A DNA stretch of 64,000 nucleotides. It comes from Hydrogenimonas sp. Lineage in GTDB: Bacteria > Campylobacterota > Campylobacteria > Campylobacterales > Hydrogenimonadaceae. A program made the position numbers and the translations under genes. The stretch is taken from positions 620,001-684,000 of the forward strand of contig AP019005.1 in assembly GCA_003945285.1 (NCBI GenBank). Direction: 5' to 3'. Within the stretch, counting starts at the first letter, position 1. Each line of letters begins with the position of its first letter. This document shows positions 1 through 64,000 of the stretch, one piece after another. The notes below the pieces were generated by a model. The model did not search any database, had not been told where the DNA came from, and saw only the letters and a program-made list of their open reading frames with translations.

Positions 1-6
1 ACGCAT
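1..6 (-). CDS. First two codons of a gene leaving the left edge
   Basis: Reading leftward, an ATG at 6..4 follows AGGAG with a 6-nt spacer, placed 9 bases after the stop codon of the YtkA-like gene at 16..399. This is the usual layout of a next gene in an operon. Only two codons are inside the window, so the product cannot be told. By analogy with similar loci it could be part of a metal or drug efflux system, but that is inference only. Confidence 0.5.
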
Positions 7-15
7 ACCGGTCTC

Positions 16-399
16 CTAAAGATTGAAAGATGTTTTGAAGCGGTATTTTTTACCCTCGTCGGTAGTTACGAAGATATGCACCTGCCATGTTCCGCCCATA
101 GCCGCATTGAAATCGGCTTCGTATGTGCCGTTACCGACCGGTTTGGCTTTCGCTCTGCTCTCCATGTATGGCATTCCCGGCATCGCAGGCATGAATATTT
201 TGAGAGCCACCTTCGCCCCGTCGAGCGGTTTGGACGACTTGTAAAGCTTCACTTTTATATGATTGTTACCGGCTGTCAGGGGTTTTTCCGAGACCAGCTC
301 CACCTTCAGACCTTTTTGCTTCAAGGTTTTCTCGTAAGCTGCCGCATGCAGCGATGTAAATGCCAGGGCCAGGCCCAGCAGGAGTGTAGTGAGTTTCAT
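16..399 (-). CDS. YtkA/FixH-like periplasmic protein
   Basis: Secreted protein of 127 residues. An N-terminal signal peptide (about residues 1-20, ending LHAAA) is followed by a single beta-rich domain with the sequence MPAMPGMPYM near the middle and MGGTWQVHIFV near the end, both typical of the YtkA-like/FixH family. Members are often encoded beside RND-type metal efflux genes and are thought to work in the periplasm, possibly by binding metal through Met-rich loops; the methionines here fit that but the function is not proven. The gene is transcribed away from the two-component system at 489..2319 and leads into another gene that starts at position 6. The likely role is an accessory protein of an efflux system under control of that regulator pair. 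Confidence 0.75.
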   Translation of the reverse strand: MKLTTLLLGLALAFTSLHAAAYEKTLKQKGLKVELVSEKPLTAGNNHIKVKLYKSSKPLDGAKVALKIFMPAMPGMPYMESRAKAKPVGNGTYEADFNAAMGGTWQVHIFVTTDEGKKYRFKTSFNL

Positions 400-475
400 T
401 CTTTTTCCTTTGTGTTGGTTTGGGTAACGCTATTTTAAAAGCGGAGTGTGTAAAGAGTGTGGATTCGGTTTGTGA

Positions 476-481
476 TACAAT
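476..481 (+). promoter_or_regulatory. -10 box, predicted leaderless start of the response regulator
   Basis: TACAAT stands 7 bases before the ATG at 489. A start point 6-8 bases after the box would fall at or just before the ATG, so the transcript would have almost no leader. No Shine-Dalgarno sequence is visible before this ATG. Confidence 0.4.
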
Positions 482-488
482 CTTCACT

Positions 489-1145
489 ATGAAAATACTA
501 CTGCTTGAAGACGACCCGCTGCTGTCGGAATTGATAGAAGAGCATCTTGAGGAGAAGGGCTTTGAAGTTGAACACTACCTCGACGGCGAAGAGGCCGAAG
601 ATGCGATTTTGTCTCAGAAATTCGATATTCTGCTGCTGGATGTAAACGTTCCCGGTATAAGCGGTTTCGAACTGCTTAAATCGATGCGTGAGCGGAAAGA
701 TTTCACGCCTGCGATAATGATAACTTCCAGAAACACCAGCGCGGATCTGAAAGAGGGTTTCGACCTCGGCTGTGACGACTACATAAAAAAACCGTTCGAA
801 TTCGAAGAGCTCGATGCGAGAATTTCCCATATCGTACGTGTGTACGGACTTCGGCAGAACGAGGCTATAGAGCTGGGCGAGGGCCTTCTTTTCGAGCCGG
901 AGCGTCACAGGCTCATTATAGATGAGGAGCCTGTAGCGCTGACGCCGAAGGCATCGGAGATACTTCACTATCTCTACAGGAACAGGGGAAGGATAGTTTC
1001 GAGAGAGGAGCTTGTCCAGAATCTCTGGAGCTACGATGAGACCCCGACCGATGCGACACTGCGCAGCTATATAAAGGTATTGAGAAAGCATGTGCCGCAG
1101 ATAGTGACGGAGAGGGGAGTCGGCTATGGCTTTGAGCCCCTATGA
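489..1145 (+). CDS. OmpR/PhoB-family response regulator
   Basis: DNA-binding response regulator of 218 residues. The receiver domain (about 1-118) has the acidic pair D8/D9, the phospho-acceptor D51 in LLLDVNVPG, T79/S80 and K101 in YIKKPF. A winged-helix output domain follows (about 125-218, ending ERGVGYGFEPL). I place the start at the ATG at 489, because the receiver domain begins there (MKILLLEDD) and the upstream in-frame codons match nothing in the family. The stop overlaps the start of the histidine kinase by 20 bases, so the two form one unit. Divergence from the YtkA-like gene suggests it controls that neighbouring periplasmic or efflux operon. The signal is unknown. Confidence 0.93.
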   Translation: MKILLLEDDPLLSELIEEHLEEKGFEVEHYLDGEEAEDAILSQKFDILLLDVNVPGISGFELLKSMRERKDFTPAIMITSRNTSADLKEGFDLGCDDYIKKPFEFEELDARISHIVRVYGLRQNEAIELGEGLLFEPERHRLIIDEEPVALTPKASEILHYLYRNRGRIVSREELVQNLWSYDETPTDATLRSYIKVLRKHVPQIVTERGVGYGFEPL

Positions 1146-2319
1146 GAAGCGTTCACTCTTCCGTTTCATGGCGATCTACCTGGGTGCGGTGCTGATTGTC
1201 GTTTTGGCCTTCTCCATACTCTTTTACAAGATAGATTCCGAGTCTATAAAAGAGCGGATTTTTTACAACCTTAGAATGATAGCGATGCAGATTTCCGCAT
1301 CGGCAGTAGATGCCCAGATGCGGGGAAAAGAGTTCAAAATACCCTCCTCGATAGGGTGCGACTATCTGCTTCTCGACAAAGATGGCAGGGTTATACAGGG
1401 TTGTATTCATGAAAAGGTCGATACAAGCCGGGAAGAGTATGTGCAAAACGGCTGCGCCTACTATATAGACCGCAGCGCCAGGGGGCATCTCGGCATCGAC
1501 TATATTGTGGTGAGAGACTGCAGTTTGAAGAGCAGGATAGAGGAGTGCGGACAAAACGTTATCTTCGCGGCAATAGGGGCTTTCGGCTTTCTGGTTCTGG
1601 TAGGGTGGTACCTTGGCCGTCTCTTCCTTCGGCCTATGCGTGAAAAGATAGAGTCGATGGACCGGTTTATTCATGACAGTACGCATGAGCTGAACACCCC
1701 GGTTACCACTTTGCTGCTGGCGCTGGGGAAGATAGAGAAGAACGAGTGCAAGCCGTCGCACCTGCGGGCCCTGCAGATGAGCGGCAGGCTTATAGCCAGG
1801 GTATATGAGGATCTCACTTTTCTACTGATGCGTGAGAAGCAGAGAGAGAGAAGCAGGCTGTCGACTCTGGATGTGGCCGAGAAGACGAGAGAGAGTATAG
1901 ACTTTTTCTCCATTCTCGCCGAACAGAAACGGCTGAGTGTCACATCTTCTCTTGAGAGCTGCATCATAGAGGCAGACCCCCACCATATCGAGATAATGAT
2001 AAAGAACCTCATAGACAATGCGGTCAAATATACGCGCCCGAAAGGGATGATTCACGTCTCTTTGGAGTCGTGCAGGCTTATCGTAAAAGATACCGGAACG
2101 GGTATAGAGAAAGAGAAGCTCAAGCGGATTTTCGAACGTTTCGAGCGGGCCAACACTACGGAAGGGGGACTGGGAATCGGCCTCGATATAGTGGCGACTA
2201 TATGCCGCATCTACGGCTTTACTCTCGATGTCCGCTCGAAAGAGGGGAGAGGGAGCGAATTTATCGTCGACTTTTCAAGTGCTCTGACGCGGCCGGAAAA
2301 GGGGCCAGAATCTTCCTGA
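1126..2319 (+). CDS. Membrane sensor histidine kinase
   Basis: Partner kinase of 397 residues. A first membrane helix (about 13-34), a periplasmic sensor of about 110 residues and a second helix (about 144-166) are followed by a HisKA domain with the phospho-histidine H187 in STHELNTPV, then a HATPase domain with NLIDNAVKY (N box), KDTGTGIEKEK (G1) and GGLGIGLDI (G2). The periplasmic part has five cysteines (C78, C93, C110, C132, C141), which is unusual and could mean metal binding or disulfide-based sensing. The start overlaps the regulator gene by 20 bases. The 3' end overlaps the convergent DUF4136 lipoprotein gene by 59 bases. Family and mechanism are clear; the signal is not. Confidence 0.92.
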   Translation: MALSPYEKRSLFRFMAIYLGAVLIVVLAFSILFYKIDSESIKERIFYNLRMIAMQISASAVDAQMRGKEFKIPSSIGCDYLLLDKDGRVIQGCIHEKVDTSREEYVQNGCAYYIDRSARGHLGIDYIVVRDCSLKSRIEECGQNVIFAAIGAFGFLVLVGWYLGRLFLRPMREKIESMDRFIHDSTHELNTPVTTLLLALGKIEKNECKPSHLRALQMSGRLIARVYEDLTFLLMREKQRERSRLSTLDVAEKTRESIDFFSILAEQKRLSVTSSLESCIIEADPHHIEIMIKNLIDNAVKYTRPKGMIHVSLESCRLIVKDTGTGIEKEKLKRIFERFERANTTEGGLGIGLDIVATICRIYGFTLDVRSKEGRGSEFIVDFSSALTRPEKGPESS

Positions 2320-2815
2320 CCACATCTTTTATGTAGGCGATCCTCTCTTGGGGCGTCTTGAAATCCCTAAGCAGATCGGTGGCGGTACCCCTCCAGAAGA
2401 CCCTGTTGCTCGAAGGGTCGAGAGCGTCTATGACTATCTTCGCCTCGTCGTAGGTATATTCGTAGCGGGAGGGTATGTAGGCAGGCCCCCAGTATCCGTA
2501 GTCATAGGGGTAGAGTCCTAGCCTCTCATAGTCGTTTATTACTTCGCGTATTCTCGTTACATCGGTATGGAACATGACGAGAAAGTCGGCACTCTCTTTG
2601 GGCACCGGCAGGTAGCCTTTCGCTTCCAGTGCCTCTTTTATCGCCTTTTTTAGACGCTCTTGTGTCAGGGTTATAATGCCCCCATTTTTCGGTACAACGA
2701 TAGCGAAGGTTTTCAGCTTCGAAAAGTCGTACTGCGGGTTGTAATCGTTTTGAATCTGCAAAGATGAGCAGCCCGCAAAAAATAGCAGCAGTATAAAAAG
2801 GGTTAGTTTTCTCAT
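2261..2815 (-). CDS. DUF4136-type lipoprotein (second of pair)
   Basis: Lipoprotein of 184 residues with a lipobox LFFAGC (lipidated Cys about residue 15), followed by a DUF4136-type body: an N-terminal YDFSKLKTFAIV strand, a repeated helix with AIKEALEAKGY, and VIDALDPSSNRVFWRGTA near the end. The family is of unknown function and is found in outer-membrane lipoproteins of many Gram-negative bacteria. It is the second of two tandem paralogues; its ATG overlaps the stop codon of the upstream copy (ATGA). The last 59 bases overlap the convergent histidine kinase gene, leaving no room for a terminator between them. Confidence 0.85.
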   Translation of the reverse strand: MRKLTLFILLLFFAGCSSLQIQNDYNPQYDFSKLKTFAIVVPKNGGIITLTQERLKKAIKEALEAKGYLPVPKESADFLVMFHTDVTRIREVINDYERLGLYPYDYGYWGPAYIPSRYEYTYDEAKIVIDALDPSSNRVFWRGTATDLLRDFKTPQERIAYIKDVVRKILAPFPAASEHLKSRR

Positions 2816-3363
2816 TCTGTCACCTCTATATCGTAACCTCTCTTCGGAAAGCTTCGAAGCATCTCTTCAACGGCCGCGTCGATGATCTCTTTGCGCTTCA
2901 CAGGATCTGCAGAGCTCCACTTTTTCGTAACCGAAGCGGACCAGAAGACCTTTTTGGTTTTCGGGTCCACCATTCTGACGAAGAGTGAAATTTCGTCATG
3001 CTTCGGGGTTATGGATGTGGAGATGGAGCCGCCGAAGTTCCCGGAGATGCCGCCCAGACCTATGCCGAACGTTATGGGGTCGGGACGGTTTTTGTAGATC
3101 CTCATTCCGTACATTACGGTGAAGTCTCCGAGAGCGGAGGCCTCTTCGTACCCCTTTGCAAAGAGTGAATTTTCGATGGCTCTTCTGATCCTCTCATCGT
3201 TCAGAGGATCCGGCCTGGCCGCTTTTTCTGCAACGAGAGTAAAGCTCTCCAGTCCTCTCGTGCTGTAGGAGGGGTCGTAATCGTAGAGCCGGTTTTTGGC
3301 CGCACATCCGCCAAACAGCAGGGCCATTCCAAGAGCAAGAGCGGAAAGTATTCTTCTATTCAT
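2812..3363 (-). CDS. DUF4136-type lipoprotein (first of pair)
   Basis: Lipoprotein of 183 residues: signal peptide, lipobox LLFGGC, then the same fold plan as its downstream neighbour (YSTRGLESFTLVAEK, then RRAIENSLFAKGYEE, then MVDPKTKKVFWSASVTKKW). A glycine-rich stretch, FGIGLGGISGNFGGS, lies mid-protein and is absent from the paralogue. The two genes share the ATGA junction at 2812-2815 and are surely co-transcribed. Their similarity is moderate, so the duplication is old. No function is established for the family. Confidence 0.85.
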   Translation of the reverse strand: MNRRILSALALGMALLFGGCAAKNRLYDYDPSYSTRGLESFTLVAEKAARPDPLNDERIRRAIENSLFAKGYEEASALGDFTVMYGMRIYKNRPDPITFGIGLGGISGNFGGSISTSITPKHDEISLFVRMVDPKTKKVFWSASVTKKWSSADPVKRKEIIDAAVEEMLRSFPKRGYDIEVTE

Positions 3364-3410
3364 ACCGAAGATTATACCGTTTTTGTGTAAACCACTCTAA
3401 ACCGGATGCT

Positions 3411-3752
3411 TTATAGGTTCAAAACGGCGTTTACCCTCTTGATGGAGTCCTGTTTGCTAAGGCTCAGTCTCACCACAGACTCCTCTTTCGCCTCCAGCGA
3501 GTGGACCACATTTGGCTCCAGGGCTATAAGATCTCCGCTTTTGAGGTGGATTGTTCTGCCCTCCACGCCGAAGTCGATAGCTCCCCTCAAAACCATGACG
3601 GTGATAGGATAGGCCGTTTTGTGCGCCTTCATAATCTGATCTTTTTTAAATGCTATGCGAATCTCTTTGGTAAATCCGCTCTCGAGCATCGGTGTTATTA
3701 CGACATGCTCGTCGTTGAACTCCAGGTTTTCGAAAAAAGATGCGGTTTTCAT
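3411..3752 (-). CDS. Small cupin-domain protein
   Basis: Single-domain cupin of 113 residues. The pattern HKTAYPITVMVLRGAIDFGVEG followed by HLKSGDLIALEPNVVHSLEA (about residues 43-90) matches the two conserved cupin motifs, although the first motif keeps only one histidine of the usual metal triad. AAGGGGGG stands 8 bases upstream of the ATG and supports this start. Such small cupins may bind metals or small ligands; no substrate can be deduced. It stands alone, with a repeat-filled gap upstream. Confidence 0.78.
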   Translation of the reverse strand: MKTASFFENLEFNDEHVVITPMLESGFTKEIRIAFKKDQIMKAHKTAYPITVMVLRGAIDFGVEGRTIHLKSGDLIALEPNVVHSLEAKEESVVRLSLSKQDSIKRVNAVLNL

Positions 3753-3830
3753 AGCTATTCCCCCCTTAAAGGATGTTTCATGACTTCTATTCTATCGCAA
3801 AGTTGTTCTGTATGGAGTAGAGTATGTTAC

Positions 3831-3990
3831 CCCAAATCCCGAAATCGAGATAGAAGAGCTCGTCACGATCATTGCAGCCATGCACTTTGGGGAAAACCGT
3901 CGACTCAACTGACAGTGCGTTCGAAGCCGATCCGTCCTCTTTCATACTGTTTTGTCGGTTTGCAATTTGCACCATTTTCTATTTCGGGTG
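3831..3990. repeat. Repeat family 1, copy 1 (about 160 bp, TIR-flanked, decayed)
   Basis: The left edge CCCAAATCCCGAAATCGAGA and right edge TCTATTTCGGG are imperfect inverted repeats. The left half, including GAAGAGCTCGTCACGATCATT and GCAGCCATGCACTT, is nearly identical to the copies at 18628 and 55183. The right half is strongly diverged and the inner hairpin is broken. It fills most of the gap between the cupin gene (starting at 3752) and the small gene at 4057. The remaining bases (3753-3830 and 3991-4056) show no gene. Confidence 0.8.
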
Positions 3991-4056
3991 TTACAGGGGC
4001 GATAGGTCACAGTAAAAACTACTGTTCGACTCAAGTTATGCTTTACGTTGTGTTTT

Positions 4057-4242
4057 TCAGTCGAAAATATCAAGAAAGCGTTCCAGGAAGTTTTTACGGC
4101 GTGCCGGTTTGACTACTCTCTCGTCTACGAAATCGGGGTCCGGTTTCATCAACTCTTCATTGAAAGGTATGCTCTTTTTGCCGTGCTCTTTCCGAACAAT
4201 CGGCGGCTGCTGTTTTTTTGCAGGGGCATGAGGTATGCGCAT
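4057..4242 (-). CDS. Hypothetical 61-residue protein
   Basis: A short unrecognised protein, basic and proline-rich in its first third (HAPAKKQQPPIVRKEHGKK), acidic in the middle and ending in an amphipathic stretch NFLERFLDIFD. No signal peptide or membrane helix. I accept it as a gene because the ATG has a textbook ribosome site, AAAGGAG with a 5-nt spacer, and a TAAAAT box lies about 30 bases upstream on the same strand. It stands alone between two repeat elements. The composition resembles small cytoplasmic proteins conserved within the phylum, but I cannot name it. Confidence 0.6.
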   Translation of the reverse strand: MRIPHAPAKKQQPPIVRKEHGKKSIPFNEELMKPDPDFVDERVVKPARRKNFLERFLDIFD

Positions 4243-4271
4243 TCTGACTCCTTTCGATTGTTTCCGGTATC

Positions 4272-4277
4272 ATTTTA
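4272..4277 (-). promoter_or_regulatory. -10 box for the 61-residue gene
   Basis: TAAAAT on the minus strand, with its Shine-Dalgarno AAAGGAG and ATG (4242) following at normal distances, giving a leader of roughly 23 bases. The rest of the gap 4278-4478 shows no further gene. Confidence 0.4.
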
Positions 4278-4478
4278 GAGGCTTTTTGTGTAGCGAGTGT
4301 GCACGACCCGGAATAATGAAACGGAAAGTTATAAACCCGTCAAGACTGTTTTCATATTTGGGACAACGGTTTATCTGGTTCTTAACGATCAGGTGGTAAC
4401 ATCTCTTTTCGTAAAACCGGGGAGAGTTCATGGCTCTAAGAGCAGACGTTAAGCAAACGGCGTGATATAAGTTGAGAG

Positions 4479-4641
4479 CTGACCTTGTGCAAAATTTGAC
4501 AGCCCCGGGAATATCGTAAAAAAACGCCTTCGCCAGTAAGGGCGCCGGAGGCGCCGGAGGCCTTTAGAGGTGCCCTATAGATATTTTGCGGCGCCACGCA
4601 GGGCTAAGCCAGTTCGGCGTGCGGATTTTGCGTAAGGTCAG
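4479..4641 (-). repeat. Repeat family 3, copy A (163 bp, 17-bp inverted ends)
   Basis: The ends CTGACCTTGTGCAAAAT (4479-4495) and ATTTTGCGTAAGGTCAG (4625-4641) are inverted repeats matching at 15 of 17 positions. The right end continues inward as a reverse complement of the left end of the copy at 54985. The interior (cggggctg, then a T7 run with acgatat) matches the copy ending at 17068. It is in the opposite orientation to those two. It ends only 24 bases before the fmt start codon. Confidence 0.82.
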
Positions 4642-4665
4642 TTAATAGTCCGGAGGAGCATAGAT

Positions 4666-5571
4666 TTGAAGATAGTTTTCATGGGGACGCCCGGGTATGC
4701 CGACACAATTTTGAAAAGGCTGGTCGAAGAGAGCGGTATCGAAGCGGTGTCTGTATACACCCAGCCCGATAAGCCTGTAGGCCGCAAAAAGATTCTTACA
4801 TCGCCGCCCGTAAAGATTACGGCACAAAAAAACGGCATACCGTGTAGGCAGCCGTTGTCGCTGAAGGATAGCGGTATCGCGAGAGAGATAGCTGGGGAGT
4901 CCCCCGATTTTATCGTGGTTGCCGCCTACGGGCAGCTGCTTCCGAAAAATATCCTCGATATCGCACCGTGTATCAACCTCCACGCTTCACTGCTCCCCGC
5001 CTACCGCGGTGCGAGTCCGATACAGCAGGCACTGCTAAACGGAGACAAGGAGACTGGCGTTACGGCGATGCTTATGGAAGAGGGGCTCGACAGCGGGCCG
5101 ATACTGGCATGGAGTGTCACGAAAATAGGTCTGCGGGAGCGTAAAAACGAACTTTTCGAACGCCTGGGAGATATCGCCGCGGAGCTTACGGTTGTGACAC
5201 TGAAGAGGTTTGACTCTCTGGTTCCTGTTCCCCAGTGTGATGCGGATGCGAGCTACTGCAAAAAGATATCCAGAGATGACGGGTTGGTGAGCTTCGAGAT
5301 GCCCGCCATGCAGATATACAACAGGTTTCGAGCATACGAGGGGTGGCCGGGAATATACCTCGAAAGCGGTCTCAAGCTGATCGACCTGGATATCGCCGCA
5401 GCCGAAGGGGAGCCGGGAAGAATCGTCGATATCGATTCGGACGGTGTGGTTGTGGCCTGCTCCTTGGGTTCGGTAAAGATAAAAAGGGTACAGCCCCCCT
5501 CCAAAAAGGGTATGGATGCGCTGAGTTACATTCGAGGCAGAAGGCTTGGTGTTGAAGATATATTCGTTTGA
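4666..5571 (+). CDS. fmt: Methionyl-tRNA formyltransferase
   Basis: Transfers a formyl group from 10-formyl-THF to Met-tRNA(fMet) so that translation can start. 301 residues, normal family length. The N-terminal formyltransferase domain has MKIVFMGTPGYA, the substrate-binding SLLPAYRGASPIQ (preceded by NLHAS) and ETGVTAMLMEEGLDSGPIL; the C-terminal domain (about 205-301) follows. The start is a TTG at 4666, supported by GGAGGAG 8 bases upstream. It overlaps birA by 26 bases, so fmt heads the fmt-birA-parA-parB unit. A family 3 repeat ends just 24 bases upstream, so the promoter of this operon must lie within or beyond that element. Confidence 0.97.
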   Translation: MKIVFMGTPGYADTILKRLVEESGIEAVSVYTQPDKPVGRKKILTSPPVKITAQKNGIPCRQPLSLKDSGIAREIAGESPDFIVVAAYGQLLPKNILDIAPCINLHASLLPAYRGASPIQQALLNGDKETGVTAMLMEEGLDSGPILAWSVTKIGLRERKNELFERLGDIAAELTVVTLKRFDSLVPVPQCDADASYCKKISRDDGLVSFEMPAMQIYNRFRAYEGWPGIYLESGLKLIDLDIAAAEGEPGRIVDIDSDGVVVACSLGSVKIKRVQPPSKKGMDALSYIRGRRLGVEDIFV

Positions 5572-6187
5572 TACTCTCCCCTCCACGCAGAGATGGCTCG
5601 AAGAGCAGATATCCAAAAAGAGGGTCGACCCGCCGTGTGCCGTCATAGCTGATATGCAGACAGAAGGGGTCGGAAGTCGTGAAAACAGGTGGATAGGGGA
5701 GAGAGGTAACTTCTTCGCCTCGATTCTGCTTTCGGAAGATATGCTTCCGGAAGATCTTCCGATAGGCGCCACCTCGATCTATTTCGCATTTTTGATGAAA
5801 GAGACGGTAAAAAAAATGGGCTCGGAAGCGTGGCTGAAATGGCCCAACGATCTCTATCTGCAAGAGCGTAAAATAGGGGGCTGCATCACTGCCAAAAAGG
5901 GGAAAAACGTTATTGTCGGGATCGGGATAAATATTGCTTCCGCACCCCGTGATTTCGGGGTTCTGGACGTCAAAACCGAGCCGATGGAACTTTTGGAAAC
6001 GTTTGTGCGGAATTTGAAAATTCTTCCTTCATGGAAGCAGATTTTTAGCAACTATAGTTTAGAATTTGAAAAGAGCAAAAACTACTGTACCCATGACGGG
6101 AATGAAACACTGAAAATGAGCGATGCCGTACTGCAGAGTGACGGGTCGCTGATGATAGGTGAAAGAAGGGTTGTAAGTCTAAGATGA
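5546..6187 (+). CDS. birA: Biotin--[acetyl-CoA-carboxylase] ligase
   Basis: Activates biotin with ATP and attaches it to the biotin carrier of acetyl-CoA carboxylase. 213 residues; it is the short form without the N-terminal DNA-binding domain, so it should not act as a repressor. Key motifs are STQRWLEE near the start, GSRENRWIGERGNFFAS (ATP/biotin loop) and LKWPNDLYLQERKIGG, the classic ligase signature. Three candidate start codons lie together: TTG 5546, GTG 5549 and TTG 5552; the last gives MKIYSFDTLPST and is plausible. It overlaps fmt at the start and parA by 4 bases (ATGA) at the end. Confidence 0.95.
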   Translation: MVLKIYSFDTLPSTQRWLEEQISKKRVDPPCAVIADMQTEGVGSRENRWIGERGNFFASILLSEDMLPEDLPIGATSIYFAFLMKETVKKMGSEAWLKWPNDLYLQERKIGGCITAKKGKNVIVGIGINIASAPRDFGVLDVKTEPMELLETFVRNLKILPSWKQIFSNYSLEFEKSKNYCTHDGNETLKMSDAVLQSDGSLMIGERRVVSLR

Positions 6188-6972
6188 GTGAAATAATAAC
6201 AATCGCCAACCAAAAAGGCGGGGTGGGAAAGACAACGACGGCTGTAAACCTTGCGGCCTCTCTGGCTGTTGCGGAAAAGAGGGTTTTGCTGATAGATGCC
6301 GATCCTCAGGCAAACGCGACAACTAGTCTGGGATTTCACAGAAACGATTACGAATACAACATCTATCACGTTCTCATAGGTGCGAAAAAGATCTCCGACA
6401 CGATATTGAAAACGACACTTTCCACGCTTCATCTGGTACCTTCGAATATCGGGCTTGTCGGAGTGGAGAAGGAGTTTTACGACTCCGAGACCAGGAAAGG
6501 CCGGGAACTGGTCCTCAAGCGTAAGATAGACGAGGTGAAAAAAGATTACGACTTCATAATCATAGACTCTCCTCCGGCTCTCGGCCCGATCACCATAAAC
6601 GCCCTGAGTGCCGCACACTCTGTGATAATTCCGATTCAGTGTGAGTTTTTCGCACTCGAGGGGCTCGCACAGCTTCTGAACACTATACGACTCATTAAAA
6701 AGACCATTAACCCGAAACTGAAGATAAAGGGGTTCCTCCCTACGATGTACAGCGGCCAGAACAACCTCTCGAAACAGGTTTTTGCCGATCTGACACAACA
6801 CTTCAAGAACAAGCTCTTCAAGTCGACGGAAGATGACGAATTCATAGTCATACCGCGCAACGTGAAGCTTGCCGAGAGTCCCAGCTTCGGGAAGCCGGTA
6901 ATTCTCTACGATGTAAAGTCTACCGGTTCCAGGGCCTACCAGCACCTGGCTCAGGCCATCCTCGCGACCTGA
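6184..6972 (+). CDS. parA: Chromosome-partitioning ATPase ParA/Soj
   Basis: Deviant-Walker ATPase of 262 residues that works with ParB to segregate replicated origins. The P-loop is KGGVGKTTTAV with signature lysine K11 and catalytic K16. Walker A' is LLIDADPQANAT and Walker B is FIIIDSPPALG. The start ATG overlaps the birA stop, and parB follows after 10 bases. ParAB beside fmt-birA and atp is the standing order in this phylum, so it does not by itself place the replication origin here. Confidence 0.96.
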   Translation: MSEIITIANQKGGVGKTTTAVNLAASLAVAEKRVLLIDADPQANATTSLGFHRNDYEYNIYHVLIGAKKISDTILKTTLSTLHLVPSNIGLVGVEKEFYDSETRKGRELVLKRKIDEVKKDYDFIIIDSPPALGPITINALSAAHSVIIPIQCEFFALEGLAQLLNTIRLIKKTINPKLKIKGFLPTMYSGQNNLSKQVFADLTQHFKNKLFKSTEDDEFIVIPRNVKLAESPSFGKPVILYDVKSTGSRAYQHLAQAILAT

Positions 6973-6982
6973 GAGAAAGAGA

Positions 6983-7861
6983 ATGGGAAAAAAGTCGAAG
7001 AACAAGTCTCTGGGGCGCGGACTCGGAGCCATACTGGGCGAAGTGGCGGAAGCTTACGAAAACGAGTTCAAGTCCGGCAGCGACAGGCAGGAGTCGGTCG
7101 TAGAGATACCTCTCTCCGAGATTCTCCCCAACCCGTATCAGCCGAGAAAACATTTCGACGAAGATGCTATAAGAGAGCTCGCCGAGTCTATAAAGCGGCA
7201 CGGGTTGCTTCAGCCTGTAGTGGTGATAGAGCAAAACGGCGAGTATGTACTGATAGCCGGCGAGAGAAGGGTGCGCGCCAGCAGGGCGGCCGGTCTGGAG
7301 ACCATACGTGCCATAGTCGCCGATATAGACCGTTCCCGTTTCAGAGAGCTCGCCCTGATAGAGAACATTCAGCGTGAAGCTCTCAACCCGATAGAGCTGG
7401 CAAGATCGTACAAAGAGCTCATAGAAGAGTACGGCATAACCCAGGAGGAGCTCGCCAGGACAATTCACAAAAGCAGGGCACAGATAACCAACACTCTCAG
7501 GCTTCTGCAGTTGGATGATTATGTACTGGAAAAGTTGGCTTCCGGCCAGATTTCACAGGGGCATGCGAAGGTGCTGGTCGGACTAGATGAAAAGAATCAG
7601 CGTATCGTATGTGATACTGTAACCGGGCAGAAGCTCAGCGTACGAGAGACGGAGCAGCTCGTTTCCAATCTCAAGAGAGAGCCCGAAAGAAGAGACAGGA
7701 AGCAAAACCAGGCTCCCGCTGAAAATTTCGACCTGACGCCATATGCCGACATCATTAAAGAGCATATCCCTTTCAAAGTGAAGGTGAAAAAAGGGAGAGT
7801 GGAGATCGAGCTGAAAGATGAGGGGGACCTGAAATCTTTTCTGAAAAGGTTTTCAAAGTAG
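6983..7861 (+). CDS. parB: ParB partition protein / CTPase
   Basis: Binds parS sites and loads onto DNA as a CTP-dependent clamp. 292 residues. It opens with KSLGRGLGAILGE, then has the ParB/Srx domain (ILPNPYQPRKHFDEDAI, then IAGERRVRASRAAG and ALIENIQREALNP, which carry the CTP-binding and arginine-rich motifs), a helix-turn-helix (ITQEELARTIHKSRAQITNTL) and a C-terminal dimerisation region after about residue 235. It follows parA by 10 bases. A short hairpin (GTCCG with CGGAC, about 7875-7899) comes after the stop and may end part of the transcript before the ATP synthase genes. Confidence 0.96.
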   Translation: MGKKSKNKSLGRGLGAILGEVAEAYENEFKSGSDRQESVVEIPLSEILPNPYQPRKHFDEDAIRELAESIKRHGLLQPVVVIEQNGEYVLIAGERRVRASRAAGLETIRAIVADIDRSRFRELALIENIQREALNPIELARSYKELIEEYGITQEELARTIHKSRAQITNTLRLLQLDDYVLEKLASGQISQGHAKVLVGLDEKNQRIVCDTVTGQKLSVRETEQLVSNLKREPERRDRKQNQAPAENFDLTPYADIIKEHIPFKVKVKKGRVEIELKDEGDLKSFLKRFSK

Positions 7862-7937
7862 TCTTTCGGTTTGCGGTCCGACAGAGGCGGAAGCCGGACT
7901 GTTTAGATTATCCTTAATTTTTAATTTTGGATAAATA

Positions 7938-7946
7938 TGATAACAT
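7938..7946 (+). promoter_or_regulatory. atpF': Possible extended -10 for the ATP synthase operon
   Basis: TGATAACAT (TG-n-hexamer) lies in an AT-rich stretch between parB and the b' gene, about 29 bases upstream of its ATG. The 3' flank holds the Shine-Dalgarno GAAAGGAGAG. No clear -35 box, which is usual for sigma-70 promoters in this phylum. Confidence 0.3.
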
Positions 7947-7974
7947 TGCCCAATTTTTTGAAAGGAGAGTGTGC

Positions 7975-8397
7975 ATGCTGGATATCGTTCCTTCTTTGAT
8001 GCTGGTTGTCGCAGTGGTTTTTCTAGTGCTGCTTATACTGCTGAACAGCTGGCTCTACCAACCGCTCTTGGCGTTCATCGACGAGCGTGACAAGAGTATC
8101 CGCAAAGATTTAGAAAATGCCAGTTCGACCGGTTCTGAAGTCGAAGAGCTTAAAGCCAAGACGGAGGCTATCATTACGGAGGCCAAGAATGAAGCAGCCG
8201 CATTGAGAGCCAGGACAGTAGAGGAGTCCAAGCTCCTTGCCATGAGTAAAATAGAGGCTAAAAAAGAGGAGCTGGAGAAGAGGTATCAGGGGTTTCTGGA
8301 TGACCTGAAAAAAGAGGAGGAGCAGCTCAAAAGCGAGTTGCTTTCCCAGCTACCGCTTTTCAAAGAGTCTTTGAAAGCCAAGTTCAGTCAAATCTAA
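7975..8397 (+). CDS. atpF': ATP synthase F0 subunit b'
   Basis: Peripheral-stalk subunit of F-type ATP synthase, 140 residues from the ATG at 7975. An N-terminal membrane helix (about 5-26, SLMLVVAVVFLVLLILL) is followed by a long charged coiled coil. The start is set by GAAAGGAGAG just upstream and because the family begins right before the helix; an in-frame ATG at 7927 has no ribosome site. It is followed by a second, different b subunit, so the stalk is a b/b' heterodimer as in photosynthetic organisms and Campylobacterota. atpB and atpE (a and c) are not in the window. Confidence 0.93.
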   Translation: MLDIVPSLMLVVAVVFLVLLILLNSWLYQPLLAFIDERDKSIRKDLENASSTGSEVEELKAKTEAIITEAKNEAAALRARTVEESKLLAMSKIEAKKEELEKRYQGFLDDLKKEEEQLKSELLSQLPLFKESLKAKFSQI

Positions 8398-8407
8398 AGG
8401 AGAGAAT

Positions 8408-8929
8408 GTGCGAAAAATATTGTTGACGGCGGCACTTTTCCTTCCCGCTATGCTCTTTGCTTCGGAAGCTGAGGTTTCAAGCGGCGGGACAGACTTTATT
8501 CCCCGTCTGGTAAACTTCATAATTTTCGTAGCGATACTCTACTATTTTGCAGCAGAGCCGATCAAGAACTTCTTCAAGGGCAGAACGGCCGATATTGCCT
8601 CCCGTCTTGAAGAGGTCCAGAACAGGCTGAAAGCTACGAAAAAAGCCAAAGAGGATGCTCTGGCTGAGTATGAAGCGGCACAGGCTACTGCGGAAGAGAT
8701 TATAGAGGCTGCTAAAAAAGAGTCTCAGCTTCTTGCGAAAAAGCTTGACGAACAGCTGCATAACGAACTGGAAAATCTCGAAAAACTCCAGGAAGAGAAG
8801 ATGGAAGTAGAGAAGCGACAGATGGTAAGAAAGACCGTATCGGAAGTCCTCTCCGAACTGTTCGAAAGCGATGCCATAGGTATGGATGAGAAGAAATTTG
8901 TCAATCTCATCATGAAGAAGGTGGCCTGA
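8408..8929 (+). CDS. atpF: ATP synthase F0 subunit b
   Basis: Second stalk subunit, 173 residues. Unlike classic b subunits it starts with a signal-peptide-like segment (MRKILLTAALFLPAMLFAS) before the membrane helix (VNFIIFVAILYYFAAEPI, about 36-53), which is then followed by a coiled coil to the end. The start is GTG at 8408, with AAAGGAGAG just upstream; the ATG two bases earlier is out of frame and closes at once. It sits 10 bases after b' and 1 base before atpH. Confidence 0.95.
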   Translation: MRKILLTAALFLPAMLFASEAEVSSGGTDFIPRLVNFIIFVAILYYFAAEPIKNFFKGRTADIASRLEEVQNRLKATKKAKEDALAEYEAAQATAEEIIEAAKKESQLLAKKLDEQLHNELENLEKLQEEKMEVEKRQMVRKTVSEVLSELFESDAIGMDEKKFVNLIMKKVA

Positions 8930-8930
8930 T

Positions 8931-9464
8931 ATGGAGATGTTGGTAGCTAAACGGTATGTCAAGGCTCTTATGGAAGCGGTCGGCGACAAGAAAGTCTCGG
9001 CAACTACAAAAAGTCTTGAGAAGATTGCAAAAGCGTTTGAAGATAAAAAGTTTGCAGAACTCATGATCTCTCCGGAGGTCAAGAAGAGCCAGAAAGAGGA
9101 GCTGGTACTGGCGATTGCCGGTGAAAAGTGCGATCCGAAAATCGCAAATTTTATAAGGGTCCTCAATCTGCACGGAAGGCTTGGGCTTATTCCAGAAGTT
9201 GTCAACCTTCTTCAAAAAGAGCTTCAAAGACGCTCCAATCGTTACGAAGGCGTGGTTGAGAGCAGTACCAGGCTCGAGAAGAAGTTACTGGGTGAGCTCG
9301 AGAAATCACTCTCTAAATATGTGAACGCGACGGTAGTGTTGCGCCAGGTAAAGGCTGAAGGTGAAGGAATCAAGGTAGTTATTGAAGATCTGGGGCTTGA
9401 GGCGAGCTTTTCGAAAGAGCGCGTAGCTTCGGATATGATAAACCACATTTTAAAAGCTTTGTAA
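8931..9464 (+). CDS. atpH: ATP synthase F1 subunit delta
   Basis: Links the peripheral stalk to the alpha3-beta3 head. 177 residues, normal length. The N-terminal helical domain begins LVAKRYVKALMEAV, and the later NFIRVLNLHGRLGLIPEVV is a hallmark of the family. The start may be the ATG at 8931 or the in-frame ATG at 8937. It lies one base after the b stop and 21 bases before atpA. Confidence 0.95.
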   Translation: MEMLVAKRYVKALMEAVGDKKVSATTKSLEKIAKAFEDKKFAELMISPEVKKSQKEELVLAIAGEKCDPKIANFIRVLNLHGRLGLIPEVVNLLQKELQRRSNRYEGVVESSTRLEKKLLGELEKSLSKYVNATVVLRQVKAEGEGIKVVIEDLGLEASFSKERVASDMINHILKAL

Positions 9465-9485
9465 AAACAGAAAGGAGATTCGGTA

Positions 9486-10997
9486 GTGTCTAAACTTCAA
9501 GCAGATGAGATCAGCTCGATCATAAAAGAGCGTATCGAGAATTTTGAGTTAAGTGTCGATATCGATGAGACAGGAAAAGTTGTCAGCATAGCTGACGGTA
9601 TAGCACAGGTATTCGGCCTGAACAACGTTATGGCCGGTGAGATGGTCGAATTCGAAAACGGCGAGCGCGGGATCGTACTGAACCTCGAAGAGGCCAGTGT
9701 CGGTGTCGTCATTCTCGGAAAAGGGCTCGGCGTACGTGAGGGTATGAGCGTTAAACGTCTCGGTCAACTTCTCAAGGTTCCGGTCGGAAAAGAGATAGTC
9801 GGACGTGTTGTCAACGCATTGGGAGAGCCCATCGACGGAAAAGGCCCCATCGAAGCGAAAGAGTTCCGTTTCGTCGAAGAGAAAGCACCTGGAATCATGG
9901 CACGTAAATCTGTGCATGAGCCGCTTCAGACAGGTATCAAGGCGATCGATGCCCTCGTCCCGATCGGACGTGGACAGCGGGAGCTCATCATCGGTGACAG
10001 ACAAACCGGTAAAACTACCGTCGCAATCGACGCAATCATCAACCAGAAGGGTCAGGATGTTACGTGTATCTATGTTGCGGTCGGCCAGAAGCAGTCTACA
10101 GTCGCTTCTATCGTCCGCAAGCTCGAAGAGCACGGCGCCATGGAGTATACCATCGTCGTAAACGCCGGTGCTTCCGAGTCTGCAGCGCTGCAGTTCCTCG
10201 CACCGTATGCGGGTGTTACGATGGGAGAGTACTTCCGTGACAACGGACAGCATGCACTTATAATCTACGATGACCTGAGTAAACACGCGGTCGCATACAG
10301 GGAGATGTCTCTGATTCTCAGAAGACCTCCGGGCCGTGAAGCATTCCCCGGTGACGTATTCTACCTGCACTCCAGACTGCTTGAGCGCGCAGCCAAGTTG
10401 AGCGACGAACTGGGTGCGGGATCTCTGACGGCTCTGCCTATCATCGAAACACAGGCCGGAGACGTTTCAGCATATATTCCGACGAATGTCATCTCCATTA
10501 CCGACGGACAGATATTTCTCGAAACAAACCTTTTCAACTCCGGTATCAGACCTGCGATCAACGTCGGTATATCCGTATCGAGGGTCGGCGGTGCCGCCCA
10601 GATAAAAGCTACCAAGCAGGTTTCCGGTACACTCCGTCTCGACCTTGCGCAGTATCGTGAACTTGAAGCGTTCGCACAGTTTGCAAGTGACCTGGACGAA
10701 GCTACAAGAGCACAGCTCGAGCGCGGGGCGAGAATGGTCGAAGTTCTCAAGCAGCCTCCCTATTCGCCGCTGCCGATCGAAAAGCAGGTACTTATTATTT
10801 ATGCGGGAGCGAACGGATACCTGGATGATATCCCGGTCAGTGCCGTTACCAAGTTCGAAGCGGAGCTCTATCCCTTCGTAGAGGCTAACCATCCGGAAGT
10901 TCTGGCTCAAATCAGAGAGAAGAAGAAGATCGACGAAGAGACCGAAGAGCTGATGAAGAAAGCGCTGGAAGAATTCAAAACTTCGTTCAGCGCGTAA
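9486..10997 (+). CDS. atpA: ATP synthase F1 subunit alpha
   Basis: Non-catalytic nucleotide-binding subunit of the F1 head, 503 residues. Walker A is GDRQTGKT at residues 170-177; the family signature [17 protein letters not shown] and the arginine-finger region are present. The start is GTG at 9486 with AAAGGAGATT about 7 bases upstream. Codon usage in this and the beta gene is more biased than in the neighbours, as expected for highly expressed genes. Confidence 0.99.
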
Positions 10998-11013
10998 GCG
11001 TTAAGGATCAACG

Positions 11014-13319
<2,306 letters not shown>

Positions 13320-13347
13320 CGGGTTTTCACCTGTCAAGCTAGCTAGC

Positions 13348-13365
13348 TATCCTAGATAAAGGATA
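13348..13365 (+). promoter_or_regulatory. Intercistronic hairpin covering the atpC ribosome site
   Basis: TATCC (13348-13352) can pair with GGATA (13361-13365), and the GGA in the second arm is the core of the atpC Shine-Dalgarno sequence. The 12-base palindrome AGCTAGCTAGCT lies directly upstream (13337-13348). A stem of five pairs is weak, so any effect on translation is a guess. Confidence 0.25.
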
Positions 13366-13370
13366 CATAT

Positions 13371-13763
13371 ATGGATACAATGAAACTTGAAATCGTAACA
13401 CCGACCGGACCGATATTCTCAGGTGAGGTGAAGTCGGCCACATTTCCCGGGGCCGAGGGAGAGTTCGGGGTACTTCCTGAGCACGCCTCTCTCGTCTCTC
13501 TGCTCGAGGCCGGTGTTATCGAAATAGAGAAGAGTGACGGAACCAGGGAGTCTATTGTTATCGACTCCGGTTATGTCAAAGTCGATGAAGAGAAGACACT
13601 CGTAGTCGTAGAAGGTGCCGTACCGATCATCGGTGAAACCGAAAGCGAAATCGCTAAAGCGATAGCCGAAGCAAAAGAGCTGGTTGAAAAAGCGGGCAAC
13701 TCCGACTTCGCAATCGCGAATGTCGAAGCGAAAGTGGAAGCTGCCGCCAAGACCAGATTCTAA
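13371..13763 (+). CDS. atpC: ATP synthase F1 subunit epsilon
   Basis: Rotor-associated regulatory subunit, 130 residues. The N-terminal beta sandwich contains EIVTPTGPIFSGEV, FPGAEGEFGVLPEHASLVSL and SGYVKVDEEKTLVVVEGAV; the C-terminal two-helix part (after about residue 88) is acidic and lysine-rich. The ATG at 13371 follows AAAGGA; an in-frame ATG at 13380 is also possible. Only 3 bases separate it from tolQ, so ATP synthase and the Tol genes are probably one transcript. Confidence 0.96.
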   Translation: MDTMKLEIVTPTGPIFSGEVKSATFPGAEGEFGVLPEHASLVSLLEAGVIEIEKSDGTRESIVIDSGYVKVDEEKTLVVVEGAVPIIGETESEIAKAIAEAKELVEKAGNSDFAIANVEAKVEAAAKTRF

Positions 13764-13766
13764 GCC

Positions 13767-14342
13767 ATGTTCGAGATTGTAGCAGGTTATCTCGACCGTA
13801 GCAGCCCGATCACTGTTATAGTTCTTGGACTGCTCTCCTTCTATCTCTTTGTTACCGTCTGGATCTTCGTATACAGATATCTCTCACTTGCGAGATGGCT
13901 CTCGAAAGAGAGCGACTCGCTGGAGCAGATGCATATGGGGTCCGCAACTGTCTCACCGCAATCGATTCTAAAAAGCTGTCTCAAAAAGAGCCTGACTCCT
14001 AACAACCGCCTTTTGCAGATGTGTGAATATGCCGCGACTAAAGAGGCTACTAAGGGACTTACCGCACTCTCCCTCATTGCAAGTACATCCCCTTTCATAG
14101 GACTTTTTGGTACCGTCATCTCGATTCTGGAAGCGTTCGCGGGACTCGGTACACAAAAAAGCGCTACACTCAGTGTAGTCGCCCCGGCGATCAGCGAAGC
14201 TCTGGTTGCGACTGCCGCCGGTATATTCGTCGCCATATTCGCGTACAGCTTCCATCTTCTTCTGAAGAGAAAAGCGTATGAATTGACAACAACCATAGCT
14301 ATGCAGTCGGATCTGCTGCTCTCCGGCAAGGGCGGAAAATAG
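13767..14342 (+). CDS. tolQ: TolQ/ExbB-type proton channel subunit
   Basis: Inner-membrane stator of 191 residues with three helices (about 15-40, 110-135 and 148-170). The conserved segment around the last two helices, STSPFIGLFGTVISILEAF then ISEALVATAAGIFVAI, is diagnostic of MotA/TolQ/ExbB. It uses the proton gradient to drive TolA. Being followed by tolR, tolA, tolB and then pal shows that this is the Tol set and not a TonB-type Exb set. Confidence 0.92.
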   Translation: MFEIVAGYLDRSSPITVIVLGLLSFYLFVTVWIFVYRYLSLARWLSKESDSLEQMHMGSATVSPQSILKSCLKKSLTPNNRLLQMCEYAATKEATKGLTALSLIASTSPFIGLFGTVISILEAFAGLGTQKSATLSVVAPAISEALVATAAGIFVAIFAYSFHLLLKRKAYELTTTIAMQSDLLLSGKGGK

Positions 14343-14345
14343 TCC

Positions 14346-14738
14346 ATGCAGTACCAGTGGGATGAGAATCCTGATCTCAACATAACGCCTCTGGTCGACA
14401 TTATGCTGGTTCTTATGGCCATATTGATGGTTACGGCTCCCACAATAATATATCAGGAGAAGATAACTCTTCCGAAAGGGAGCAAGACGCAGACGCTGCA
14501 GAAGGTCAAATCTCTGGAGATAAGAATGGACAGAGACGGTGTTATCTACTTCTTGAAAGATAGGTACAAAAAGATCTCTTTTCCGGACAGCTTCATGCTC
14601 AAAACAGAAAATATCGATAAAAACATCCCCGTTTATATAAGAGCCGACCGGATGCTGAGATACAACGATGTGATGTTTCTTCTAAAGACCGTTAAAGAGG
14701 CCGGATTTTCCAAGGTTTCCCTGGTGACAGATGGGTAG
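14346..14738 (+). CDS. tolR: TolR/ExbD-type stator subunit
   Basis: 130 residues: a cytoplasmic start, one membrane helix with the proton-carrying aspartate in the family pattern NITPLVDIMLVLMAILMVTAP (the Asp sits at the cytoplasmic end, about residue 18), and a periplasmic domain ending YNDVMFLLKTVKEAGFSKV. It follows tolQ by 3 bases and overlaps tolA by 8 bases. Confidence 0.93.
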   Translation: MQYQWDENPDLNITPLVDIMLVLMAILMVTAPTIIYQEKITLPKGSKTQTLQKVKSLEIRMDRDGVIYFLKDRYKKISFPDSFMLKTENIDKNIPVYIRADRMLRYNDVMFLLKTVKEAGFSKVSLVTDG

Positions 14739-15495
14739 TGACAAGAGACTCTTTTTTATCGGCGGAGTGGCCGCCTTTACATTCTATATTCTCCTTATAC
14801 TGTTTCTGATTCTCTTCTTTAACGACTATAAACGCTCAAAGAGGTATGTTCCCGCAAAATCGGAGACTATAGAGGTATCCATTCTGCAGCAATCTTCGAA
14901 GAGACCCGAGCCTAAACCGAAGCAGAGTCTCAAGAAGGAGCGGAAAGAGAAGGTGAAGCAGCCGGTAAAAAAGAGGCCCTCGACTACATCACCAAAGAGT
15001 GCGCCTGCACCGAAACCGAAGCCGATCTCATCGCTATTTCAAGGTATAAAGGCGAGTACACCCGTTGAACAGAGCAGCGCCGCACGTCTTGCAAACGCCC
15101 CGAAGATCAAATACAAGGCTGCATCCGGGCAGGAGCAGAAGCGGGTCGAGAGAGCGAGCAGGCTGGTCAGGGATATCAATCTCAGCAGGCCGGAGATAGA
15201 TATAACTTCGAAAAGCTCAGGTATCGGTGAGGTCGATGAGTATATGAGCAGACTCTACGACAAAATATACAAAACCTGGCAGCCTGAAGCCATATATGCC
15301 GGAGAGGAGGCGAAGGTGCACCTGAAAATAGCGCCGGACGGAAGCTTTGAATACTCTCTTCTATTTCCTTCGGATAATCAGGGTTTCAATCAGAGCCTGA
15401 TAGAATACCTGGAGCGGTTGAAAAGAGAGAAGCTGCCTCCGCCCAAAGGGGGCAGGGTATTGGATGTCGATATAAAATTTAAAGCCAAGGAGTAG
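14731..15495 (+). CDS. tolA: TolA-like periplasm-spanning protein
   Basis: 254 residues. A single N-terminal membrane helix (about 8-30, FFIGGVAAFTFYILLILFL) is followed by a long Lys/Pro-rich spacer (about 50-100, with repeated PKPK-type steps) and a globular C-terminal domain with YMSRLYDKIYKTWQPEAIY and AKVHLKIAPDGSFEYSLLF, the TonB/TolA C-terminal pattern. It transmits energy from TolQR to TolB and Pal. The spacer is shorter and less helical than in E. coli TolA, so it is closer to a TonB-like form. Position fixes it as TolA. Confidence 0.85.
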   Translation: MGSDKRLFFIGGVAAFTFYILLILFLILFFNDYKRSKRYVPAKSETIEVSILQQSSKRPEPKPKQSLKKERKEKVKQPVKKRPSTTSPKSAPAPKPKPISSLFQGIKASTPVEQSSAARLANAPKIKYKAASGQEQKRVERASRLVRDINLSRPEIDITSKSSGIGEVDEYMSRLYDKIYKTWQPEAIYAGEEAKVHLKIAPDGSFEYSLLFPSDNQGFNQSLIEYLERLKREKLPPPKGGRVLDVDIKFKAKE

Positions 15496-15497
15496 CG

Positions 15498-16748
15498 GTG
15501 CGCTATTTGATTATACTTTTGACCGGAGTGATGCTGCTTGCATCGGATGCGACCCTGGAGATCGTGAAGAGTACCGACAACAGGCCCTCTGTCGTGATTC
15601 AGGATGCATCCGAGTTTGGAGATATGAGAATCAGAGGGAAGATTTTTAGGCTCGTTGTGGGAGATTTGAAGGTGACGGCCCACTTCAAAGTCGACGATAC
15701 CTACAGAAGCGGCGGTTTCGGCTCGATGATCGATCCGATGCTCAAAAGCAGCGACTATCTGTTCAGATACCGTTTCAAAGAGGGTGAGGCCCAGAGACTC
15801 TACCTGGATGTAAGGGTTTACGACATCCGCTCCAAAAGTGCGGTATATGAACGAAGTTACCGTGTCTCCAACCGTGCACGTTATCCTTTTTTGATACATC
15901 AGGCCGTTATCGATTTCAATGACTATCTCGAGATGCCGAGTGTAGCATGGATGAAGAGATATGTAGTGCTGTCGCAATACGGCAAGCCGAAACAGGCGGA
16001 CATCATAGTGGCCGACTATACGCTGACCTACAGAAAGAGGGTAATCAGCGGCGGCCTGAACATATTTCCGAAGTGGGCCGACAGGGAGCAGAAGGGGATA
16101 TACTTCACGAAACTGGGCAGCAAGCCGGTTCTCTACTACTTCAACATTTACACCGGAGAGCAGAGAAGAGTCATATCGTCCGACGGAATGCTTGTCTGCT
16201 CCGACGTAAGCAGGGACGGAAAAAAACTGCTCCTCACCATGGCGCCTGAAGGACAGCCGGATATATTCCTCTATAACATTGAGAGCGGAATGAAGCAGCG
16301 CCTGACGTTCTACTCCGGCATCGATGTTTCGGCTCAGTTTACAGGTTCCGAGCGGAAGATGGTTTTTGTATCGGACAGACTCGGGTATCCGAACATCTTT
16401 TTCAAAAGGATAGGGGATAGGGCGGTACAGCAGCTTGTCTATCACGGGAAGAACAACAACGCATGCAGTGCGCACGGAAAGTATGTGGTCTACACAAGCA
16501 GGGAGAGCGACAACGCATTCAGCTCCAACACCTTCAACCTCTACCTCGTATCTACGGAGAGTGACTACATCAGAAGGCTTACAGCAAGCGGCGTCAACCA
16601 GTTCCCGAAGTTCTCTCCCGACGGAGAGAGCGTCATCTATATCAAGCACTACGCTTCTCAGAGCGCGCTCGGTATAATCAGGCTGAACTACAACGAAGGG
16701 TTCCTTTTCCCATTGAGGGGGCACAAGATACAGTCTATCGACTGGTGA
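15498..16748 (+). CDS. tolB: TolB periplasmic beta-propeller protein
   Basis: 416 residues: a short signal peptide (MRYLIILLTGVMLLAS), an N-terminal alpha/beta domain (to about residue 160) and a C-terminal six-bladed propeller built from WD-like repeats such as VSRDGKKLLLTMAPEGQPDIFLY, FTGSERKMVFVSDRLGYPNIF and FSPDGESVIYIKH. It binds Pal and TolA. The start is GTG at 15498. It is the last gene before the repeat-filled gap that separates it from pal. Confidence 0.95.
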   Translation: MRYLIILLTGVMLLASDATLEIVKSTDNRPSVVIQDASEFGDMRIRGKIFRLVVGDLKVTAHFKVDDTYRSGGFGSMIDPMLKSSDYLFRYRFKEGEAQRLYLDVRVYDIRSKSAVYERSYRVSNRARYPFLIHQAVIDFNDYLEMPSVAWMKRYVVLSQYGKPKQADIIVADYTLTYRKRVISGGLNIFPKWADREQKGIYFTKLGSKPVLYYFNIYTGEQRRVISSDGMLVCSDVSRDGKKLLLTMAPEGQPDIFLYNIESGMKQRLTFYSGIDVSAQFTGSERKMVFVSDRLGYPNIFFKRIGDRAVQQLVYHGKNNNACSAHGKYVVYTSRESDNAFSSNTFNLYLVSTESDYIRRLTASGVNQFPKFSPDGESVIYIKHYASQSALGIIRLNYNEGFLFPLRGHKIQSIDW

Positions 16749-16770
16749 TTTCCAAAGTCAATAACTGATA

Positions 16771-16881
16771 TTACGCAAAGCTTGAGCGAAGCCCAAGCTT
16801 TGGCGGGGACTGACCGTCCCCTGCACCCCCTGAAGCTACGAAATCGCAGATTTCGAAATGATGTTACGCAAAAAGCGTAAC
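16771..16881 (-). repeat. Repeat family 2, copy 1 (inverted)
   Basis: About 111 bp made of hairpins in series: AAGCTTGAGC...GCCCAAGCTT, GGGGACTGACCGTCCCC, CGAAATCGCAGATTTCG, and the end palindrome GTTACGCAAAAAGCGTAAC (16863-16881). It is the reverse orientation of the two copies at 23330-23567. The stems are the same in all three copies while the loops differ. It sits 22 bases after the tolB stop and touches a family 3 element. Confidence 0.85.
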
Positions 16882-17068
16882 ATCAGTCAATAATCTCCGC
16901 ATGCCGAGCGGGATTTGTCCTGCGGGACACCGCAGAACATCCATAGGTGGCCTTTATATGTAGCATGAAAACCGCTGATGCCTTCGGTGCCCTGAGGGGC
17001 AAGCGCGGTTTTTTTAACGATATTTTTCCGCTCAAATCCCGGGGCTGACTGATTTTGTGCAAGGTCAG
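16877..17068 (+). repeat. Repeat family 3, copy B
   Basis: The right end ATTTTGTGCAAGGTCAG (17052-17068) matches the outer end of copy A (4479). Near the left end, CCGCATGCCGAGCGGGATTT matches copy C (55002 on). The outermost bases of the left end appear to have been lost where it meets the family 2 element. Together the two elements fill 16771-17068 of the tolB-pal gap. Confidence 0.8.
16968..17016 (+). terminator. Terminator-like hairpin inside the family 3 element
   Basis: AAAACCGC (16968-16975) pairs perfectly with GCGGTTTT (17005-17012), and the T run continues to 17015. The inner part TGCCTTCGG...GAGGGGCA adds further pairing. It would stop transcription leaving tolB. The same AAACC...GGTTTT plan is seen in copy C at about 55050-55104. 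Confidence 0.5.
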
Positions 17069-17140
17069 CAACTACGTAAACATATTTAAACAGAACTGTG
17101 CTTGTGTCCATCTTTAACGGTAAAGTAAGAAAAAGAGTGC

Positions 17141-17146
17141 TAAAAT
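17141..17146 (+). promoter_or_regulatory. pal: -10 box for pal
   Basis: TAAAAT preceded by GTGC and an A-rich stretch. AAGGAG (17160-17165) and the pal ATG (17174) follow. It gives pal-cpoB its own promoter downstream of the two repeat elements. Confidence 0.45.
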
Positions 17147-17173
17147 CCACTAAATTCCGAAGGAGATGAATCG

Positions 17174-17740
17174 ATGAAAAAGAGTCTAATATTTGCCTTG
17201 GCGGCAGCGGCACTGCTGATGAGCGGTTGTGCCCAAAAGAAACCTGAAGTAGACATGACGACACAGGAGACAAGCGAGAAAGCTGCACCGGAAGTGACTG
17301 AAGCGGATAGCGGCGTAAGCAGTGTAGTAGGAACAGAGGAGGCTGGTGAACTTACGACTCTGCCGGAAAGATCCGGCATGGAGAAGATCAAAGAGCTTGA
17401 AGCGAGTGCGAAAAAGATCTATTTCGACTTCGACAAGTACAACATCCGTCCCGATCAGGAGCCGCGTGTCGATGAAGATGCGAAACTCTTCTCTTCCGAT
17501 GCTGCAAAAGATCTCACAATAAAGATCGAAGGCAATTGCGACGAGTGGGGAACCGATGAGTACAACTATGCACTCGGACTCAGGCGTGCGAAGAGTGTCA
17601 GGGATGCACTTGCCATAAAAGGAATAGATGAGAGTCGAATGATTATGGTAAGTTACGGCGAGAGTAATCCGGTATGTACCGAGCATACAAAAGAGTGCTG
17701 GGCCAAGAACAGACGTGTAGAGTTTGAACTTCTTCCGTAA
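17174..17740 (+). CDS. pal: Peptidoglycan-associated lipoprotein Pal
   Basis: Outer-membrane lipoprotein of 188 residues that anchors the outer membrane to peptidoglycan. Lipobox LLMSGC with lipidated C19; a linker rich in Glu/Thr (20-70); and an OmpA-like domain (about 80-188) with IYFDFDKYNIRPDQEP, IEGNCDEWGTDEYNYALGLRRA and the closing NRRVEFEL. A conserved Cys pair in VCTEHTKECWAKNRR is typical of the group in this phylum. The cpoB ATG follows directly after the stop codon. Confidence 0.97.
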   Translation: MKKSLIFALAAAALLMSGCAQKKPEVDMTTQETSEKAAPEVTEADSGVSSVVGTEEAGELTTLPERSGMEKIKELEASAKKIYFDFDKYNIRPDQEPRVDEDAKLFSSDAAKDLTIKIEGNCDEWGTDEYNYALGLRRAKSVRDALAIKGIDESRMIMVSYGESNPVCTEHTKECWAKNRRVEFELLP

Positions 17741-18625
17741 ATGAGAAAAATCTCTTTTCTTCTCCCGCTGCTCCTGAGTACCTCTTTCTGCGCTATGCAG
17801 GAGCCTTCTGCCTTCGGGGCCGGAGATCTCGATTCTCCGGAACCTTACGGTCTCACTGAAGACGAACGGCATATTCTAAAAAACAGGCAGGCTATAGAAG
17901 CTCTTCAGAAGACTCTTCTGAAGCAGCAGCAGATTGTTCAGGAGAACCGTGAACGTATAGACGGTCTGCAGAGTATCATCGAAGGCTGGAACGGCAGAAT
18001 CAGGTCGTTCGAAAAGTCTATGCGCAGAATCGAAGATATGAACCGTTCCATTTCAGACCTCGAGACGAAAACCGAAATACTGGCCAAAACACAGAGCGAA
18101 AATTTCGAACAGATACAGACGGTTTTAAGAGAGCTAGGGGCTCTGATAGACTCTATAAACGGAAAGTATGTCGACAAGGAGCGCTTCGACCGCCTGGAGA
18201 GAGCTTTTCTCGAGTTTAAAGAGGCGTATGATTCCTTTATGAAAAAGGCCGATCTCAGCAGCAAATCAAATGCTGAAATCTTCAAGGAGGCCAAAGCACT
18301 TTTTCGAAAAAAGAGCTATTCGGATGCAAAAAGATACTTCGCCCATCTTATAAAGAATCATTACAAGCCCGCAACGTCCAACTACTATCTGGGAGAGATC
18401 GCATACCGCAACGGGCGATACAAGGATGCTATTGCATACTACAAGAAGAGTGCTTCGTTGTACGACAAGAGCAGTTTCATGCCTACGTTGCTGCTTCATA
18501 CCGCTATATCTCTCCAGCGAATAGGCGACAAGGAGCAGGCAAGAGAGTTTTACAACTCCCTGATAAGCCTGTATCCCGAAAGTAAAGCCGCGGCCATAGC
18601 CAAAAAAAGGCTTGAAAAGCTCTAA
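17741..18625 (+). CDS. cpoB: Cell-division coordinator CpoB (YbgF)
   Basis: Periplasmic partner of the Tol-Pal system, 294 residues. A signal peptide (about 1-18) is followed by a long coiled coil (about 45-165) and three TPR-like repeats (about 180-294) with FKEAKALFRKKSYSDAKRYF, YLGEIAYRNGRYKDAIAYY and AISLQRIGDKEQAREFYNSL. In E. coli it links outer-membrane constriction with septal wall synthesis. The ATG lies directly after the pal stop, so the two are translated together. The distinct N-terminal length compared with E. coli is normal for the phylum. Confidence 0.9.
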   Translation: MRKISFLLPLLLSTSFCAMQEPSAFGAGDLDSPEPYGLTEDERHILKNRQAIEALQKTLLKQQQIVQENRERIDGLQSIIEGWNGRIRSFEKSMRRIEDMNRSISDLETKTEILAKTQSENFEQIQTVLRELGALIDSINGKYVDKERFDRLERAFLEFKEAYDSFMKKADLSSKSNAEIFKEAKALFRKKSYSDAKRYFAHLIKNHYKPATSNYYLGEIAYRNGRYKDAIAYYKKSASLYDKSSFMPTLLLHTAISLQRIGDKEQAREFYNSLISLYPESKAAAIAKKRLEKL

Positions 18626-18627
18626 AC

Positions 18628-18775
18628 CAAAATCTCGAAATAGAATATAGAAGAGCTCGTCACTATCATTGCAGCCGTGCACTTCCGGGAAAACCGTCGA
18701 CGCACCTGACGGGTGCGCCTAAAATTTTCCCGAAACCGCCTGACCGCAAGCATCGCAACGATTTCCGACTATTTT
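18628..18775 (+). repeat. Repeat family 1, copy 2
   Basis: Left edge CCAAAATCTCGAAATAGAAT, then the conserved body with TCGTCACTATCATTGCAGCC. The inner hairpin is intact: CGGGAAAA...TTTTCCCG enclosing CGCACC-tgacg-GGTGCG. The right edge has decayed. It lies between cpoB and the slyD promoter; nothing else is seen in 18776-18838. Confidence 0.85.
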
Positions 18776-18841
18776 TCTCCAGACTATCCATCTATTCGAT
18801 TCTATAACCATTCCTTAAGATTCTATAAAAGAAGGGTATGA

Positions 18842-18847
18842 TAGAAT
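18842..18847 (+). promoter_or_regulatory. slyD: -10 box for slyD
   Basis: TAGAAT in the context TATGATAGAAT. It is followed by AAGGAG (18862-18867), with an unusually long 11-base spacer to the ATG at 18879. Confidence 0.45.
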
Positions 18848-18878
18848 CTGCTACTTTTTTAAAGGAGAATCGATTAAT

Positions 18879-19391
18879 ATGAAAATTGAAGACAACAGTG
18901 TAGTCTCTTTCAACTATGAAGTTAAAGATGCAAAAACCGGAGAGGTTGTAGACTCCAATATCGGACAGGCCCCTCTTTCGTTCATTACAGGAAAGCAGCA
19001 GATCATCCCGGGCCTTGAAAACCAGATGAAGGGTATGGAGAGCGGTGATAGCGCCGAGATTCTCGTAACTGCCGCCGAAGCGTACGGTGAATACAATCCA
19101 GAGGCTGTACAGAATATGCCGCGCGAGCAGTTCGCCGGAATCGAGCTCCAGGAGGGTATGACCCTCTACGGACAGAGTGAAGACGGGGGTACGGTTCAGG
19201 TAACCGTCAAGAGTTTCGATGAAAACGAGGTCGTCATTGACTTCAACCACCCGCTTGCCGGCAAAGATCTGCTCTTCAACGTCACTGTGGCCGAGGTTCG
19301 TGAACCGACTGTAAACGAGTCTCTTAGTGGACAGGTCGAACAGCCGGGTGCTGAAGGTTGCGGTTGCGGCACAGGATGTGGGAACCATTAA
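18879..19391 (+). CDS. slyD: FKBP-type prolyl isomerase SlyD
   Basis: Peptidyl-prolyl cis-trans isomerase and chaperone, 170 residues. The FKBP halves (about 1-70 and 130-150) flank an insert-in-flap domain (about 72-128), and PLSFITGKQQIIPGLENQMKG is typical of the family. The C-terminal tail ends GCGCGTGCGNH; such Cys/His-rich tails bind nickel and in relatives aid hydrogenase or urease maturation. It starts a unit running into the regulator and fabD. Confidence 0.95.
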   Translation: MKIEDNSVVSFNYEVKDAKTGEVVDSNIGQAPLSFITGKQQIIPGLENQMKGMESGDSAEILVTAAEAYGEYNPEAVQNMPREQFAGIELQEGMTLYGQSEDGGTVQVTVKSFDENEVVIDFNHPLAGKDLLFNVTVAEVREPTVNESLSGQVEQPGAEGCGCGTGCGNH

Positions 19392-20139
19392 TTTCATAGC
19401 GGAATCAAAGTCTCTTAAAGAGGCTTTGAAGTCTGCCAACCTTCTAAAATCTCTACAGTTCAATACTCTCATAAGCGGAGAGTGCGGTACGGGCCGTCAT
19501 ACGCTTGCGGCCTATATGATGCCGGATATACCGGTGGTACATGCGGACGATCCGGAACTCTACTCCTATATCGAAAACAGCTCACAGATTATCATCGACA
19601 GATTGGAAAAGGCTGAGTCTTTCGGCAGGCTTTCACAATCGATAAAGAAGCGTGGGACGAAAGTCGTAGCTATAGCTGAAGATATCTCCGCTCTCGGCTC
19701 CTTCGAATCGCTCTTCAGTGTTAAAATCGTTTTGCCGCCGCTGCAACAGAGACCCGAAGATGTACCGATGCTGGCGAAGAAGTTTGCCGAAGAGGCCAAG
19801 AGAATGTTCGCCGGAGATGAGAACGGTGAGGTTTTCAAACCCGATCTTCAAAACGTGGACCTCTCCAGAAACGCCTTTTCTCTGAGGCAGTCGGTCTATC
19901 TGCAATACTTCGCCGCCCGGATGGGTAGGGAGGAGCTGATGCTGCTGAACGAGACCTACCTCTCATCACGCATGAATGAGGGTGAAGATATCTACAGAAG
20001 AGAGCTCTTTTTATATGAAGTTCCGCTTATAAGGGCCGGAATGAGAGCCTTCAAGAGCCAGCTGAAAATGTCCCACGCTTTCGGACTCAACAGAAACACT
20101 CTAAGAAAAAAAATTACAGAATGGAAGGAATATCTATGA
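19378..20139 (+). CDS. Degenerate NtrC/Fis-like regulator
   Basis: About 253 residues from a GTG at 19378; a longer version from 19327 would lie mostly inside slyD, so I prefer the short start. The order of parts is that of a sigma-54 activator, namely an AAA+ domain then a Fis-type helix-turn-helix (SHAFGLNRNTLRKKITEW at the end). However, the Walker A lysine is replaced by arginine (GECGTGRHTLA), no GAFTGA loop is present and the Walker B region has no DE pair. It therefore cannot be a normal ATP-driven activator. LQQRPEDVPMLAKKF, usual in sigma-54 activators, is kept. It may be a DNA-binding or scaffold protein. It shares an ATGA junction with fabD. Confidence 0.78.
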   Translation: MGTINFIAESKSLKEALKSANLLKSLQFNTLISGECGTGRHTLAAYMMPDIPVVHADDPELYSYIENSSQIIIDRLEKAESFGRLSQSIKKRGTKVVAIAEDISALGSFESLFSVKIVLPPLQQRPEDVPMLAKKFAEEAKRMFAGDENGEVFKPDLQNVDLSRNAFSLRQSVYLQYFAARMGREELMLLNETYLSSRMNEGEDIYRRELFLYEVPLIRAGMRAFKSQLKMSHAFGLNRNTLRKKITEWKEYL

Positions 20140-21077
20140 CAAAAACAGCTTTTCTTTTCCCCGGACAGGGATCCCAGGCCGCAGGGATGGGAAAATCGTT
20201 CGTGGAACATTCACCCGATGCGGCGCAGATGCTCGAAGCCGCTAGTGAGCGGCTTAAAACGGATATGGCGTATCTGCTCTTCGAGCCTAACGATCTACTT
20301 GAGCAGACACGATATACCCAGCCGGCTATCCTTCTGGTCTCTATGATGGCATACAGACTCTTTCAGAAAGAGATTCCCGATGCTCCCGCATTCGCACTCG
20401 GTCACTCTCTGGGTGAGTTTTCGGCTCTTTCGGCCGTAGGCGCAATAGATTGGCTGGATGCCGTTGAGCTTGTGCATCTTCGCGGAGAGCTCATGCAAAG
20501 AGCGTGCGAAGGTATAGAGGCGGGAATGATGGTCGTTCTCGGCGTCGCCGATGAGGATGTGGAGGCTATATGCCACGATGCCCGCCAGGAGGGGAAAAAG
20601 GTGTGGCCCGCGAACTATAATGCAGACGGTCAGATTGTCATAGCCGGAATCAAGAGCGATCTTCAAAGCATCGAAGAGCCTCTCAAAGCCGCCAAAGCGC
20701 GTCGGGTTATGCTTCTTAACATGTCGGTAGCCAGCCACTGCCCTCTTCTGGAGCCGGCCGTTGCGCCGCTGGTGGAGGCTCTGAAAGAGAAGCTGAACGA
20801 TACATTCGCGGCTGCTGTAATTTCAAACGTCACCGCCAAAGCCTACAATACAAAACCGGAAGCTATAGATCTGCTTGGGCGTCAGCTTGTCTTCCCGGTT
20901 CTTTACAAACAGTCCATAAGAGGCAACGACGACCTAGTAGAGAGGTATATCGAGTTCGGTCACGGAGGCGTTCTGAAGGGACTCAACCGCAGAACCACCA
21001 AAAAACCGACTCTCACGGTATCTGATTACGATTCGCTCGGGGCTGTTATAGAAGAAGTGGCACAGGAGAGGAAGTGA
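20136..21077 (+). CDS. fabD: Malonyl-CoA:ACP transacylase
   Basis: Loads malonyl groups onto acyl carrier protein for fatty-acid synthesis. 313 residues from the ATG at 20136, chosen because AAGGA precedes it by 6 bases and it forms an ATGA overlap with the upstream stop codon. Motifs are FLFPGQGSQAAGMG at the start, the nucleophile serine in ALGHSLGEFSALSA, and the catalytic histidine in NMSVASHCPLLEP. It overlaps mtn by 4 bases. Confidence 0.97.
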   Translation: MTKTAFLFPGQGSQAAGMGKSFVEHSPDAAQMLEAASERLKTDMAYLLFEPNDLLEQTRYTQPAILLVSMMAYRLFQKEIPDAPAFALGHSLGEFSALSAVGAIDWLDAVELVHLRGELMQRACEGIEAGMMVVLGVADEDVEAICHDARQEGKKVWPANYNADGQIVIAGIKSDLQSIEEPLKAAKARRVMLLNMSVASHCPLLEPAVAPLVEALKEKLNDTFAAAVISNVTAKAYNTKPEAIDLLGRQLVFPVLYKQSIRGNDDLVERYIEFGHGGVLKGLNRRTTKKPTLTVSDYDSLGAVIEEVAQERK

Positions 21078-21772
21078 TTATAGGAGTAATGGGCGCTATG
21101 CCCGAGGAGATAGAGCCTATTCTCGAAAAACTGGAGAGTGTAAAGCGCCATGAGGTGGCCGACAATATCTACTACACCGCACTCTACGGCTCTTTGGACC
21201 TTGTGATTGCATACAGCAAGATAGGCAAAGTCTTTTCGGCACTTACGGCTGCAACGATGATAGAGAGATTCGGTGTCAGAAAGATGCTCTTTTCGGGGGT
21301 AGCCGGCGCTATAAGTCCCGATCTTCATATAGGCGATCTGATAGCCGCAACCAGGCTCTGTCAGCACGATCTGGATATTACAGCTTTCGGACACCCCTTC
21401 GGTTACGTACCCGAAGGGAAGGTCTTTGTCGAAGCTGATCCGCATCTGCTGGAAGTTGCGGCATCGGTCGCAGAGAAACGCGGGGTGAAACTGAAGCGCG
21501 GGGTGGTGGCGACCGGCGATCAGTTCGTAGCCGATGCCGAGCGGAAAGAGTGGATCGGCAAAACGTTCGGTGCCGATGCGCTTGAGATGGAGGGTGCATC
21601 GGTGGCCGTGGTGTGTGATGCGTGGAGCGTCCCCTTTTTCATTCTCCGCGCAATAAGCGATGCCGCGGATATGGATGCAGGATTCGACTTCGACACATTT
21701 CTGAAGAGTTCCGCGGTGAAGAGTGCGGAGTTTATATTTGCGATGCTAGATGAGATCGATCAAGCTAAGTAA
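21074..21772 (+). CDS. mtn: MTA/SAH/aminofutalosine nucleosidase
   Basis: Cleaves methylthioadenosine and S-adenosylhomocysteine. In Campylobacterota the same enzyme also cleaves 6-amino-6-deoxyfutalosine for menaquinone synthesis (MqnB role). 232 residues: GVMGAMPEEIEPI at the start, FSGVAGAISPDLHIGDLI, the substrate glutamates in LEMEGASVAVV, and the catalytic aspartate in RAISDAAD. The start is GTG at 21074, overlapping the fabD stop codon. It overlaps the next gene by 23 bases. Confidence 0.95.
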   Translation: MIIGVMGAMPEEIEPILEKLESVKRHEVADNIYYTALYGSLDLVIAYSKIGKVFSALTAATMIERFGVRKMLFSGVAGAISPDLHIGDLIAATRLCQHDLDITAFGHPFGYVPEGKVFVEADPHLLEVAASVAEKRGVKLKRGVVATGDQFVADAERKEWIGKTFGADALEMEGASVAVVCDAWSVPFFILRAISDAADMDAGFDFDTFLKSSAVKSAEFIFAMLDEIDQAK

Positions 21773-22514
21773 AAAGATTCTTCGCGCTGCCGGCAGGGCG
21801 AACGCGAAGTATGGACTCATAGGAGAGGGCGACCGTGTGCTCGTAGGTCTGAGCGGAGGCAAAGACTCACTAACGCTCGTACATCTTCTCAAGCATATGC
21901 AGCGACATGCACCCTTCGAGTTCGAATTCAAAGCTGTGACCGTACGCTACGGAATGCCGGGAGAGATTTACGATGCGCTCGAAGAGCACTGCCGCATATA
22001 TGAGATACCGCACGAGGTCTACGATACGAACATATTCGAGGTGGCGCAGGATACGATTCGAGAAAACAGCTCTTTTTGCAGCTACTTTTCAAGAATGAGA
22101 AGGGGTGCGCTCTATACCAAAGCCGAAGAGGGCGGGTACAACAAGGTAGCGTTGGGACACCATCTCGACGATGCGGCCGAGAGCTTTTTCATGAATATGA
22201 TCTACAACGGGACTCTACGCTCGATGGCCCCCATATATAAAAGCGGCCGCGGCTTTCATGTGATAAGGCCGCTGCTGTGGGTAAGGGAGCGCCAGACGAG
22301 GGCTTTTGTCGAGGAGAACGGCATAGCCGCAATAGGGGATGAAGCGTGCCCGGCTATGAGGATGAAGGTCAAAATGCCGCATGCGAGGGAGAGTACTAAA
22401 CGGATGCTGGAGGAGTGGGAGGAGCGTTTTCCCGACCTCTTTAAAAGGTTCAAGGCTGCCTTCAGCCATCTTCAGCCGGAATCTTTTATGGATGAGAAGT
22501 TTCTTGATAAGTAG
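21750..22514 (+). CDS. ttcA: TtcA-like tRNA thiolation protein
   Basis: PP-loop ATPase of 254 residues related to TtcA, which makes 2-thiocytidine at position 32 of tRNA. The PP-loop is SGGKDS (35-40), and ALGHHLDDAAESFFMNM is also family-typical. In E. coli TtcA a 4Fe-4S cluster is held by a CxxC pair and one later Cys. Here the CxxC reads C110-S-Y-F, so its second cysteine is missing, while C200 in ACPAM is kept. The cluster may be bound differently or be absent. It overlaps mtn by 23 bases and has no clear ribosome site, suggesting coupled translation. Confidence 0.82.
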   Translation: MRSIKLSKKILRAAGRANAKYGLIGEGDRVLVGLSGGKDSLTLVHLLKHMQRHAPFEFEFKAVTVRYGMPGEIYDALEEHCRIYEIPHEVYDTNIFEVAQDTIRENSSFCSYFSRMRRGALYTKAEEGGYNKVALGHHLDDAAESFFMNMIYNGTLRSMAPIYKSGRGFHVIRPLLWVRERQTRAFVEENGIAAIGDEACPAMRMKVKMPHARESTKRMLEEWEERFPDLFKRFKAAFSHLQPESFMDEKFLDK

Positions 22515-22519
22515 ATTTT

Positions 22520-22571
22520 GGTTGATGGTCGACGGTTGATGGTCGACGGTTGATGGTCGATGGTTGATGGG
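22520..22571. repeat. 14-bp tandem repeat, about 3.7 units
   Basis: The unit GGTTGATGGTCGAC is repeated at 22520, 22534, 22548 (last base T) and partly at 22562. It fills the gap between ttcA and the NYN-LOTUS gene. The unit is not a multiple of three and is outside coding sequence. Confidence 0.9.
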
Positions 22572-22599
22572 GTTTTCCCGGACGGCGTAAAGGATTGAA

Positions 22600-23367
22600 A
22601 TGGAACATACAGAGAAACTGGCGGTGCTTATAGATGCGGATAATGCCCAGCCTTCGATCATAGATGCCCTGCTTGCGGAGATCGCCAAGTACGGTACGGC
22701 GAGCGTGAAGAGGATCTACGGAGACTGGACTTTGCCTCAGCTGAAGGGTTGGAAGGAGGTTCTTCTGACCCACTCTATCCAGCCTATTCAGCAGTTTGGC
22801 TATACGAGCGGTAAAAACGCCACCGACAGCGCGATGATAATAGACGCTATGGATCTTCTTTATACCGGAAACTTCGACGGTTTCTGCATCGTCAGCAGCG
22901 ACAGCGACTTTACCAAGCTTGCCGCCCGTATACGTGAGTCAGGTCTTACGGTATACGGATTCGGTGAGAAGAAGACTCCCACACCCTTCGTTTCGGCGTG
23001 TGACAAGTTTATCTTTACCGAGGTTCTCAGGGCCGAGGAGGTCGGAGAAGAGACGGCAGTGCCGATAAAGAGGCTTACGGCGGCCGAACTTAAACGCGAC
23101 CGCAAGCTCATACGCCTTCTGAGAGATGCGGCGGATGCCGCCAGCGATGAGAGCGGATGGGCACACCTTGGAACGATGGGGAGCATCATAGCCAAGCAGT
23201 CACCGGAGTTCGACCCCCGTAACTACGGCTACAAAAAGCTCGGTGAGCTTGTAAAGGCGACAGGCCTGTTCGATATAGAAGAGCAGGTAACACACCGCGG
23301 AGCAAAAGCGATTTATGTAAGGAACAGACGTTACGCAAAAAGCGTAACGTCATCTCGAAATCTCTGA
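22600..23367 (+). CDS. NYN-domain RNase-like protein with LOTUS domain
   Basis: 255 residues. An N-terminal NYN (PIN-fold) nuclease domain (about 5-140) has the acidic set expected for metal-dependent RNA cleavage: D12 in VLIDADNAQ, D76 in ATDSAMIIDAM and D101/D103 in SSDSDFT. A C-terminal LOTUS/OST-HTH domain (about 155-235) contains GWAHLGTMGSIIAKQSPEF, which in other proteins binds RNA. Such NYN-LOTUS proteins are widespread but little studied. The final residues (about YAKSVTSSRNL and the stop) are encoded inside a family 2 repeat, so the native C-terminus seems to have been replaced or extended. Confidence 0.88.
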   Translation: MEHTEKLAVLIDADNAQPSIIDALLAEIAKYGTASVKRIYGDWTLPQLKGWKEVLLTHSIQPIQQFGYTSGKNATDSAMIIDAMDLLYTGNFDGFCIVSSDSDFTKLAARIRESGLTVYGFGEKKTPTPFVSACDKFIFTEVLRAEEVGEETAVPIKRLTAAELKRDRKLIRLLRDAADAASDESGWAHLGTMGSIIAKQSPEFDPRNYGYKKLGELVKATGLFDIEEQVTHRGAKAIYVRNRRYAKSVTSSRNL

Positions 23368-23440
23368 TTTCGAAGCTTTAGGGGGGTGCAGGGGACGTCT
23401 AGTCCCCGCCAAAGGTTGGGCTTTGCTCAAGCTTTGCATC
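23330..23440 (+). repeat. Repeat family 2, copy 2
   Basis: End palindrome GTTACGCAAAAAGCGTAAC (23330-23348), then hairpins CGAAATCTCTGATTTCG, GGGGACGTCTAGTCCCC and the AAGGTTGGGC...GCTCAAGCTT type stem. It begins inside the NYN-LOTUS coding region and gives that gene its stop codon. Confidence 0.88.
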
Positions 23441-23455
23441 AATGAAAGATAGATA

Positions 23456-23567
23456 TTACGCAAAAAGCGTAACGTCATCTCGAAATCTCTGATTTCGAAG
23501 CTTCAGGGGGGTGCAGGGGACGGCCGCTCCCCGCCAAAGCTTGGGCTTGGCTCAAGCTTTACGTAAC
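23456..23567 (+). repeat. Repeat family 2, copy 3 (tandem with copy 2)
   Basis: Same order of hairpins as copy 2, 126 bp downstream, with loop changes: GGGGACGGCCGCTCCCC replaces GGGGACGTCTAGTCCCC. It ends in TTACGTAAC. The remaining bases to 23610 hold no gene. The pair lies between convergent genes and could end transcription from both sides. Confidence 0.88.
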
Positions 23568-23610
23568 AATCGGTAAGAATAGAGAAAAAAACAGTACTCT
23601 TTTTGGACTG

Positions 23611-24228
23611 CTACAGCCCTTCACACATAGTAAGCCAGAGAGTCTCCACCTCCTTATCTTCCAGCTCTATCGTAGAGAGGTTTTCAAACGCTTTTCTCAC
23701 CTTTTCGGTATCCAGCCTTCCCGCTATGACACACTCCGGATGTGCAGGCAGAAAGGCTCTGACGAGGGAGCATCTCTCTCCGAGCTCTTTGCCGCACGAG
23801 AAACAGCTCTGTGGCATATGGAGCCTTCCTTCATGCTCCAAAAGCCCCAAGTAGGCCTCTACCGCGGATCTTTTAGGATTCTGAAGGTGCCAGAGGGAAG
23901 CGTATCTCTCCAGCATATCGAAGTAGAACGATCCAGGTATATCGACATCCTTCAGGTGCCTGTAGAGAAGCAGTGTGAAGTTCTGCCACACCCGTAAGCG
24001 TTCAATATCGGAGAGCCAAGGGTAGCCCAGGTGTGTGACGTTGCGCAGTTTCGGCATGAACTGCAGAGAGTCGTGTTCTACTTCGAAATCTATTTTGTAT
24101 CCAGCTGTCACTATGGGGTGTCTGGCTCCGTAGAAGCGGTAGAGTCTCTCTATTTTTTCCCGTGTCAGAAGTGAGACTACGGTGTCTTCGTTCTTCGCTT
24201 TTTTGACGTCGAGAATATAGCCCTGCAC
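23611..24228 (-). CDS. recO: Campylobacterota-type RecO recombination mediator
   Basis: 205 residues starting at GTG 24228. The opening MQGYILDVKKAKNEDTVVSLLT matches the OB-fold start of RecO, and the body is helical with Cys motifs CFSCGKELGERC and a later Cys in AHPEC that may hold zinc. RecO loads RecA onto SSB-coated DNA together with RecR, also encoded in this window (53486). Members in this phylum are short and diverged, and my assignment rests on the N-terminus, length and Cys pattern. It is transcribed away from gltB and toward the tandem repeats. Confidence 0.75.
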   Translation of the reverse strand: MQGYILDVKKAKNEDTVVSLLTREKIERLYRFYGARHPIVTAGYKIDFEVEHDSLQFMPKLRNVTHLGYPWLSDIERLRVWQNFTLLLYRHLKDVDIPGSFYFDMLERYASLWHLQNPKRSAVEAYLGLLEHEGRLHMPQSCFSCGKELGERCSLVRAFLPAHPECVIAGRLDTEKVRKAFENLSTIELEDKEVETLWLTMCEGL

Positions 24229-24270
24229 GTTGAAATGCCGCCTTTCAGGTAGTTGTAACCACTTTTTTTG

Positions 24271-24276
24271 TAAAAT
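24271..24276 (+). promoter_or_regulatory. gltB: -10 box for the gltBD operon
   Basis: TAAAAT preceded by TTTTTTTG, in the 102-base gap between the divergent recO and gltB genes. The leader to the ATG at 24331 would be about 48 bases. Confidence 0.4.
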
Positions 24277-24330
24277 CGCTTAATTTTGGAATATTGTACC
24301 AAACAGAACTGCGATAGAAAAGGGTTTGGA

Positions 24331-27300
24331 ATGGATTTATTGACAGGTTTTAAAGACAACTGCGGATTCGGCCTGGTTGCCAACATAGACAACAGGGCGA
24401 GTCATGAGCTGTTGGAAGATGCTATCCATGCGCTCGAGAGAATGATGCACCGCGGCGCGATCGCGGCTGACGGGAAGAGCGGAGACGGCAGCGGGCTTCT
24501 TCTCTCCATGCCAAGAAAGTTCATGGAGAAGGTGGCGAAAAAGGAGGATATAGCTCTTCCGAAGCAGTATGCCGTAGCCCAGATTTTCTACAAAAACAGC
24601 GAGAATCTGAAGATATTCGAAGAGTACTGCTCAAGAAACGACCTGCGGGTACTCTTTATCCGTGAGGTTCCGGTCAACACCGATGCACTCGGGGAGCAGG
24701 CTCTCAAGACTCTCCCCTCCATCGTGCAGATATTCGTAACTCCAAACTCCCTTATGGCTACGAAGCGCTTCGAAGCGCTGGTCTACCTTACAAGAAGAGA
24801 GACGGAAAACCGTCTGAAAGATGATCCGGATTTCTATATTCCCAGTTTTTCGGAGCATGTGATCAGCTACAAGGGTCTGGTGATGCCGACCCATATAAAA
24901 GAGTTCTATCCCGACCTGAACGACCCGGATTTCGAGATAAGCTTCTCACTTTTCCATCAGCGCTTTTCCACAAACACCCTTCCGCAGTGGAGGCTTGCAC
25001 AGCCTTTCAGGATGATAGCCCACAACGGTGAGATCAACTCCGTCGAGGCCAACAGATTCAACGTGATTGCCAAGTGCGAATCTATAAAATCGGAGGTCTT
25101 TACCGACGAGGAGATAAAGAGGCTGCTGCCCCTGCTTCAGGAGGGCTCTAGCGACAGTGCCAGCCTAGACAACTTCTTCGAATTCCTGCGCGTGAACGGG
25201 ATGGATATATTCAAGGCGGTGCGGGCCGTCATTCCGGCTCCGTGGCAGAACGCCCCACATATGGACGCCAACCTGCGTGCCTTCTACGAATATATGAGTA
25301 CCTGTTTCGAAGCGTGGGACGGTCCGGCGGCCGTCAGCTATACGGATGGACGCTATATCGGCTGTGTTCTCGACAGAAACGGACTCAGGCCTGCCAAGTA
25401 TATCGTCACGAAAGACCGCCGTCTGATCATCTCCAGCGAATACGGTGTCATAGACCTGGATGAGGATAACGTAGTTGAGCGGGGAAGTCTCCAGTCGGGC
25501 GAGATGATAGGACTCGACCTCAAATACGGTACGATCCTGAAAAACGAGCAGATAGACGAGTATCTCAAAAACGCGAACCCGTACGCTGAGTGGCTCAACG
25601 ACCAGATGGTCTACCTGCAGGAGTATGTCGAGAAGCCATTCGACAATCTGGAGAGGTACAACCTCGACTGTATGATAGAGAAGCAGAGGTACTTCAACAT
25701 TACGCAGGAGGTGATCGACCAGATCATCGAACCGATGGTCAAAGACGGGAAAGAGCCTACCGGCTCGATGGGTGACGACACTCCTATGGCGGCCTTCTCC
25801 GGTGTGCAGAGAAACTTCACCGACTTCTTCAAGCAGAAGTTCGCACAGGTGACCAATCCGCCTATAGACCCGATAAGAGAGAAGGTTGTGATGAGTATAA
25901 ACACCGGCTTCGGAGAGATTCACAACATACTCGACGAAGATCCGGACCATGCACAGCGCCTAAAGACCACATCACCGATTCTGACCTTCGAAAAGCTGGA
26001 GGTACTCAAGAGTTTCGGAGATGAAAACCATCCGCGCTTCAAACCCTACTACAAGAACAGAACATACTCCACGACCTACGAGGAGAATCTGAAAGGGAGC
26101 CTTGAAGATCTTGTCTACGACATCATTCAGGATGTCAAGAACGACGGCGTGAGAATCGTTATTCTCGATGACAGGGGAGTGAACGAGAAGCTGAAGAGCA
26201 TCCCGATGGTGATGGCCGTGGGCAGGCTCAACTACGCTCTTTTGGATGAGGGTGTCCGCCACCTGGTGAGCATCGTCTCGATTACCGGTGAAGTCATAGA
26301 TTCACACTCGACCGCATGTCTGCTCGCATACGGCGCTTCGGCGGTCTACCCCTATATGCTCTATGCAACGGTCTACAGGCTTCTTTCGAAGCACTCACTA
26401 AGCGACTACGAGATGAGAAACGAGTTCAAAAAGGTCCACTCCGCGCTGGGTGCGGGAATTTTGAAGATCATGTCCAAGATGGGAATCTCCACGGTAGCCT
26501 CATACCGCAACTCAGCGCTTTTCGATGTTCTGGGGCTCTCCACCGACGTAGTCGAGGATTGCTTCAGATTCTCCCACGCACTCGTACCTGGGCTGGGTTA
26601 CAGTGATATAGAGGAGAGGATAGAGAGATACCACAAAGACGCATTCGAGCATGAGCATCTGCGAAAGCTCTTTCCGCTCAATGTCGGGGGATTCTACAAA
26701 TATATCGACAGAGGGGAGTACCACGACTTCGCTCCCAATACGATGAAGGCGATTAGACAGGCATCGATTACCGGAAAGCGCGAAGACTTCATGCTTCTGA
26801 AAAATATCATAGAGAATCGCGGCAAGAAGATGATACGCGACTTTTTCGAGATCAGAAGCGACCGCAAACCGATACCGGTAGAGCAGGTGGAGCCGGTCGA
26901 GTCGATCTTCAAGCGCTTTGCGAGTGCCGCGATGAGCCTCGGGTCTATATCTCCGGAGGCTCATGAGAGTATAGCTGAAGCGATGAACCGCATAGGTGCG
27001 CAATCCAACAGCGGCGAAGGCGGTGAAGACGCATCGAGGTTCGGTACTATAAAAAACTCGAAGATCAAGCAGATAGCTTCCGGCCGCTTCGGTGTGACCC
27101 CCGCCTACCTTCGCAGTGCGGAAGAGATCCAGATAAAGGTGGCGCAGGGTGCGAAACCGGGAGAGGGCGGACAGCTTCCGGGCCACAAGGTTACGGCTCT
27201 CATAGCGAGACTGCGACACACTATGCCGGGTGTCACACTGATATCTCCCCCTCCCCATCACGACATCTACTCGATAGAGGATCTTGCACAGCTGATATTC

Positions 27301-28755
27301 GACCTCAAGCAGGTGAATCCGGATGCGACCATCACGGTGAAGCTGGTCTCTACAGCGGGGGTAGGAACCATCGCCGCGGGCGTCGCCAAGGCGTATGCCG
27401 ACAAGATCATCATCTCCGGAGGTGACGGAGGAACCGGAGCCGCCGCTCTCGGTTCCATCAAGTTCGCGGGCAACCCGTGGGAGATCGGCCTATCCGAAGC
27501 GCATAACGCTCTCAAGGCGAACCATCTCCGCCAGAATGTCCACCTCCAGACGGACGGCGGCCTGAAGACCGGTATGGATATCGTGAAAGCGGCTCTTCTG
27601 GGGGCCGAGAGTTACGCCTTCGGAACCGGTGCGCTGGCGATGGTAGGGTGTAAGATGCTGAGAATCTGCCATCTCAACCGCTGCAGCGTAGGTATCGCCA
27701 CCCAGGAACCGATGCTCAGAGAGCATTATGAGGGGAATGTGGAGCGTCTTGTCAACTACTTCACCCTTCTTGCGGAGGATGTACGGGAGATAATGGCTTC
27801 ACTAGGGTACGAGCGGCTCGAAGATATGATAGGCAGAAGCGATCTTCTGAAGGTGATAGATGACGATTTCGCGGCCAAATTCGACTTCAGTTCGATTCTG
27901 ATGAGACTGGACGGGCCCGACACCTGCCTTGTCGAGTCGAACGAGCCGTTCGACTCCAACGAGTTTGAAAAAGATCTCCTCAAAGAGGTTTCACCGGCGA
28001 TACAGAACCCGAGCAACAGAGTTGTGGTAAAACGTGACATATGCAACCTGAACAGGAGCTTCGGCGCCCGTATCAGCGGTGAAATAGCGAAATATTACGG
28101 AGATTCCGGACTTCCGGAAGATACCATAGATATCCGTCTGAAAGGTATTACGGGGCAGTCGCTCGGAGCCTTCCTGATAGATGGAGTCAGCCTGCGTGTA
28201 GACGGTGTAGCCAACGACTACGTAGGGAAGGGAATGAACGGCGGCAAGATCATAGTCTCTCCCAGGATACAGGGAGAGCAGTTCTCCGCCGCGGGAAATA
28301 CATGTCTCTACGGAGCTACCGGCGGAAAGCTCTTTGTGGCAGGAAGCGTCGGTGAGAGATTCGCCGTAAGAAACTCCGGTGCACTGGCGGTAGTCGAAGG
28401 TACCGGTGACCATGCGTGCGAGTATATGACCGGCGGGGTTGTCGTGATTCTCGGAAGCACAGGTGTCAACTTCGGTGCGGGTATGACCGGCGGGCTCGCG
28501 TTCGTATACGATACGGAGCACACTTTCGTCGAAAATATCAACCAGGAGCTGGTAGAGGCGCACAGAATAGATACGGACGATACGGACGAAGCGCGCCACT
28601 ACCTGAAGAAACTTCTCAAAGAGTATTACAATGAGACGGGAAGTGAAAAAGCCAAAAGAATTCTTGATAGTTTCCGCATGGAGATACGCAACTTCTGGAT
28701 GGTGAGGCCGAAAGAGTTGCGAAAAGTACCGTTGAATCTGGATGAGGGAGAGTAA
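24331..28755 (+). CDS. gltB: Glutamate synthase (NADPH) large subunit
   Basis: Makes glutamate from glutamine and 2-oxoglutarate. 1474 residues from the ATG at 24331; an in-frame ATG at 24286 lies in the promoter region and is rejected. The class II amidotransferase domain begins at Cys11 after a short propeptide (TGFKDN-CGFG), as cleavage frees this Cys as the nucleophile. Then come the central domain, the FMN-binding domain with GAQSNSGEGGEDASRFG and ISGGDGGTGAAALGS, the 3Fe-4S cysteines in CKMLRICHLNRCSVG, and the C-terminal GXGXG helix domain (MNGGKIIV, GATGGKLF, YMTGGVVVILG). The small subunit follows immediately. Confidence 0.99.
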   Translation: MDLLTGFKDNCGFGLVANIDNRASHELLEDAIHALERMMHRGAIAADGKSGDGSGLLLSMPRKFMEKVAKKEDIALPKQYAVAQIFYKNSENLKIFEEYCSRNDLRVLFIREVPVNTDALGEQALKTLPSIVQIFVTPNSLMATKRFEALVYLTRRETENRLKDDPDFYIPSFSEHVISYKGLVMPTHIKEFYPDLNDPDFEISFSLFHQRFSTNTLPQWRLAQPFRMIAHNGEINSVEANRFNVIAKCESIKSEVFTDEEIKRLLPLLQEGSSDSASLDNFFEFLRVNGMDIFKAVRAVIPAPWQNAPHMDANLRAFYEYMSTCFEAWDGPAAVSYTDGRYIGCVLDRNGLRPAKYIVTKDRRLIISSEYGVIDLDEDNVVERGSLQSGEMIGLDLKYGTILKNEQIDEYLKNANPYAEWLNDQMVYLQEYVEKPFDNLERYNLDCMIEKQRYFNITQEVIDQIIEPMVKDGKEPTGSMGDDTPMAAFSGVQRNFTDFFKQKFAQVTNPPIDPIREKVVMSINTGFGEIHNILDEDPDHAQRLKTTSPILTFEKLEVLKSFGDENHPRFKPYYKNRTYSTTYEENLKGSLEDLVYDIIQDVKNDGVRIVILDDRGVNEKLKSIPMVMAVGRLNYALLDEGVRHLVSIVSITGEVIDSHSTACLLAYGASAVYPYMLYATVYRLLSKHSLSDYEMRNEFKKVHSALGAGILKIMSKMGISTVASYRNSALFDVLGLSTDVVEDCFRFSHALVPGLGYSDIEERIERYHKDAFEHEHLRKLFPLNVGGFYKYIDRGEYHDFAPNTMKAIRQASITGKREDFMLLKNIIENRGKKMIRDFFEIRSDRKPIPVEQVEPVESIFKRFASAAMSLGSISPEAHESIAEAMNRIGAQSNSGEGGEDASRFGTIKNSKIKQIASGRFGVTPAYLRSAEEIQIKVAQGAKPGEGGQLPGHKVTALIARLRHTMPGVTLISPPPHHDIYSIEDLAQLIFDLKQVNPDATITVKLVSTAGVGTIAAGVAKAYADKIIISGGDGGTGAAALGSIKFAGNPWEIGLSEAHNALKANHLRQNVHLQTDGGLKTGMDIVKAALLGAESYAFGTGALAMVGCKMLRICHLNRCSVGIATQEPMLREHYEGNVERLVNYFTLLAEDVREIMASLGYERLEDMIGRSDLLKVIDDDFAAKFDFSSILMRLDGPDTCLVESNEPFDSNEFEKDLLKEVSPAIQNPSNRVVVKRDICNLNRSFGARISGEIAKYYGDSGLPEDTIDIRLKGITGQSLGAFLIDGVSLRVDGVANDYVGKGMNGGKIIVSPRIQGEQFSAAGNTCLYGATGGKLFVAGSVGERFAVRNSGALAVVEGTGDHACEYMTGGVVVILGSTGVNFGAGMTGGLAFVYDTEHTFVENINQELVEAHRIDTDDTDEARHYLKKLLKEYYNETGSEKAKRILDSFRMEIRNFWMVRPKELRKVPLNLDEGE

Positions 28756-28756
28756 G

Positions 28757-30139
28757 ATGCAGAATTTTATTTTTGTCGAAAGAATCGACCCGAAAAAGCG
28801 CAATGTCGTGGAGCGCATCAAGGATTTTCGGGAGATTTACGAAGTCTACAATCAGAACGAAGCATCTTCCCAGTCCGAACGCTGTATACAGTGCGGCGAC
28901 CCCTACTGTCTGAACAAGTGTCCGCTGCACAACTTCATACCGCACTGGCTCAAAGCGGTGGCGGACAAAGACCTGGAGCTCGCTTTCAACCTCTCGAACG
29001 AGCCGTCGCCGTTTCCGGAGATCATGGGACGTATATGCCCCCATGACAGGCTTTGCGAAGGTGACTGTACACTCAACGACGGGTACGGGGCGGTCACGAT
29101 AGGGCCGATAGAGACCTTTATCAGCGAAAAAGGGTTCAAGGCGGGACTCACCCCCAAATTCGCCGAAGAGAAGGTGGGTAAAAGGGTGGCCGTCATAGGC
29201 TCAGGGCCGGCAGGACTCTCCGCAGCGACATATCTTCTGAGAGCCGGTATAGATGTCGAGATTTTCGAAAAGGCGGATCGTCCGGGAGGTCTTCTGACCT
29301 ACGGAATTCCCGGTTTCAAACTCGACAAAAGTGTGCTTTTCAGGCGTGTCAAGTGGATGGAAGAGGCGGGCCTTAAAATCCACTACAACGTCGAGGTGGG
29401 CAAAGATATGCCTTTCGACAGGCTGACCGAGGATTTCGACGCCGTGTTTATCGGTGTCGGAGCGACAAAGCAGAGAAGGGCGGGGATACCGAACGAGAAT
29501 GCCGAAGGGTGTATGCTGGCTATGGATCTTCTGGTGAATGTCCAGAAGAAGATTTTCGGCGACCCTTATGACAAGAGGGTAGATGTCAAGGATAAGAGAG
29601 TAGTAGTTATAGGCGGCGGTGATACCGCGATGGACTGTGTGCGCACTTCGCTGCGTGAAGGGGCGAAAAGCGTTCAGTGTCTCTATAGACGTGATGCAAG
29701 AAACATGCCCGGGTCGAAGAAGGAGTACAACAACGCCAAAGAGGAGGGTGTAGAGTTTATATTCAACGCCTCTCCGAAGCAGGTGCTCGCAAACGATGAG
29801 GGGCGGGTAGTCGGCGTAGAGATGCTCAAGACCGCGCTCGGAGAGCCGGATGAGAGCGGGCGGCAGAAGCTCAAGGAGATAGAGGGAAGCGAGTTCCGCG
29901 TGGATGCGGATGTCGTTATATTCGCCCTCGGCTTTTCACCGGTACCCTATGAGTTCCTTTCCGCGAACGGTATCGAGACCAACGAGTGGGGCGGAATCAT
30001 CATAGACGAAAATTTCGAAACCACGACGAAGGGTGTATATGCAGGCGGGGACTGTCAAAGAGGTGCCGATCTTGTCGTGACGGCGGTATATGACGGCCGG
30101 GAGGCCGCAAAAGCGATAATAAAGAAACTTCTGGGCTGA
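28757..30139 (+). CDS. gltD: Glutamate synthase small subunit
   Basis: Passes electrons from NADPH to the large subunit. 460 residues from the ATG at 28757, one base after the gltB stop, with GGGAGAG upstream. Cysteines for two 4Fe-4S clusters lie in CIQCGDPYCLNKCPLHN and CPHDRLCEGDC. The FAD site is VIGSGPAGLSAATYLL, and the NADPH site is VVVIGGGDTAMDCVR. It forms the gltBD pair and leads directly into the next four genes. Confidence 0.98.
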   Translation: MQNFIFVERIDPKKRNVVERIKDFREIYEVYNQNEASSQSERCIQCGDPYCLNKCPLHNFIPHWLKAVADKDLELAFNLSNEPSPFPEIMGRICPHDRLCEGDCTLNDGYGAVTIGPIETFISEKGFKAGLTPKFAEEKVGKRVAVIGSGPAGLSAATYLLRAGIDVEIFEKADRPGGLLTYGIPGFKLDKSVLFRRVKWMEEAGLKIHYNVEVGKDMPFDRLTEDFDAVFIGVGATKQRRAGIPNENAEGCMLAMDLLVNVQKKIFGDPYDKRVDVKDKRVVVIGGGDTAMDCVRTSLREGAKSVQCLYRRDARNMPGSKKEYNNAKEEGVEFIFNASPKQVLANDEGRVVGVEMLKTALGEPDESGRQKLKEIEGSEFRVDADVVIFALGFSPVPYEFLSANGIETNEWGGIIIDENFETTTKGVYAGGDCQRGADLVVTAVYDGREAAKAIIKKLLG

Positions 30140-30141
30140 TA

Positions 30142-30867
30142 TTGACACCTTTCGTCAAAGCGGCCGTGGAGGCGGCCGAAGAGATCTCCGCGCGTCTGAT
30201 GGAGGGGTGGAGGAGCGACTATGCCGACCACTTCGAGATAGGTGCCGGAGGTGACCGTACCGCGGGAATTGACAAAATGGCCGAGTCCGTCTATGTGGAG
30301 GCTCTGGGCTCTTTCGGTCTCATAGACTCCGAAGAGTCTGGTATAATCGGTTCGGGAGAGAACCGGATCGTACTCGACCCCATAGACGGAAGCGACAACG
30401 CTCTCTCCGGTCTGCCCTATTTCGGATCGTCCATAGCCCTGGAGCGGAACGGAAGGGTAGAGGAGGCGGTGATAGTCAATCTCGCCTGCGGAGAGATCTT
30501 CTACAGAAGTGACGGTCCGGTTATGAGGGGGAGGCTTTCAGAAAAAAGCTTCTCTCCTGTAACAAGACGTGAAAACGCGAGAGTAGGAGTTTTTGAAAGG
30601 GCCTACGCCTATCCGCAGCTGGCACTACGCATCTCCGGGGCGGGAATAAAGTTCCGCTCTCCGGGTGCGGTAGCGCTCTCGCTTGCCTATGCCCGCTATT
30701 TAGAGTTTGTAATCTTCGCAGGTCCGAGGCGCCGCTACGATTTCGCGGCTGCGCTTTGGATGTGCGAAGATCTGGAGATTATAGAGTCCAAAAGCCTGCT
30801 GATCGTTGCAAAAGATAGAGAAAAGGCAGAACTTTTGCGTCATCTGGCACTGCAAGATGAAGGATAA
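30142..30867 (+). CDS. Inositol-monophosphatase-family phosphatase
   Basis: 241 residues. The metal-binding motif VLDPIDGSDNALSGLPYFGSS and the upstream SEESG, plus RRRYDFAAALW near the end, place it in the Li-sensitive Mg-dependent phosphatase family (IMPase/FBPase/CysQ). The substrate is not clear from sequence. The start is TTG at 30142, two bases after gltD. In C. jejuni, as I recall, the homologue also precedes accD, so the pairing is conserved. Confidence 0.85.
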   Translation: MTPFVKAAVEAAEEISARLMEGWRSDYADHFEIGAGGDRTAGIDKMAESVYVEALGSFGLIDSEESGIIGSGENRIVLDPIDGSDNALSGLPYFGSSIALERNGRVEEAVIVNLACGEIFYRSDGPVMRGRLSEKSFSPVTRRENARVGVFERAYAYPQLALRISGAGIKFRSPGAVALSLAYARYLEFVIFAGPRRRYDFAAALWMCEDLEIIESKSLLIVAKDREKAELLRHLALQDEG

Positions 30868-30870
30868 ACA

Positions 30871-31716
30871 ATGAATTTCGGAAATATTTTCAAAAGTATC
30901 AGGAAAGAGCATCCAAAGCCTACGGAAGCACCGGCACACTGGATAAAGTGCCCGAAGTGCAATGCACTGATGTATTACAAGGAGATAGAGGCGAACCACT
31001 ATGTCTGCCCAAAGTGCGGTTACCATATGCGCCTCACGGCGGATCAGCGTATAAAACTGCTTGCGGACGAGGGGAGCTTTACCGAACATGACAGTGAACT
31101 TGAGCCGGTGGACCCGTTGAAATTCGTCGACAAGAAGAGTTACAAAAAGAGACTCGAAGAGGCTAAGAAGAAGACAGGACGCACCTCTTCCGTCGTAAGC
31201 GGCTCATGCACCATAGAGTCAGAACCGGTCGAACTTGTCGTTTTCGATTTCGCGTTTATGGGCGGAAGTCTCGGTTCGGTGGAGGGCGAGAAGATCGTCC
31301 GGGCCGTAAACAGAGCACTGGAAAAGAGATGCGGAGTCGTCATAGTGAGTGCCAGCGGCGGTGCAAGGATGCAGGAGAGTACCTATTCGCTCATGCAGAT
31401 GGCAAAGACCAGCGCCGCGCTGGCGAAGCTCGATGAGGCGAAACTCCCTTTCATATCGATACTTACCGACCCGACTATGGGAGGGGTGAGCGCATCTTTT
31501 GCGATGCTGGGAGATATCATACTGGCCGAACCGGATGCACTCATAGGTTTTGCCGGGCAGCGTGTCATAAAGCAGACGATCGGTGCAGATCTGCCCGAAG
31601 GTTTCCAGCGCTCCGAATTTCTGCTCGAACACGGGCTCATAGATAAAGTGGTTCCGCGGCGGAAACTGAAAGAGAGTGTGGCGGTTTTGCTGAAACTCTT
31701 CAACAAAGAGAGATAG
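30871..31716 (+). CDS. accD: Acetyl-CoA carboxylase carboxyltransferase subunit beta
   Basis: Transfers CO2 from carboxybiotin to acetyl-CoA to form malonyl-CoA. 281 residues. The N-terminal zinc ribbon uses C27, C30, C46 and C49. The carboxyltransferase domain has [34 protein letters not shown] and [16 protein letters not shown]. The stop codon overlaps the thiE start by one base. It depends on biotinylation by birA, also in this window. Confidence 0.98.
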
Positions 31717-32282
31717 TGAGGCTCTACGCACTTTTGGACGAGGAGTCGCTGCAGCGCTACGGATGGAGCCTGGAGCGCTTCGTGGAGAGAGTAGAGAGGC
31801 TCGGTGCTGATGTTCTGCAGTATCGCAACAAAACAGGCGACAAATCTTTCATATCCGGGAGATTGGAGGAGCTTACGGCGCTCTTTCACGGGAGGGTTAT
31901 AGTAAACGACTACCCGGAACTGGCATATCTGTGCGGCGGTGTTCATGTAGGGCAGGAGGATCTGCTCAGGTTTGCTAAGAGTGCGGAAGAGAGTGTGGCC
32001 ATATTGCGAAACATGCTTCCCGAGGGCGGATGGATCGGCCTCTCTACCCACAACGAAGAGGAGATACTCCGGGCCAACGGACTCGACCTGGACTATATAG
32101 GACTGGGAGCCTGCAGGGCCACCGGTACCAAGAGAGATGCCGAAGTTCTGGGGATGGAGAGAGTCTCCCGACTTGCGGCTCTCTCCACCCATCCTGTGGC
32201 TGCCATCGGAGGACTTCGGCTTGATGACGAGATAGAGAATGCACTCTACCGGGTAGTCGGGAGCGCTATCTATGAAGATTAA
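31716..32282 (+). CDS. thiE: Thiamine-phosphate synthase
   Basis: Joins the thiazole and pyrimidine halves of thiamine. 188 residues. Family motifs: LQYRNKTGDKSF (pyrimidine and phosphate binding), IVNDYPELAYLCGGVHVGQEDL, IGLSTHNEEE, DYIGLGACRATGTKRDAEVLG and AAIGGLRLD. The start is GTG at 31716. It overlaps accD by 1 base and rlmH by 11. It is slightly short for the family, but all main motifs are present. Confidence 0.88.
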   Translation: MRLYALLDEESLQRYGWSLERFVERVERLGADVLQYRNKTGDKSFISGRLEELTALFHGRVIVNDYPELAYLCGGVHVGQEDLLRFAKSAEESVAILRNMLPEGGWIGLSTHNEEEILRANGLDLDYIGLGACRATGTKRDAEVLGMERVSRLAALSTHPVAAIGGLRLDDEIENALYRVVGSAIYED

Positions 32283-32730
32283 CGTTGTAGCGATAGCCAA
32301 ACCTGAGAAAGACCCATATTCGCAGATATGCGACCGTTTCATAAAGATGTCCGGTAGATATGCGGTTGTAAGCGACAACGATATATTCAGCGCCAAAATC
32401 ACCCGTGCACAGGAGAGGGGTGCCGAGCAGGCGAAGGAGATCTACGAAAAGATTTTTGAGCCGTGGATATCCAGAGGCTATACCGTCGCTCTCGACCCGG
32501 CAGGCAAAAAGATGGAGAGCGAAAAGTTCGCGAAACTCCTCGAAGACCGGAACGAAGTTACATTTTTCATAGGGGGCGCATACGGGCACGGCGGCGACTT
32601 TTTGAGAAGGTGTGACGAAGTTGTATCACTCTCCGCCCTGACCATGAGCCACAAGGTCGCCAAAGTCGTTCTCTTCGAGCAGATATACCGTGCGCTGACG
32701 ATTTTGCACAACCATCCTTATCATAAGTAG
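32272..32730 (+). CDS. rlmH: 23S rRNA pseudouridine-1915 N3-methyltransferase
   Basis: SPOUT-family methyltransferase of 152 residues. The knot region contains FFIGGAYGHGGDFLRRCDEVVSLSA and the C-terminal LTMSHKVAKVVLFEQIYRALTI, both diagnostic. It overlaps thiE by 11 bases and is the last gene of the gltBD unit. The gap to dksA (32731-32894) holds a promoter. Confidence 0.95.
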   Translation: MKINVVAIAKPEKDPYSQICDRFIKMSGRYAVVSDNDIFSAKITRAQERGAEQAKEIYEKIFEPWISRGYTVALDPAGKKMESEKFAKLLEDRNEVTFFIGGAYGHGGDFLRRCDEVVSLSALTMSHKVAKVVLFEQIYRALTILHNHPYHK

Positions 32731-32864
32731 AGAGATGCCGATATTTGATTGAAGAATTGAGTAGACGGGATCGGCTACTCAAAAGTCTACCTAGGGTTAA
32801 AGGAAAAGTGAAACTGTTGGGATTTGGGTGTAATGTAGATTTGTGTAATTTAAGCCTATTTCGA

Positions 32865-32870
32865 TAGAAT
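32865..32870 (+). promoter_or_regulatory. dksA: -10 box for the dksA operon
   Basis: TAGAAT in the context TTCGATAGAATTC, about 25-28 bases upstream of the start, followed by AAGGAG at 32886-32891. Confidence 0.45.
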
Positions 32871-32894
32871 TCAATAATTTTATGTAAGGAGCAG

Positions 32895-33254
32895 GTGTTG
32901 AGAGATAACGATATCGAGTATTTTAAAGAGATGCTTGAAGCAAGACGCGAGCAGATATTGAAAAATATCATGGGCAGCTCTAAAGAGCTTGACAAACTGC
33001 ACCAGAATAATGAAGTGATGGATGAGGGTGATTTCGCTTCCGTCTCTACCGACAATATGATAAATGAAGAGATACTCTCCTCGCAGCATAGAGAGCTGGA
33101 AGAGATCGACGAAGCGCTTGCAAAAATCAGGCAGGGAGCATTCGGAATCTGCGAAATGTGTGAAGAACCTATCGGGATGCAGAGACTGAAAGTCAAACCT
33201 TTCGCCAAATACTGCATTACATGTAGACAGATCGCCGAAAAGAGCCCGGCATAA
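32895..33254 (+). CDS. dksA: DksA/TraR-family transcription factor
   Basis: RNA polymerase-binding protein that works with ppGpp. 119 residues. A coiled coil (about 5-80) carries the acidic tip DEGDFAS, with D43 and D46 in the expected positions. A four-cysteine zinc finger (C86, C89, C107, C110) follows and is shared with classic DksA. Two starts compete: GTG 32895 (3 bases from AAGGAG) and TTG 32898 (6 bases, better spacing). It is 15 bases upstream of the membrane protein gene and is co-transcribed with it. Confidence 0.93.
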   Translation: MLRDNDIEYFKEMLEARREQILKNIMGSSKELDKLHQNNEVMDEGDFASVSTDNMINEEILSSQHRELEEIDEALAKIRQGAFGICEMCEEPIGMQRLKVKPFAKYCITCRQIAEKSPA

Positions 33255-33269
33255 TCAGGAGGGTTTTCC

Positions 33270-34289
33270 ATGCATTTTAAACGTTACACACTGGCTTCGA
33301 TAGTATTGATCGCCGCGGTAGGCGGCTATGTCTACTACATGATTACAAAAGACACCTATACCGTCGAACTGCTGGGTGTCAACGTAACACTTCCGATAGC
33401 GGCATGGGTTGTCGCGCCAATGGTACTGCTCTATCTGGCATCGCTTTTCCATATGCTCTATTACGGGTTCAAAGGGTATTTGCAAAAACGACGGGTAGAG
33501 AGGGATCTCTCAAAGCTCTCCGATGCACTCTACTGGGATATTCTGAAAGCTCCGAAACAGCACGCCTACGACGACAGGGAGATAAGAAAAATAGGCGTAG
33601 TGCTGGATCAGGGGTGCGAAGATTTTTCCGGTGTCGACAAGAGCAAGTGCGACGAACGCGTCAAAGAGGCGCTGGAGATGATAGAGGCTATTGAACGCGG
33701 CGAGTTTGTCGATATGAAAAAGGTGACACTAGACAAGTCGAATCCATATGTTGTCCGGAACTGGCTCAATCTCCTGGATTCGGAGCCCGGGCGTGCCGAA
33801 GAGATACTCCGCAAGGCCGAGATGTATGACGACTCGGTAGTCAGAACCGCCATGAAGAAGTTTGCAGAAAACGCTTCCCAGCAGCAGATTGAAAAGTATA
33901 AAGAGAGGATGGATATCGAGATCTTCATGCATATGCTCGACTCTTTGAAGAGAACAGATGAGGAGCAGCCTCGCCTGAACCTCGATTTCATAGAGAGTCT
34001 GCTTGAGTCGATGGAGCCTTCGGAGAAGGATTATCTGCAGATTGCGCAGAGGCTTTCGAAGCTCTATACCCCGGATGAGGTGTTGAGATTTTTCGAGAGG
34101 GCGGTTGCGCGTGATGAGAAGGCGTTCAAAGCCTATATTTTCGTTTTGATAGAGTTTGAAATGCTCGATAAGGCGAACGAACTGCTTCAGGATACCGCAC
34201 GCGGAGAGTATCTCGACTTCAAGGCTTTTCTGGACCTGAGAAAAGCTGGTAAACACTACCCGATGGATCTACTTCTGCCGAGGTGCTGA
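33270..34289 (+). CDS. Conserved membrane protein of unknown function
   Basis: 339 residues, not assigned to a known function. Two membrane helices near the start (about 7-26 and 42-68) are joined by a short loop DTYTVELLGVNVTLPI; then comes a basic segment and a long cytoplasmic helical region with alternating charged helices, suggestive of TPR-like repeats. The helix-loop-helix followed by helical repeats faintly recalls the LapA/LapB pair of LPS control, but no motif proves it. AGGAGGG lies 5 bases upstream of the ATG. It stands between dksA and dus in C. jejuni too, as I recall. Confidence 0.8.
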   Translation: MHFKRYTLASIVLIAAVGGYVYYMITKDTYTVELLGVNVTLPIAAWVVAPMVLLYLASLFHMLYYGFKGYLQKRRVERDLSKLSDALYWDILKAPKQHAYDDREIRKIGVVLDQGCEDFSGVDKSKCDERVKEALEMIEAIERGEFVDMKKVTLDKSNPYVVRNWLNLLDSEPGRAEEILRKAEMYDDSVVRTAMKKFAENASQQQIEKYKERMDIEIFMHMLDSLKRTDEEQPRLNLDFIESLLESMEPSEKDYLQIAQRLSKLYTPDEVLRFFERAVARDEKAFKAYIFVLIEFEMLDKANELLQDTARGEYLDFKAFLDLRKAGKHYPMDLLLPRC

Positions 34290-34296
34290 GTTACGG

Positions 34297-35268
34297 ATGA
34301 AAAACGACATTCTGGACTTCTCCTCCCCCCTTTACGTTCTGGCCCCGCTGGCGGGGCTGACCGATCTGCCGTTTAGAAGTGTCGTGAAAAAGTTCGGAGC
34401 CGATCTTACGGTAAGCGAGATGATAAGCTCCAATGCTCTGGTACACGGCAGCAAAAAGAGTATGAAGATGCTCGAGAAGAGTCCGCTGGAAAACCCATAT
34501 TCGGTACAGATAGCCGGTTCGGACGAAGGTGTCGTCAGGGAGGCGGTGGAGATTCTCAACGGCCTGGACGGAATAGACATAATCGATCTCAACTGCGGGT
34601 GTCCGGTTCCCAAGATCGTCTCCCACGGCTCCGGCAGTTCACTACTGAAAGACCTGGATAAGATGGGTCGTATTATAAGCTGCATCAAGAGAACATCGCG
34701 CAAACCTCTGACAAGTGTCAAGATTCGAATAGGTTTTACAGAAAAAGAGCCCGTGAAGATCGCCAGGGTGTGTGAGGAGAGCGGTGCAGACTTCATAGCC
34801 GTACACGGCCGCACGAGAGCGGGGAAGTTCAAAAGCGAAGTAGATTACGATGCGATAAGAGAGATCAAAGAGTCTGTATCTATCCCGGTGATTGCCAACG
34901 GAGATATAACGAGTTATGAAAAGGCGAAGCATGTACTCGATTTTACCGGTGCCGACGGTGTAATGATAGGGCGTGGAGCGGTCGGCAACCCGTGGATATT
35001 CTATCAGCTGAAGCATGGAACCGAAGAGATCGATCCCGTCCTGAAGAGAGATATAATTCTCGAACATTTCGAACAGATGCTGAGCTTCTACGGAGAGTAC
35101 GGAGCAGTACTCTTCAGAAAACATCTGCACACCTACTCGAAGGCTGGTTATGTCGGGGCATCGGCCTTCAGGGATATGGTAAACAGAACTTCCGATCCCG
35201 AAGCGATGAGAGAGATAATAGAGGCTTTTTTCGACCCCTCGAACCTTCTTGCCGCCAAAGCCTCCTAG
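34297..35268 (+). CDS. dus: tRNA-dihydrouridine synthase
   Basis: FMN-dependent reductase of tRNA uridines, 323 residues. The TIM barrel contains LAPLAGLTDLPFRSVVKKFGA, DLNCGCPVPKIVSHGSGSSL (catalytic cysteine in NCGCP), VKIRIGF, IAVHGRTRAGKF and GRGAVGNPWIF, followed by a C-terminal helical domain. The length and the GSGSS variant suggest a DusB-like enzyme. It is the last gene of the dksA unit and converges on fliO. Confidence 0.93.
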   Translation: MKNDILDFSSPLYVLAPLAGLTDLPFRSVVKKFGADLTVSEMISSNALVHGSKKSMKMLEKSPLENPYSVQIAGSDEGVVREAVEILNGLDGIDIIDLNCGCPVPKIVSHGSGSSLLKDLDKMGRIISCIKRTSRKPLTSVKIRIGFTEKEPVKIARVCEESGADFIAVHGRTRAGKFKSEVDYDAIREIKESVSIPVIANGDITSYEKAKHVLDFTGADGVMIGRGAVGNPWIFYQLKHGTEEIDPVLKRDIILEHFEQMLSFYGEYGAVLFRKHLHTYSKAGYVGASAFRDMVNRTSDPEAMREIIEAFFDPSNLLAAKAS

Positions 35269-35301
35269 AGACCGCTGCAAACCATCCGAAAAGACTTCCT
35301 G

Positions 35302-35319
35302 TTCAAACCCTGTTTTGAA
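35302..35319. terminator. Weak bidirectional hairpin between dus and fliO
   Basis: TTCAAA pairs with TTTGAA around a 6-base loop in the 60-base gap between two convergent stop codons. The stem is short and there is no long T run, so this is a weak candidate. Confidence 0.25.
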
Positions 35320-35328
35320 TTTCCGTAC

Positions 35329-36192
35329 CTATAAACGGTCGTCTTTGCTGGCGTTGGCTTTGAATGCCTCGTAGGCGTCGGGATGATTCTCTTTCAGAAA
35401 ATGGTCCAGCTGTTTTTTGTTGGCCTCGAAGAGAGATGTGAAGCTCTCGCTGTCTTCTATCTTCTCATCCTCACCAGTAAATCTATCCAGAAGAAGGTTA
35501 CTGCTGCCCACCACTATCAGGTATTGCCTGCCCTCAAACTCAAGCAGCAGGAGTCTGTTCTGCCGATCCAGAGGCTTCTGAAAACGGATTACGGCACCCT
35601 CTGGAGCGAATTTTGCGCCGATACTTTTTGGCATGAGCCATCCCGCTCCTCCGCCTGCTCCGAAACTTTTGCGTTTTACAATCCAAAGAAAGAGCAGCAG
35701 CGCCGACAATATGCCGAGTACGCTCCAGTAGCGCCAGCTTGGCAGAGTCTCTCCGCTCTTGAGGGTATTGAGTGGCTTTTGCTCACTCTTCAGCGTACCC
35801 GGCAGTACGGCGGAAGAGGCTGCGGTTTCTGCCGGCAGTACCCTGAGACGGAGACCGAAACCGTCGACGGTTTTCGATGCCTGGACCTTTACCGGTCTAT
35901 CTGTAGGTCTGATTTTTATTAGTGCTCCGCTCTTCCCGGTTGAGGTTATGCTTACAGACTCTACTATCCTGTTTTGCATCTCTTTGCTGAAAGGTTTGAG
36001 AATCCGGACTTCCGGAAGTCTTATGTTTATTGTGCCGTCACCTGCGACACTCTTTTTTACCGAACCTTTGAAGGGGGTGTCGAAAGAGAGCATCAGGTCT
36101 ACCCTGTTCTCTCTCTCGTAGAGGTTCTGGTTCAGAAGGGTCGCGCCGAAAAGCGGCGGCAACAGAAGCAGGAGTGACAGAAAAGCTCTCAT
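35329..36192 (-). CDS. fliO: FliO-like flagellar export protein
   Basis: 287 residues from the ATG at 36192, where a signal peptide (MRAFLSLLLLLPPLFG) begins; a longer in-frame start would lie inside fliN and is rejected. A periplasmic domain (about 20-110) with RVDLMLSFDTPFKG resembles an AMIN fold. After a membrane helix (about 152-171, WRYWSVLGILSALLLFLWIV) comes a FliO-type domain with LLLLEFEGRQYLIVVGSSNLLLDRF. FliO helps assemble the FliPQR export gate. It is the last gene of a three-gene leftward flagellar unit. Confidence 0.75.
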   Translation of the reverse strand: MRAFLSLLLLLPPLFGATLLNQNLYERENRVDLMLSFDTPFKGSVKKSVAGDGTINIRLPEVRILKPFSKEMQNRIVESVSITSTGKSGALIKIRPTDRPVKVQASKTVDGFGLRLRVLPAETAASSAVLPGTLKSEQKPLNTLKSGETLPSWRYWSVLGILSALLLFLWIVKRKSFGAGGGAGWLMPKSIGAKFAPEGAVIRFQKPLDRQNRLLLLEFEGRQYLIVVGSSNLLLDRFTGEDEKIEDSESFTSLFEANKKQLDHFLKENHPDAYEAFKANASKDDRL

Positions 36193-36199
36193 CGGAGGG

Positions 36200-36502
36200 C
36201 TACCTCTCTTTCGACAGATAGTAGAGTACGGCGTCGGCGTCAAGGATTTCATTGATACGGATAGCCAGATTCTGCTCGTATACCATAACTTCACCGCGTC
36301 CTATGATCCGTCCGTTGACGTATGTCTCCACACTTTCGCCGGCCGGTTTCTGAAGGTCTATCACGGAACCCACCCCGAGATGGAGTATCTCGTCCAGCGT
36401 CAGCTTCGTTTCGCCCAGAAAGGCAGTTATCTCCACTTCGATATCGAGAAGACGCTCGAAGTCGAACGGATTTATCTCTTTTGTCTCACACTTCTCGGAC
36501 AT
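36200..36502 (-). CDS. fliN: Flagellar motor switch protein FliN
   Basis: 100 residues; a SpoA-type surface-presentation domain with LLDIEVEITAFLGETKLTLDEIL, LGVGSVIDLQKPAGESVETYVNGRIIGRGEVMV and the closing IRINEIL. It forms the base of the C ring and sets rotation direction with FliM and FliG. AAAGGG precedes its ATG. It lies 1 base downstream of the CheX-like gene and 7 bases upstream of fliO. Confidence 0.93.
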   Translation of the reverse strand: MSEKCETKEINPFDFERLLDIEVEITAFLGETKLTLDEILHLGVGSVIDLQKPAGESVETYVNGRIIGRGEVMVYEQNLAIRINEILDADAVLYYLSKER

Positions 36503-36503
36503 T

Positions 36504-36917
36504 CTATCCCTTTACCTGCAGGGCTATGCACCGGTTTCCCGTTTTGAAAAGAATGGTCTCTTCCCCGTTTTGCAGCGGCCCCACTCCGGCGAACTCCGGT
36601 GTTTCGATTCTACATGGGATATTCCGGTCGCTCGCAAGCATTTTGGCATGGCCTACTATGAAGTTGGCAAGCTCCGATGTAAGATCTTTAAGAGACTCTT
36701 CGTCGGGGTCATCTTCGAAGAGGAGTATCTTGGAAACGAGTTTCAGCGTCGGCCTCTGCAGCCATAAAGTCGCGATACTCCTCTCCCCGCTTTCACATAA
36801 AAAGGGGATCCTGGCCCTGTAGCCGTCCCGGTTCGGCAGGTTTTTACAGGGAAGCAGCCTCATGCCAAAGTTCTGTTCGAACACTTCAGCCATCGAAATC
36901 TTCAACAGGTCTGTCAC
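36504..36917 (-). CDS. CheX/CheC-like chemotaxis or motor protein
   Basis: 137 residues starting at GTG 36917 with AAAGG upstream. The segment LTSELANFIVGHAKMLAS resembles the conserved helix of CheC/CheX CheY-phosphatases (E..N...G). With fliN directly behind it, the pair corresponds to the two halves of FliY, which in H. pylori and relatives joins a CheC-like part to a FliN-like part. The likely role is CheY-P hydrolysis or switch assembly. The exact family is uncertain. Confidence 0.65.
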   Translation of the reverse strand: MTDLLKISMAEVFEQNFGMRLLPCKNLPNRDGYRARIPFLCESGERSIATLWLQRPTLKLVSKILLFEDDPDEESLKDLTSELANFIVGHAKMLASDRNIPCRIETPEFAGVGPLQNGEETILFKTGNRCIALQVKG

Positions 36918-36936
36918 GCTCTACCTTTTATTCCGG

Positions 36937-36960
36937 CCGAAAGAGCTTTTTTGCTTTCGG
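36937..36960 (-). promoter_or_regulatory. Leader hairpin of the flagellar unit
   Basis: CCGAAAG (36937-36943) pairs with CTTTCGG (36954-36960) around a 10-base T-rich loop. It lies between the predicted start of transcription and the GTG at 36917 on the minus strand. Confidence 0.35.
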
Positions 36961-36985
36961 AGTCGCGGTACTTGAATTCTGACTG

Positions 36986-36991
36986 ATTATA
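36986..36991 (-). promoter_or_regulatory. -10 box for the CheX-like/fliN/fliO unit
   Basis: A perfect TATAAT on the minus strand. The leader would be about 60 bases and would include the hairpin at 36937-36960. It looks like a sigma-70 promoter, with no sigma-54 or sigma-28 pattern visible. Confidence 0.45.
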
Positions 36992-37079
36992 GGATAAAAA
37001 ATTTGAATTACGCATTAACCTTCTCTCCTCTATTGTGTAGTGGCTCGGTTGTTATATCGGCTATTTATGAAGAATGCTG

Positions 37080-37085
37080 TATAAT
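37080..37085 (+). promoter_or_regulatory. -10 box for the TauE/SafE exporter
   Basis: TATAAT on the plus strand, about 40 bases upstream of the exporter ATG at 37125. It also shows that an in-frame ATG at 37074 lies upstream of transcription and is not the start. Confidence 0.45.
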
Positions 37086-37124
37086 TGCAGGTTTTTCGCC
37101 CGGTCGCCGGACGGAGACTACAGG

Positions 37125-37877
37125 ATGGAAGAGATGGAAACGCAACTGCTGCTCACCGGTGTAACGATAGGCCTCCTATCCGGTTTTTTCGGGATCGGAG
37201 GGGGTACCATACTGGTCCCCTTGCTAATGATGATGGGTTATGATATAAAAAGCGCTGTAGGCATATCTGTGATGCAGATGGTATTCAGCTCTCTCTACGG
37301 CTCCTGGATCAACCACAAAAAGGGTTTTCTGAATCTGAAGGAGGGGGTTGTGACGGGCCTGGGAGGCTTTGTCGGCGCCTTGGGAAGCGGCTGGCTCGTT
37401 TCGGCGGTACCGGAGATCGTGCTGGAGTCGATGTTCCTGGCTGTCATAGGCTTCGCACTCTTCCGCTTTTTCAAAGCGCCGGACTATTCTGGGGATGAGA
37501 GCGGGCACGACGTTTCGCCGCTCCTTCTCGCCGCCGCCGGCGCAGTGATAGGCCTCTTCTCGATATCGATGGGAATAGGGGGGTCGATTCTTCTGACCCC
37601 GATTCTGGTCGGACTGCTCCGCTACCCGTTGAAAAAGGCGGTCTCTGCGGGACTCTTTTTTGTAGTCTTCTCCTCCCTCTCCGGCTTCATAAGCCTCTCG
37701 CTTGCCGGACATATAGACTATCTGCACGGTTTTCTGGTCGGAGCGGCTTCACTGCTGGGGGTATACGCCGGGATTCATCTTGCATCGCTAACGGGCCACA
37801 GAAAGCATAAAAATGCACTTATAGTGCTATATATCATCATTCTGGGAATGATGCTGAAAAAAGTTTTAGGAGTTTAG
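37125..37877 (+). CDS. TauE/SafE-family sulfite/organic anion exporter
   Basis: About 250 residues with roughly eight membrane helices in two repeats. Each repeat opens with the family pattern: [19 protein letters not shown] near the start and [19 protein letters not shown] in the middle. Members export sulfite, sulfoacetate or other small organic anions, often uncharacterised. The ATG at 37125 or 37134 is the probable start (GGAAGAG precedes the second). It lies 4 bases upstream of uvrA. The siroheme reductase at 51669 could be a sulfur-related partner, but it is far away. Confidence 0.85.
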
Positions 37878-37881
37878 ATTT

Positions 37882-40692
37882 TTGGAAACCATCAAAATTT
37901 TCGGTGCACGTGAAAACAACCTCAAATCGGTCAACCTGGAGATACCGAAAAACAGACTAGTCGTACTGACCGGACTCAGCGGGAGCGGAAAGAGTACGCT
38001 GGCGTTCGATACACTCTATGCGGAGGGTCAGCGCCGCTATATCGAGTCGCTCTCATCCTATGCCAGACAGTTCCTCGACCGTGTGGGAAAGCCGGATGTG
38101 GACAAGATAGAGGGGCTCACTCCGGCAATCGCCATCGACCAGAAGACAACTTCGAAAAACCCGCGCTCCACCGTGGGGACCATTACCGAGATATACGACT
38201 ATCTGCGCCTGCTGTTCGCCAGGGTCGGAAAACAGTACTGCCATCTCTGCGGCCGTCCCGTTTCGCAGATGAGCGCAAGCGACATAATCGAACAGGTGCA
38301 GAAGCTGCCCGAAGGTGCGAAGCTCATCATCATGGCGCCTCTTGTCAGAGAGAAGAAGGGGAGTTTCGCCGACCTTCTGGAGTCGCTCCGCCACAAAGGG
38401 TATGTACGTGCCCACATCGACGGAGTGGTAGTGCGCCTGGACGAGGATATCGAACTCTCCAAAACAAAAAAACATACGATCAAAGCGGTCATAGACCGTG
38501 TCTCCGTAAAAGAGGGCAGCCGTGAGAGAATCGCACAGGATATAGAGAAGGCTCTCAACGAGAGCTACGGTGAGGTGGAGATAGAGGTGCTCAACCACGA
38601 AGAGATGAATACAAGGCCGGTGATCCACTACAGCGAGCACCTTGCCTGTTTTCACTGCAAAGTGAGCTTCGACCCGCTGGAGCCTCTGAGCTTCTCGTTC
38701 AACTCCCCCAAAGGCGCCTGTCCCACCTGTGACGGACTTGGAATGAGGTATACGCTGGATCTTTCACGTGTCATAGATCCGCATCAGAGTATCTCCAAAG
38801 GGGCGATCAAGACGATGTACGGCTTCAACCGCGGATACTACTTCGGGTTTTTGAAGGCCTTCTGCGAAACGGTCGGTATAGATATAGAGAGGCCCTATGA
38901 GGAGCTTGAACCGTATCAGCAGAAACAGATTCTCTACGGAACGCCCGACAAGGTGAAGTTCACATGGAAGAGACACCGCCTGGAGCGAGTATGGCCCGGT
39001 GTCGTCAAGATCTCATACGATATGCTCAAAGATGAGAAAGAGTTCGGTGAGTATATGACGGAGAAGATGTGTGATACCTGCGGAGGTCACAGACTAAAGC
39101 CCGAATCTCTCGCAGTCAGGGTGGGAGGCAGGACTATAGCCGAGATCATCGATATGCCGATAGAGGAGTGCTACCGCTTCTTCAACGATGAAGAGAACTT
39201 CAAAGAGCTCACAAAGCAGCAGAGAGTCATAGCCGGGCCGATACTGAAAGAGATACAGGAGAGGCTCTTCTTCCTGTACGATGTAGGGCTCGGATACCTT
39301 ACACTCGGAAGGGATGCAAGGACTATCAGCGGCGGTGAGGCGCAGCGCATAAGAATCGCCAGCCAGATAGGAAGCGGTCTGACCGGGGTTATGTATGTAC
39401 TGGACGAGCCCAGCATCGGCCTTCACGAGCGCGATACGCAGAAGCTGATAAGAACTCTCAAGTCGCTTCAGCGCAAGGGCAACAGCGTGATAGTGGTGGA
39501 ACACGACAAGGAGACAATAGAGGCGGCCGACTTCATTATCGACATAGGCCCCGGTGCCGGCCGCTTCGGCGGAGAGGTCGTATTTGCCGGAACCCTTGAG
39601 GAGTTGAAAAGGTCCGACACACTGACCGCGGAGTACCTGACGGAGCGCAGAAAGATAGAGTATTTCCACAGAAGGCCACAGAACGAGTGGCTCGAGATAA
39701 AGAGTGTGAATATAAACAATATCCGCAATCTCGATGCGAAAATACCTCTTCGCAATTTCGTCTGCATAACGGGAGTGAGCGGCAGCGGCAAGAGTTCGCT
39801 CATTCTGCAGACGCTTCTTCCTACGGCGAAGGAGATGCTGAACCGGGCGAAGAGGGTGCACAAGGTCGACGGCGTGGAGATAGTGGGGCTGGAGCATCTG
39901 GACAAGGTGATCTACCTGGACCAGAGTCCGATAGGGCGTACACCGAGGTCGAATCCGGCAACGTATACGGGTGTGATGGATGAGATAAGGGCGCTCTTCG
40001 TAAAGACGAAAGAGGCGCAGATACGCGGCTACAAACCGGGTCGTTTCAGCTTCAACGTCAAAGGTGGGCGTTGTGAAAAGTGCCAGGGTGAGGGTGAGAT
40101 AAAGATAGAGATGCACTTTCTTCCTGATATCATGGTCAAGTGCGACTCTTGCGGAGGGAAGCGCTACAATCCGCAGACCCTGGAGATTCACTACAAAGGA
40201 AAAAATATCGCCGACGTTCTCGCCATGAGCGTAGATGAAGCGCTGCTCTTCTTCGAACATATTCCCAAAATCTTCTCAAAACTGAAGACCCTCCATGATG
40301 TCGGCCTTGGGTACATAACGCTGGGCCAGAATGCCGTAACGCTCTCGGGCGGGGAGGCGCAGAGGATAAAGCTTGCAAAGGAGTTGAGCCGCAAAGATAC
40401 AGGGAACACTCTCTACATTCTGGATGAGCCTACGACGGGGCTCCACTTTGCCGATGTGGACCGTCTGACTAAAGTTCTTCACCATTTGACCGATTTGGGT
40501 AACAGCGTACTGGTGATCGAACACAACCTCGATATGATCAAAAACGCCGACTATATTATCGATATGGGTCCAGAAGGAGGGGACAAGGGCGGAAAGATCG
40601 TAGCCGTGGGAAGTCCGGAAGAGGTTGCGAGAGATCACAAAAAGACGGGGAGCTATACCGGGGAGTTTTTGAAAAGGGAGCTGAAGCTTTGA
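37882..40692 (+). CDS. uvrA: Excinuclease ABC subunit A
   Basis: Damage-recognition ATPase of nucleotide excision repair. 936 residues, normal length. Two ABC modules: Walker A in [19 protein letters not shown] and [16 protein letters not shown], signatures [14 protein letters not shown] and [15 protein letters not shown]. Zinc fingers include CFHCKVSF...CPTCDGLG and [10 protein letters not shown]...[10 protein letters not shown]. The start is TTG at 37882 with AGGAG about 10 bases upstream. It follows the exporter gene by 4 bases. Confidence 0.98.
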
Positions 40693-40746
40693 ATCTCTCC
40701 CCGCTCCCGTGCGCTTCCTGAAAAAAGTCATAAGGAGTATAGGGGG

Positions 40747-41253
40747 ATGAGAAGGCCTGAGCCTATAGAAAAAGAGAAGTTTCTCGGTGATGACGAGATT
40801 CTTGTCTCCAAGACCGACAGAAGAGGCAAGATCACATACGGCAACGAAAGATTCATAGAGATAAGCGGTTACAGCGAAGAGGAGCTGCTCGGGGCGCCGC
40901 ACAGCATCATAAGGCATCCCGATATGCCAAAGGCAGTGTTCAAGATATTATGGGACGGCATAGAGGCCGGCGAGGAGGTCGCCGCCTATGTAAAAAATCT
41001 GGCTAAAGACGGCTCCTACTACTGGGTTTTCGCGACCGTCACCCCCTCCTTTGATCCGGCTACCGATTCGATTGTGGGTTACTTTTCGGTCAGAAGAGCC
41101 CCGGAAAGCTCCAAACTTCGTAAGGTGATACCTCTGTATAAAGAGCTTCTTAGAGTAGAAAAGAGCGGTGGAATGGAGGCTTCAAAGGCGATGATGGACG
41201 ATATCCTGAAAAAGGAGGGGAAGCGTTATGACGAATTTATCCACTCTCTCTAA
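40747..41253 (+). CDS. PAS-domain sensor protein (Aer-like)
   Basis: 168 residues, soluble. A PAS domain (about 18-120) contains [26 protein letters not shown] and [19 protein letters not shown], plus a C-terminal helix. This is the Aer-type PAS which in E. coli binds FAD and senses redox state. Here it is a separate protein that overlaps the chemoreceptor gene by 26 bases. The two together equal a split Aer. AAGGAG precedes its ATG. Confidence 0.85.
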
Positions 41254-42703
41254 GATCAGATACCTTAGTATCGCTCTTATGGCTGCCTTAGCGGCGACGG
41301 CGGTAGCCGCTACCATGCTTTACGGAGTAAATATTCCTCTTGCTCTTCTGTCGGTTACGGCGCTTGTTTTCACCTGTGCGATATATCGATGCACGGTGCA
41401 GGTTCAGAAGGAGATATCCAGGGTGAGCTCCCTCTTGAAAGATGCTCTCGGCGGCAATTTTGAAAACAGGTTGACGCATATCACGGCTAAGGGTGAGATA
41501 GGAGTTATGAGCTGGAATCTCAACAACCTGCTCGATCAGACGGAGACGTTTGTACGTGAATTGAATACAGCCATAGAGTATGCCGGCAAGAGCCGCTTTT
41601 ACCGAAAGGTAAACCCGGTGGGGCTGAATCCCGCGTTCAAAAGATCCGCCAATCTCGTCAACAGTGCGATAGATGCGATGAAAAGCAACCATGAAAGGGC
41701 GGAGAGGGACCGCTACACCACCAGGCTGGGTCAGACCGGAAAACAGCTTCAGGAGAGTTTCGCATATATTCAGGAGGAGCTGGCGCAGGCATCGGAGGAG
41801 CTAAAGAGTACGAGCGAAAAGGCGGCGGAGACCGCCGATCTCTCCGACAAAAGCATGGAAGAGGTTAAAGAGGTGGTATCGAAGCTGAATGAGCTGCGAG
41901 ATCACATAGCGGGCAACGATGCCGCCGTAGATGCGCTCAACGAGAGGGCGATGGAGATTACGACCGTCGTGACATTAATAAAGGAGATTGCGGAGCAGAC
42001 CAATCTTCTTGCCCTGAATGCCGCTATCGAGGCGGCCAGGGCGGGAGAGCACGGCAGGGGGTTTGCGGTAGTCGCGGATGAGGTGCGTAAACTTGCCGAG
42101 CGGACACAGAAGGCTACCCAGGAGATTGCGATATCGATACAGACGCTTCAGCAGGAGAGCGGGGGTATCAAGGAGCAGGCCGTTTTAATGAATGAAATCG
42201 CCGGAGACTCCATGAATATCATAGAGCGTTTCAGTGAAACACTCGAACTTTTCAATAAGGAGTCCAACGAAGTCAGTATCATTACCAAGGAGAAAGAGGA
42301 TCTGATGATGGTCATTCTGATCCAGATCGACCATATCCTCTTTAAATCCCGTGCCTTCAGAGAGGTGTTGCGCCAAAGCGGAAATGTGCTGGGCGGCTCC
42401 GACGAGTGCCGCCTGGGCAGATGGTACAACGGTGATGCGAAGATACGATTCGGTGCCACCGAAGCTTACGGAAAGATAGCAAAACCGCACCATGATGTAC
42501 ACCGATACGCAAATGAGTCGATTCTGCTTTCACACGAATCCCTGGATAGTAGAAACCAGGAGATAATCATAGAGAAGTTCAAAGCGATGGAGTCTGCGAG
42601 TGAAGAGCTCTTCGGGTATCTTGCCGAGATGCTTGAACAGAAAAAGAGGGGTGCCCTGAAGGCTTCAAACACTCTTTCCGGGAGTGTTTGCGAATGCGCC
42701 TAG
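41228..42703 (+). CDS. Methyl-accepting chemotaxis protein with C-terminal CZB domain
   Basis: 491 residues. Two membrane helices in a tight hairpin (about 12-31 and 34-52) with no periplasmic sensor; a HAMP-like region; the cytoplasmic signalling tip with [40 protein letters not shown]; and a C-terminal zinc-binding CZB domain with [29 protein letters not shown] and [12 protein letters not shown]. It should receive its signal from the overlapping PAS protein and perhaps from zinc or redox state through CZB. The ATG at 41228 has AAGGAGGGG upstream. A strong hairpin overlaps its last codons. Confidence 0.93.
42666..42690 (+). terminator. Perfect 9-bp hairpin overlapping the chemoreceptor stop region
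   Basis: CAAACACTC (42666-42674) pairs exactly with GAGTGTTTG (42682-42690), with a 7-base loop. It lies in the last codons of the chemoreceptor gene. There is no T run after it, so it may be an RNA-stabilising 3' structure and not a true terminator. Confidence 0.4.
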
Positions 42704-42773
42704 AGTCACTCGGTACTTCTGTGGCTGCGGATGATAGAAGATGTCATTGTGATACAATATGTGTCGGTTTGGG

Positions 42774-42779
42774 TATAAT
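42774..42779 (+). promoter_or_regulatory. -10 box for the small membrane protein
   Basis: TATAAT in GGGTATAATG, about 36 bases upstream of the ATG at 42815. Confidence 0.45.
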
Positions 42780-42814
42780 GTAGTGTAAAAAAACAGTAAT
42801 TGAACAGGAATGAC

Positions 42815-43225
42815 ATGGCTGCCAAAAAGACAAAATTCTATAAATCGATGCCCAAATACCGGGAGGTAATGTACCAAAACCACGGCGATTTTCTCCATCA
42901 GCAGATGACGGTTGCCGATCTCGTGGGAGGCGATCCGAAATATGCGTATATAAAAGCCGCACTCTATTTCATTTTCGCCCCTTATGTCGTAGGTACGTTG
43001 GTTATGCTGGTAGTTTCCGCCAACGGAAGCATAAGTGACCTCGTCACCGTAATCATAAACGGGGACTTCATAAGTTTTTTTATGCTCTGGGCGATAGGGT
43101 ACGAAATATTGGCATCGATGTTTCTTGCGTGGGCTATATACAGTATTTTTTCATTCAATCGTGATATAGCCGAAAAGAAGGCTAAACGGCGTGAAAGCCC
43201 GGGTGGTGTAAAGTTCGGTTCGTAA
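42815..43225 (+). CDS. Hypothetical two-helix membrane protein
   Basis: 136 residues from the ATG at 42815, which has AGGA at 5 bases. A basic start (AAKKTKFYKSMPKYREV) is followed by two long hydrophobic helices (about 47-75 and 88-115) and a charged C-terminus ending RRESPGGVKFGS. No family recognised. It has its own promoter and stands alone between the chemoreceptor and HDOD genes. The position next to signalling proteins is suggestive, but no function can be given. Confidence 0.75.
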   Translation: MAAKKTKFYKSMPKYREVMYQNHGDFLHQQMTVADLVGGDPKYAYIKAALYFIFAPYVVGTLVMLVVSANGSISDLVTVIINGDFISFFMLWAIGYEILASMFLAWAIYSIFSFNRDIAEKKAKRRESPGGVKFGS

Positions 43226-43288
43226 AAAGCGGCCGTAATTCGAGGAGTCGTTTGCGGCAGAACGCCAGTTACTATGGAACAGAAAAAT

Positions 43289-43294
43289 TACAAT
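43289..43294 (+). promoter_or_regulatory. -10 box for the HDOD-polA unit
   Basis: TACAAT, about 20 bases upstream of the ATG at 43315; AAGGTAGGA serves as ribosome site. Confidence 0.35.
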
Positions 43295-43314
43295 AATTTG
43301 AAGAAGGTAGGAAA

Positions 43315-44133
43315 ATGATGAATTCCAGGCTTGTTGAACGCATTAGCTCTCTTCCACCTCTCCCGCAAACCGTTGTCGAGATAGAAAAGGCTTATGCGGA
43401 TTCCGATGTGAATGTGAAGAAGATAGCCGAAATTGTTGAAAAAGATCCTATGGTTGTCGCAGATATGCTCAAACTGCTCAACTCCGCCTTTTACGGACTC
43501 AGAAAAGAGATTACGAGTGTTGAGCAGGCCATATCTCTGCTGGGTATGAAGAGTGTAAAAGACCTTGTTGTCAACCTCTCCGTCAGAAACATGCTCCGTA
43601 CGAATCTCTCACCCTACGGCATATCCAGTGAAGCTTTGGCAAAAGTTTCACAGTTTCAGAGTATGCTGGCGCAGGCGTGGATGAGAAAGATAGATCCGTC
43701 TAAAGCCGATAAGATCAGACTGCTGGCTCTACTGCAGGAGATCGGAAAGATCGTTATTGCCGACGAGCTTCTGAGAGAGGGTGAAGATGCGACCTTCAGG
43801 GCTGAACTGGAAGCCGGCTGGGAGATAAGGGAGATAGAGCGAAACTATATAGACGCGACTACCGCCGAGGTGAGCGCCGCAATGCTGGCGCACTGGGAGT
43901 TCGACCCGGCTACCTGCGACACAATTCGCTGGTCCGACCTCCCCAACCAGGCCGATGTAAACGTGAGAGACGACGCATGGGTACTCAGAATCGCCGCAGA
44001 GGCGGTGAACGTCAGAAGTCCGCTGGGTGAAAAGAGTCGCAAACGTGCACTCAACCTGGCGCTGAAAGCGGGTTATGACCAGGAGCCCCTGGTCGAAATT
44101 CTGGACGATCTTGCCGAGCGCTGGAACAGTTAG
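43315..44133 (+). CDS. HDOD-domain signalling protein
   Basis: 272 residues. The HDOD domain (about 8-205) begins RISSLPPLPQTVVEIEKAYAD and contains IVEKDPMVVADMLKLLNSAFYG and VEQAISLLGMKSVKDLVVNLSVR, all typical. These non-catalytic relatives of HD phosphodiesterases appear in motility, stress and replication control, but no defined role is known here. polA starts 4 bases after its stop codon, so both are co-transcribed. Confidence 0.9.
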   Translation: MMNSRLVERISSLPPLPQTVVEIEKAYADSDVNVKKIAEIVEKDPMVVADMLKLLNSAFYGLRKEITSVEQAISLLGMKSVKDLVVNLSVRNMLRTNLSPYGISSEALAKVSQFQSMLAQAWMRKIDPSKADKIRLLALLQEIGKIVIADELLREGEDATFRAELEAGWEIREIERNYIDATTAEVSAAMLAHWEFDPATCDTIRWSDLPNQADVNVRDDAWVLRIAAEAVNVRSPLGEKSRKRALNLALKAGYDQEPLVEILDDLAERWNS

Positions 44134-44137
44134 GCGA

Positions 44138-46819
44138 ATGAAGAGACTCACAGTAATAGATACATTCGGCTTCTTCTTCAGAAGCTTCTACGCCCTTCCG
44201 CCGCTCAAAAACTCCGAAGGTTTCCCTACAGGGCTTCTGACGGGATTCGCGAATCTAATATATAATCTCGAAAAAGAGTACCCTACCGACTATCTGCTGT
44301 TTGCGCTTGACGCTCCCGGCCCAAGTTTCAGGCAGAAGATAGACCCAGACTACAAGGCCCAGCGTCCCGAGGCACCGCCGGAACTCAAAGAGCAGCTTCC
44401 CGTAGCCATCGACTGGATAGAGAAGATGGGACTTGCAAAACTGAGCCTTGAAAACTACGAAGCCGACGATGTAATAGCGTCGATGGTCAAGTGTGCCAAA
44501 GAGCAGGGAATAGAGGTGCGTATCGTAAGCCACGACAAAGACCTCTACCAGCTGATAGATGACGGAAAGGTCGTCCTCTTCGATCCTATAAAGAGGGTGG
44601 AGATCGACGAAAAGGCGTGTCTGGAGAAGTACGGCATACACCCGAAACAGTTCACCGACTACCAGGCGCTGATCGGCGACAGTTCCGACAACGTTCCGGG
44701 TGTTCCCGGAATAGGTCCGAAAACCGCCGTAAAACTTCTGACGCAGTTCAAGACGCTCGACGGTATATATGAACATATAGACGAGGTAAAACCTGAACGG
44801 ATAAAGAACCTGCTCATAAAGCACAAAGAGGATGCCTACAGGAGCAGGGAGCTGGTGACGCTTCGCGACGATATATTCGACAACTGCGACCTTACCGCTT
44901 TCAGAATGCCTCCGAGCGACCCTCTTCTAAAGATTCGTGACGAGCTTCAGAAGTATGAGATGAGAAACATCCTTCGCCGCCTGGAGAGAGAGAGCGATCT
45001 ACCCCCGGCAGCGGCAGAGAGAAGCAGGATGGAGTTCGAGTCGGTGTTGATCGACGATGCAAAGACTCTCTTTTCGATCATCGACAGCATCGGCGACAAT
45101 ACTCCGGTAGCGATCGACACCGAGACCGATTCGCTGGATACCAAAAGTGCCGGGCTGGTGGGTTTCAGCTTCTGTTTCGATAAAAAGAGGGCCTACTATG
45201 TGCCGGTTGCCCACAGCTATCTGGGTGTCGGCAGGCAGGTGGATATGGAGGATGCCGAAGAGGCGCTTCGAAAGCTTCTTTCAAAACGTTTCATGGGACA
45301 CAACCTCAAGTTCGACCTGGGGCTGCTCTACAACCTTTTCGGTTTCGAAGAGGCAAGACCGTTTGCTGATACTATGCTTCTGGCGTGGCTGGCAGATCCG
45401 GAAGGGGCGGTGGGACTTGACAGACTCGCCCTTAGATATTTCGACCACGAGATGGTGGCGTTCAAAAATACGGTCAAAAAGGGAGAGAACTTCAGTTCGG
45501 TCCCTATCGAGGAGGCTGTGAAGTATGCGGCGGAAGATGCCTGGATGAGCTACAGGCTCTATTTCAAGCTGAAAGAGATTCTGAAACTGCAGGGTGCGGA
45601 GCATCTGCTCAAAGAGGCCGAAGAGGTAGAGTACCCTTTCATAAATCTTCTTATCTGTATGGAGCGCCACGGTATCGCTGTAGATATAGAGAGATTCGAG
45701 TCGCTGAAAGAGGAGATAAGCGGGCGCCTTGCGAACCTGACAGCAGAGATCTACGAGCTGGCGGGACGGCAGTTCAATATAAACTCTCCCAAGCAGCTCG
45801 GTGAGATTCTCTTCGTCTCTCTCGCTCTGCCCGGCGGAAAGAGGAACCGCTCGGGCGGCTACAGCACCAACGAAAAGGTTCTCGACTCTTTGAAGGGTGA
45901 ACACCCGATTGTGGAGAAGATACTCCGCTACCGTGAACTTCACAAGCTGATGAGTACATATATAGAGCCACTGCTCAAGCTCGGCAAAAAAGATCCGCAC
46001 CACCGGATCTATACCTCCTTCATACAGACGGGGACCGCTACCGGAAGGCTCAGCAGTAAAAACCCGAACCTACAGAACATTCCGGTAAAGACGGAAGAGG
46101 GCAGACGCATAAGAGAGGGTTTCGTCGCGGCCGAGGGCTACTCGCTCGTAGGTATAGACTACTCCCAGATCGAGCTCCGTTTTCTTGCACACTTTTCGAA
46201 AGACCCGGTACTGGTAGAGGCTTTCAGGAGCGGGAAGGATATTCATATGGAGACCGCCGTCAAACTCTTCGGCCCCGAGGAGGCGGCCTCCAAGCGGAAT
46301 ATTGCCAAGACGGTCAACTTCGGACTACTTTACGGAATGGGGAGCAGGAAGCTTGCCCAAACCCTCGGAATCTCGACCAAAGAGGCGAAGGAGATTATAG
46401 AGAACTACTTCGCCTCGTTTCCGACCGTAAAATCTTATCTGGAGTCGATAGAGGCTGGGGCCAAGGAGAGAGGCTATGTAGAGACACTTCTCGGAAGAAG
46501 GCGCTACTTCGACTTCGAACACGCGAACGCAATGCAGATGGCGGCCTACCTGAGAGAGGCCGGTAACGCGGTATTCCAGGGGAGTACCGCCGACCTGATA
46601 AAGATGGCAATGCTCCGTATACACGAGACTATAAAAGAGGAGTCGCTCGATGCGGCTATCGAACTGCAGATTCACGACGAACTGATATTCGAGATCAGAA
46701 CGGAAGATGCCAAAACGGTTTCGGAAAGATTCTCGGAGATTATGGAACATACCGTCGAGCTCGATGTTCCTCTGAAAACCAGCGTCAATATAGGTGAGCG
46801 GTGGAGCGACCTGAAGTAG
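44138..46819 (+). CDS. polA: DNA polymerase I
   Basis: 893 residues from the ATG at 44138; an in-frame upstream start would overlap the HDOD gene and lacks homology. The 5'-3' nuclease domain opens KRLTVIDTFGFFFRSFYALPPL and has SHDKDLYQLI and GDSSDNVPGVPGIGPKTA. The 3'-5' proofreading domain keeps its acidic set (AIDTETDS, GHNLKFD, YAAEDAW). The polymerase has motif A with D674 (DYSQIELRFLAHFS), motif B (KTVNFGLLYGMG) and motif C with H846-D847 (QIHDELIFEI). It works in repair and Okazaki-fragment processing. Confidence 0.98.
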   Translation: MKRLTVIDTFGFFFRSFYALPPLKNSEGFPTGLLTGFANLIYNLEKEYPTDYLLFALDAPGPSFRQKIDPDYKAQRPEAPPELKEQLPVAIDWIEKMGLAKLSLENYEADDVIASMVKCAKEQGIEVRIVSHDKDLYQLIDDGKVVLFDPIKRVEIDEKACLEKYGIHPKQFTDYQALIGDSSDNVPGVPGIGPKTAVKLLTQFKTLDGIYEHIDEVKPERIKNLLIKHKEDAYRSRELVTLRDDIFDNCDLTAFRMPPSDPLLKIRDELQKYEMRNILRRLERESDLPPAAAERSRMEFESVLIDDAKTLFSIIDSIGDNTPVAIDTETDSLDTKSAGLVGFSFCFDKKRAYYVPVAHSYLGVGRQVDMEDAEEALRKLLSKRFMGHNLKFDLGLLYNLFGFEEARPFADTMLLAWLADPEGAVGLDRLALRYFDHEMVAFKNTVKKGENFSSVPIEEAVKYAAEDAWMSYRLYFKLKEILKLQGAEHLLKEAEEVEYPFINLLICMERHGIAVDIERFESLKEEISGRLANLTAEIYELAGRQFNINSPKQLGEILFVSLALPGGKRNRSGGYSTNEKVLDSLKGEHPIVEKILRYRELHKLMSTYIEPLLKLGKKDPHHRIYTSFIQTGTATGRLSSKNPNLQNIPVKTEEGRRIREGFVAAEGYSLVGIDYSQIELRFLAHFSKDPVLVEAFRSGKDIHMETAVKLFGPEEAASKRNIAKTVNFGLLYGMGSRKLAQTLGISTKEAKEIIENYFASFPTVKSYLESIEAGAKERGYVETLLGRRRYFDFEHANAMQMAAYLREAGNAVFQGSTADLIKMAMLRIHETIKEESLDAAIELQIHDELIFEIRTEDAKTVSERFSEIMEHTVELDVPLKTSVNIGERWSDLK

Positions 46820-47088
46820 AACCTAAACCTGTTGTCGTCATCCATTTTCGGTAAAAACCATCGGACTATCCGACAGGTGTGCTGTAAATTTTTACGGAAC
46901 CGGCCGGGTAGACTCATCACGGCGGCTTCAACGGGTTCCATAATGTCGGCTTAAAAACATCTTAGGAAGTGTGTAAAAGAGCGGTTCGGCTCTCGGTATG
47001 GCAGAAACGGACTGCTACTTTTCGGAAGAGAAAGCTTACCTGCCGTACCTATATTCCGCATTATATGTGGAAACGGCGGGAGATTTGA
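46820..47088. other. Gap between polA and ccsBA without a visible gene
   Basis: No convincing open frame, tRNA or repeat-family copy is seen here. The region is of mixed composition. The ccsBA promoter lies at its right end. Confidence 0.6.
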
Positions 47089-47094
47089 TAAAAT
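47089..47094 (+). promoter_or_regulatory. ccsBA: -10 box for ccsBA
   Basis: TAAAAT in TTTGATAAAATG, about 25 bases upstream of the ATG at 47119, with AAAGG 10 bases before the ATG. Confidence 0.4.
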
Positions 47095-47118
47095 GTCGGC
47101 TACAAAGGCTTTGATTAT

Positions 47119-50100
47119 ATGAAAAAAATTTCCGACTATCTTTTATCGATGCAGAGTGCCGTTGTTCTGATGCTACTGTTCGCTCTCTCCATCGCGGTTG
47201 CCACATTTATAGAGAACGACTACGGAACAGAGACTGCAAAGGCACTCGTCTACAATGCCAGGTGGTTTGAGTTTCTGCTACTTCTTTTGGCCGTAAACCT
47301 CGTTGCCAACATTGTACGCTTCAGAATGTGGCGTCCGGGCAAGAGGCTGGTGTTCGTTTTTCACGCCGCCTTCCTGGTTATACTGCTGGGAGCCGCTATA
47401 ACCCGCTATTTCGGCTTTGAAGGCATTATGCACATCAGAGAGGGAGAGGTTGGCAACGAGATCGTCAGCGACAGTACATATATACAGCTGGAGGCTATCA
47501 AAGGAAAAAAACGTCTCGAGTATGCCAGACCGGTCCTCTTTTCAAAAATCGGAAGCAACAGTTTCACCGAAGAGATAAGGATGGATAGCGACATCATAAC
47601 CCTAAAGGTGCTTCGCTACATTCCGGACGCCGTAACAAAAGCGGTCGAAGATCCGAACGGCGGCGCCGTAATCTCCATGATGGTAGTCTCTGACGGCAAT
47701 CCGCAGGCGATAACCCTGAAGGAGGGAGAGAGTTTCGAGACGCCCGATTATGTGATAGCTTTCGACAGCAGCGAAGAGTTTTCTAAGCCTGTCATAAGAG
47801 TTTCGTACGAAAACGGGCACATAAGGGCCGTACTCCCGGTCGATCTGGAGTATATGGAGATGGATGATAGAAGCAGCGGGCTACTGCCGGCAGGGGAGGG
47901 AGAGCTTTTTGCCCGTCGTCTCTACAGTACCGATGGATTCAGGTTCGTCATCAAAGATGTTCTGCCGCATGCCGAAAGAGTGGTCGTCTCCGCCGACAGT
48001 GAAAGTCTGAAGATGGAGATGAAGGGGCTTCAGGATGCCGTGGAGGTGGAGCTGAAGATAGGTGACGAATCCAAAAAGCTGGTTGTATACGGCAAAAAAG
48101 GGGTTCCTGCCGAGCCGGTGTGGACGGAGCTGGGCGGTTACCGCTTGGCCGTAGGTTACGGTGCGCGCATAGTCCGCCTCCCCTTTTATCTGAAGCTCGT
48201 CGATTTTCAACTGGAACGCTACCCCGGCTCCATGAGCCCCTCTTCATATGCCAGTGAAGTTATCCTGATTGATCCCAAGAACAATGTCAGGATGCCATAC
48301 CGCATCTATATGAACCATGTCCTGGATTACCAGGGTTACCGCTTTTTCCAATCCTCCTACGATATGGATGAGAAGGGTACGGTTCTCTCCGTAAACCACG
48401 ACCCGGGCACGCTGCCGACATATTTCGGGTATCTGCTTCTTACGATAGGAATGTTCGGCTCTATGCTGGTCTACTCAAGCCGTTTCCAGACACTCATGAG
48501 GAGGGCAAGAGATCTTCAGAAGCTGGCGAAAAGGTGTGCCGCCGCCTCGATGGTTCTTCTTGTGACCTTTGGTGCACACAACCTCTATGCGGCAGACCCA
48601 GTTTCGGAACTTCCAAGGATTCAGAAAGAGCATGCCGAAAAGTTCGGAAGCCTGCTGGTTCAGTCGAACGACGGCCGCATCGAGCCTGTGGATACGCTTG
48701 CCAGAGAGATACTTCGTAAGATTAGCAGAAAAGAGGAGATATACGGTATGAACGCCGATCAGGCGTTTTTGGGAATGATAGTACGTCCGGAAGCGTGGCA
48801 GAAGGTACCGGTCATAAAAATCTCCGACAAGGGGATAAACAGGATTATCGGAATCTCCCCGGAAAAGAGGTATGCAGCTTTCGACGACTTTTTTTCATCA
48901 TCCAAGCCGGACGGGTACAAGCTGGGCAGGTTTGTCGAGGAGATCTCTAGGAGGCGGCCGGCGGAGAGGAGTACACTGGACAAAGAGATTCTAAAGGTGG
49001 ATGAGCGTGTAAACGTGCTCTATATGTCGTTCAGCGGATCTCTTCTTCGCATCTTCCCTGATCCCAAAGACAAACTGGGGCGGTGGTATGCGCCGATAGG
49101 TGCGATCAAGGAGTTTGACCAGAAGAATGCCCAATTTGTCCAGGCTGTCCTCGCCAGTTACTTCAGCAATATCGACGAAGCTCTCGAAAACGGAGACTGG
49201 ACAAAAGCCGACAAGGCACTTGATGTCATAAAGAGTTATCAGCAGTTTTACGGCGCCGCCGTAATTCCGAGCGAGAGGAAGATAGAGGCTGAACTGCTGA
49301 TGAACAGGTACAAGCCTTTCGAGAGTCTGGTTCCGCTCTATTTCGGAGTAGGTTTCATCCTCCTTTTCCTCTCGATATTCAACATCGTAAAACCGAAATT
49401 CAATCTCAAATGGCCCGTGCGGATATCGATGACGCTTTTGATAATAGGCTTCTTCATACATACGGCCGCACTCGGTCTCAGATGGTATATCTCCGGGCAC
49501 GCCCCTTGGAGCAACGGGTACGAGTCTATGCTCTATATAGCGTGGGCGACCCTGCTGGCCGGCTTCATATTCTCCAAACAGTCGCCTATCACTCTGGCTG
49601 CGACCGGAATACTCTCGGGACTGATTCTGTTCGTAGCCCATCTCAACTGGTTGGATCCTGAGATAACCAACCTGGTACCGGTTCTCAAGTCCTACTGGCT
49701 TATGATACACGTATCACTCATCACGGCCAGCTATGGCTTTCTAGGCCTCGGAGCGCTTCTGGCCTTCATCACTCTCTGGCTCTACATCATCAAGCACGGA
49801 GAGAATCGTGCCGATATAGAGTACTCGATACGTGAACTCACCCATATCAACGAGATGAGTCTTATCTTCGGTCTTGCACTTCTTACGGTGGGGAACTTCA
49901 TGGGAGGTGTATGGGCCAACGAGAGCTGGGGAAGGTACTGGGGGTGGGATCCCAAAGAGACATGGGCGCTGGTGACGATACTTGTATACGCCGCCGTACT
50001 TCACCTTCGCTTCTATAGATCGTTCAGAGGTATTTTCGCTTTCAATGTCGCTTCGCTTCTGGCCATAAGCTCGGTAGTGATGACATATTTCGGTGTCAAC

Positions 50101-50241
50101 TACTATCTCAGCGGTATGCACTCGTATGCCAAAGGAGACCCGGTGCCTGTTCCGACGTTTGTATATTATGTAGTGGCAGTGGTTGCGGTTACGATAGTGC
50201 TTGCCTACAGAAAGAGAGAGCTTCTACCGGTCAACAGATAG
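47119..50241 (+). CDS. ccsBA: Fused cytochrome c synthetase CcsBA (System II)
   Basis: Exports haem and attaches it to apocytochromes c. 1040 residues, a fusion of ResB/CcsB (about 1-480) and ResC/CcsA (about 720-1040), as in Helicobacter and relatives. The N-terminal part has helices at about 13-30, 50-67 and 75-94, a large periplasmic domain and a helix near 430-450. The C-terminal part has about eight helices and the haem-handling WWD motif WGRYWGWDPKETWALV at about 936-951. It supports the c-type cytochromes of the respiratory chain, whose proton gradient drives the ATP synthase encoded upstream. Confidence 0.95.
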   Translation: MKKISDYLLSMQSAVVLMLLFALSIAVATFIENDYGTETAKALVYNARWFEFLLLLLAVNLVANIVRFRMWRPGKRLVFVFHAAFLVILLGAAITRYFGFEGIMHIREGEVGNEIVSDSTYIQLEAIKGKKRLEYARPVLFSKIGSNSFTEEIRMDSDIITLKVLRYIPDAVTKAVEDPNGGAVISMMVVSDGNPQAITLKEGESFETPDYVIAFDSSEEFSKPVIRVSYENGHIRAVLPVDLEYMEMDDRSSGLLPAGEGELFARRLYSTDGFRFVIKDVLPHAERVVVSADSESLKMEMKGLQDAVEVELKIGDESKKLVVYGKKGVPAEPVWTELGGYRLAVGYGARIVRLPFYLKLVDFQLERYPGSMSPSSYASEVILIDPKNNVRMPYRIYMNHVLDYQGYRFFQSSYDMDEKGTVLSVNHDPGTLPTYFGYLLLTIGMFGSMLVYSSRFQTLMRRARDLQKLAKRCAAASMVLLVTFGAHNLYAADPVSELPRIQKEHAEKFGSLLVQSNDGRIEPVDTLAREILRKISRKEEIYGMNADQAFLGMIVRPEAWQKVPVIKISDKGINRIIGISPEKRYAAFDDFFSSSKPDGYKLGRFVEEISRRRPAERSTLDKEILKVDERVNVLYMSFSGSLLRIFPDPKDKLGRWYAPIGAIKEFDQKNAQFVQAVLASYFSNIDEALENGDWTKADKALDVIKSYQQFYGAAVIPSERKIEAELLMNRYKPFESLVPLYFGVGFILLFLSIFNIVKPKFNLKWPVRISMTLLIIGFFIHTAALGLRWYISGHAPWSNGYESMLYIAWATLLAGFIFSKQSPITLAATGILSGLILFVAHLNWLDPEITNLVPVLKSYWLMIHVSLITASYGFLGLGALLAFITLWLYIIKHGENRADIEYSIRELTHINEMSLIFGLALLTVGNFMGGVWANESWGRYWGWDPKETWALVTILVYAAVLHLRFYRSFRGIFAFNVASLLAISSVVMTYFGVNYYLSGMHSYAKGDPVPVPTFVYYVVAVVAVTIVLAYRKRELLPVNR

Positions 50242-50258
50242 AAGCGCCTCTTTCCCGG

Positions 50259-51389
50259 CTACTTTTTGAACCACCCTTTTATCTTCTCGAAAGCGGATTC
50301 GAAAAGACTTTCGTGCGGTTTGCTCTCTATGCCGAAACTCTCCTGAAGCTCTCTTAACAGCTCTTTCTGTTTCTCGTTGAGAGTTTTGGGGTATACGATA
50401 CGTATCTGGGCTATCATATTTCCCAAACGGCCGCTGTGAACGTTTCTTACACCCTCGTTTCTGAAAACGAACTGCTCTTTGTCCTTTGCACCCTGCGGGA
50501 GCTTGAGCTCCTTCTTGCCGCGCAGTGTGGGAATCTCTATCGTATCTCCGAGTACCGCCTGCGTAAAAAATACGGGGACCTCCAGGTATATGTCGTCTCC
50601 GTGTCTTATGAAGTGCTCATCCTCTTCTACATAGAAGGTTACGTAGAGATCACCGCGCCGGCCGTCCGGGCCTATGTTGCCTGCACTCGGAACCCTGAGC
50701 CTGTTGCCGTCGTCGACACCTTCCGGGATCTTCACGGTTACGGTGGTTTCAATCTCTTCATAGCCCCGTCCCCCGCATTCGCGGCACTTTTCGCCGATCG
50801 TTTCACCGCTTCCGTGGCACTGTGGACATGTCTGGGCGTATGTCATGAATCCCTGGCGCATATAGACCTGCCCCTGGCCGTTGCAGTATTCGCACATCTT
50901 TACCGACCCGTCTTTCGCCCCGGTGCCTCTGCACGCTTCACACGGCTTTTTGTAGCGGTACTTCAGCTCCTTTTCCGTTCCGAAGACCGCCTCTTTGAAG
51001 CTTATCTGCATCTGTGCCGAAAGATCGAGGTTGTACTTCGCGCCGCTGCGCTTCCTGCCGCGCGATCCCGTGAAGCCGCCGCCGAAAACAGACTCGAAAA
51101 TTGCGCTCAGATCGTCCATTATATCTTCGTAGCTCTGCCCCTCGAAGCCGTGGAATCCCTGCCCCTCGAGGCCAGCTTTGCCGTAACGGTCATATATCGA
51201 ACGTTTGCTCTCGTCACTCAGGACCTGGTATGCTTCGTTTACCAGTTTGAACCTCTCTTCGGCCTCTTTGTCGTCGGGATTTCTGTCCGGGTGGTACTTC
51301 AGGGCCATTTTCCGGTAGGCTTTTTTTATCTCTTCCTGGCTGCTTTCACGGGAAATCTCCAGTATTTCGTAATAGTCAAGTTCAGCCAA
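50259..51389 (-). CDS. dnaJ: Chaperone DnaJ
   Basis: Hsp40 co-chaperone of DnaK, 376 residues. The J domain has [17 protein letters not shown] (HPD motif), followed by a Gly/Phe region ([10 protein letters not shown]), four zinc-binding CxxCxGxG repeats ([32 protein letters not shown]) and the C-terminal substrate domains. The start is TTG at 51389 with AGGAG upstream. Its leader contains a perfect 8-bp hairpin. It converges on ccsBA with a 17-base gap. Confidence 0.98.
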
Positions 51390-51412
51390 AAATCTCTCCT
51401 GTCGTTATATAA

Positions 51413-51436
51413 ACCCGGATATTGCAACATCCGGGT
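51413..51436 (-). promoter_or_regulatory. dnaJ: Leader hairpin or operator of dnaJ
   Basis: ACCCGGAT (51413-51420) and ATCCGGGT (51429-51436) form a perfect inverted repeat with an 8-base spacer, 24 bases upstream of the dnaJ start codon and inside its predicted leader. It is neither CIRCE nor the HspR site by sequence. It could be an operator for another repressor or an RNA thermosensor. Confidence 0.5.
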
Positions 51437-51460
51437 AAAAAGGTTCTCATTCTGCGCGCG

Positions 51461-51466
51461 ATTTTA
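51461..51466 (-). promoter_or_regulatory. dnaJ: -10 box for dnaJ
   Basis: TAAAAT in ATGATAAAATCG on the minus strand, placing the inverted repeat at 51413-51436 within the transcript. Confidence 0.4.
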
Positions 51467-51653
51467 TCATAATTCATCCGAAAACCGAAATCGAATATGC
51501 GTACGCACATAACGCCGACCCGTCTCTTTTTTTCTTTACGCCCGATTTTGAATTGGCGTGCGAAGAAATAGTTGTATATCTCGAAAAATACCGAAATCGA
51601 CCAACCTTCTTGAAAACGGTTTAAATAAAAGATATATTTTGTCGGATTTATAG

Positions 51654-51659
51654 TATAAT
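51654..51659 (+). promoter_or_regulatory. -10 box, predicted near-leaderless start of the siroheme reductase
   Basis: A perfect TATAAT 9 bases before the ATG at 51669, with no Shine-Dalgarno between them. The rest of the dnaJ-reductase gap (51467-51653) shows no gene. Confidence 0.45.
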
Positions 51660-51668
51660 CATTAATAG

Positions 51669-53375
51669 ATGAAAGAGACCAAAATCAACAAAATAGAGAG
51701 ACTAAAACTCTCGCTGAAACCTTACGACTACTATACCGAACGTATAGATCGGCTGGATGCGGACGATCTGGAAGAGGCCGACCGCTTCTATCTTAAAAAC
51801 TTCGGTATCTTCAACCATAAACTGCGCCCTGAAAACTTCATACTCAGAGTCAGGATTCCTGCCGGAAGATTAAAAAGAGATACCCTCGAATCGCTGATGA
51901 AGATGGCCGTCGCCGCCGACTCGAGGGTGATTCTCACAACCAGGGCGCAGATAGAGCTGCACGACCTCGATCTGAAGAGGGCGCTCGACTACTCCAGAGA
52001 GATAGAGAGGCTCGGGCTCACTTCATGGCAGACATTCACCGACAACATAAGAAACATAGTGACGGACCCTCTGGACGGGATCGGACGCGGATGCAAAATA
52101 GAGGTCTACAGAACCGTTTTGCAGATGCAGGAGCTTTTTTTGAAAAAGCGTGAATTTACAGGGATGCTTCCGAGAAAGTTCAATGTAGCCATAAGCGGAA
52201 TGGAGAACGATATGTTCCCGTTTTGCGGAAACGATCTCTTTTTCGCCCTTGCCGAAAAAGAGGGAGAGTACGGCTTTAACGTATATGCCGGAGGCAAAAA
52301 CAGCGATATCGCCGAAGATCTGAACATCTTCTGCCGACTGGAGGATGTTACACCCCTTTTCAGGGCGGTTGTTGTGCTCTATATGCAGAAAGGCCCCAGG
52401 GGCAGCCGTACAAAGACAAGACTTTTTCATATGCTGCAGAATATCGGAGTCGAAAAGTTTCGTGGAGAGTTGGAAAGTATCTACGGCAAAGGGCTTCACG
52501 GAAGGGGAGTCAGGCTCTCTGCCAAAGCCGTACCGCATGAGAAGATCGAACTGAAGGAGGGCGGTTACGCCCACCGCTATCTAAGCAGGTTCGGGGAGAT
52601 CTCGCGGGAGCAGGCGGAGGAGATTTCCGATATCTGCAGGAGCTACGGAGTAGAAGAGGTCAGGCTCGGCTGCGACCAGAACATCTACATTCCGGGGCTT
52701 CCGGAGAGTGTGGAGTTTCGCCGCTCATACAGACGTTACGCCGGCATCACGGCGTGTGCGGGCTCCAGGTACTGTGTCTACTCGCTCTTCGATACGAAAG
52801 AGGAGAGCTCCCGCATAGAGTCCGGAATTCTGCAGAAGAACGCCATTACGCTCGGCTACAGCGGATGCCTCAAAGGGTGTGCCCGCCACGCATTCAGCGA
52901 CATAGGTTTCGTGGGAATAAGGACCGGTCTCTACACCGAAGGGACCGAAAGGGGGATCAGACTCTACCTTGGAGCGGAGTATACTTCGGGAAAGAGAGCC
53001 GGAAGATTGATACTCTACGCTGTTCCTCTCAGATGTGTAAACAGCATGACCGAGCTTCTGGTTGCACTGTTCGAGCGCTCAGGCTACGGATGTTTCGAGG
53101 AGTTCGCCGCCGAGGTTCTGAACCTCTACAGCAGAGAGGCTGTCGCCTTCTGGCTGCTTCTAAACTACTACAGGCGTCATGTGGCAAAAGAGGGTGGACT
53201 CTTCATGCTTCCGGCAAAGAGGTTCGAAGATGAGAAAGATAGCATCGCAAAACTCATGGAAGAGGAGGCTGTGGCGGCCGATGAAGAGGTTCTGCAGAGA
53301 GTGCGTGCGGAAGAGGAGTTTCCTTTCAGAGAGGCAATAATCTTTTTGGAAAAAGCGGCTTTTGCGGTAAGATAA
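51669..53375 (+). CDS. Siroheme-dependent nitrite/sulfite reductase
   Basis: 568 residues. It has the two ferredoxin-like half domains, then the siroheme-4Fe4S site: CAGSRYC (C363, C369) and SGCLKGCARH (C400, C404), all four cluster cysteines present. FILRVRIPAGRL, VILTTRAQIELHDL and WQTFTDNIRNIVTDPLDGI are typical of the NirA/CysI class. It reduces nitrite to ammonia or sulfite to sulfide with six electrons, probably from ferredoxin. No flavoprotein, siroheme synthesis gene or transporter is adjacent, so the substrate is open. Assimilatory sulfite reduction fits the phylum as well as nitrite does. Confidence 0.92.
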   Translation: MKETKINKIERLKLSLKPYDYYTERIDRLDADDLEEADRFYLKNFGIFNHKLRPENFILRVRIPAGRLKRDTLESLMKMAVAADSRVILTTRAQIELHDLDLKRALDYSREIERLGLTSWQTFTDNIRNIVTDPLDGIGRGCKIEVYRTVLQMQELFLKKREFTGMLPRKFNVAISGMENDMFPFCGNDLFFALAEKEGEYGFNVYAGGKNSDIAEDLNIFCRLEDVTPLFRAVVVLYMQKGPRGSRTKTRLFHMLQNIGVEKFRGELESIYGKGLHGRGVRLSAKAVPHEKIELKEGGYAHRYLSRFGEISREQAEEISDICRSYGVEEVRLGCDQNIYIPGLPESVEFRRSYRRYAGITACAGSRYCVYSLFDTKEESSRIESGILQKNAITLGYSGCLKGCARHAFSDIGFVGIRTGLYTEGTERGIRLYLGAEYTSGKRAGRLILYAVPLRCVNSMTELLVALFERSGYGCFEEFAAEVLNLYSREAVAFWLLLNYYRRHVAKEGGLFMLPAKRFEDEKDSIAKLMEEEAVAADEEVLQRVRAEEEFPFREAIIFLEKAAFAVR

Positions 53376-53485
53376 CATCACCGAAACCTCTCTGCGCGAG
53401 CGGGGTGTGAAGCAGCCGCAACGGCCAAAAGGTCCGGTTGCAGTTATAAAGCTTTATCTATAGAAAGTATCGTCCAAGAAGTGAG

Positions 53486-54055
53486 ATGAAAATAAAAATC
53501 GAAAATTTCGAAAATCTGGTAAGCGCTTTGGAGTCTCTTCCGTCGGTAGGAAGAAAGTCTGCCCAGAGAATGGCCTACCATATGGTGATGGAGGATCACT
53601 TCGGTGCTCTAAAAATAGCCCATGCCATCGAAAAAGCTGTCCAGAGCGTGCAGCGGTGTGAACGGTGCGGAGCGATGAGCGAAGATGAACTCTGCCCGGT
53701 CTGCTCCGACCTCTCACGAGACCACACCAAACTCTGTATAGTTGAACACGCAAAAGATATACTCCAGATTGAGTCGAGTGGAGAGTATGACGGTACATAC
53801 TTCGTGGTTGAGTCGGTGGAGCACCTCGACGGCTCCAGGCTGACGGAGCGGATAGAGGAGGGGGTCGAAGAGGTGATATTCGCCTTCACCCCCGGCATAG
53901 CCACCGACGCGCTGATACTCTTCATAGAGGAGAGGCTGAAAGAGTACGATATTGTCTTCACAAAGATAGCCCAGGGAGTACCGACGGGGGTCAGCCTTGA
54001 AAACATCGACATGCTCTCGCTCTCCAGAGCTCTTCAGGACAGGGTGAAGGTTTGA
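53486..54055 (+). CDS. recR: Recombination protein RecR
   Basis: 189 residues. A helix-hairpin-helix (LESLPSVGRKSAQRMAYH), a zinc finger with C58, C61, C70 and C73, and a Toprim domain (about 80-175, LCIVEHAKDILQIE, EVIFAFTPGIATDALILFI). It forms the RecOR complex that loads RecA at gaps; recO is also in this window. GAAAGTATCGTCCAAGAAG precedes the ATG without a strong ribosome site. Confidence 0.96.
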   Translation: MKIKIENFENLVSALESLPSVGRKSAQRMAYHMVMEDHFGALKIAHAIEKAVQSVQRCERCGAMSEDELCPVCSDLSRDHTKLCIVEHAKDILQIESSGEYDGTYFVVESVEHLDGSRLTERIEEGVEEVIFAFTPGIATDALILFIEERLKEYDIVFTKIAQGVPTGVSLENIDMLSLSRALQDRVKV

Positions 54056-54094
54056 GCCCGGTGTGATTTTTTTCCATCTTGAAGGAGTGGCGCA

Positions 54095-54931
54095 ATGGCG
54101 ATAAAACGCTCTGGCTTCTACAGCTGTTTGACATATCTTTTTCTCTCCGCTTCGATGCTGTTTTTGTTTTCCGGCTGTGGTGACGGGGCTGACGGAGCAC
54201 AAAAAAGCGGTTTGCGGCTGAAGAGCTCAACTACCTGGCAACTGCAGCTACAGGGTACTATAAATAGCGATTACGATGTAGATCTTTACGATATTGACCT
54301 TTTCGATACGCCTCAAGAGACCATAGAGAAGCTGCATGGGGAGGGGAGAACGGTGATATGCTACTTCAGTGCAGGCAGCTATGAAGAGTGGAGAGAAGAT
54401 AATGGTAGATTTCCGAAAGAGGCATTGGGAAAAGATCTCGACGGCTGGGAGGGCGAACGGTGGCTCGACATTCGAAACAAAACTGTATGGAACATAATGG
54501 AAGAGAGAATAGAGTTGGCAAAGAGGAGGGGTTGTGACGGTGTTGATCCGGATAACGTGAACGGATACGACAACGACACCGGTTTCGACCTTACTGCGCA
54601 GGATCAGGCGGCTTTCAACAAATTTCTCTCGAGTATCGCAAGAAGAGAGGGGCTCTTTATAGGGCTTAAAAACGATATGGGACAGATTGAAGAGCTGGAG
54701 CCGTATTTCGATTTTGCGGTGAACGAACAGTGTCACGAGTATGGGGAGTGTGATCTGCTCGAGCCGTTTATAAGGAACGGGAAGCCCGTTTTCAATGTGG
54801 AGTACGATAGAAAGTTTATCGACGATATGGCTGAAAGGGAGGCGCTCTGCCGCGACTCTGAAGTGAGGAATATAAGAACTCTGATTCTGCCGTTGAGTCT
54901 CGATGACAGCTTCAGAATCAGCTGTGAGTGA
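54095..54931 (+). CDS. GH114-like (TM1410 superfamily) lipoprotein
   Basis: 278 residues. A signal peptide with lipobox LFSGC (lipidated C28) precedes a TIM-barrel domain with TWQLQLQGTINSDYDVDLYDIDLFD, VICYFSAGSYEEWR, GCDGVDPDNVNGYDNDTGFD and FDFAVNEQCHEYGECDLL. These match the endo-alpha-1,4-polygalactosaminidase family (GH114). Family members cut galactosaminoglycan-type polymers, so it may act on exopolysaccharide at the cell surface. AAGGAG precedes the ATG. No polysaccharide genes flank it. Confidence 0.83.
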   Translation: MAIKRSGFYSCLTYLFLSASMLFLFSGCGDGADGAQKSGLRLKSSTTWQLQLQGTINSDYDVDLYDIDLFDTPQETIEKLHGEGRTVICYFSAGSYEEWREDNGRFPKEALGKDLDGWEGERWLDIRNKTVWNIMEERIELAKRRGCDGVDPDNVNGYDNDTGFDLTAQDQAAFNKFLSSIARREGLFIGLKNDMGQIEELEPYFDFAVNEQCHEYGECDLLEPFIRNGKPVFNVEYDRKFIDDMAEREALCRDSEVRNIRTLILPLSLDDSFRISCE

Positions 54932-54984
54932 GAGGTTTTGAAACTATCGGCGACAGAGAGTCAACGGTAATTCAAAATTAAACG

Positions 54985-55112
54985 CTGACCTTACGCAAAA
55001 TCCGCACGCCGAGCGGGATTTACCCTTCGGGGTGCGGCAACGAGGCTGAAACCGCCAATTCCTGCGGAACCCTTCGGGCACGAGAGGTTTTCTTAACTGC
55101 CGCTCAAATCGC
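54985..55112 (+). repeat. Repeat family 3, copy C
   Basis: Begins CTGACCTTACGCAAAAT (54985-55001), exactly the reverse complement of the right end of copy A, then CCGCACGCCGAGCGGGATTT as in copy B. The interior AAACC...GGTTTTC stem and CCGCTCAAATC follow. The right end is lost. The whole block is bracketed by ACGGTAATTCAAAA (54964-54977) and its inverse TTTTGAATTACCGT (55157-55170). Confidence 0.8.
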
Positions 55113-55182
55113 AATGCCGGCAGATTTCGCCGACGCGTCTTTTCATCTATCTTGAGTTTTGAATTACCGTGCAGAGGGTTTT

Positions 55183-55345
55183 CCCAAATCTCGAAATAGA
55201 GATAGAAGAACTCGTCACGATCATTGCAGCCATGCACTTCCGGGAAAATCATCGACGCACCTGACGGGTGCGCCTCAAATTTTCCCGAAACCGCCTGACT
55301 ACAAGCATCATAACGATTTCGATCTATTCTATTTCGAGATTTGGG
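55183..55345 (+). repeat. Repeat family 1, copy 3 (intact, perfect 18-bp ends)
   Basis: The left end CCCAAATCTCGAAATAGA (55183-55200) and right end TCTATTTCGAGATTTGGG (55328-55345) are perfect inverted repeats. The centre folds as CGGGAAAA...TTTTCCCG enclosing CGCACC-tgacg-GGTGCG. This is the best-preserved copy in the window. It stops 36 bases before the promoter of the MNT gene. Confidence 0.9.
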
Positions 55346-55380
55346 GTTTTGGCCACAATTTTCACAAAACTTTTTACTGG

Positions 55381-55386
55381 TATAAT
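55381..55386 (+). promoter_or_regulatory. Extended -10, predicted leaderless start of the MNT gene
   Basis: TGGTATAAT (extended -10, hexamer 55381-55386) lies 7 bases before the ATG at 55394. The transcript should start at or next to the ATG. No Shine-Dalgarno sequence fits in the gap. Confidence 0.5.
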
Positions 55387-55393
55387 ATTTAAC

Positions 55394-55702
55394 ATGAAAG
55401 CAGATAAAAAGAGCCTACTCGAATTTTTGGAGAGCATAAAAGCGGATATCGAAGGGCTGGAGCGTATAGGGCTCTTTGGGAGTTTTGCAAGAGGGGAAGA
55501 GAGTGTTTACAGCGATATAGATATCGCCGTTTCCAAAAAGAGAGAATTTTTTTTGGAGCATGGTGCTTACAGCTATTTTGAGATGATAGCGAAACTTAAG
55601 AAGATGGTATCGGAGAGGTTCCATCGTCCTGTCGATATTTTTGATCTGGATAGTGAGTCTACATTTAAACGAAAAATCGAAAGTGAGCTGATAGATGTAT
55701 AG
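55394..55702 (+). CDS. MNT-type minimal nucleotidyltransferase (antitoxin-like)
   Basis: 102 residues from the ATG at 55394. GLFGSFARGEESVYSDIDIAV carries the nucleotidyltransferase signature G29-S30 and D41/D43. Such proteins are the antitoxin half of HEPN-MNT pairs (MntA type) and AMPylate the HEPN toxin. The usual HEPN gene would start by overlapping the last codons. Here only a 12-codon remnant follows, so it appears to be an orphan. The upstream in-frame ATG at 55268 lies within a repeat element and is rejected. Confidence 0.85.
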   Translation: MKADKKSLLEFLESIKADIEGLERIGLFGSFARGEESVYSDIDIAVSKKREFFLEHGAYSYFEMIAKLKKMVSERFHRPVDIFDLDSESTFKRKIESELIDV

Positions 55703-55733
55703 TGAAAAAGCGCTGGCATCTTCGGCCACTTAA
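55695..55733 (+). pseudogene. Remnant of a HEPN-type toxin partner
   Basis: ATG overlapping the MNT stop codon by 8 bases in the typical MNT-HEPN manner, reading MYSEKALASSAT then TAA. HEPN partners often begin with MY and a few charged residues. The rest of the gene is missing; 55734-55814 contains no frame that continues it. Evidence is positional and thin. Confidence 0.35.
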
Positions 55734-55814
55734 GACAGATATGCGGTTTTTTGATCTATTTTTCCACACAAATTTTGGTCTGACTGATTTTTGATCTGAA
55801 TCATTTTTGCTAAG

Positions 55815-56618
55815 CTACAGCTGCATAAACGGCCGCATCGCATCCTCTATCTCGTCGAGAGAGTAGCGGTGGTCGGTGAAGTGGTCGAAGGCTATGATTC
55901 CCTGTTGCAGAAGCATTTCCGAACCGTCGAAATAGGGTAGGCCGAGCTTCTTGGCCTCTTTTAGAAACGGTGTCTCTTTGCCGTAGATGACATCTACCGC
56001 ACATTTGGCGCTTTTGAGGGTCTGATCGAGCAGCTCCTTTGGCATCGGCAGGCTCTCATCTTCGAGTCCTGCTGATGTGTTGTTGATGACGACATCTTTC
56101 GCTTCGGCACTGAAGCCCTCCCATGTGTGGCAGACGAAACCCTCACCTTTGAACCACTCCAGCCTGCCTGCCGACCGGTTTACCACCTCTACGTCGATAC
56201 CCCTGCTCCTGAGGTAGAGTGAAAGGGCTCTTGCTGTGCCGCCGGCGCCGATTATCAGGGCGGTTTTGACATCTCCCAGCCTCATAAGAGCCCGGTAGAA
56301 ACCCGGTGCATCGGTATTGTAGCCGTATAGATTTCCATCTTTCAGTACGAGTGTGTTTACGGCTCTCACCTCTTTTGCGAAGGGCTCTGCCACGTCTGCG
56401 GCCAGCATCGCGGCCTCTTTGTGCGGAACGGTGATGTTAACCCCTTTGAGCCCGAGGTTCAGGAAGGTTTCACGCAGCTTCGTACCATCCTCCAGAAGCC
56501 ACCTCGTGTAGCATCCGGGAAAGCGAAGCTTTTGAAATGCGAGGTTGTGCATAAGGGGCGACTTGGAGTGGTGTACCGGGTTTCCGAATATGGCGAAAAG
56601 AGATCTGCCGCTTTTCAT
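55815..56618 (-). CDS. aroE: Shikimate dehydrogenase
   Basis: Reduces 3-dehydroshikimate with NADPH in the aromatic amino-acid pathway. 267 residues. Substrate-binding FAIFGNPVHHSKSPLMHNLAF and catalytic lysine in GVNITVPHKEAA; the NADP site is ALIIGAGGTARALSLYLR; NTSAGLEDES and the closing MLLQQGIIAFDHFT follow. It is the last gene of the nine-gene leftward operon and uses the same chorismate route that feeds trpE just upstream. Confidence 0.96.
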   Translation of the reverse strand: MKSGRSLFAIFGNPVHHSKSPLMHNLAFQKLRFPGCYTRWLLEDGTKLRETFLNLGLKGVNITVPHKEAAMLAADVAEPFAKEVRAVNTLVLKDGNLYGYNTDAPGFYRALMRLGDVKTALIIGAGGTARALSLYLRSRGIDVEVVNRSAGRLEWFKGEGFVCHTWEGFSAEAKDVVINNTSAGLEDESLPMPKELLDQTLKSAKCAVDVIYGKETPFLKEAKKLGLPYFDGSEMLLQQGIIAFDHFTDHRYSLDEIEDAMRPFMQL

Positions 56619-56637
56619 CTATCCTCCATTAAAAAGC

Positions 56638-56678
56638 AATAACTGCCAACTGCCCGCTGCATACTGCCCATTGCCCAC
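56638..56678. repeat. Degenerate short repeat between aroE and trpE
   Basis: AACTGCCAACTGCC, then GCTGCATACTGCCCATTGCCC: about five imperfect units of 7-8 bases with the core CTGCC. It lies wholly in the 60-base gap between two co-transcribed genes. Confidence 0.6.
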
Positions 56679-58091
56679 TCAAGATAACCGAAGGTCATCG
56701 AGTGTGCTCCGCAGCGCCGCCAGTTTGTTTTTGACCTCAAGATACTCCAGCTCCGGAATACTGTCGGCAACGATTCCCGCACCGGCCTGCAGGACGATCT
56801 CGTCAGGCTTGATGAGAGCCGTCCTTATCGTGATGGAGCTGTCCATATTGCCGTCGAAACCGAAGTAGCCGACGCTTCCGCTGTAGAAGCCCCTTTTGAT
56901 CCCTTCGAACTCGGCTATGAGCTCCATGGCGCGTATCTTCGGCGCCCCTGTCATGGTTCCGGCCGTGAATGTCGCCGCGAAGAGGTCGAACATATCTTTC
57001 CCATCCGCTATCTTTGCCTCTACGTCGCTTACCATGTGCATGACGTGGGAGTAGCGCTCCACGCGCATCAGGGCCGTGACTTTCACCGTTCCAGCTTTTG
57101 CGACACGCCCTACATCGTTACGGCCGAGATCTACGAGCATAATGTGCTCCGCGCACTCTTTCGGGTCGTTGAGCATCTCCTCTTCGAGCTCTCTGTCCCT
57201 GTCTACTGTCTTGCCGCGTTTTCTGGTTCCCGCTATCGGTCTGAGAAGTATGTTGCCATCGGTGAGGCGTACCATCACCTCAGGCGAACTTCCCGCTATT
57301 GCGAAATCTTCGTATTCGAGCAGAAAAAGGTAGGGAGAAGGGTTCTTTGAACGTAGTATACGGTAGAAGCTGAAGGCGTCCACTTTCGCCTTTTCGCAGT
57401 AGCGGTTCGACATCAGTATCTGGAAGACGTCACCGCTTCGTATCATCTCTTTGGAGCGGTTGACCATATCGTGGAATCTCTCTTCGTCGAATGCGAAGGC
57501 GGCACCGCCGCTCTTTTCTATCGGGATCATATCGAGGTAGGAGTACGGAGATTCGATGATCTCTATGAGCGAGTCGAAGGTCTCGGCAGTCGGTTCATCG
57601 GTGGCTATGAGGCTGAGTTCGCTTGTTTTGTGAGAAAATGCGAGCACCAGCCTGGGGCGCACCATGTCGAGGTCCGGTATGTTGTCTCTGTCTGCCAGCG
57701 AGTCCATGCAAGGCTTCAGAACCGGCTCGAAAACCTTTACCATATCGTAGCCGATATAGCCTATGAAACCGTCTATGAATCCTAGTCCCGTCTCCAGACG
57801 TTTTTTGATGTAGAGATCTTTGTCTACGTTGGAGTAGTACTCTTTCAGAAAGGTGAAGGGGTCGGCATCGGGTTCGTGAATATTTCCGAGTTCATCTATA
57901 TAAGTGGTTCTGTTGTTCCTGTATCTAAGCCGCTCTTTCGCACCTATGAAGATGAAACTGAAGTTTCCCTCTTCGTTCCCGCCTACACTCTCGAAGAGCA
58001 TGGTTATATCGTTTTTGAAGTGCTCTCTTACCTTCGCATAAAGCGCCGGCGGTGCGAACTGGTCAAAAAGTATCTTCTTTATGAAAACCAT
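56679..58091 (-). CDS. trpE: Anthranilate synthase component I
   Basis: Converts chorismate to anthranilate with an amidotransferase partner. 470 residues. The N-terminal domain includes MLFESVGG, near the position of the LLES tryptophan-feedback motif of TrpE. The chorismate-binding domain has QILMSNRYCEKA, PSPYLFLLEYEDFAIAGSSPE, PIAGTRKRG, HIMLVDLGRNDVGRV and FTAGTMTGAPKIRAMELI. PabB is the alternative, but the feedback motif favours TrpE. No trpG lies nearby. Confidence 0.85.
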   Translation of the reverse strand: MVFIKKILFDQFAPPALYAKVREHFKNDITMLFESVGGNEEGNFSFIFIGAKERLRYRNNRTTYIDELGNIHEPDADPFTFLKEYYSNVDKDLYIKKRLETGLGFIDGFIGYIGYDMVKVFEPVLKPCMDSLADRDNIPDLDMVRPRLVLAFSHKTSELSLIATDEPTAETFDSLIEIIESPYSYLDMIPIEKSGGAAFAFDEERFHDMVNRSKEMIRSGDVFQILMSNRYCEKAKVDAFSFYRILRSKNPSPYLFLLEYEDFAIAGSSPEVMVRLTDGNILLRPIAGTRKRGKTVDRDRELEEEMLNDPKECAEHIMLVDLGRNDVGRVAKAGTVKVTALMRVERYSHVMHMVSDVEAKIADGKDMFDLFAATFTAGTMTGAPKIRAMELIAEFEGIKRGFYSGSVGYFGFDGNMDSSITIRTALIKPDEIVLQAGAGIVADSIPELEYLEVKNKLAALRSTLDDLRLS

Positions 58092-58095
58092 ATTG

Positions 58096-58782
58096 CTACT
58101 TTTTTTCGGTTATATAGGCATTCTGGTTTATACGCTTTTTTACGCGTTCCAGATCTTTTTTCGCGGCACTCCTGCTCTGGTAGGGACCTACCAACACCTT
58201 CTTGTACGGTTTTCCGCTCTTTTTACCCTCTACTATGATATAGTTCAGGTTCTCTCTCCTTATAGAGTCTAGGAACTTTTTGTCGGGAGGATACCGGAAA
58301 AAGGCGCCGACCTGGATATAGTAACCGCCTGTTGCGGCTTTCGTTTTGGCGGTTTTCGGTGCAGGGGCCGGTTTAGGCTCGGGCTCAGCCTTGACAAGAC
58401 TCTCTACGGGCTGTTTCGGCTCTTGCTGTACTGTCCTGCTCTCTTCAGGTTTCTGTACGGCAGGCTCGCTCTCTTTCGACGCACTCTGCTTCGCTCTCTC
58501 GATAACCTGGTCGATTTTTCCCGTTCCGCTCTTATCCTCCTCTATCGGGACCTGCTCAAACAGCGGCTCCTTTGGCGGTGCAGCCTCTTTGGCAACAGGT
58601 TCAGGCGGCAGAATCACCGATGAGCTCGCTCTGTTGTCACTACCTACAAAGCTTTTCGTAACAAGTATGATCAAAATGAGCACAAGCAGTAAAATCGCAG
58701 CGGCGAGAAGTATCTTTTTCGGACCGGACGGCTTTTTGGACTGTATGATCAAATTGTCAAGATCGTCTTGTTTCTCTTCCAT
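58096..58782 (-). CDS. SPOR-domain cell-wall protein
   Basis: 228 residues. A cytoplasmic start (about 1-22), one membrane helix (about 24-44, KILLAAAILLLVLILIILV), a long Pro/Glu/Lys-rich periplasmic spacer (about 50-145) and a C-terminal SPOR domain (about 148-225) with GGYYIQVGAFFRYPPDKKFL and KVLVGPYQSRSAAKKDLERVK. SPOR domains bind peptidoglycan stripped of side chains at division sites. It lies 4 bases upstream of trpE within the operon. Confidence 0.9.
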   Translation of the reverse strand: MEEKQDDLDNLIIQSKKPSGPKKILLAAAILLLVLILIILVTKSFVGSDNRASSSVILPPEPVAKEAAPPKEPLFEQVPIEEDKSGTGKIDQVIERAKQSASKESEPAVQKPEESRTVQQEPKQPVESLVKAEPEPKPAPAPKTAKTKAATGGYYIQVGAFFRYPPDKKFLDSIRRENLNYIIVEGKKSGKPYKKVLVGPYQSRSAAKKDLERVKKRINQNAYITEKK

Positions 58783-58810
58783 CTATTACTCCTTCCGTAC
58801 GGTGTGGAAT

Positions 58811-59353
58811 CTACATATGTTTGGACCAGGAGGCTCCACGTTCCTTTGCATACAGCTTGTAGGGCAGTATCAATATATTATACTCTCTCGGCAGATCCGG
58901 TGAGGGGAAAACTCTCCACTCTCTCGGAAGCCTTGTGGCCAGCTTCGTCGAAAGAAGACGCCCCAGCTGGTAGGCTTCGGCCAGGGTGGTGTGTCCTTTG
59001 TGGATATAAAGGTGCAGGTGCCCAGGCGTTTTCGACTCGTATGCCGTGAAGTTTATGAAGCCCTCCTCCCTTAGAAGAAGCTGCGCCCTGTGCCAGAATC
59101 TTTCCGGATTTCGCCCGTTGTAGTCGAAGACAATATTCTCCACTTTGTCGAAGCGGTTTATAAGATCGTGGGCGATGACAGCCTTTTTGTCGCCGTGCTC
59201 GTTCATTACACTTCTTGTAAGGGGCTTGTCGATACGCTCGAACTTATTGTAGAAGATACGACCGTTCATCTCTATCTTGTTCACGATAGAGGAGTGCTGC
59301 AGGTAGTAGTGATCCGTTACAAACTTTATGAGCTGGGTATCGACACTATACAT
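58811..59353 (-). CDS. DUF1882 family protein
   Basis: 180 residues, probably soluble. The sequence, including [28 protein letters not shown] and [17 protein letters not shown], matches the family that, as I remember, lies between glyA and a SPOR gene in C. jejuni (Cj0403). Histidine-rich segments ([10 protein letters not shown]) recall primase-like or metal-binding folds, but no activity is known. It is confined to this phylum so far as I know. Confidence 0.8.
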
Positions 59354-59374
59354 AAAACTCCTTTTGCGCGGCTC

Positions 59375-60622
59375 TCAATATGTCGGCCTGTCATAGATGA
59401 CAAAACGTCTTGCGAGCTTTGTCATCCGCTCTTTTATCTCTGCCTCTCTATTTTCGTTCCCTATGTCGTCGAGAACGTCACATATCGCATTGGCGATCTC
59501 CTCGAACTCTGGCTCTTTCATTCCTCTTGCCGTGAGTGCCGGTGACCCTATGCGGATACCGCTGGTGACGAATGGGCTCCTGGTCTCCCCCGGAACCGTG
59601 TTCTTGTTGACGGTGATGCCGGCCCTGCCGAGTGCCGCGTCAGCATCCTTGCCGCTGAAGTCCTTGTCCAGGAACGAGACCAGTACAAGATGGTTGTCGG
59701 TTCCTCCGCTCACCACATTGTATCCTCTTTTCATCAAAATCTCGGCCAGGATAGAAGCGTTTGCCTTGACCTGTCTTGCGTAGACTTTCCATGATTCGTC
59801 GAGGTTCTTGGCGAAACCGACCGCTTTCGCCGCGATTACATGGACAAGCGGTCCGCCCTGTATTCCCGGGAATATGGCGCTGTTTATCTTTTTGGCGAGA
59901 TCTTCGTCGTTCGTCATGATGAGTCCGCCCCTGGGTCCGCGCAGTGTTTTGTGTGTGGTAGTGGTTACGACATCGCAGTGGGGGAAGGGGTGGGGGTGCT
60001 CGCCTGCTACAACCAGTCCTGCGATGTGTGCGACATCGGCCAGGAGAAGTGCACCTACGCTGTCGGCAATCTCTCGGAATTTTGCGAAGTCGATCTCTCT
60101 TGCGTAAGCGCTAGCTCCGCAGACGATCAGTTTTGGTTTGACGATCTGTGCAATATCGGCAACGCGGTCATAGTCGATACGTCCGTCAAGCTCTACGCCG
60201 TAGGTGAAGCTCTGATAGTTTTTGCCTGAGAAGCTAACCTTGGCCCCGTGTGTGAGATGGCCGCCGTGACTGAGGTCCATACCCAGTATCTTATCTCCCG
60301 CTTTGAGCAGGGCGGCGTATACCCCTCCGTTGGCCTGGCTGCCCGAATGGGGCTGAACGTTGGCATATTCACATCCGAAAAGAAGTTTGGCCCTGTCTAT
60401 AGCCAGCTGTTCCACGGCGTCGGCATATTCACATCCGCCGTAGTAGCGTTTATACGGATAGCCTTCCGCATACTTGTTCGTAAAGACGCTTCCCTGAGCC
60501 TCCATTACCTCCGGAAACGTGAAGTTCTCACTCGCGATCATCTCGAGATGGTCGGTCTGGCGTTGCAACTCTTTCTCTATAATCTCATATACGATAGGGT
60601 CATTCTGCTGTAAAACTGTCAT
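59375..60622 (-). CDS. glyA: Serine hydroxymethyltransferase
   Basis: PLP enzyme interconverting serine and glycine and charging tetrahydrofolate with one-carbon units. 415 residues. The PLP lysine lies in [16 protein letters not shown]; also [25 protein letters not shown] and [18 protein letters not shown] near the start. The folate one-carbon pool it feeds supplies the formyl donor used by fmt. It overlaps lysS by 1 base. Confidence 0.98.
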
Positions 60623-62145
60623 TATTTTTCCTCACTCTTTTTTTCTTCTTTTTCACTCTGCTGTTTTTGCGGTCTCATCGCCGGAAAGAGGATGACATCC
60701 CGTATGCTGTGCCTGTTTGTAAGCAGCATTACGAGTCTGTCGATCCCGATTCCCTCTCCGGCTGTGGGAGGCATCCCGTAACCGAGAGCCTCTACGTAAT
60801 CTTCATCCATATGCATGGCTTCATCGTCACTCTCTTTGAGTTGGGCCTGCGCCTTGAAGCGTTCGTACTGATCGAGAGGATCGTTTAGCTCGCTGAAGCC
60901 GTTGGCTATCTCCTTGCCCGCTATGAAGAGTTCGAAACGTTCCGCAATTTCAGGGTTGTCGTCACTTCTTCGTGCTAGAGGGCTTATATCTATCGGGAAG
61001 TGCGTCACGAATGTGGGGTTTATAAGCTTATCTTCGACAAATGCGTCGAAAAGCTCTCCCCAGAGCTGACCTCTGCTCAGACCCTCTTCGACTTCGATTC
61101 CTCTCTCTTTCAGATATCTCTTCATAGCTTCGGTATCTTCGAGAATCGACTCCGGAACACCGCCTGTCTCTACAAGAGCGTCTTTATAGGCTATCCGCTT
61201 GAACGGTGTAGAGAAGTCTATCTCCATATCGCCGTATGGGAGTTTTGCTGGAAGACCGAGCTCTTTGAAGAGATATTCGAAGAGCCTCTCTGTAAGCTCC
61301 ATCAGATCTTCGTAACGGTGATAGGCCCAGTAGAACTCTATCATCGTGAATTCCGGGTTGTGGGTGTGGTCCATACCTTCGTTTCTGAAGTTTCTGTTTA
61401 TCTCGAAAACCGCTTCGAACCCTCCTACTACCAATCTTTTGAGGTAGAGCTCCGGGGCTATTCTCAGGTAGCGGTCGACACCCAGTGCATTGTGATGGGT
61501 TATAAAAGGTCTTGCGTTCGCACCTCCGGGGATCGGGTGCATCATCGGTGTTTCCACTTCAAGAAAGCCGTGATCTTCGAAGAAGCGGCGAATCAGACTG
61601 ACGATCTTGGAGCGCATCAGGAAGGTCTCTTTTACCTCCGGATTCATAATCATATCGAGATAACGCCGGCGGTAACGAAGCTCGATATCCTGCAGGCCGT
61701 GAAACTTCTCCGGAAGCGGTGTTATCGCCTTGGTCACCAGCTCGAGCCTTTTGACGTGCATCGTCAATTCCCCCGTTCTAGTTATGAAGGGGTACCCGGT
61801 AGCGGCTACGATGTCTCCCACCTCTACCATCTTTTTTACAGTCTTGAACCACTCGTCACCAAGATCGTCACGGCTGAAGTATATCTGCAGTATTCCGCTT
61901 TCATCTTCGATTTTAGCGAATGCGGCTTTCCCCATGAGCCGGAGGAACTTGATCCTGCCCGCAACTGTGCAGATCTCGTCTACCGCCTCCTTCTCTTCAC
62001 TCTCTTTCAGATAGCTGTACCTATCCAAAAACTCACGGTTGGTGCACTCTTTTACGGCACGGTTCTGGTAGGGGTTGATCCCCATCTCTCTGAGCGCCTC
62101 GGCTTTTTCAATGCGCTGTTTCTGGTACTGATTGTCAAATATCAA
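60622..62145 (-). CDS. lysS: Lysyl-tRNA synthetase (class II)
   Basis: 507 residues. The OB-fold anticodon domain (about 60-150, [21 protein letters not shown]) precedes the catalytic core with motif 1 ([20 protein letters not shown]), motif 2 ([22 protein letters not shown]) and motif 3 ([13 protein letters not shown]). The C-terminus has a short Lys/Glu tail. It overlaps fur by 4 bases. Confidence 0.98.
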
Positions 62146-62645
62146 TCTTCTTTTCCCTTTTCGTTAAGTTCTATATTTTGACACTCCGGGCAGATACCGA
62201 AGATTTTCATCGAGTGGTCTTCCATGATGAAGCCGAACTCCTTTGCTATCTTCTCCTGTCTCTTCTCTATCGCCTCGTCGTAAAATTCCAGAATTTTACC
62301 ACAATTTGTACAGATAATATGGTCGTGATGGGCTTTGACGCCCAGCTCATACTTTTCCCCCTGCGTGCCAAAGGAGATAGAGGTGACTATTCCCGCACCT
62401 TCGAGAAGAGAGAGGGTCCTGTATATCGTCGCTATACCGGTTTTCAGATCAGGCTCTTCACTTTTTATGAGACGGTACAGCTCTTCGGGTGTGAAGTGCC
62501 CGGTGTGCCTGTAAAGTATTCGCAAAATTGTTTCACGCTGTTTGGTGAACTTGAGATTGCTTGAGCGCAGAAGATGTTTGAAGCGCTCAAGAAGTGTGTC
62601 GTAGGAGATGAGGGGAGATGTAGCAACTTCGTTACTCTTTTTCAT
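62142..62645 (-). CDS. fur: Ferric uptake regulator Fur
   Basis: Iron-responsive repressor of 167 residues. A winged helix (about 15-95, [21 protein letters not shown]) and a dimerisation domain with the metal ligands in [18 protein letters not shown] and [11 protein letters not shown], where two CxxC pairs hold structural zinc, as in H. pylori Fur. An extra 12-residue start is normal for the group. It overlaps cvpA by 14 bases and lysS by 4, which ties the iron regulator to basic translation genes, a conserved order in the phylum. Confidence 0.96.
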
Positions 62646-63240
62646 CCGTTTCCTTTGTATCCTGTGGCTCGAGCCTCTTTTTCACTACCTCTACACCGTT
62701 TTGGATTGTCTCTTTCGTACTCTTTCCTACAGTACCGGCCTTTTCGGCAAGTGAGTCGGTGTCTATGTGGACGATAGTGTCGCCTGCTTTTATGAAGAGC
62801 GGATAGAGCAGGCTGGAGTCAGTGAAGCTTCTGGTGTTTTTTCTGATAAGGTCGATATTTGAGAGTGCATAGACAATTACGGCTATTATGATGAAAACTT
62901 TAGCGGAAGCGAAAAGTAGACCCAGAACTCTGTCGGCCATCCCCAACCCTGAGAGTGAAACGAGCTTCGCTATGATGACTCCGGCTATGATACAGCCTGT
63001 CCATATAAGCGCCAGCAGAACCAGAAATCCGATCATCGTTAGGGCAGATTCGGAATCGATATGCAAAAAGGAGGCGCCAAGCCACTTTCCGAACTCGGAC
63101 GCGAAGAGTGAAGCGAGCCATACCCCCAGAACTATCCCTACGAGACCGGCAAGCTCTTTTATCAGACCGTTGAAAATCCCTTTTATCCCTATCAGAACGA
63201 TCAGGGAGCCTGTTACTATATCGAACCAGTTCATCTCCAT
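62632..63240 (-). CDS. cvpA: CvpA-family membrane protein
   Basis: 202 residues with four membrane helices (about 5-24, 28-48, 64-88 and 102-125) and a polar C-terminal tail. DIVTGSLIVLIGIKGIFNGLIKELAGLVGIVLG is the family signature. CvpA proteins affect envelope stress resistance and, in E. coli, colicin V export and purF expression; the biochemical role is unclear. It overlaps fur by 14 bases and the GGDEF gene by 1. Confidence 0.9.
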   Translation of the reverse strand: MEMNWFDIVTGSLIVLIGIKGIFNGLIKELAGLVGIVLGVWLASLFASEFGKWLGASFLHIDSESALTMIGFLVLLALIWTGCIIAGVIIAKLVSLSGLGMADRVLGLLFASAKVFIIIAVIVYALSNIDLIRKNTRSFTDSSLLYPLFIKAGDTIVHIDTDSLAEKAGTVGKSTKETIQNGVEVVKKRLEPQDTKETDEKE

Positions 63241-64000
63241 CAGCGCACCACCAGCCTGTCTTTTCCCTCGTTTTTGGCCTGATAGACCGCTGCATCCGCC
63301 CTCTCTATCATGCTTTCCAGAGTATCACCTTTCTGGTGGGCGGTGAGTCCCATACTCAGGGTGATTCTGATCACTTTCCCTTTGTATATAAGTTTGTTGT
63401 TTCTGACCGCGTTCATGATTCGTTCCGCAACTCTCCTTGTCTCTTCTTTCCCGGTCCTGTTGAATATGATGAGGAACTCCTCTCCTCCATACCTGTAGGC
63501 TCTGTCATACTCCCTGATGGATAGCTTGAAGAGTTTCGCCAGCAGTATCAGGACTTTGTCACCGGCGAGATGACCGAATGTGTCGTTGACCTTTTTGAAG
63601 TCGTCTGCGTCTATCATAAGGAGTGCCATGTTCAGATTTCTCTCATTCGAGTGCTTGAGTAGCTCTTTGGCATCTATCTCCAGCGCTTTGCGGTTGTAGA
63701 GTTTTGTAAGCGGATCTATGTTTGACTGCTTCTGCAACTCTTCTATCTCGCTCTCCAGGGACTTGATGAGTTCATTTGCGCGCTGCAACTCCTCCATAAG
63801 ATCGTTCTGAAAAGCTTCGATGCGGCTCTTGAATCTTGGGATATCTATCTCAGTGCTGTTATCTACAATGCTCTCTATCTCGATTGTATGGCTTTCGGCG
63901 ATATTTTTGAGGTTTGTATTTGACTCCTTGAAGGAGTAGATGCTCTCTTTCGCCAGATCGATACATTTTTTCGACTTCTTCTCATGCTCATATTCGAGAT
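63240..64000 (-). CDS. Diguanylate cyclase (GGDEF), 5' end beyond window
   Basis: The visible 253 residues comprise a helical, probably coiled-coil region and a GGDEF domain. The frame stays open to the right edge, so the protein starts outside the window; the first in-window ATG (63797) is inside the coiled coil. The active site is GGEEF, preceded after 5 residues by the RxxD inhibitory site (REYD), so it should make c-di-GMP under product inhibition. It heads the visible part of the leftward operon. Confidence 0.92.
   Translation of the reverse strand, partial: LEYEHEKKSKKCIDLAKESIYSFKESNTNLKNIAESHTIEIESIVDNSTEIDIPRFKSRIEAFQNDLMEELQRANELIKSLESEIEELQKQSNIDPLTKLYNRKALEIDAKELLKHSNERNLNMALLMIDADDFKKVNDTFGHLAGDKVLILLAKLFKLSIREYDRAYRYGGEEFLIIFNRTGKEETRRVAERIMNAVRNNKLIYKGKVIRITLSMGLTAHQKGDTLESMIERADAAVYQAKNEGKDRLVVR

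What the first reader, a model, noticed from the sequence alone, without database searches (positions are those of the whole stretch)
4479..4641. Third element family with ends CTGACCTT(R)CRCAAAAT
Copy A has 17-bp inverted ends matching at 15 positions. Copies B (to 17068) and C (from 54985) each keep one end. Interiors are diverged but share an A-run/T-run stem and acgatat. One copy is inverted relative to the others, which argues for transposition over local duplication.
Basis: seen in the sequence. Interest (0 to 1): 0.6.

Follow-up and report, generated by a model that had tools for sequence, protein, structure and literature searches.

The report
Tiny transposons sharing a folded core
The repeat is a real mobile DNA element of about 165 bases present in dozens of copies in this bacterium, and its folded centre also occurs in related bacteria inside tiny transposons with quite different ends, as if one passenger kept changing vehicles.

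Summary
The end motif (up to 2 mismatches) occurs 122 times in the 2.19-Mb genome, control 2. Of 45 paired copies I kept 39, 27 of them 161-167 bp long. Sixteen of 39 have exact 7- or 8-bp target duplications, against 0.035 exact 7-mers expected from swapped flanks. The element is not found at the copy-A locus in 15 of 15 other congeneric genomes with a full-length neighbouring gene. It is a transposase-less MITE. Duplication length and target bias fit the ISPepr1 subgroup of IS4; its end fits 6 of 8 fixed positions. No such transposase was found in this genome.

The surprise is the interior. Its ~50-nt apex, often with the surrounding ~120-nt fold, recurs in other Campylobacterota inside MITEs with different ends (seven kinds by my count) and different duplications (7-8, 8 or 10 bp). 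The fold is supported by covariation (290 two-sided cells against 90 shuffled). In Nautiliaceae the same interior sits inside exchanged or nested ends. MITE-hood is ordinary; a conserved folded core that outlives its ends is not. Copy A itself is degenerate: no duplication, no core-model hit.

The parts
4479..4641 (-). Copy A, complete 163-bp element, degenerate in its centre
   Evidence: no target duplication; not a core-model hit at E <= 0.001
4479..4495 (+). Copy A terminal inverted repeat, one end (CTGACCTTGTGCAAAAT)
4625..4641 (-). Copy A terminal inverted repeat, other end (CTGACCTTACGCAAAAT)
16906..17068 (+). Copy B, remnant: structured core plus right end; left end lost
   Evidence: core model hit 16906-17051, 74 bits; end 17052-17068
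17052..17068 (-). Copy B terminal inverted repeat
54964..55170 (+). Copy C, hybrid element: outer ends of a second end type (ACGGTAATTCAAAA / TTTTGAATTACCGT), first-family left arm inside, shared core
54985..55001 (+). First-family end inside copy C
55011..55123 (+). Structured core of copy C
   Evidence: core model R1, 91.5 bits

Best explanation
The three window copies belong to a MITE family of about 165 bp with 17-bp inverted ends, cut-and-pasted in trans into TTA...A-like sites between genes, most likely by an IS4-family transposase of the ISPepr1 subgroup that this genome no longer carries or never carried. The interior is a separate, older module: a folded core of about 50 nt (apex) to 120 nt that in Campylobacterota lies inside MITEs with about seven different kinds of ends. 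The ends were changed over time by recombination or deletion inside the core and by nesting of one element in another followed by loss of the old ends, so the core is a passenger that keeps changing its mobilising transposase. Shown: ends, copy number, target duplications, absence at the copy-A locus in congeners, shared covarying core, different ends and duplication lengths, nested and hybrid copies. Inferred: the ISPepr1-type transposase as mover, the order of end swaps, and any advantage the core gives.
For: Ends 122 times, control 2; 45 pairs, 39 kept; 13 exact 7-bp and 3 exact 8-bp duplications of 39, control mean 0.035 exact 7-mers and none of 8; 15 of 15 other congeners with full-length fmt lack it upstream of fmt. 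Core: 69 model hits in this genome; 11 of 298 class genomes, this one included, strict filters; covariation score 0.381 against 0.122 shuffled (0 of 500 as high) and 0.032-0.108 slid. Different ends: CAGGGCTGTTTCATGCT with exact 10-bp duplications in 5 of the 5 copies tried; CATACCTTTCTACACAT, exact 8 bp in 1 of 3; GGYACTGACTAAAT, exact 8 bp in 1 of the 2 copies where the script found both ends, of 15 tried (two more, L168 and L174, by eye); CTKATRTTACGC, exact 7 or 8 bp in 3 of 5 found, of 7 tried. L172 and L174 align over positions 19-189 of 216 and 34-205 of 215 with different ends; L157 holds a decayed CAGGG-type element inside CATACC ends. Mover: of 21 loci examined with relatives of an IS4-like transposase, 13 have both ends (1476-1564 bp), and 5 of the 11 with both flanks readable have exact 7- or 8-bp duplications. 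Their ends, such as CTTAACTTTCGCA, fit 8 or 7 of the 8 fixed positions of the published ISPepr1 end YT-AA-YTT---A, whose repeats are 7-8 bp with AT-rich targets (PMC2266710, passages read); the MITE end fits 6 of 8.
Against: No transposase of this kind in this genome: PF01609 0 of 7 core-bearing genomes; ISPepr1-like protein not matched in G000 at E <= 1e-10. The MITE end departs from the ISPepr1 end at 2 of 8 fixed positions. Copy A lacks a duplication and a recognisable core. Fifteen of 39 copies show no duplication by the classes. Covariation within helices could partly come from quasi-palindrome correction rather than selection. For several end types (ACGGTAATTC, ATACCAATCC, TCTGAAAAACTG) duplications were not counted, so for them mobility of the outer unit is inferred, and end types were told apart by eye. 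All stretches found to carry the core have Campylobacterota titles, so a single origin with vertical inheritance plus end turnover fits as well as repeated capture.
Confidence: 0.8

Rival explanations
1. Plain MITE family, nothing more: all relatives descend from one MITE whose ends diverged beyond recognition while the palindromic centre stayed by chance or by correction.
For: Certain members are in Campylobacterota only; some ends share a TTACGC-like motif.
Against: Duplication lengths differ by end type (10 against 7-8), which points to different transposases; ends change abruptly beside an aligned interior; nested and hybrid copies exist. Ends are normally the more conserved part of a MITE (general knowledge).
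Confidence: 0.15
2. The core is a functional RNA or bidirectional transcription terminator kept by the host, with mobile ends incidental.
For: A-run/stem/T-run on both strands; covarying helices and conserved unpaired bases.
Against: In the core, G-U pairs are no commoner than A-C mismatches (35 against 45 in 94 distinct rows; 6 against 10 in 29 hand-picked lineage representatives without the two outer pairs), so no RNA strand is clearly favoured. In the 17-bp ends G-U is 9 and A-C 19; over 20-base arms it is 9 against 72, because of two positions just inside the ends, so the opposite strand would pair somewhat better. No clear bias in orientation (11 same, 8 opposite in tandem contexts) or location (19 tandem, 12 divergent, 5 convergent of 36; gaps in the window 39, 10, 11; rough ORF caller). 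No Rfam match above threshold in the stretches searched.
Confidence: 0.15
3. Inherited regulatory DNA at fixed loci, not mobile.
For: Most placed copies lie between genes.
Against: Absent upstream of fmt in 15 of 15 other congeners; target duplications.
Confidence: 0.02
4. The core is itself a mobile unit that inserts into the centre of ready-made palindromic MITEs, rather than being captured by new ends.
For: Coreless palindromes with the same kind of end exist (e.g. L258).
Against: In Nautiliaceae the aligned part reaches beyond the core, through shared arms, up to the exchanged ends, so there the change is outside, not at the core border.
Confidence: 0.1

Closest known systems
MITEs in general (non-autonomous derivatives of IS elements)
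   Same: Short, no gene, inverted ends, target duplications, dispersed copies between genes.
   Different: Here the interior is shared over several bacterial families while the ends differ.
ISPepr1 subgroup of the IS4 family (PMC2266710, passages read)
   Same: End motif at 6 of 8 fixed positions, 7-8 bp duplications, AT-rich target.
   Different: No transposase; no autonomous partner found in this genome; no evidence that the interior derives from such an IS.
TIMEs, Tn3-derived mosaic miniature elements (PMC4133298, abstract and outline read)
   Same: Non-autonomous; can carry different core modules between like ends.
   Different: TIMEs keep the ends and change the core; here the core stays and the ends change.
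REP/REPIN elements (search listings only; otherwise recalled)
   Same: Palindromic, extragenic, many copies.
   Different: These elements have 17-bp inverted ends and target duplications; a RAYT link was not tested.

Membership tests
MITE | terminal inverted repeats | tested here: met
MITE | target-site duplication | tested here: met
   16 of 39 exact 7/8-mers, control mean 0.035 exact 7-mers; not met by copy A itself
MITE | short, many dispersed copies, no room for a transposase | tested here: met
   14 of 39 are 165 bp, 27 of 39 are 161-167 bp, longest 435 bp; dispersal
ISPepr1-mobilised element | ends YT-AA-YTT---A | tested here: inconclusive
   6 of 8 fixed positions in CTGACCTTACGCA (table)
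ISPepr1-mobilised element | 7-8 bp direct repeats, AT-rich target | tested here: met
   table and text
ISPepr1-mobilised element | cognate transposase in the same genome | tested here: not met
Rfam RNA family | match above gathering score | tested here: not met
   window: 0; L109 and L081 at relaxed threshold: three hits below gathering score, none over the core
structured RNA | covarying helices | tested here: met
   (relatedness not removed)
structured RNA | one strand favoured by G-U pairs | tested here: not met
   core; the ends lean slightly to the opposite strand
REP/REPIN | RAYT transposase and GTAG/CGTC-type tag | not tested
   no search made
integron attC | R and L boxes, integrase | not tested
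   considered from memory only

The most novel reading that the evidence does not exclude
The folded core is the true persistent unit: a DNA-level module that repeatedly recruits new transposon ends (7-8-, 8- and 10-bp-duplication types), so that it survives the loss of each transposase, a parasite of MITE families whose folded single strand or cruciform helps its own mobilisation.
Probability: 0.35. Interest if true: 0.8.

Novelty: new variant of a known kind. Interest (0 to 1): 0.6.

Why it matters
MITEs are usually defined by their ends and by one parent IS. A core that is shared over several families of Campylobacterota while ends and duplication lengths change would mean that end capture is a route for small elements to outlive their transposases, and it gives a sequence set on which that can be tested. 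It also supplies a folded motif without an Rfam match in the stretches tested.

Tried and rejected
Transposase hunt: PF01609 in seven core-bearing genomes, 0 of 7. PF12762 gave 1 of 11, in G034, and its locus shows none of the ACTGACTAAAT-type motifs sought. PF01609 in 17 genomes with CTGATGTTACGCA ends: 6 of 17 matched; of 21 loci returned I examined 12, and only the G228 remnant L292 had an inverted repeat like the ends. The 787-bp pair of ends in G228 enclosed an ORF that I read by eye as RNase HII, not a transposase. The 10-kb interval between two unpaired ends in this genome showed no ORF that I recognised as a transposase (by eye). Viral contigs with the exact end: two hits inside ORFs, taken as chance. 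Plasmids and phages: no match.

RNA or terminator function: no strand signal in the core and no clear orientation bias. In one search three of 39 copies could not be placed because a called ORF overlapped them, and three more carry an overlap flag; the caller is crude and these may be false starts.

Rows dropped: 6 of 45 paired ends with alignment score under 85 were left out (ends). One search reports 91 stretches; the table gave 80, and searched these: 35 of 80 pass E <= 0.05, all with Campylobacterota titles. Of the 45 that fail, twelve from one Campylobacterales MAG (S143_45) and three from another (356-284) carry the same apex by eye; none of the other 30 has a Campylobacterota title (one is titled only 'bacterium'). 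For one search I gave the model 98 sources, leaving out many redundant copies from this genome. The 29 representatives and the copies tried were picked by hand; both ends were not found for 13 of 15 GGYACTGACTAAAT and 2 of 7 CTKATRTTACGC copies.

Control (a) does not allow for relatedness, and alignment A2 was fitted to the structure; the slid versions (control b) score 0.032-0.108 against 0.381. In one search six fmt loci were read on the wrong strand; one search repeats the test with the right strand.

Papers: nine listings (two of them empty) held no paper that I recognised as about this element. PMC2266710 and PMC8618304 were seen in passages (the second was irrelevant), PMC4133298 as abstract and outline. 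I make no claim beyond these searches that it is unpublished.

Full report
What is there. Copy A (4479-4641), copy B (to 17068) and copy C (from 54985) carry the stated ends. The window lies at 620001-684000 of a 2,193,435-base single-contig genome. Searching it with copy A gives 45 BLAST matches, some of them pieces of one copy; the end motif with up to 2 mismatches gives 60 forward and 62 reverse places, against 0 and 2 for the reversed pattern (the list of places is capped). From stretches around these places I paired ends into 45 elements, of which 39 resemble the family well; 14 of 39 are 165 bp and 27 of 39 are 161-167 bp, with two of 434-435 bp.

Mobility. In 13 of 39 copies the flanks repeat exactly over 7 bp, in 3 more over exactly 8 bp, and in 7 more at 6 of 7 positions; pairing the left flank of one copy with the right flank of another gives 0.035 exact 7-mers on average, at most 1 in 1000 shuffles. 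The exact 7-mers begin with T in 13 of 13, have A in third place in 10 of 13 and end in A in 10 of 13. Copy A shows no duplication, nor do 14 others. The fmt gene next to copy A was found full-length in 16 of 18 genomes of the genus, this one included; none of the other 15 has anything like the element in the 600 bases upstream (scores 20-29 against 326). In G005 (L228), and less clearly in G001 (L230), blocks of the left flank align without it; an exact empty site was not shown. Of 39 copies 36 could be placed with a rough ORF caller: 19 between tandem, 12 between divergent and 5 between convergent genes (window gaps: 39, 10, 11), and 11 against 8 for orientation in tandem contexts.

The mover. 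Elements found through a transposase remnant in G228 and its relatives in 23 of 397 genomes of the class end in CTTAACTTTCGCA, CTCAACTTTCGCA or, in G158, CTCATCTTTCGCA/CTGAGCTTTCGCA. Of 21 loci examined 13 have both ends, 1476-1564 bp apart, and 5 of 11 with both flanks readable have exact 7- or 8-bp duplications. The remnant's best NCBIfam match is transpos_IS4_4, 114 bits, under its cut-off of 250; the protein is partial. The published ISPepr1 description (ends YT-AA-YTT---A, 1500-1600 bp, 7-8 bp repeats, preference for AT-rich targets; passages) fits these elements at 7 or 8 of 8 fixed positions and the MITE ends at 6 of 8. No such gene was found in this genome. That an ISPepr1-type enzyme moves the family is therefore inferred.

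The core. A search of 60 genomes with a clean copy matched 7, this one included; two other species of the genus gave 14 matches each (a cap), limited to the interior (within positions 17-146 of 165), and their ends differ. An alignment of 22 cores has 21 consensus pairs, 9 with changes on both sides. The model R1 matches 11 of 298 genomes of the class, this one included, under strict filters and 69 places in this genome (150 of 735 candidates scored). A loose core pattern scanned over one genome for each of 84,980 species gave 91 stretches, 80 of them listed; of these 80, 35 pass the model, all with Campylobacterota titles (Hydrogenimonas, Nautiliaceae, Nitratiruptor and unnamed Campylobacterales or Campylobacterota), and fifteen more from two Campylobacterales MAGs carry the same apex though the model misses them. 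On 100 aligned matches (94 distinct) 90.8% of cells are paired against 75.1% shuffled and 32.6-58.3% slid; 290 cells change on both sides against 90 shuffled. Among 29 hand-picked lineage representatives, leaving out the two outermost pairs, 493 cells are Watson-Crick, 6 G-U, 10 A-C and 16 other. In the core no strand is favoured, which fits a DNA-level palindrome, hairpin correction or a two-way RNA better than a one-strand RNA. In the 17-bp ends A-C mismatches are 19 and G-U 9, and two positions just inside them are A-C in 32 and 21 of 39 copies, so the opposite strand would pair a little further there.

Different ends, one core. Ends seen around the core, told apart by eye: CTGACCTTACGCAAAAT in this genome, with the like CTKATRTTACGC in MAGs L_MaxBin.107 and 355-202; ACGGTAATTCAAAA in this genome; ATACCAATCC in G007; GGYACTGACTAAATA, CAGGGCTGTTTCATGCT and CATACCTTTCTACACAT in Nautiliaceae; TCTGAAAAACTGTT-like in S143_45 and others. 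Exact duplications were scored for four types: 10 bp in 5 of 5 CAGGG copies tried; 8 bp in 1 of 3 CATACC copies; 8 bp in 1 of 2 GGYACTGACTAAAT copies whose ends the script found, of 15 tried; 7 or 8 bp in 3 of 5 CTKATRTTACGC copies found, of 7 tried. The CAGGG element L172 and the ACTGACTAAATA element L174 align from 19 to 189 (of 216) and from 34 to 205 (of 215), so that only the ends differ; L157 holds a decayed CAGGG element inside CATACC ends with an exact 8-bp duplication. In this genome copy C and the element in L061 (near 1519) are hybrids of the two end types. The simplest reading is insertion of one element into another followed by recombination or deletion in the shared core, and capture of whole elements inside new ends.

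Limits. Relatedness is not removed from the covariation figures. Copy A, the finding's own copy, is one of the poorest members: ends nearly intact, centre rearranged, no duplication, no core-model hit. The genus name of the window was not established. Absence at the orthologous site was tested at one locus only.

Verdict. As a mobile element this is an ordinary MITE family. The shared core under changing ends is the interesting part.

Noticed in passing
window 16765-16886: Another small palindromic element (CTGATATTACGCAAA ... GCGTAACATCAG) with an exact 7-bp duplication TCAATAA, next to copy B. Similar elements with a like interior (GGGGAC..GTCCCC, CCCCCTAAAGCTACGAAA) occur, by eye, in other Campylobacterota genera.
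   Followed up: partly
L020 1497-1931 and L059 1539-1972: Two copies carry a near-identical insert of about 270 bp in the core, and copy A and others carry a short piece (TATAGGGCACCTCTAAAGGCC), which looks like a further nested element with GGGCACCTCT ends.
   Followed up: no
L168 and L184: ACTGACTAAATA-type elements appear to lie inside larger inverted repeats resembling TACCAATCCCCAAA, similar to the ATACCAATCC ends of G007.
   Followed up: no
G210 contigs C17, C36, C47, C51, C66: Five contigs begin within about 300 bases of a CTGAYSTTACGCAC end, perhaps assembly breaks at repeats.
   Followed up: no
L154, L166, L167, L173, L180, L183, L193, L199, L203, L204, L205, L210: Twelve contigs of one Campylobacterales MAG (S143_45) carry a very uniform core apex that model R1 misses, so the family is wider than the model counts.
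   Followed up: partly

Follow-up and report, generated by a model that had tools for sequence, protein, structure and literature searches.

Family A copies in the window and in the genome

The window (the whole stretch of 64,000 nucleotides that was analysed) contains one intact and two decayed copies of a palindromic element, here called family A. The features are listed below.

3831-3989, + strand: decayed copy that retains its left part, with GTTAC on either side (3826-3830 and 3990-3994)
18628-18780 (right limit approximate), + strand: decayed copy whose right end is gone, immediately 3' of a stop codon
55178-55182, no strand: left target-site duplication GTTTT, from flank comparison
55183-55345, + strand: full-length MITE copy (family A) of 163 bp, from its own sequence, its fold and the genome-wide model match
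55183-55200, + strand: left terminal inverted repeat (TIR) CCCAAATCTCGAAATAGA, from the sequence and the TIR pattern search
55254-55274, - strand: central hairpin GGCGCACC..GGTGCGTC, one of the regions of the element that are most conserved between genera
55328-55345, - strand: right TIR, identical to the left one, from the sequence and the TIR pattern search
55346-55350, no strand: right target-site duplication GTTTT, from flank comparison

The copy at 55183-55345 is one nearly full-length palindrome with exact 18-bp inverted ends. Both these ends and a central hairpin had been reported in a preliminary description of this DNA and were confirmed here, the hairpin as CGGGAAAA...CGCACC/GGTGCG...TTTTCCCG. 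The entire 163 bp also folds as one hairpin, with fold z-scores of -9.5 on the + strand and -13.0 on the - strand, and none of 200 shuffled sequences folded as well. The element carries no transposase gene, lies well under the size of about 600 bp that is taken as the limit for MITEs, and has TIRs common to all of its copies. A REP-type repeat, offered as an alternative in the preliminary description, was not supported: REPs are palindromes of 20-40 bp with a GTAG/CGTC tag (PMC3733652), a definition of REP/BIME repeats that does not fit an element of 163 bp with TIRs and a target duplication.

The whole genome was searched, as that description had advised, with a sequence model based on 27 copies of full length. 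This recovered 85 distinct sites in the chromosome of 2,193,435 bp (52 of at least 150 bp; together 0.52% of the genome), and the TIR pattern with at most two mismatches gave 127 matches, compared to 6 for a reversed control. The two decayed copies are real, and the earlier count of three copies holds inside the window but not genome-wide; likewise, the left half is kept best in the two decayed window copies but not in the family as a whole. The copies are nearly all intergenic, with genes predicted by a simple ORF rule. Within this genome, the window copy has a best match of 97% identity, which fits an old, probably inactive burst of the element.

Internally deleted remnants of 26-50 bp were also found (L163:2810-2835, L167:2480-2514, L166:2596-2630 and L169:2599-2648), some with their target duplications retained; they are as expected from deletion of a hairpin. 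We looked for an autonomous element at a sample of the unpaired TIR matches of this genome and rejected it there, as these were for the most part decayed copies or remnants of only 26-122 bp, and no second TIR flanking a transposase was found, with gene content judged from ORFs and from the IS1380 family searches of the genome. A second, unrelated repeat of 178 bp, with the ends CTGACCTTGCG/CGTAAGGTCAG, has many copies in the genome and occurs in the window at 4479-4641, 16896-17068 and 54985-55040. Near genome position 364,050 a copy of this repeat interrupts a family A MITE, and the window copy at 55183-55345 has a fragment of the repeat just upstream of it.

Target duplications and an empty site

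Target-site duplications, which the preliminary description had proposed to look for, were found, and they are AT-rich and of a fixed length of 5 bp, as is usual in MITEs. Mean identity between the two flanks peaks at 5 bp (0.76, versus 0.41 at 3 bp, 0.56 at 4 bp, 0.47 at 6 bp and 0.31 at 7 bp). The duplication is exact in 12 of 27 copies, while random flank 5-mers match in about 0.2% (0.002), and the duplicated target sites are 80% A+T. Very short remnants of 35 and 50 bp are in some cases still flanked by target duplications, and one copy has a second MITE inserted in it, flanked by a duplication of TTGAA.

Dispersed copies together with an empty site in relatives are a further mark of MITEs, and both were seen, the empty site at the one locus that was checked. 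At this locus (2104652), the flank matches are 30-46 bp apart in the congeners G001, G005, G010 and G017, compared to 201 bp here; in these congeners both flanking genes adjoin and the element is absent, and the empty site of G005 has a single target copy, TCTA-TATTT. The target duplications and the empty site show that the element is transposed. The prospect of only three copies and no empty sites in relatives, which would have spoken against a mobile element, was therefore not borne out, with 85 sites and an empty site in four congeners.

A probable IS1380-family partner in relatives

Among 399 genomes of the order that were searched for the 18-bp end, this genome, G022 (family f6) and several members of another family, f5, were enriched in it. 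Diverged full-length copies of 157-164 bp, about 73% identical to the window copy, are present in G014 (same genus), G022 and f5 genomes; they keep the same TIR and mostly have 5-bp duplications. One copy in G012 is 90% identical. No match of the MITE was found among 72,556 plasmids and spread by plasmids was rejected on this ground; a plasmid protein search returned only distant IS1380 transposases of about 25% identity. Viral contigs gave one exact TIR match with no paired end nearby. A scan of the genome collection with the central 17-mer gave 117 stretches in organisms judged unrelated by their titles, which were taken as chance.

In f5 genomes, a longer multicopy element is bounded by these ends, and several of these genomes contain complete IS1380-family insertion sequences with closely matching ends and 5-bp duplications. 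The intact elements of G206 encode a transposase of 440 aa that matches NF033539 (IS1380) at 5e-100 and PF13701 at 4e-43; their ends are CCCAAATCCGTAAATAGA and their duplications TTTAT, ATCAT, TTAAA and ATTAT. The elements of G391 have the duplications TTCTA and GGTTG and a right end, CCCAAATCCCGAAATAGA, that is one base off the MITE end. The right end of the G068 element is also one base from the 18-bp TIR, other IS ends differ at a few more positions, and a multicopy element of G343 is bounded by the exact TIR. The ends of the MITE are thus the same or nearly the same as those of IS1380-family elements. The target duplications of the IS1380 family are 4-5 bp long, and they are 5 bp in both the IS and the MITE. 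The matching transposase that the preliminary description had suggested looking for therefore exists in relatives, with none in this genome according to PF13701 and NF033539 searches. By NF033539 an IS1380 transposase is absent from 16 of 17 congeners as well, and G022 gave no match to this model, an absence that is less certain because the assembly is in 40 contigs. MITE and IS occur together in G206, G343 and G147; a matching transposase in the same genome, found in these three and not here, is no requirement for a stranded MITE.

The proposal that the element is non-autonomous and moved by an enzyme encoded elsewhere is supported by the duplications, the empty site in congeners and the complete IS1380 elements with matching termini in relatives. 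We consider it very likely that the element is a MITE mobilised by an IS1380-family DDE transposase, that it is now probably stranded in this genome, and that its hairpin was kept pairing best on one strand. As in other members of this IS family, the transposase would recognise the CCCAAATCnCGAAATAGA ends, cut the element out and insert it at AT-rich sites, which would yield the 5-bp duplication; the duplication and the empty site are observed, and for mobilisation in this genome the relatives serve as the guide. With no IS1380 transposase here now, and with copies that have diverged and are decaying, the family has probably become stranded.

A transposase of another family with similar ends could instead move the element, so that the link with IS1380 would be coincidental. 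The host lacks an IS1380 transposase, and the internal sequence is not common to the MITE and the IS, as this would lead one to expect. However, several genomes have closely matching 18-bp ends, the 5-bp AT-rich duplication is the same, and MITE and IS coexist in three genomes; we regard such a coincidence as very improbable. MITE and IS have only their ends in common. The element thus acts like a passenger of IS1380, and descent by internal deletion of an IS is not supported.

The IS1380 element of the congener G009 was rejected as the partner. It is multicopy (contigs L295, L300 and L303) and has different ends, CCCCAATAAATCC, and thus the genus met the IS1380 family independently. In eight of eight IS1380 leaders (L225, L223, L234, L273, L274, L270, L271 and L295), the ribosome-binding site of the transposase is closely preceded by CACCC-3nt-GGGTG or a near variant, and a competing longer stem is also present, which looks like two exclusive hairpins controlling transposase translation. 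Homology of this leader hairpin with the centre of the MITE was rejected: despite their resemblance, none of the alignments outdid shuffled leaders at 4/200 or fewer.

The element is of a known kind, a MITE, and represents a new family. IS1380-family insertion sequences such as the intact copies of G206 share with it the closely matching 18-bp ends, the 5-bp AT-rich duplication and the bacterial order, but they measure about 1.45-1.66 kb compared to 163 bp, and the element has neither a transposase gene nor internal similarity to them. Correia/NEMIS elements of Neisseria presumably differ from ours in their ends and sequence. They are similar in having about 100-160 bp, TIRs, target duplications and a transcript that forms a long stem-loop (PMC2229807). 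ERIC and other enterobacterial repeats are likewise palindromic repeats of over 100 bp, and the effects of ERIC on mRNA depend on orientation (PMC2229807), whereas our element combines a classical TIR with a 5-bp duplication and shows no preferred orientation relative to genes. The ends of the element are of the IS1380 type and 18 bp long, in contrast to the 38-bp, Tn3-type ends of the miniature elements known as TIMEs. These Tn3-derived elements, with which PMC4133298 deals, resemble ours in being non-autonomous and defined by transposon ends. IS1380 is not mentioned in a 2024 review of prokaryotic MITEs (PMC10969869), and no IS1380-linked MITE was found in the literature searched. This is a defined MITE family for which a candidate autonomous partner has been identified, and the pairing is directly testable.

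Proposed folding of one strand

Thirty copies from different lineages were aligned on the - strand (alignment A2). The hairpin pairs are kept in 95.3% of cells, and compensatory double changes occur in 27 of 63 pairs, amounting to 159 cells, versus a mean of 50 after shuffling (0 of 500 as high) and 21-56 with the partners slid by 1-3 columns. With pairing scored identically for both strands, the mismatches comprised 261 G.T and 28 A.C cells. Derived states at Watson-Crick pairs of the lineage consensuses were 23 G.T versus 3 A.C (p = 9e-5 at even odds, 0.002 against a 60% background), in counts that treat the lineages as independent, which is true only in part. Private states, found in one copy only, were 16 G.T versus 14 A.C, differing from the derived states at p = 0.015; in this genome alone, the contrast between shared (18:7) and private (14:9) states was not significant. 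The same strand, the - strand at the window copy, is the better-folding one in 57 of 57 copies, and the asymmetry recurs in a sister family, B (10:0 and 11:1).

This suggests that, in the lineage that spread, one strand was kept able to fold as single-stranded RNA. During its spread over several genera, the lineage would have kept the entire element as a hairpin pairing best on that strand, most likely because this strand folds when transcribed. We infer that copies decay neutrally after insertion and that the still-transposing lineage was filtered for one-strand folding, most simply as RNA.

The strong hairpin, the compensatory changes, the one-strand G.U pairing and the intergenic position of nearly all copies could also be expected of a conserved structured RNA gene or an intergenic regulatory repeat spread by duplication rather than transposition. 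This is hardly credible given the target duplications, the empty sites, the nested insertions and the fixed ends in common with an IS. The private mutations have no strand bias, and orientation to genes is random: the copies lie in both orientations (28:29, and 16:13 in tandem gene contexts, with ORF-rule genes), and thus no transcript-level role is visible, which also counts against the one-strand part of our own reading. Orientation relative to the chromosome half is also without bias (p 0.19). In Rfam, nothing matched above the gathering score, and the sole low-E match was a plant miRNA model (33, compared to a gathering score of 249), so that the caveat in the preliminary description that the sequence might be part of a conserved RNA gene finds no credible match behind it.

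For the one-strand part of the transposed MITE reading, the main rival is a mutational bias of the source copy towards A-to-G and C-to-T changes on one strand, which would favour G.T over A.C with no selection on an RNA fold. A-to-G and C-to-T, on the same strand, each account for roughly half of the derived changes, and the foldable strand has an excess of G+T, which leaves room for a mutational explanation. However, no clear bias is seen among the private mutations, compensatory changes occur in 27 pairs, and the share of G.T falls from 90% in the true pairing to 43-75% when the pairing is shifted by 1-6 columns. We hold mutation to be a rather unlikely cause of the asymmetry. That selection has long preserved the hairpin as RNA of a single, defined strand, in several genera and families and in the sister MITE families A and B, is put forward tentatively, with somewhat less than even odds. 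The transcribed strand would then contribute to how the element spreads or is tolerated; as a folded RNA it could, for instance, stop read-through or be recognised by a factor of the host or the transposon. It would thus be more than a mere side product of the inverted repeats.

That bacterial MITEs in general give rise to stable stem-loop transcripts is already known (PMC2229807), so the hairpin itself is not new. What is added here is the strand test, which was not found in the literature searched. The asymmetry of wobble pairs between strands (G.T versus A.C), with private mutations as a built-in control, provides a simple test of DNA versus RNA constraint in palindromic repeats, and it is applicable to other MITEs, whose hairpins usually pass as a side effect of inverted repeats.

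The sister family B is 164 bp long with the ends CCCGGATTTTGCAATAGA and was found at L334:1500-1663 (genome 749387-749548) and L174:905-1068. It is built like family A and shares its G.T strand asymmetry, and one family B copy is the MITE that sits in a family A copy with the TTGAA duplication.
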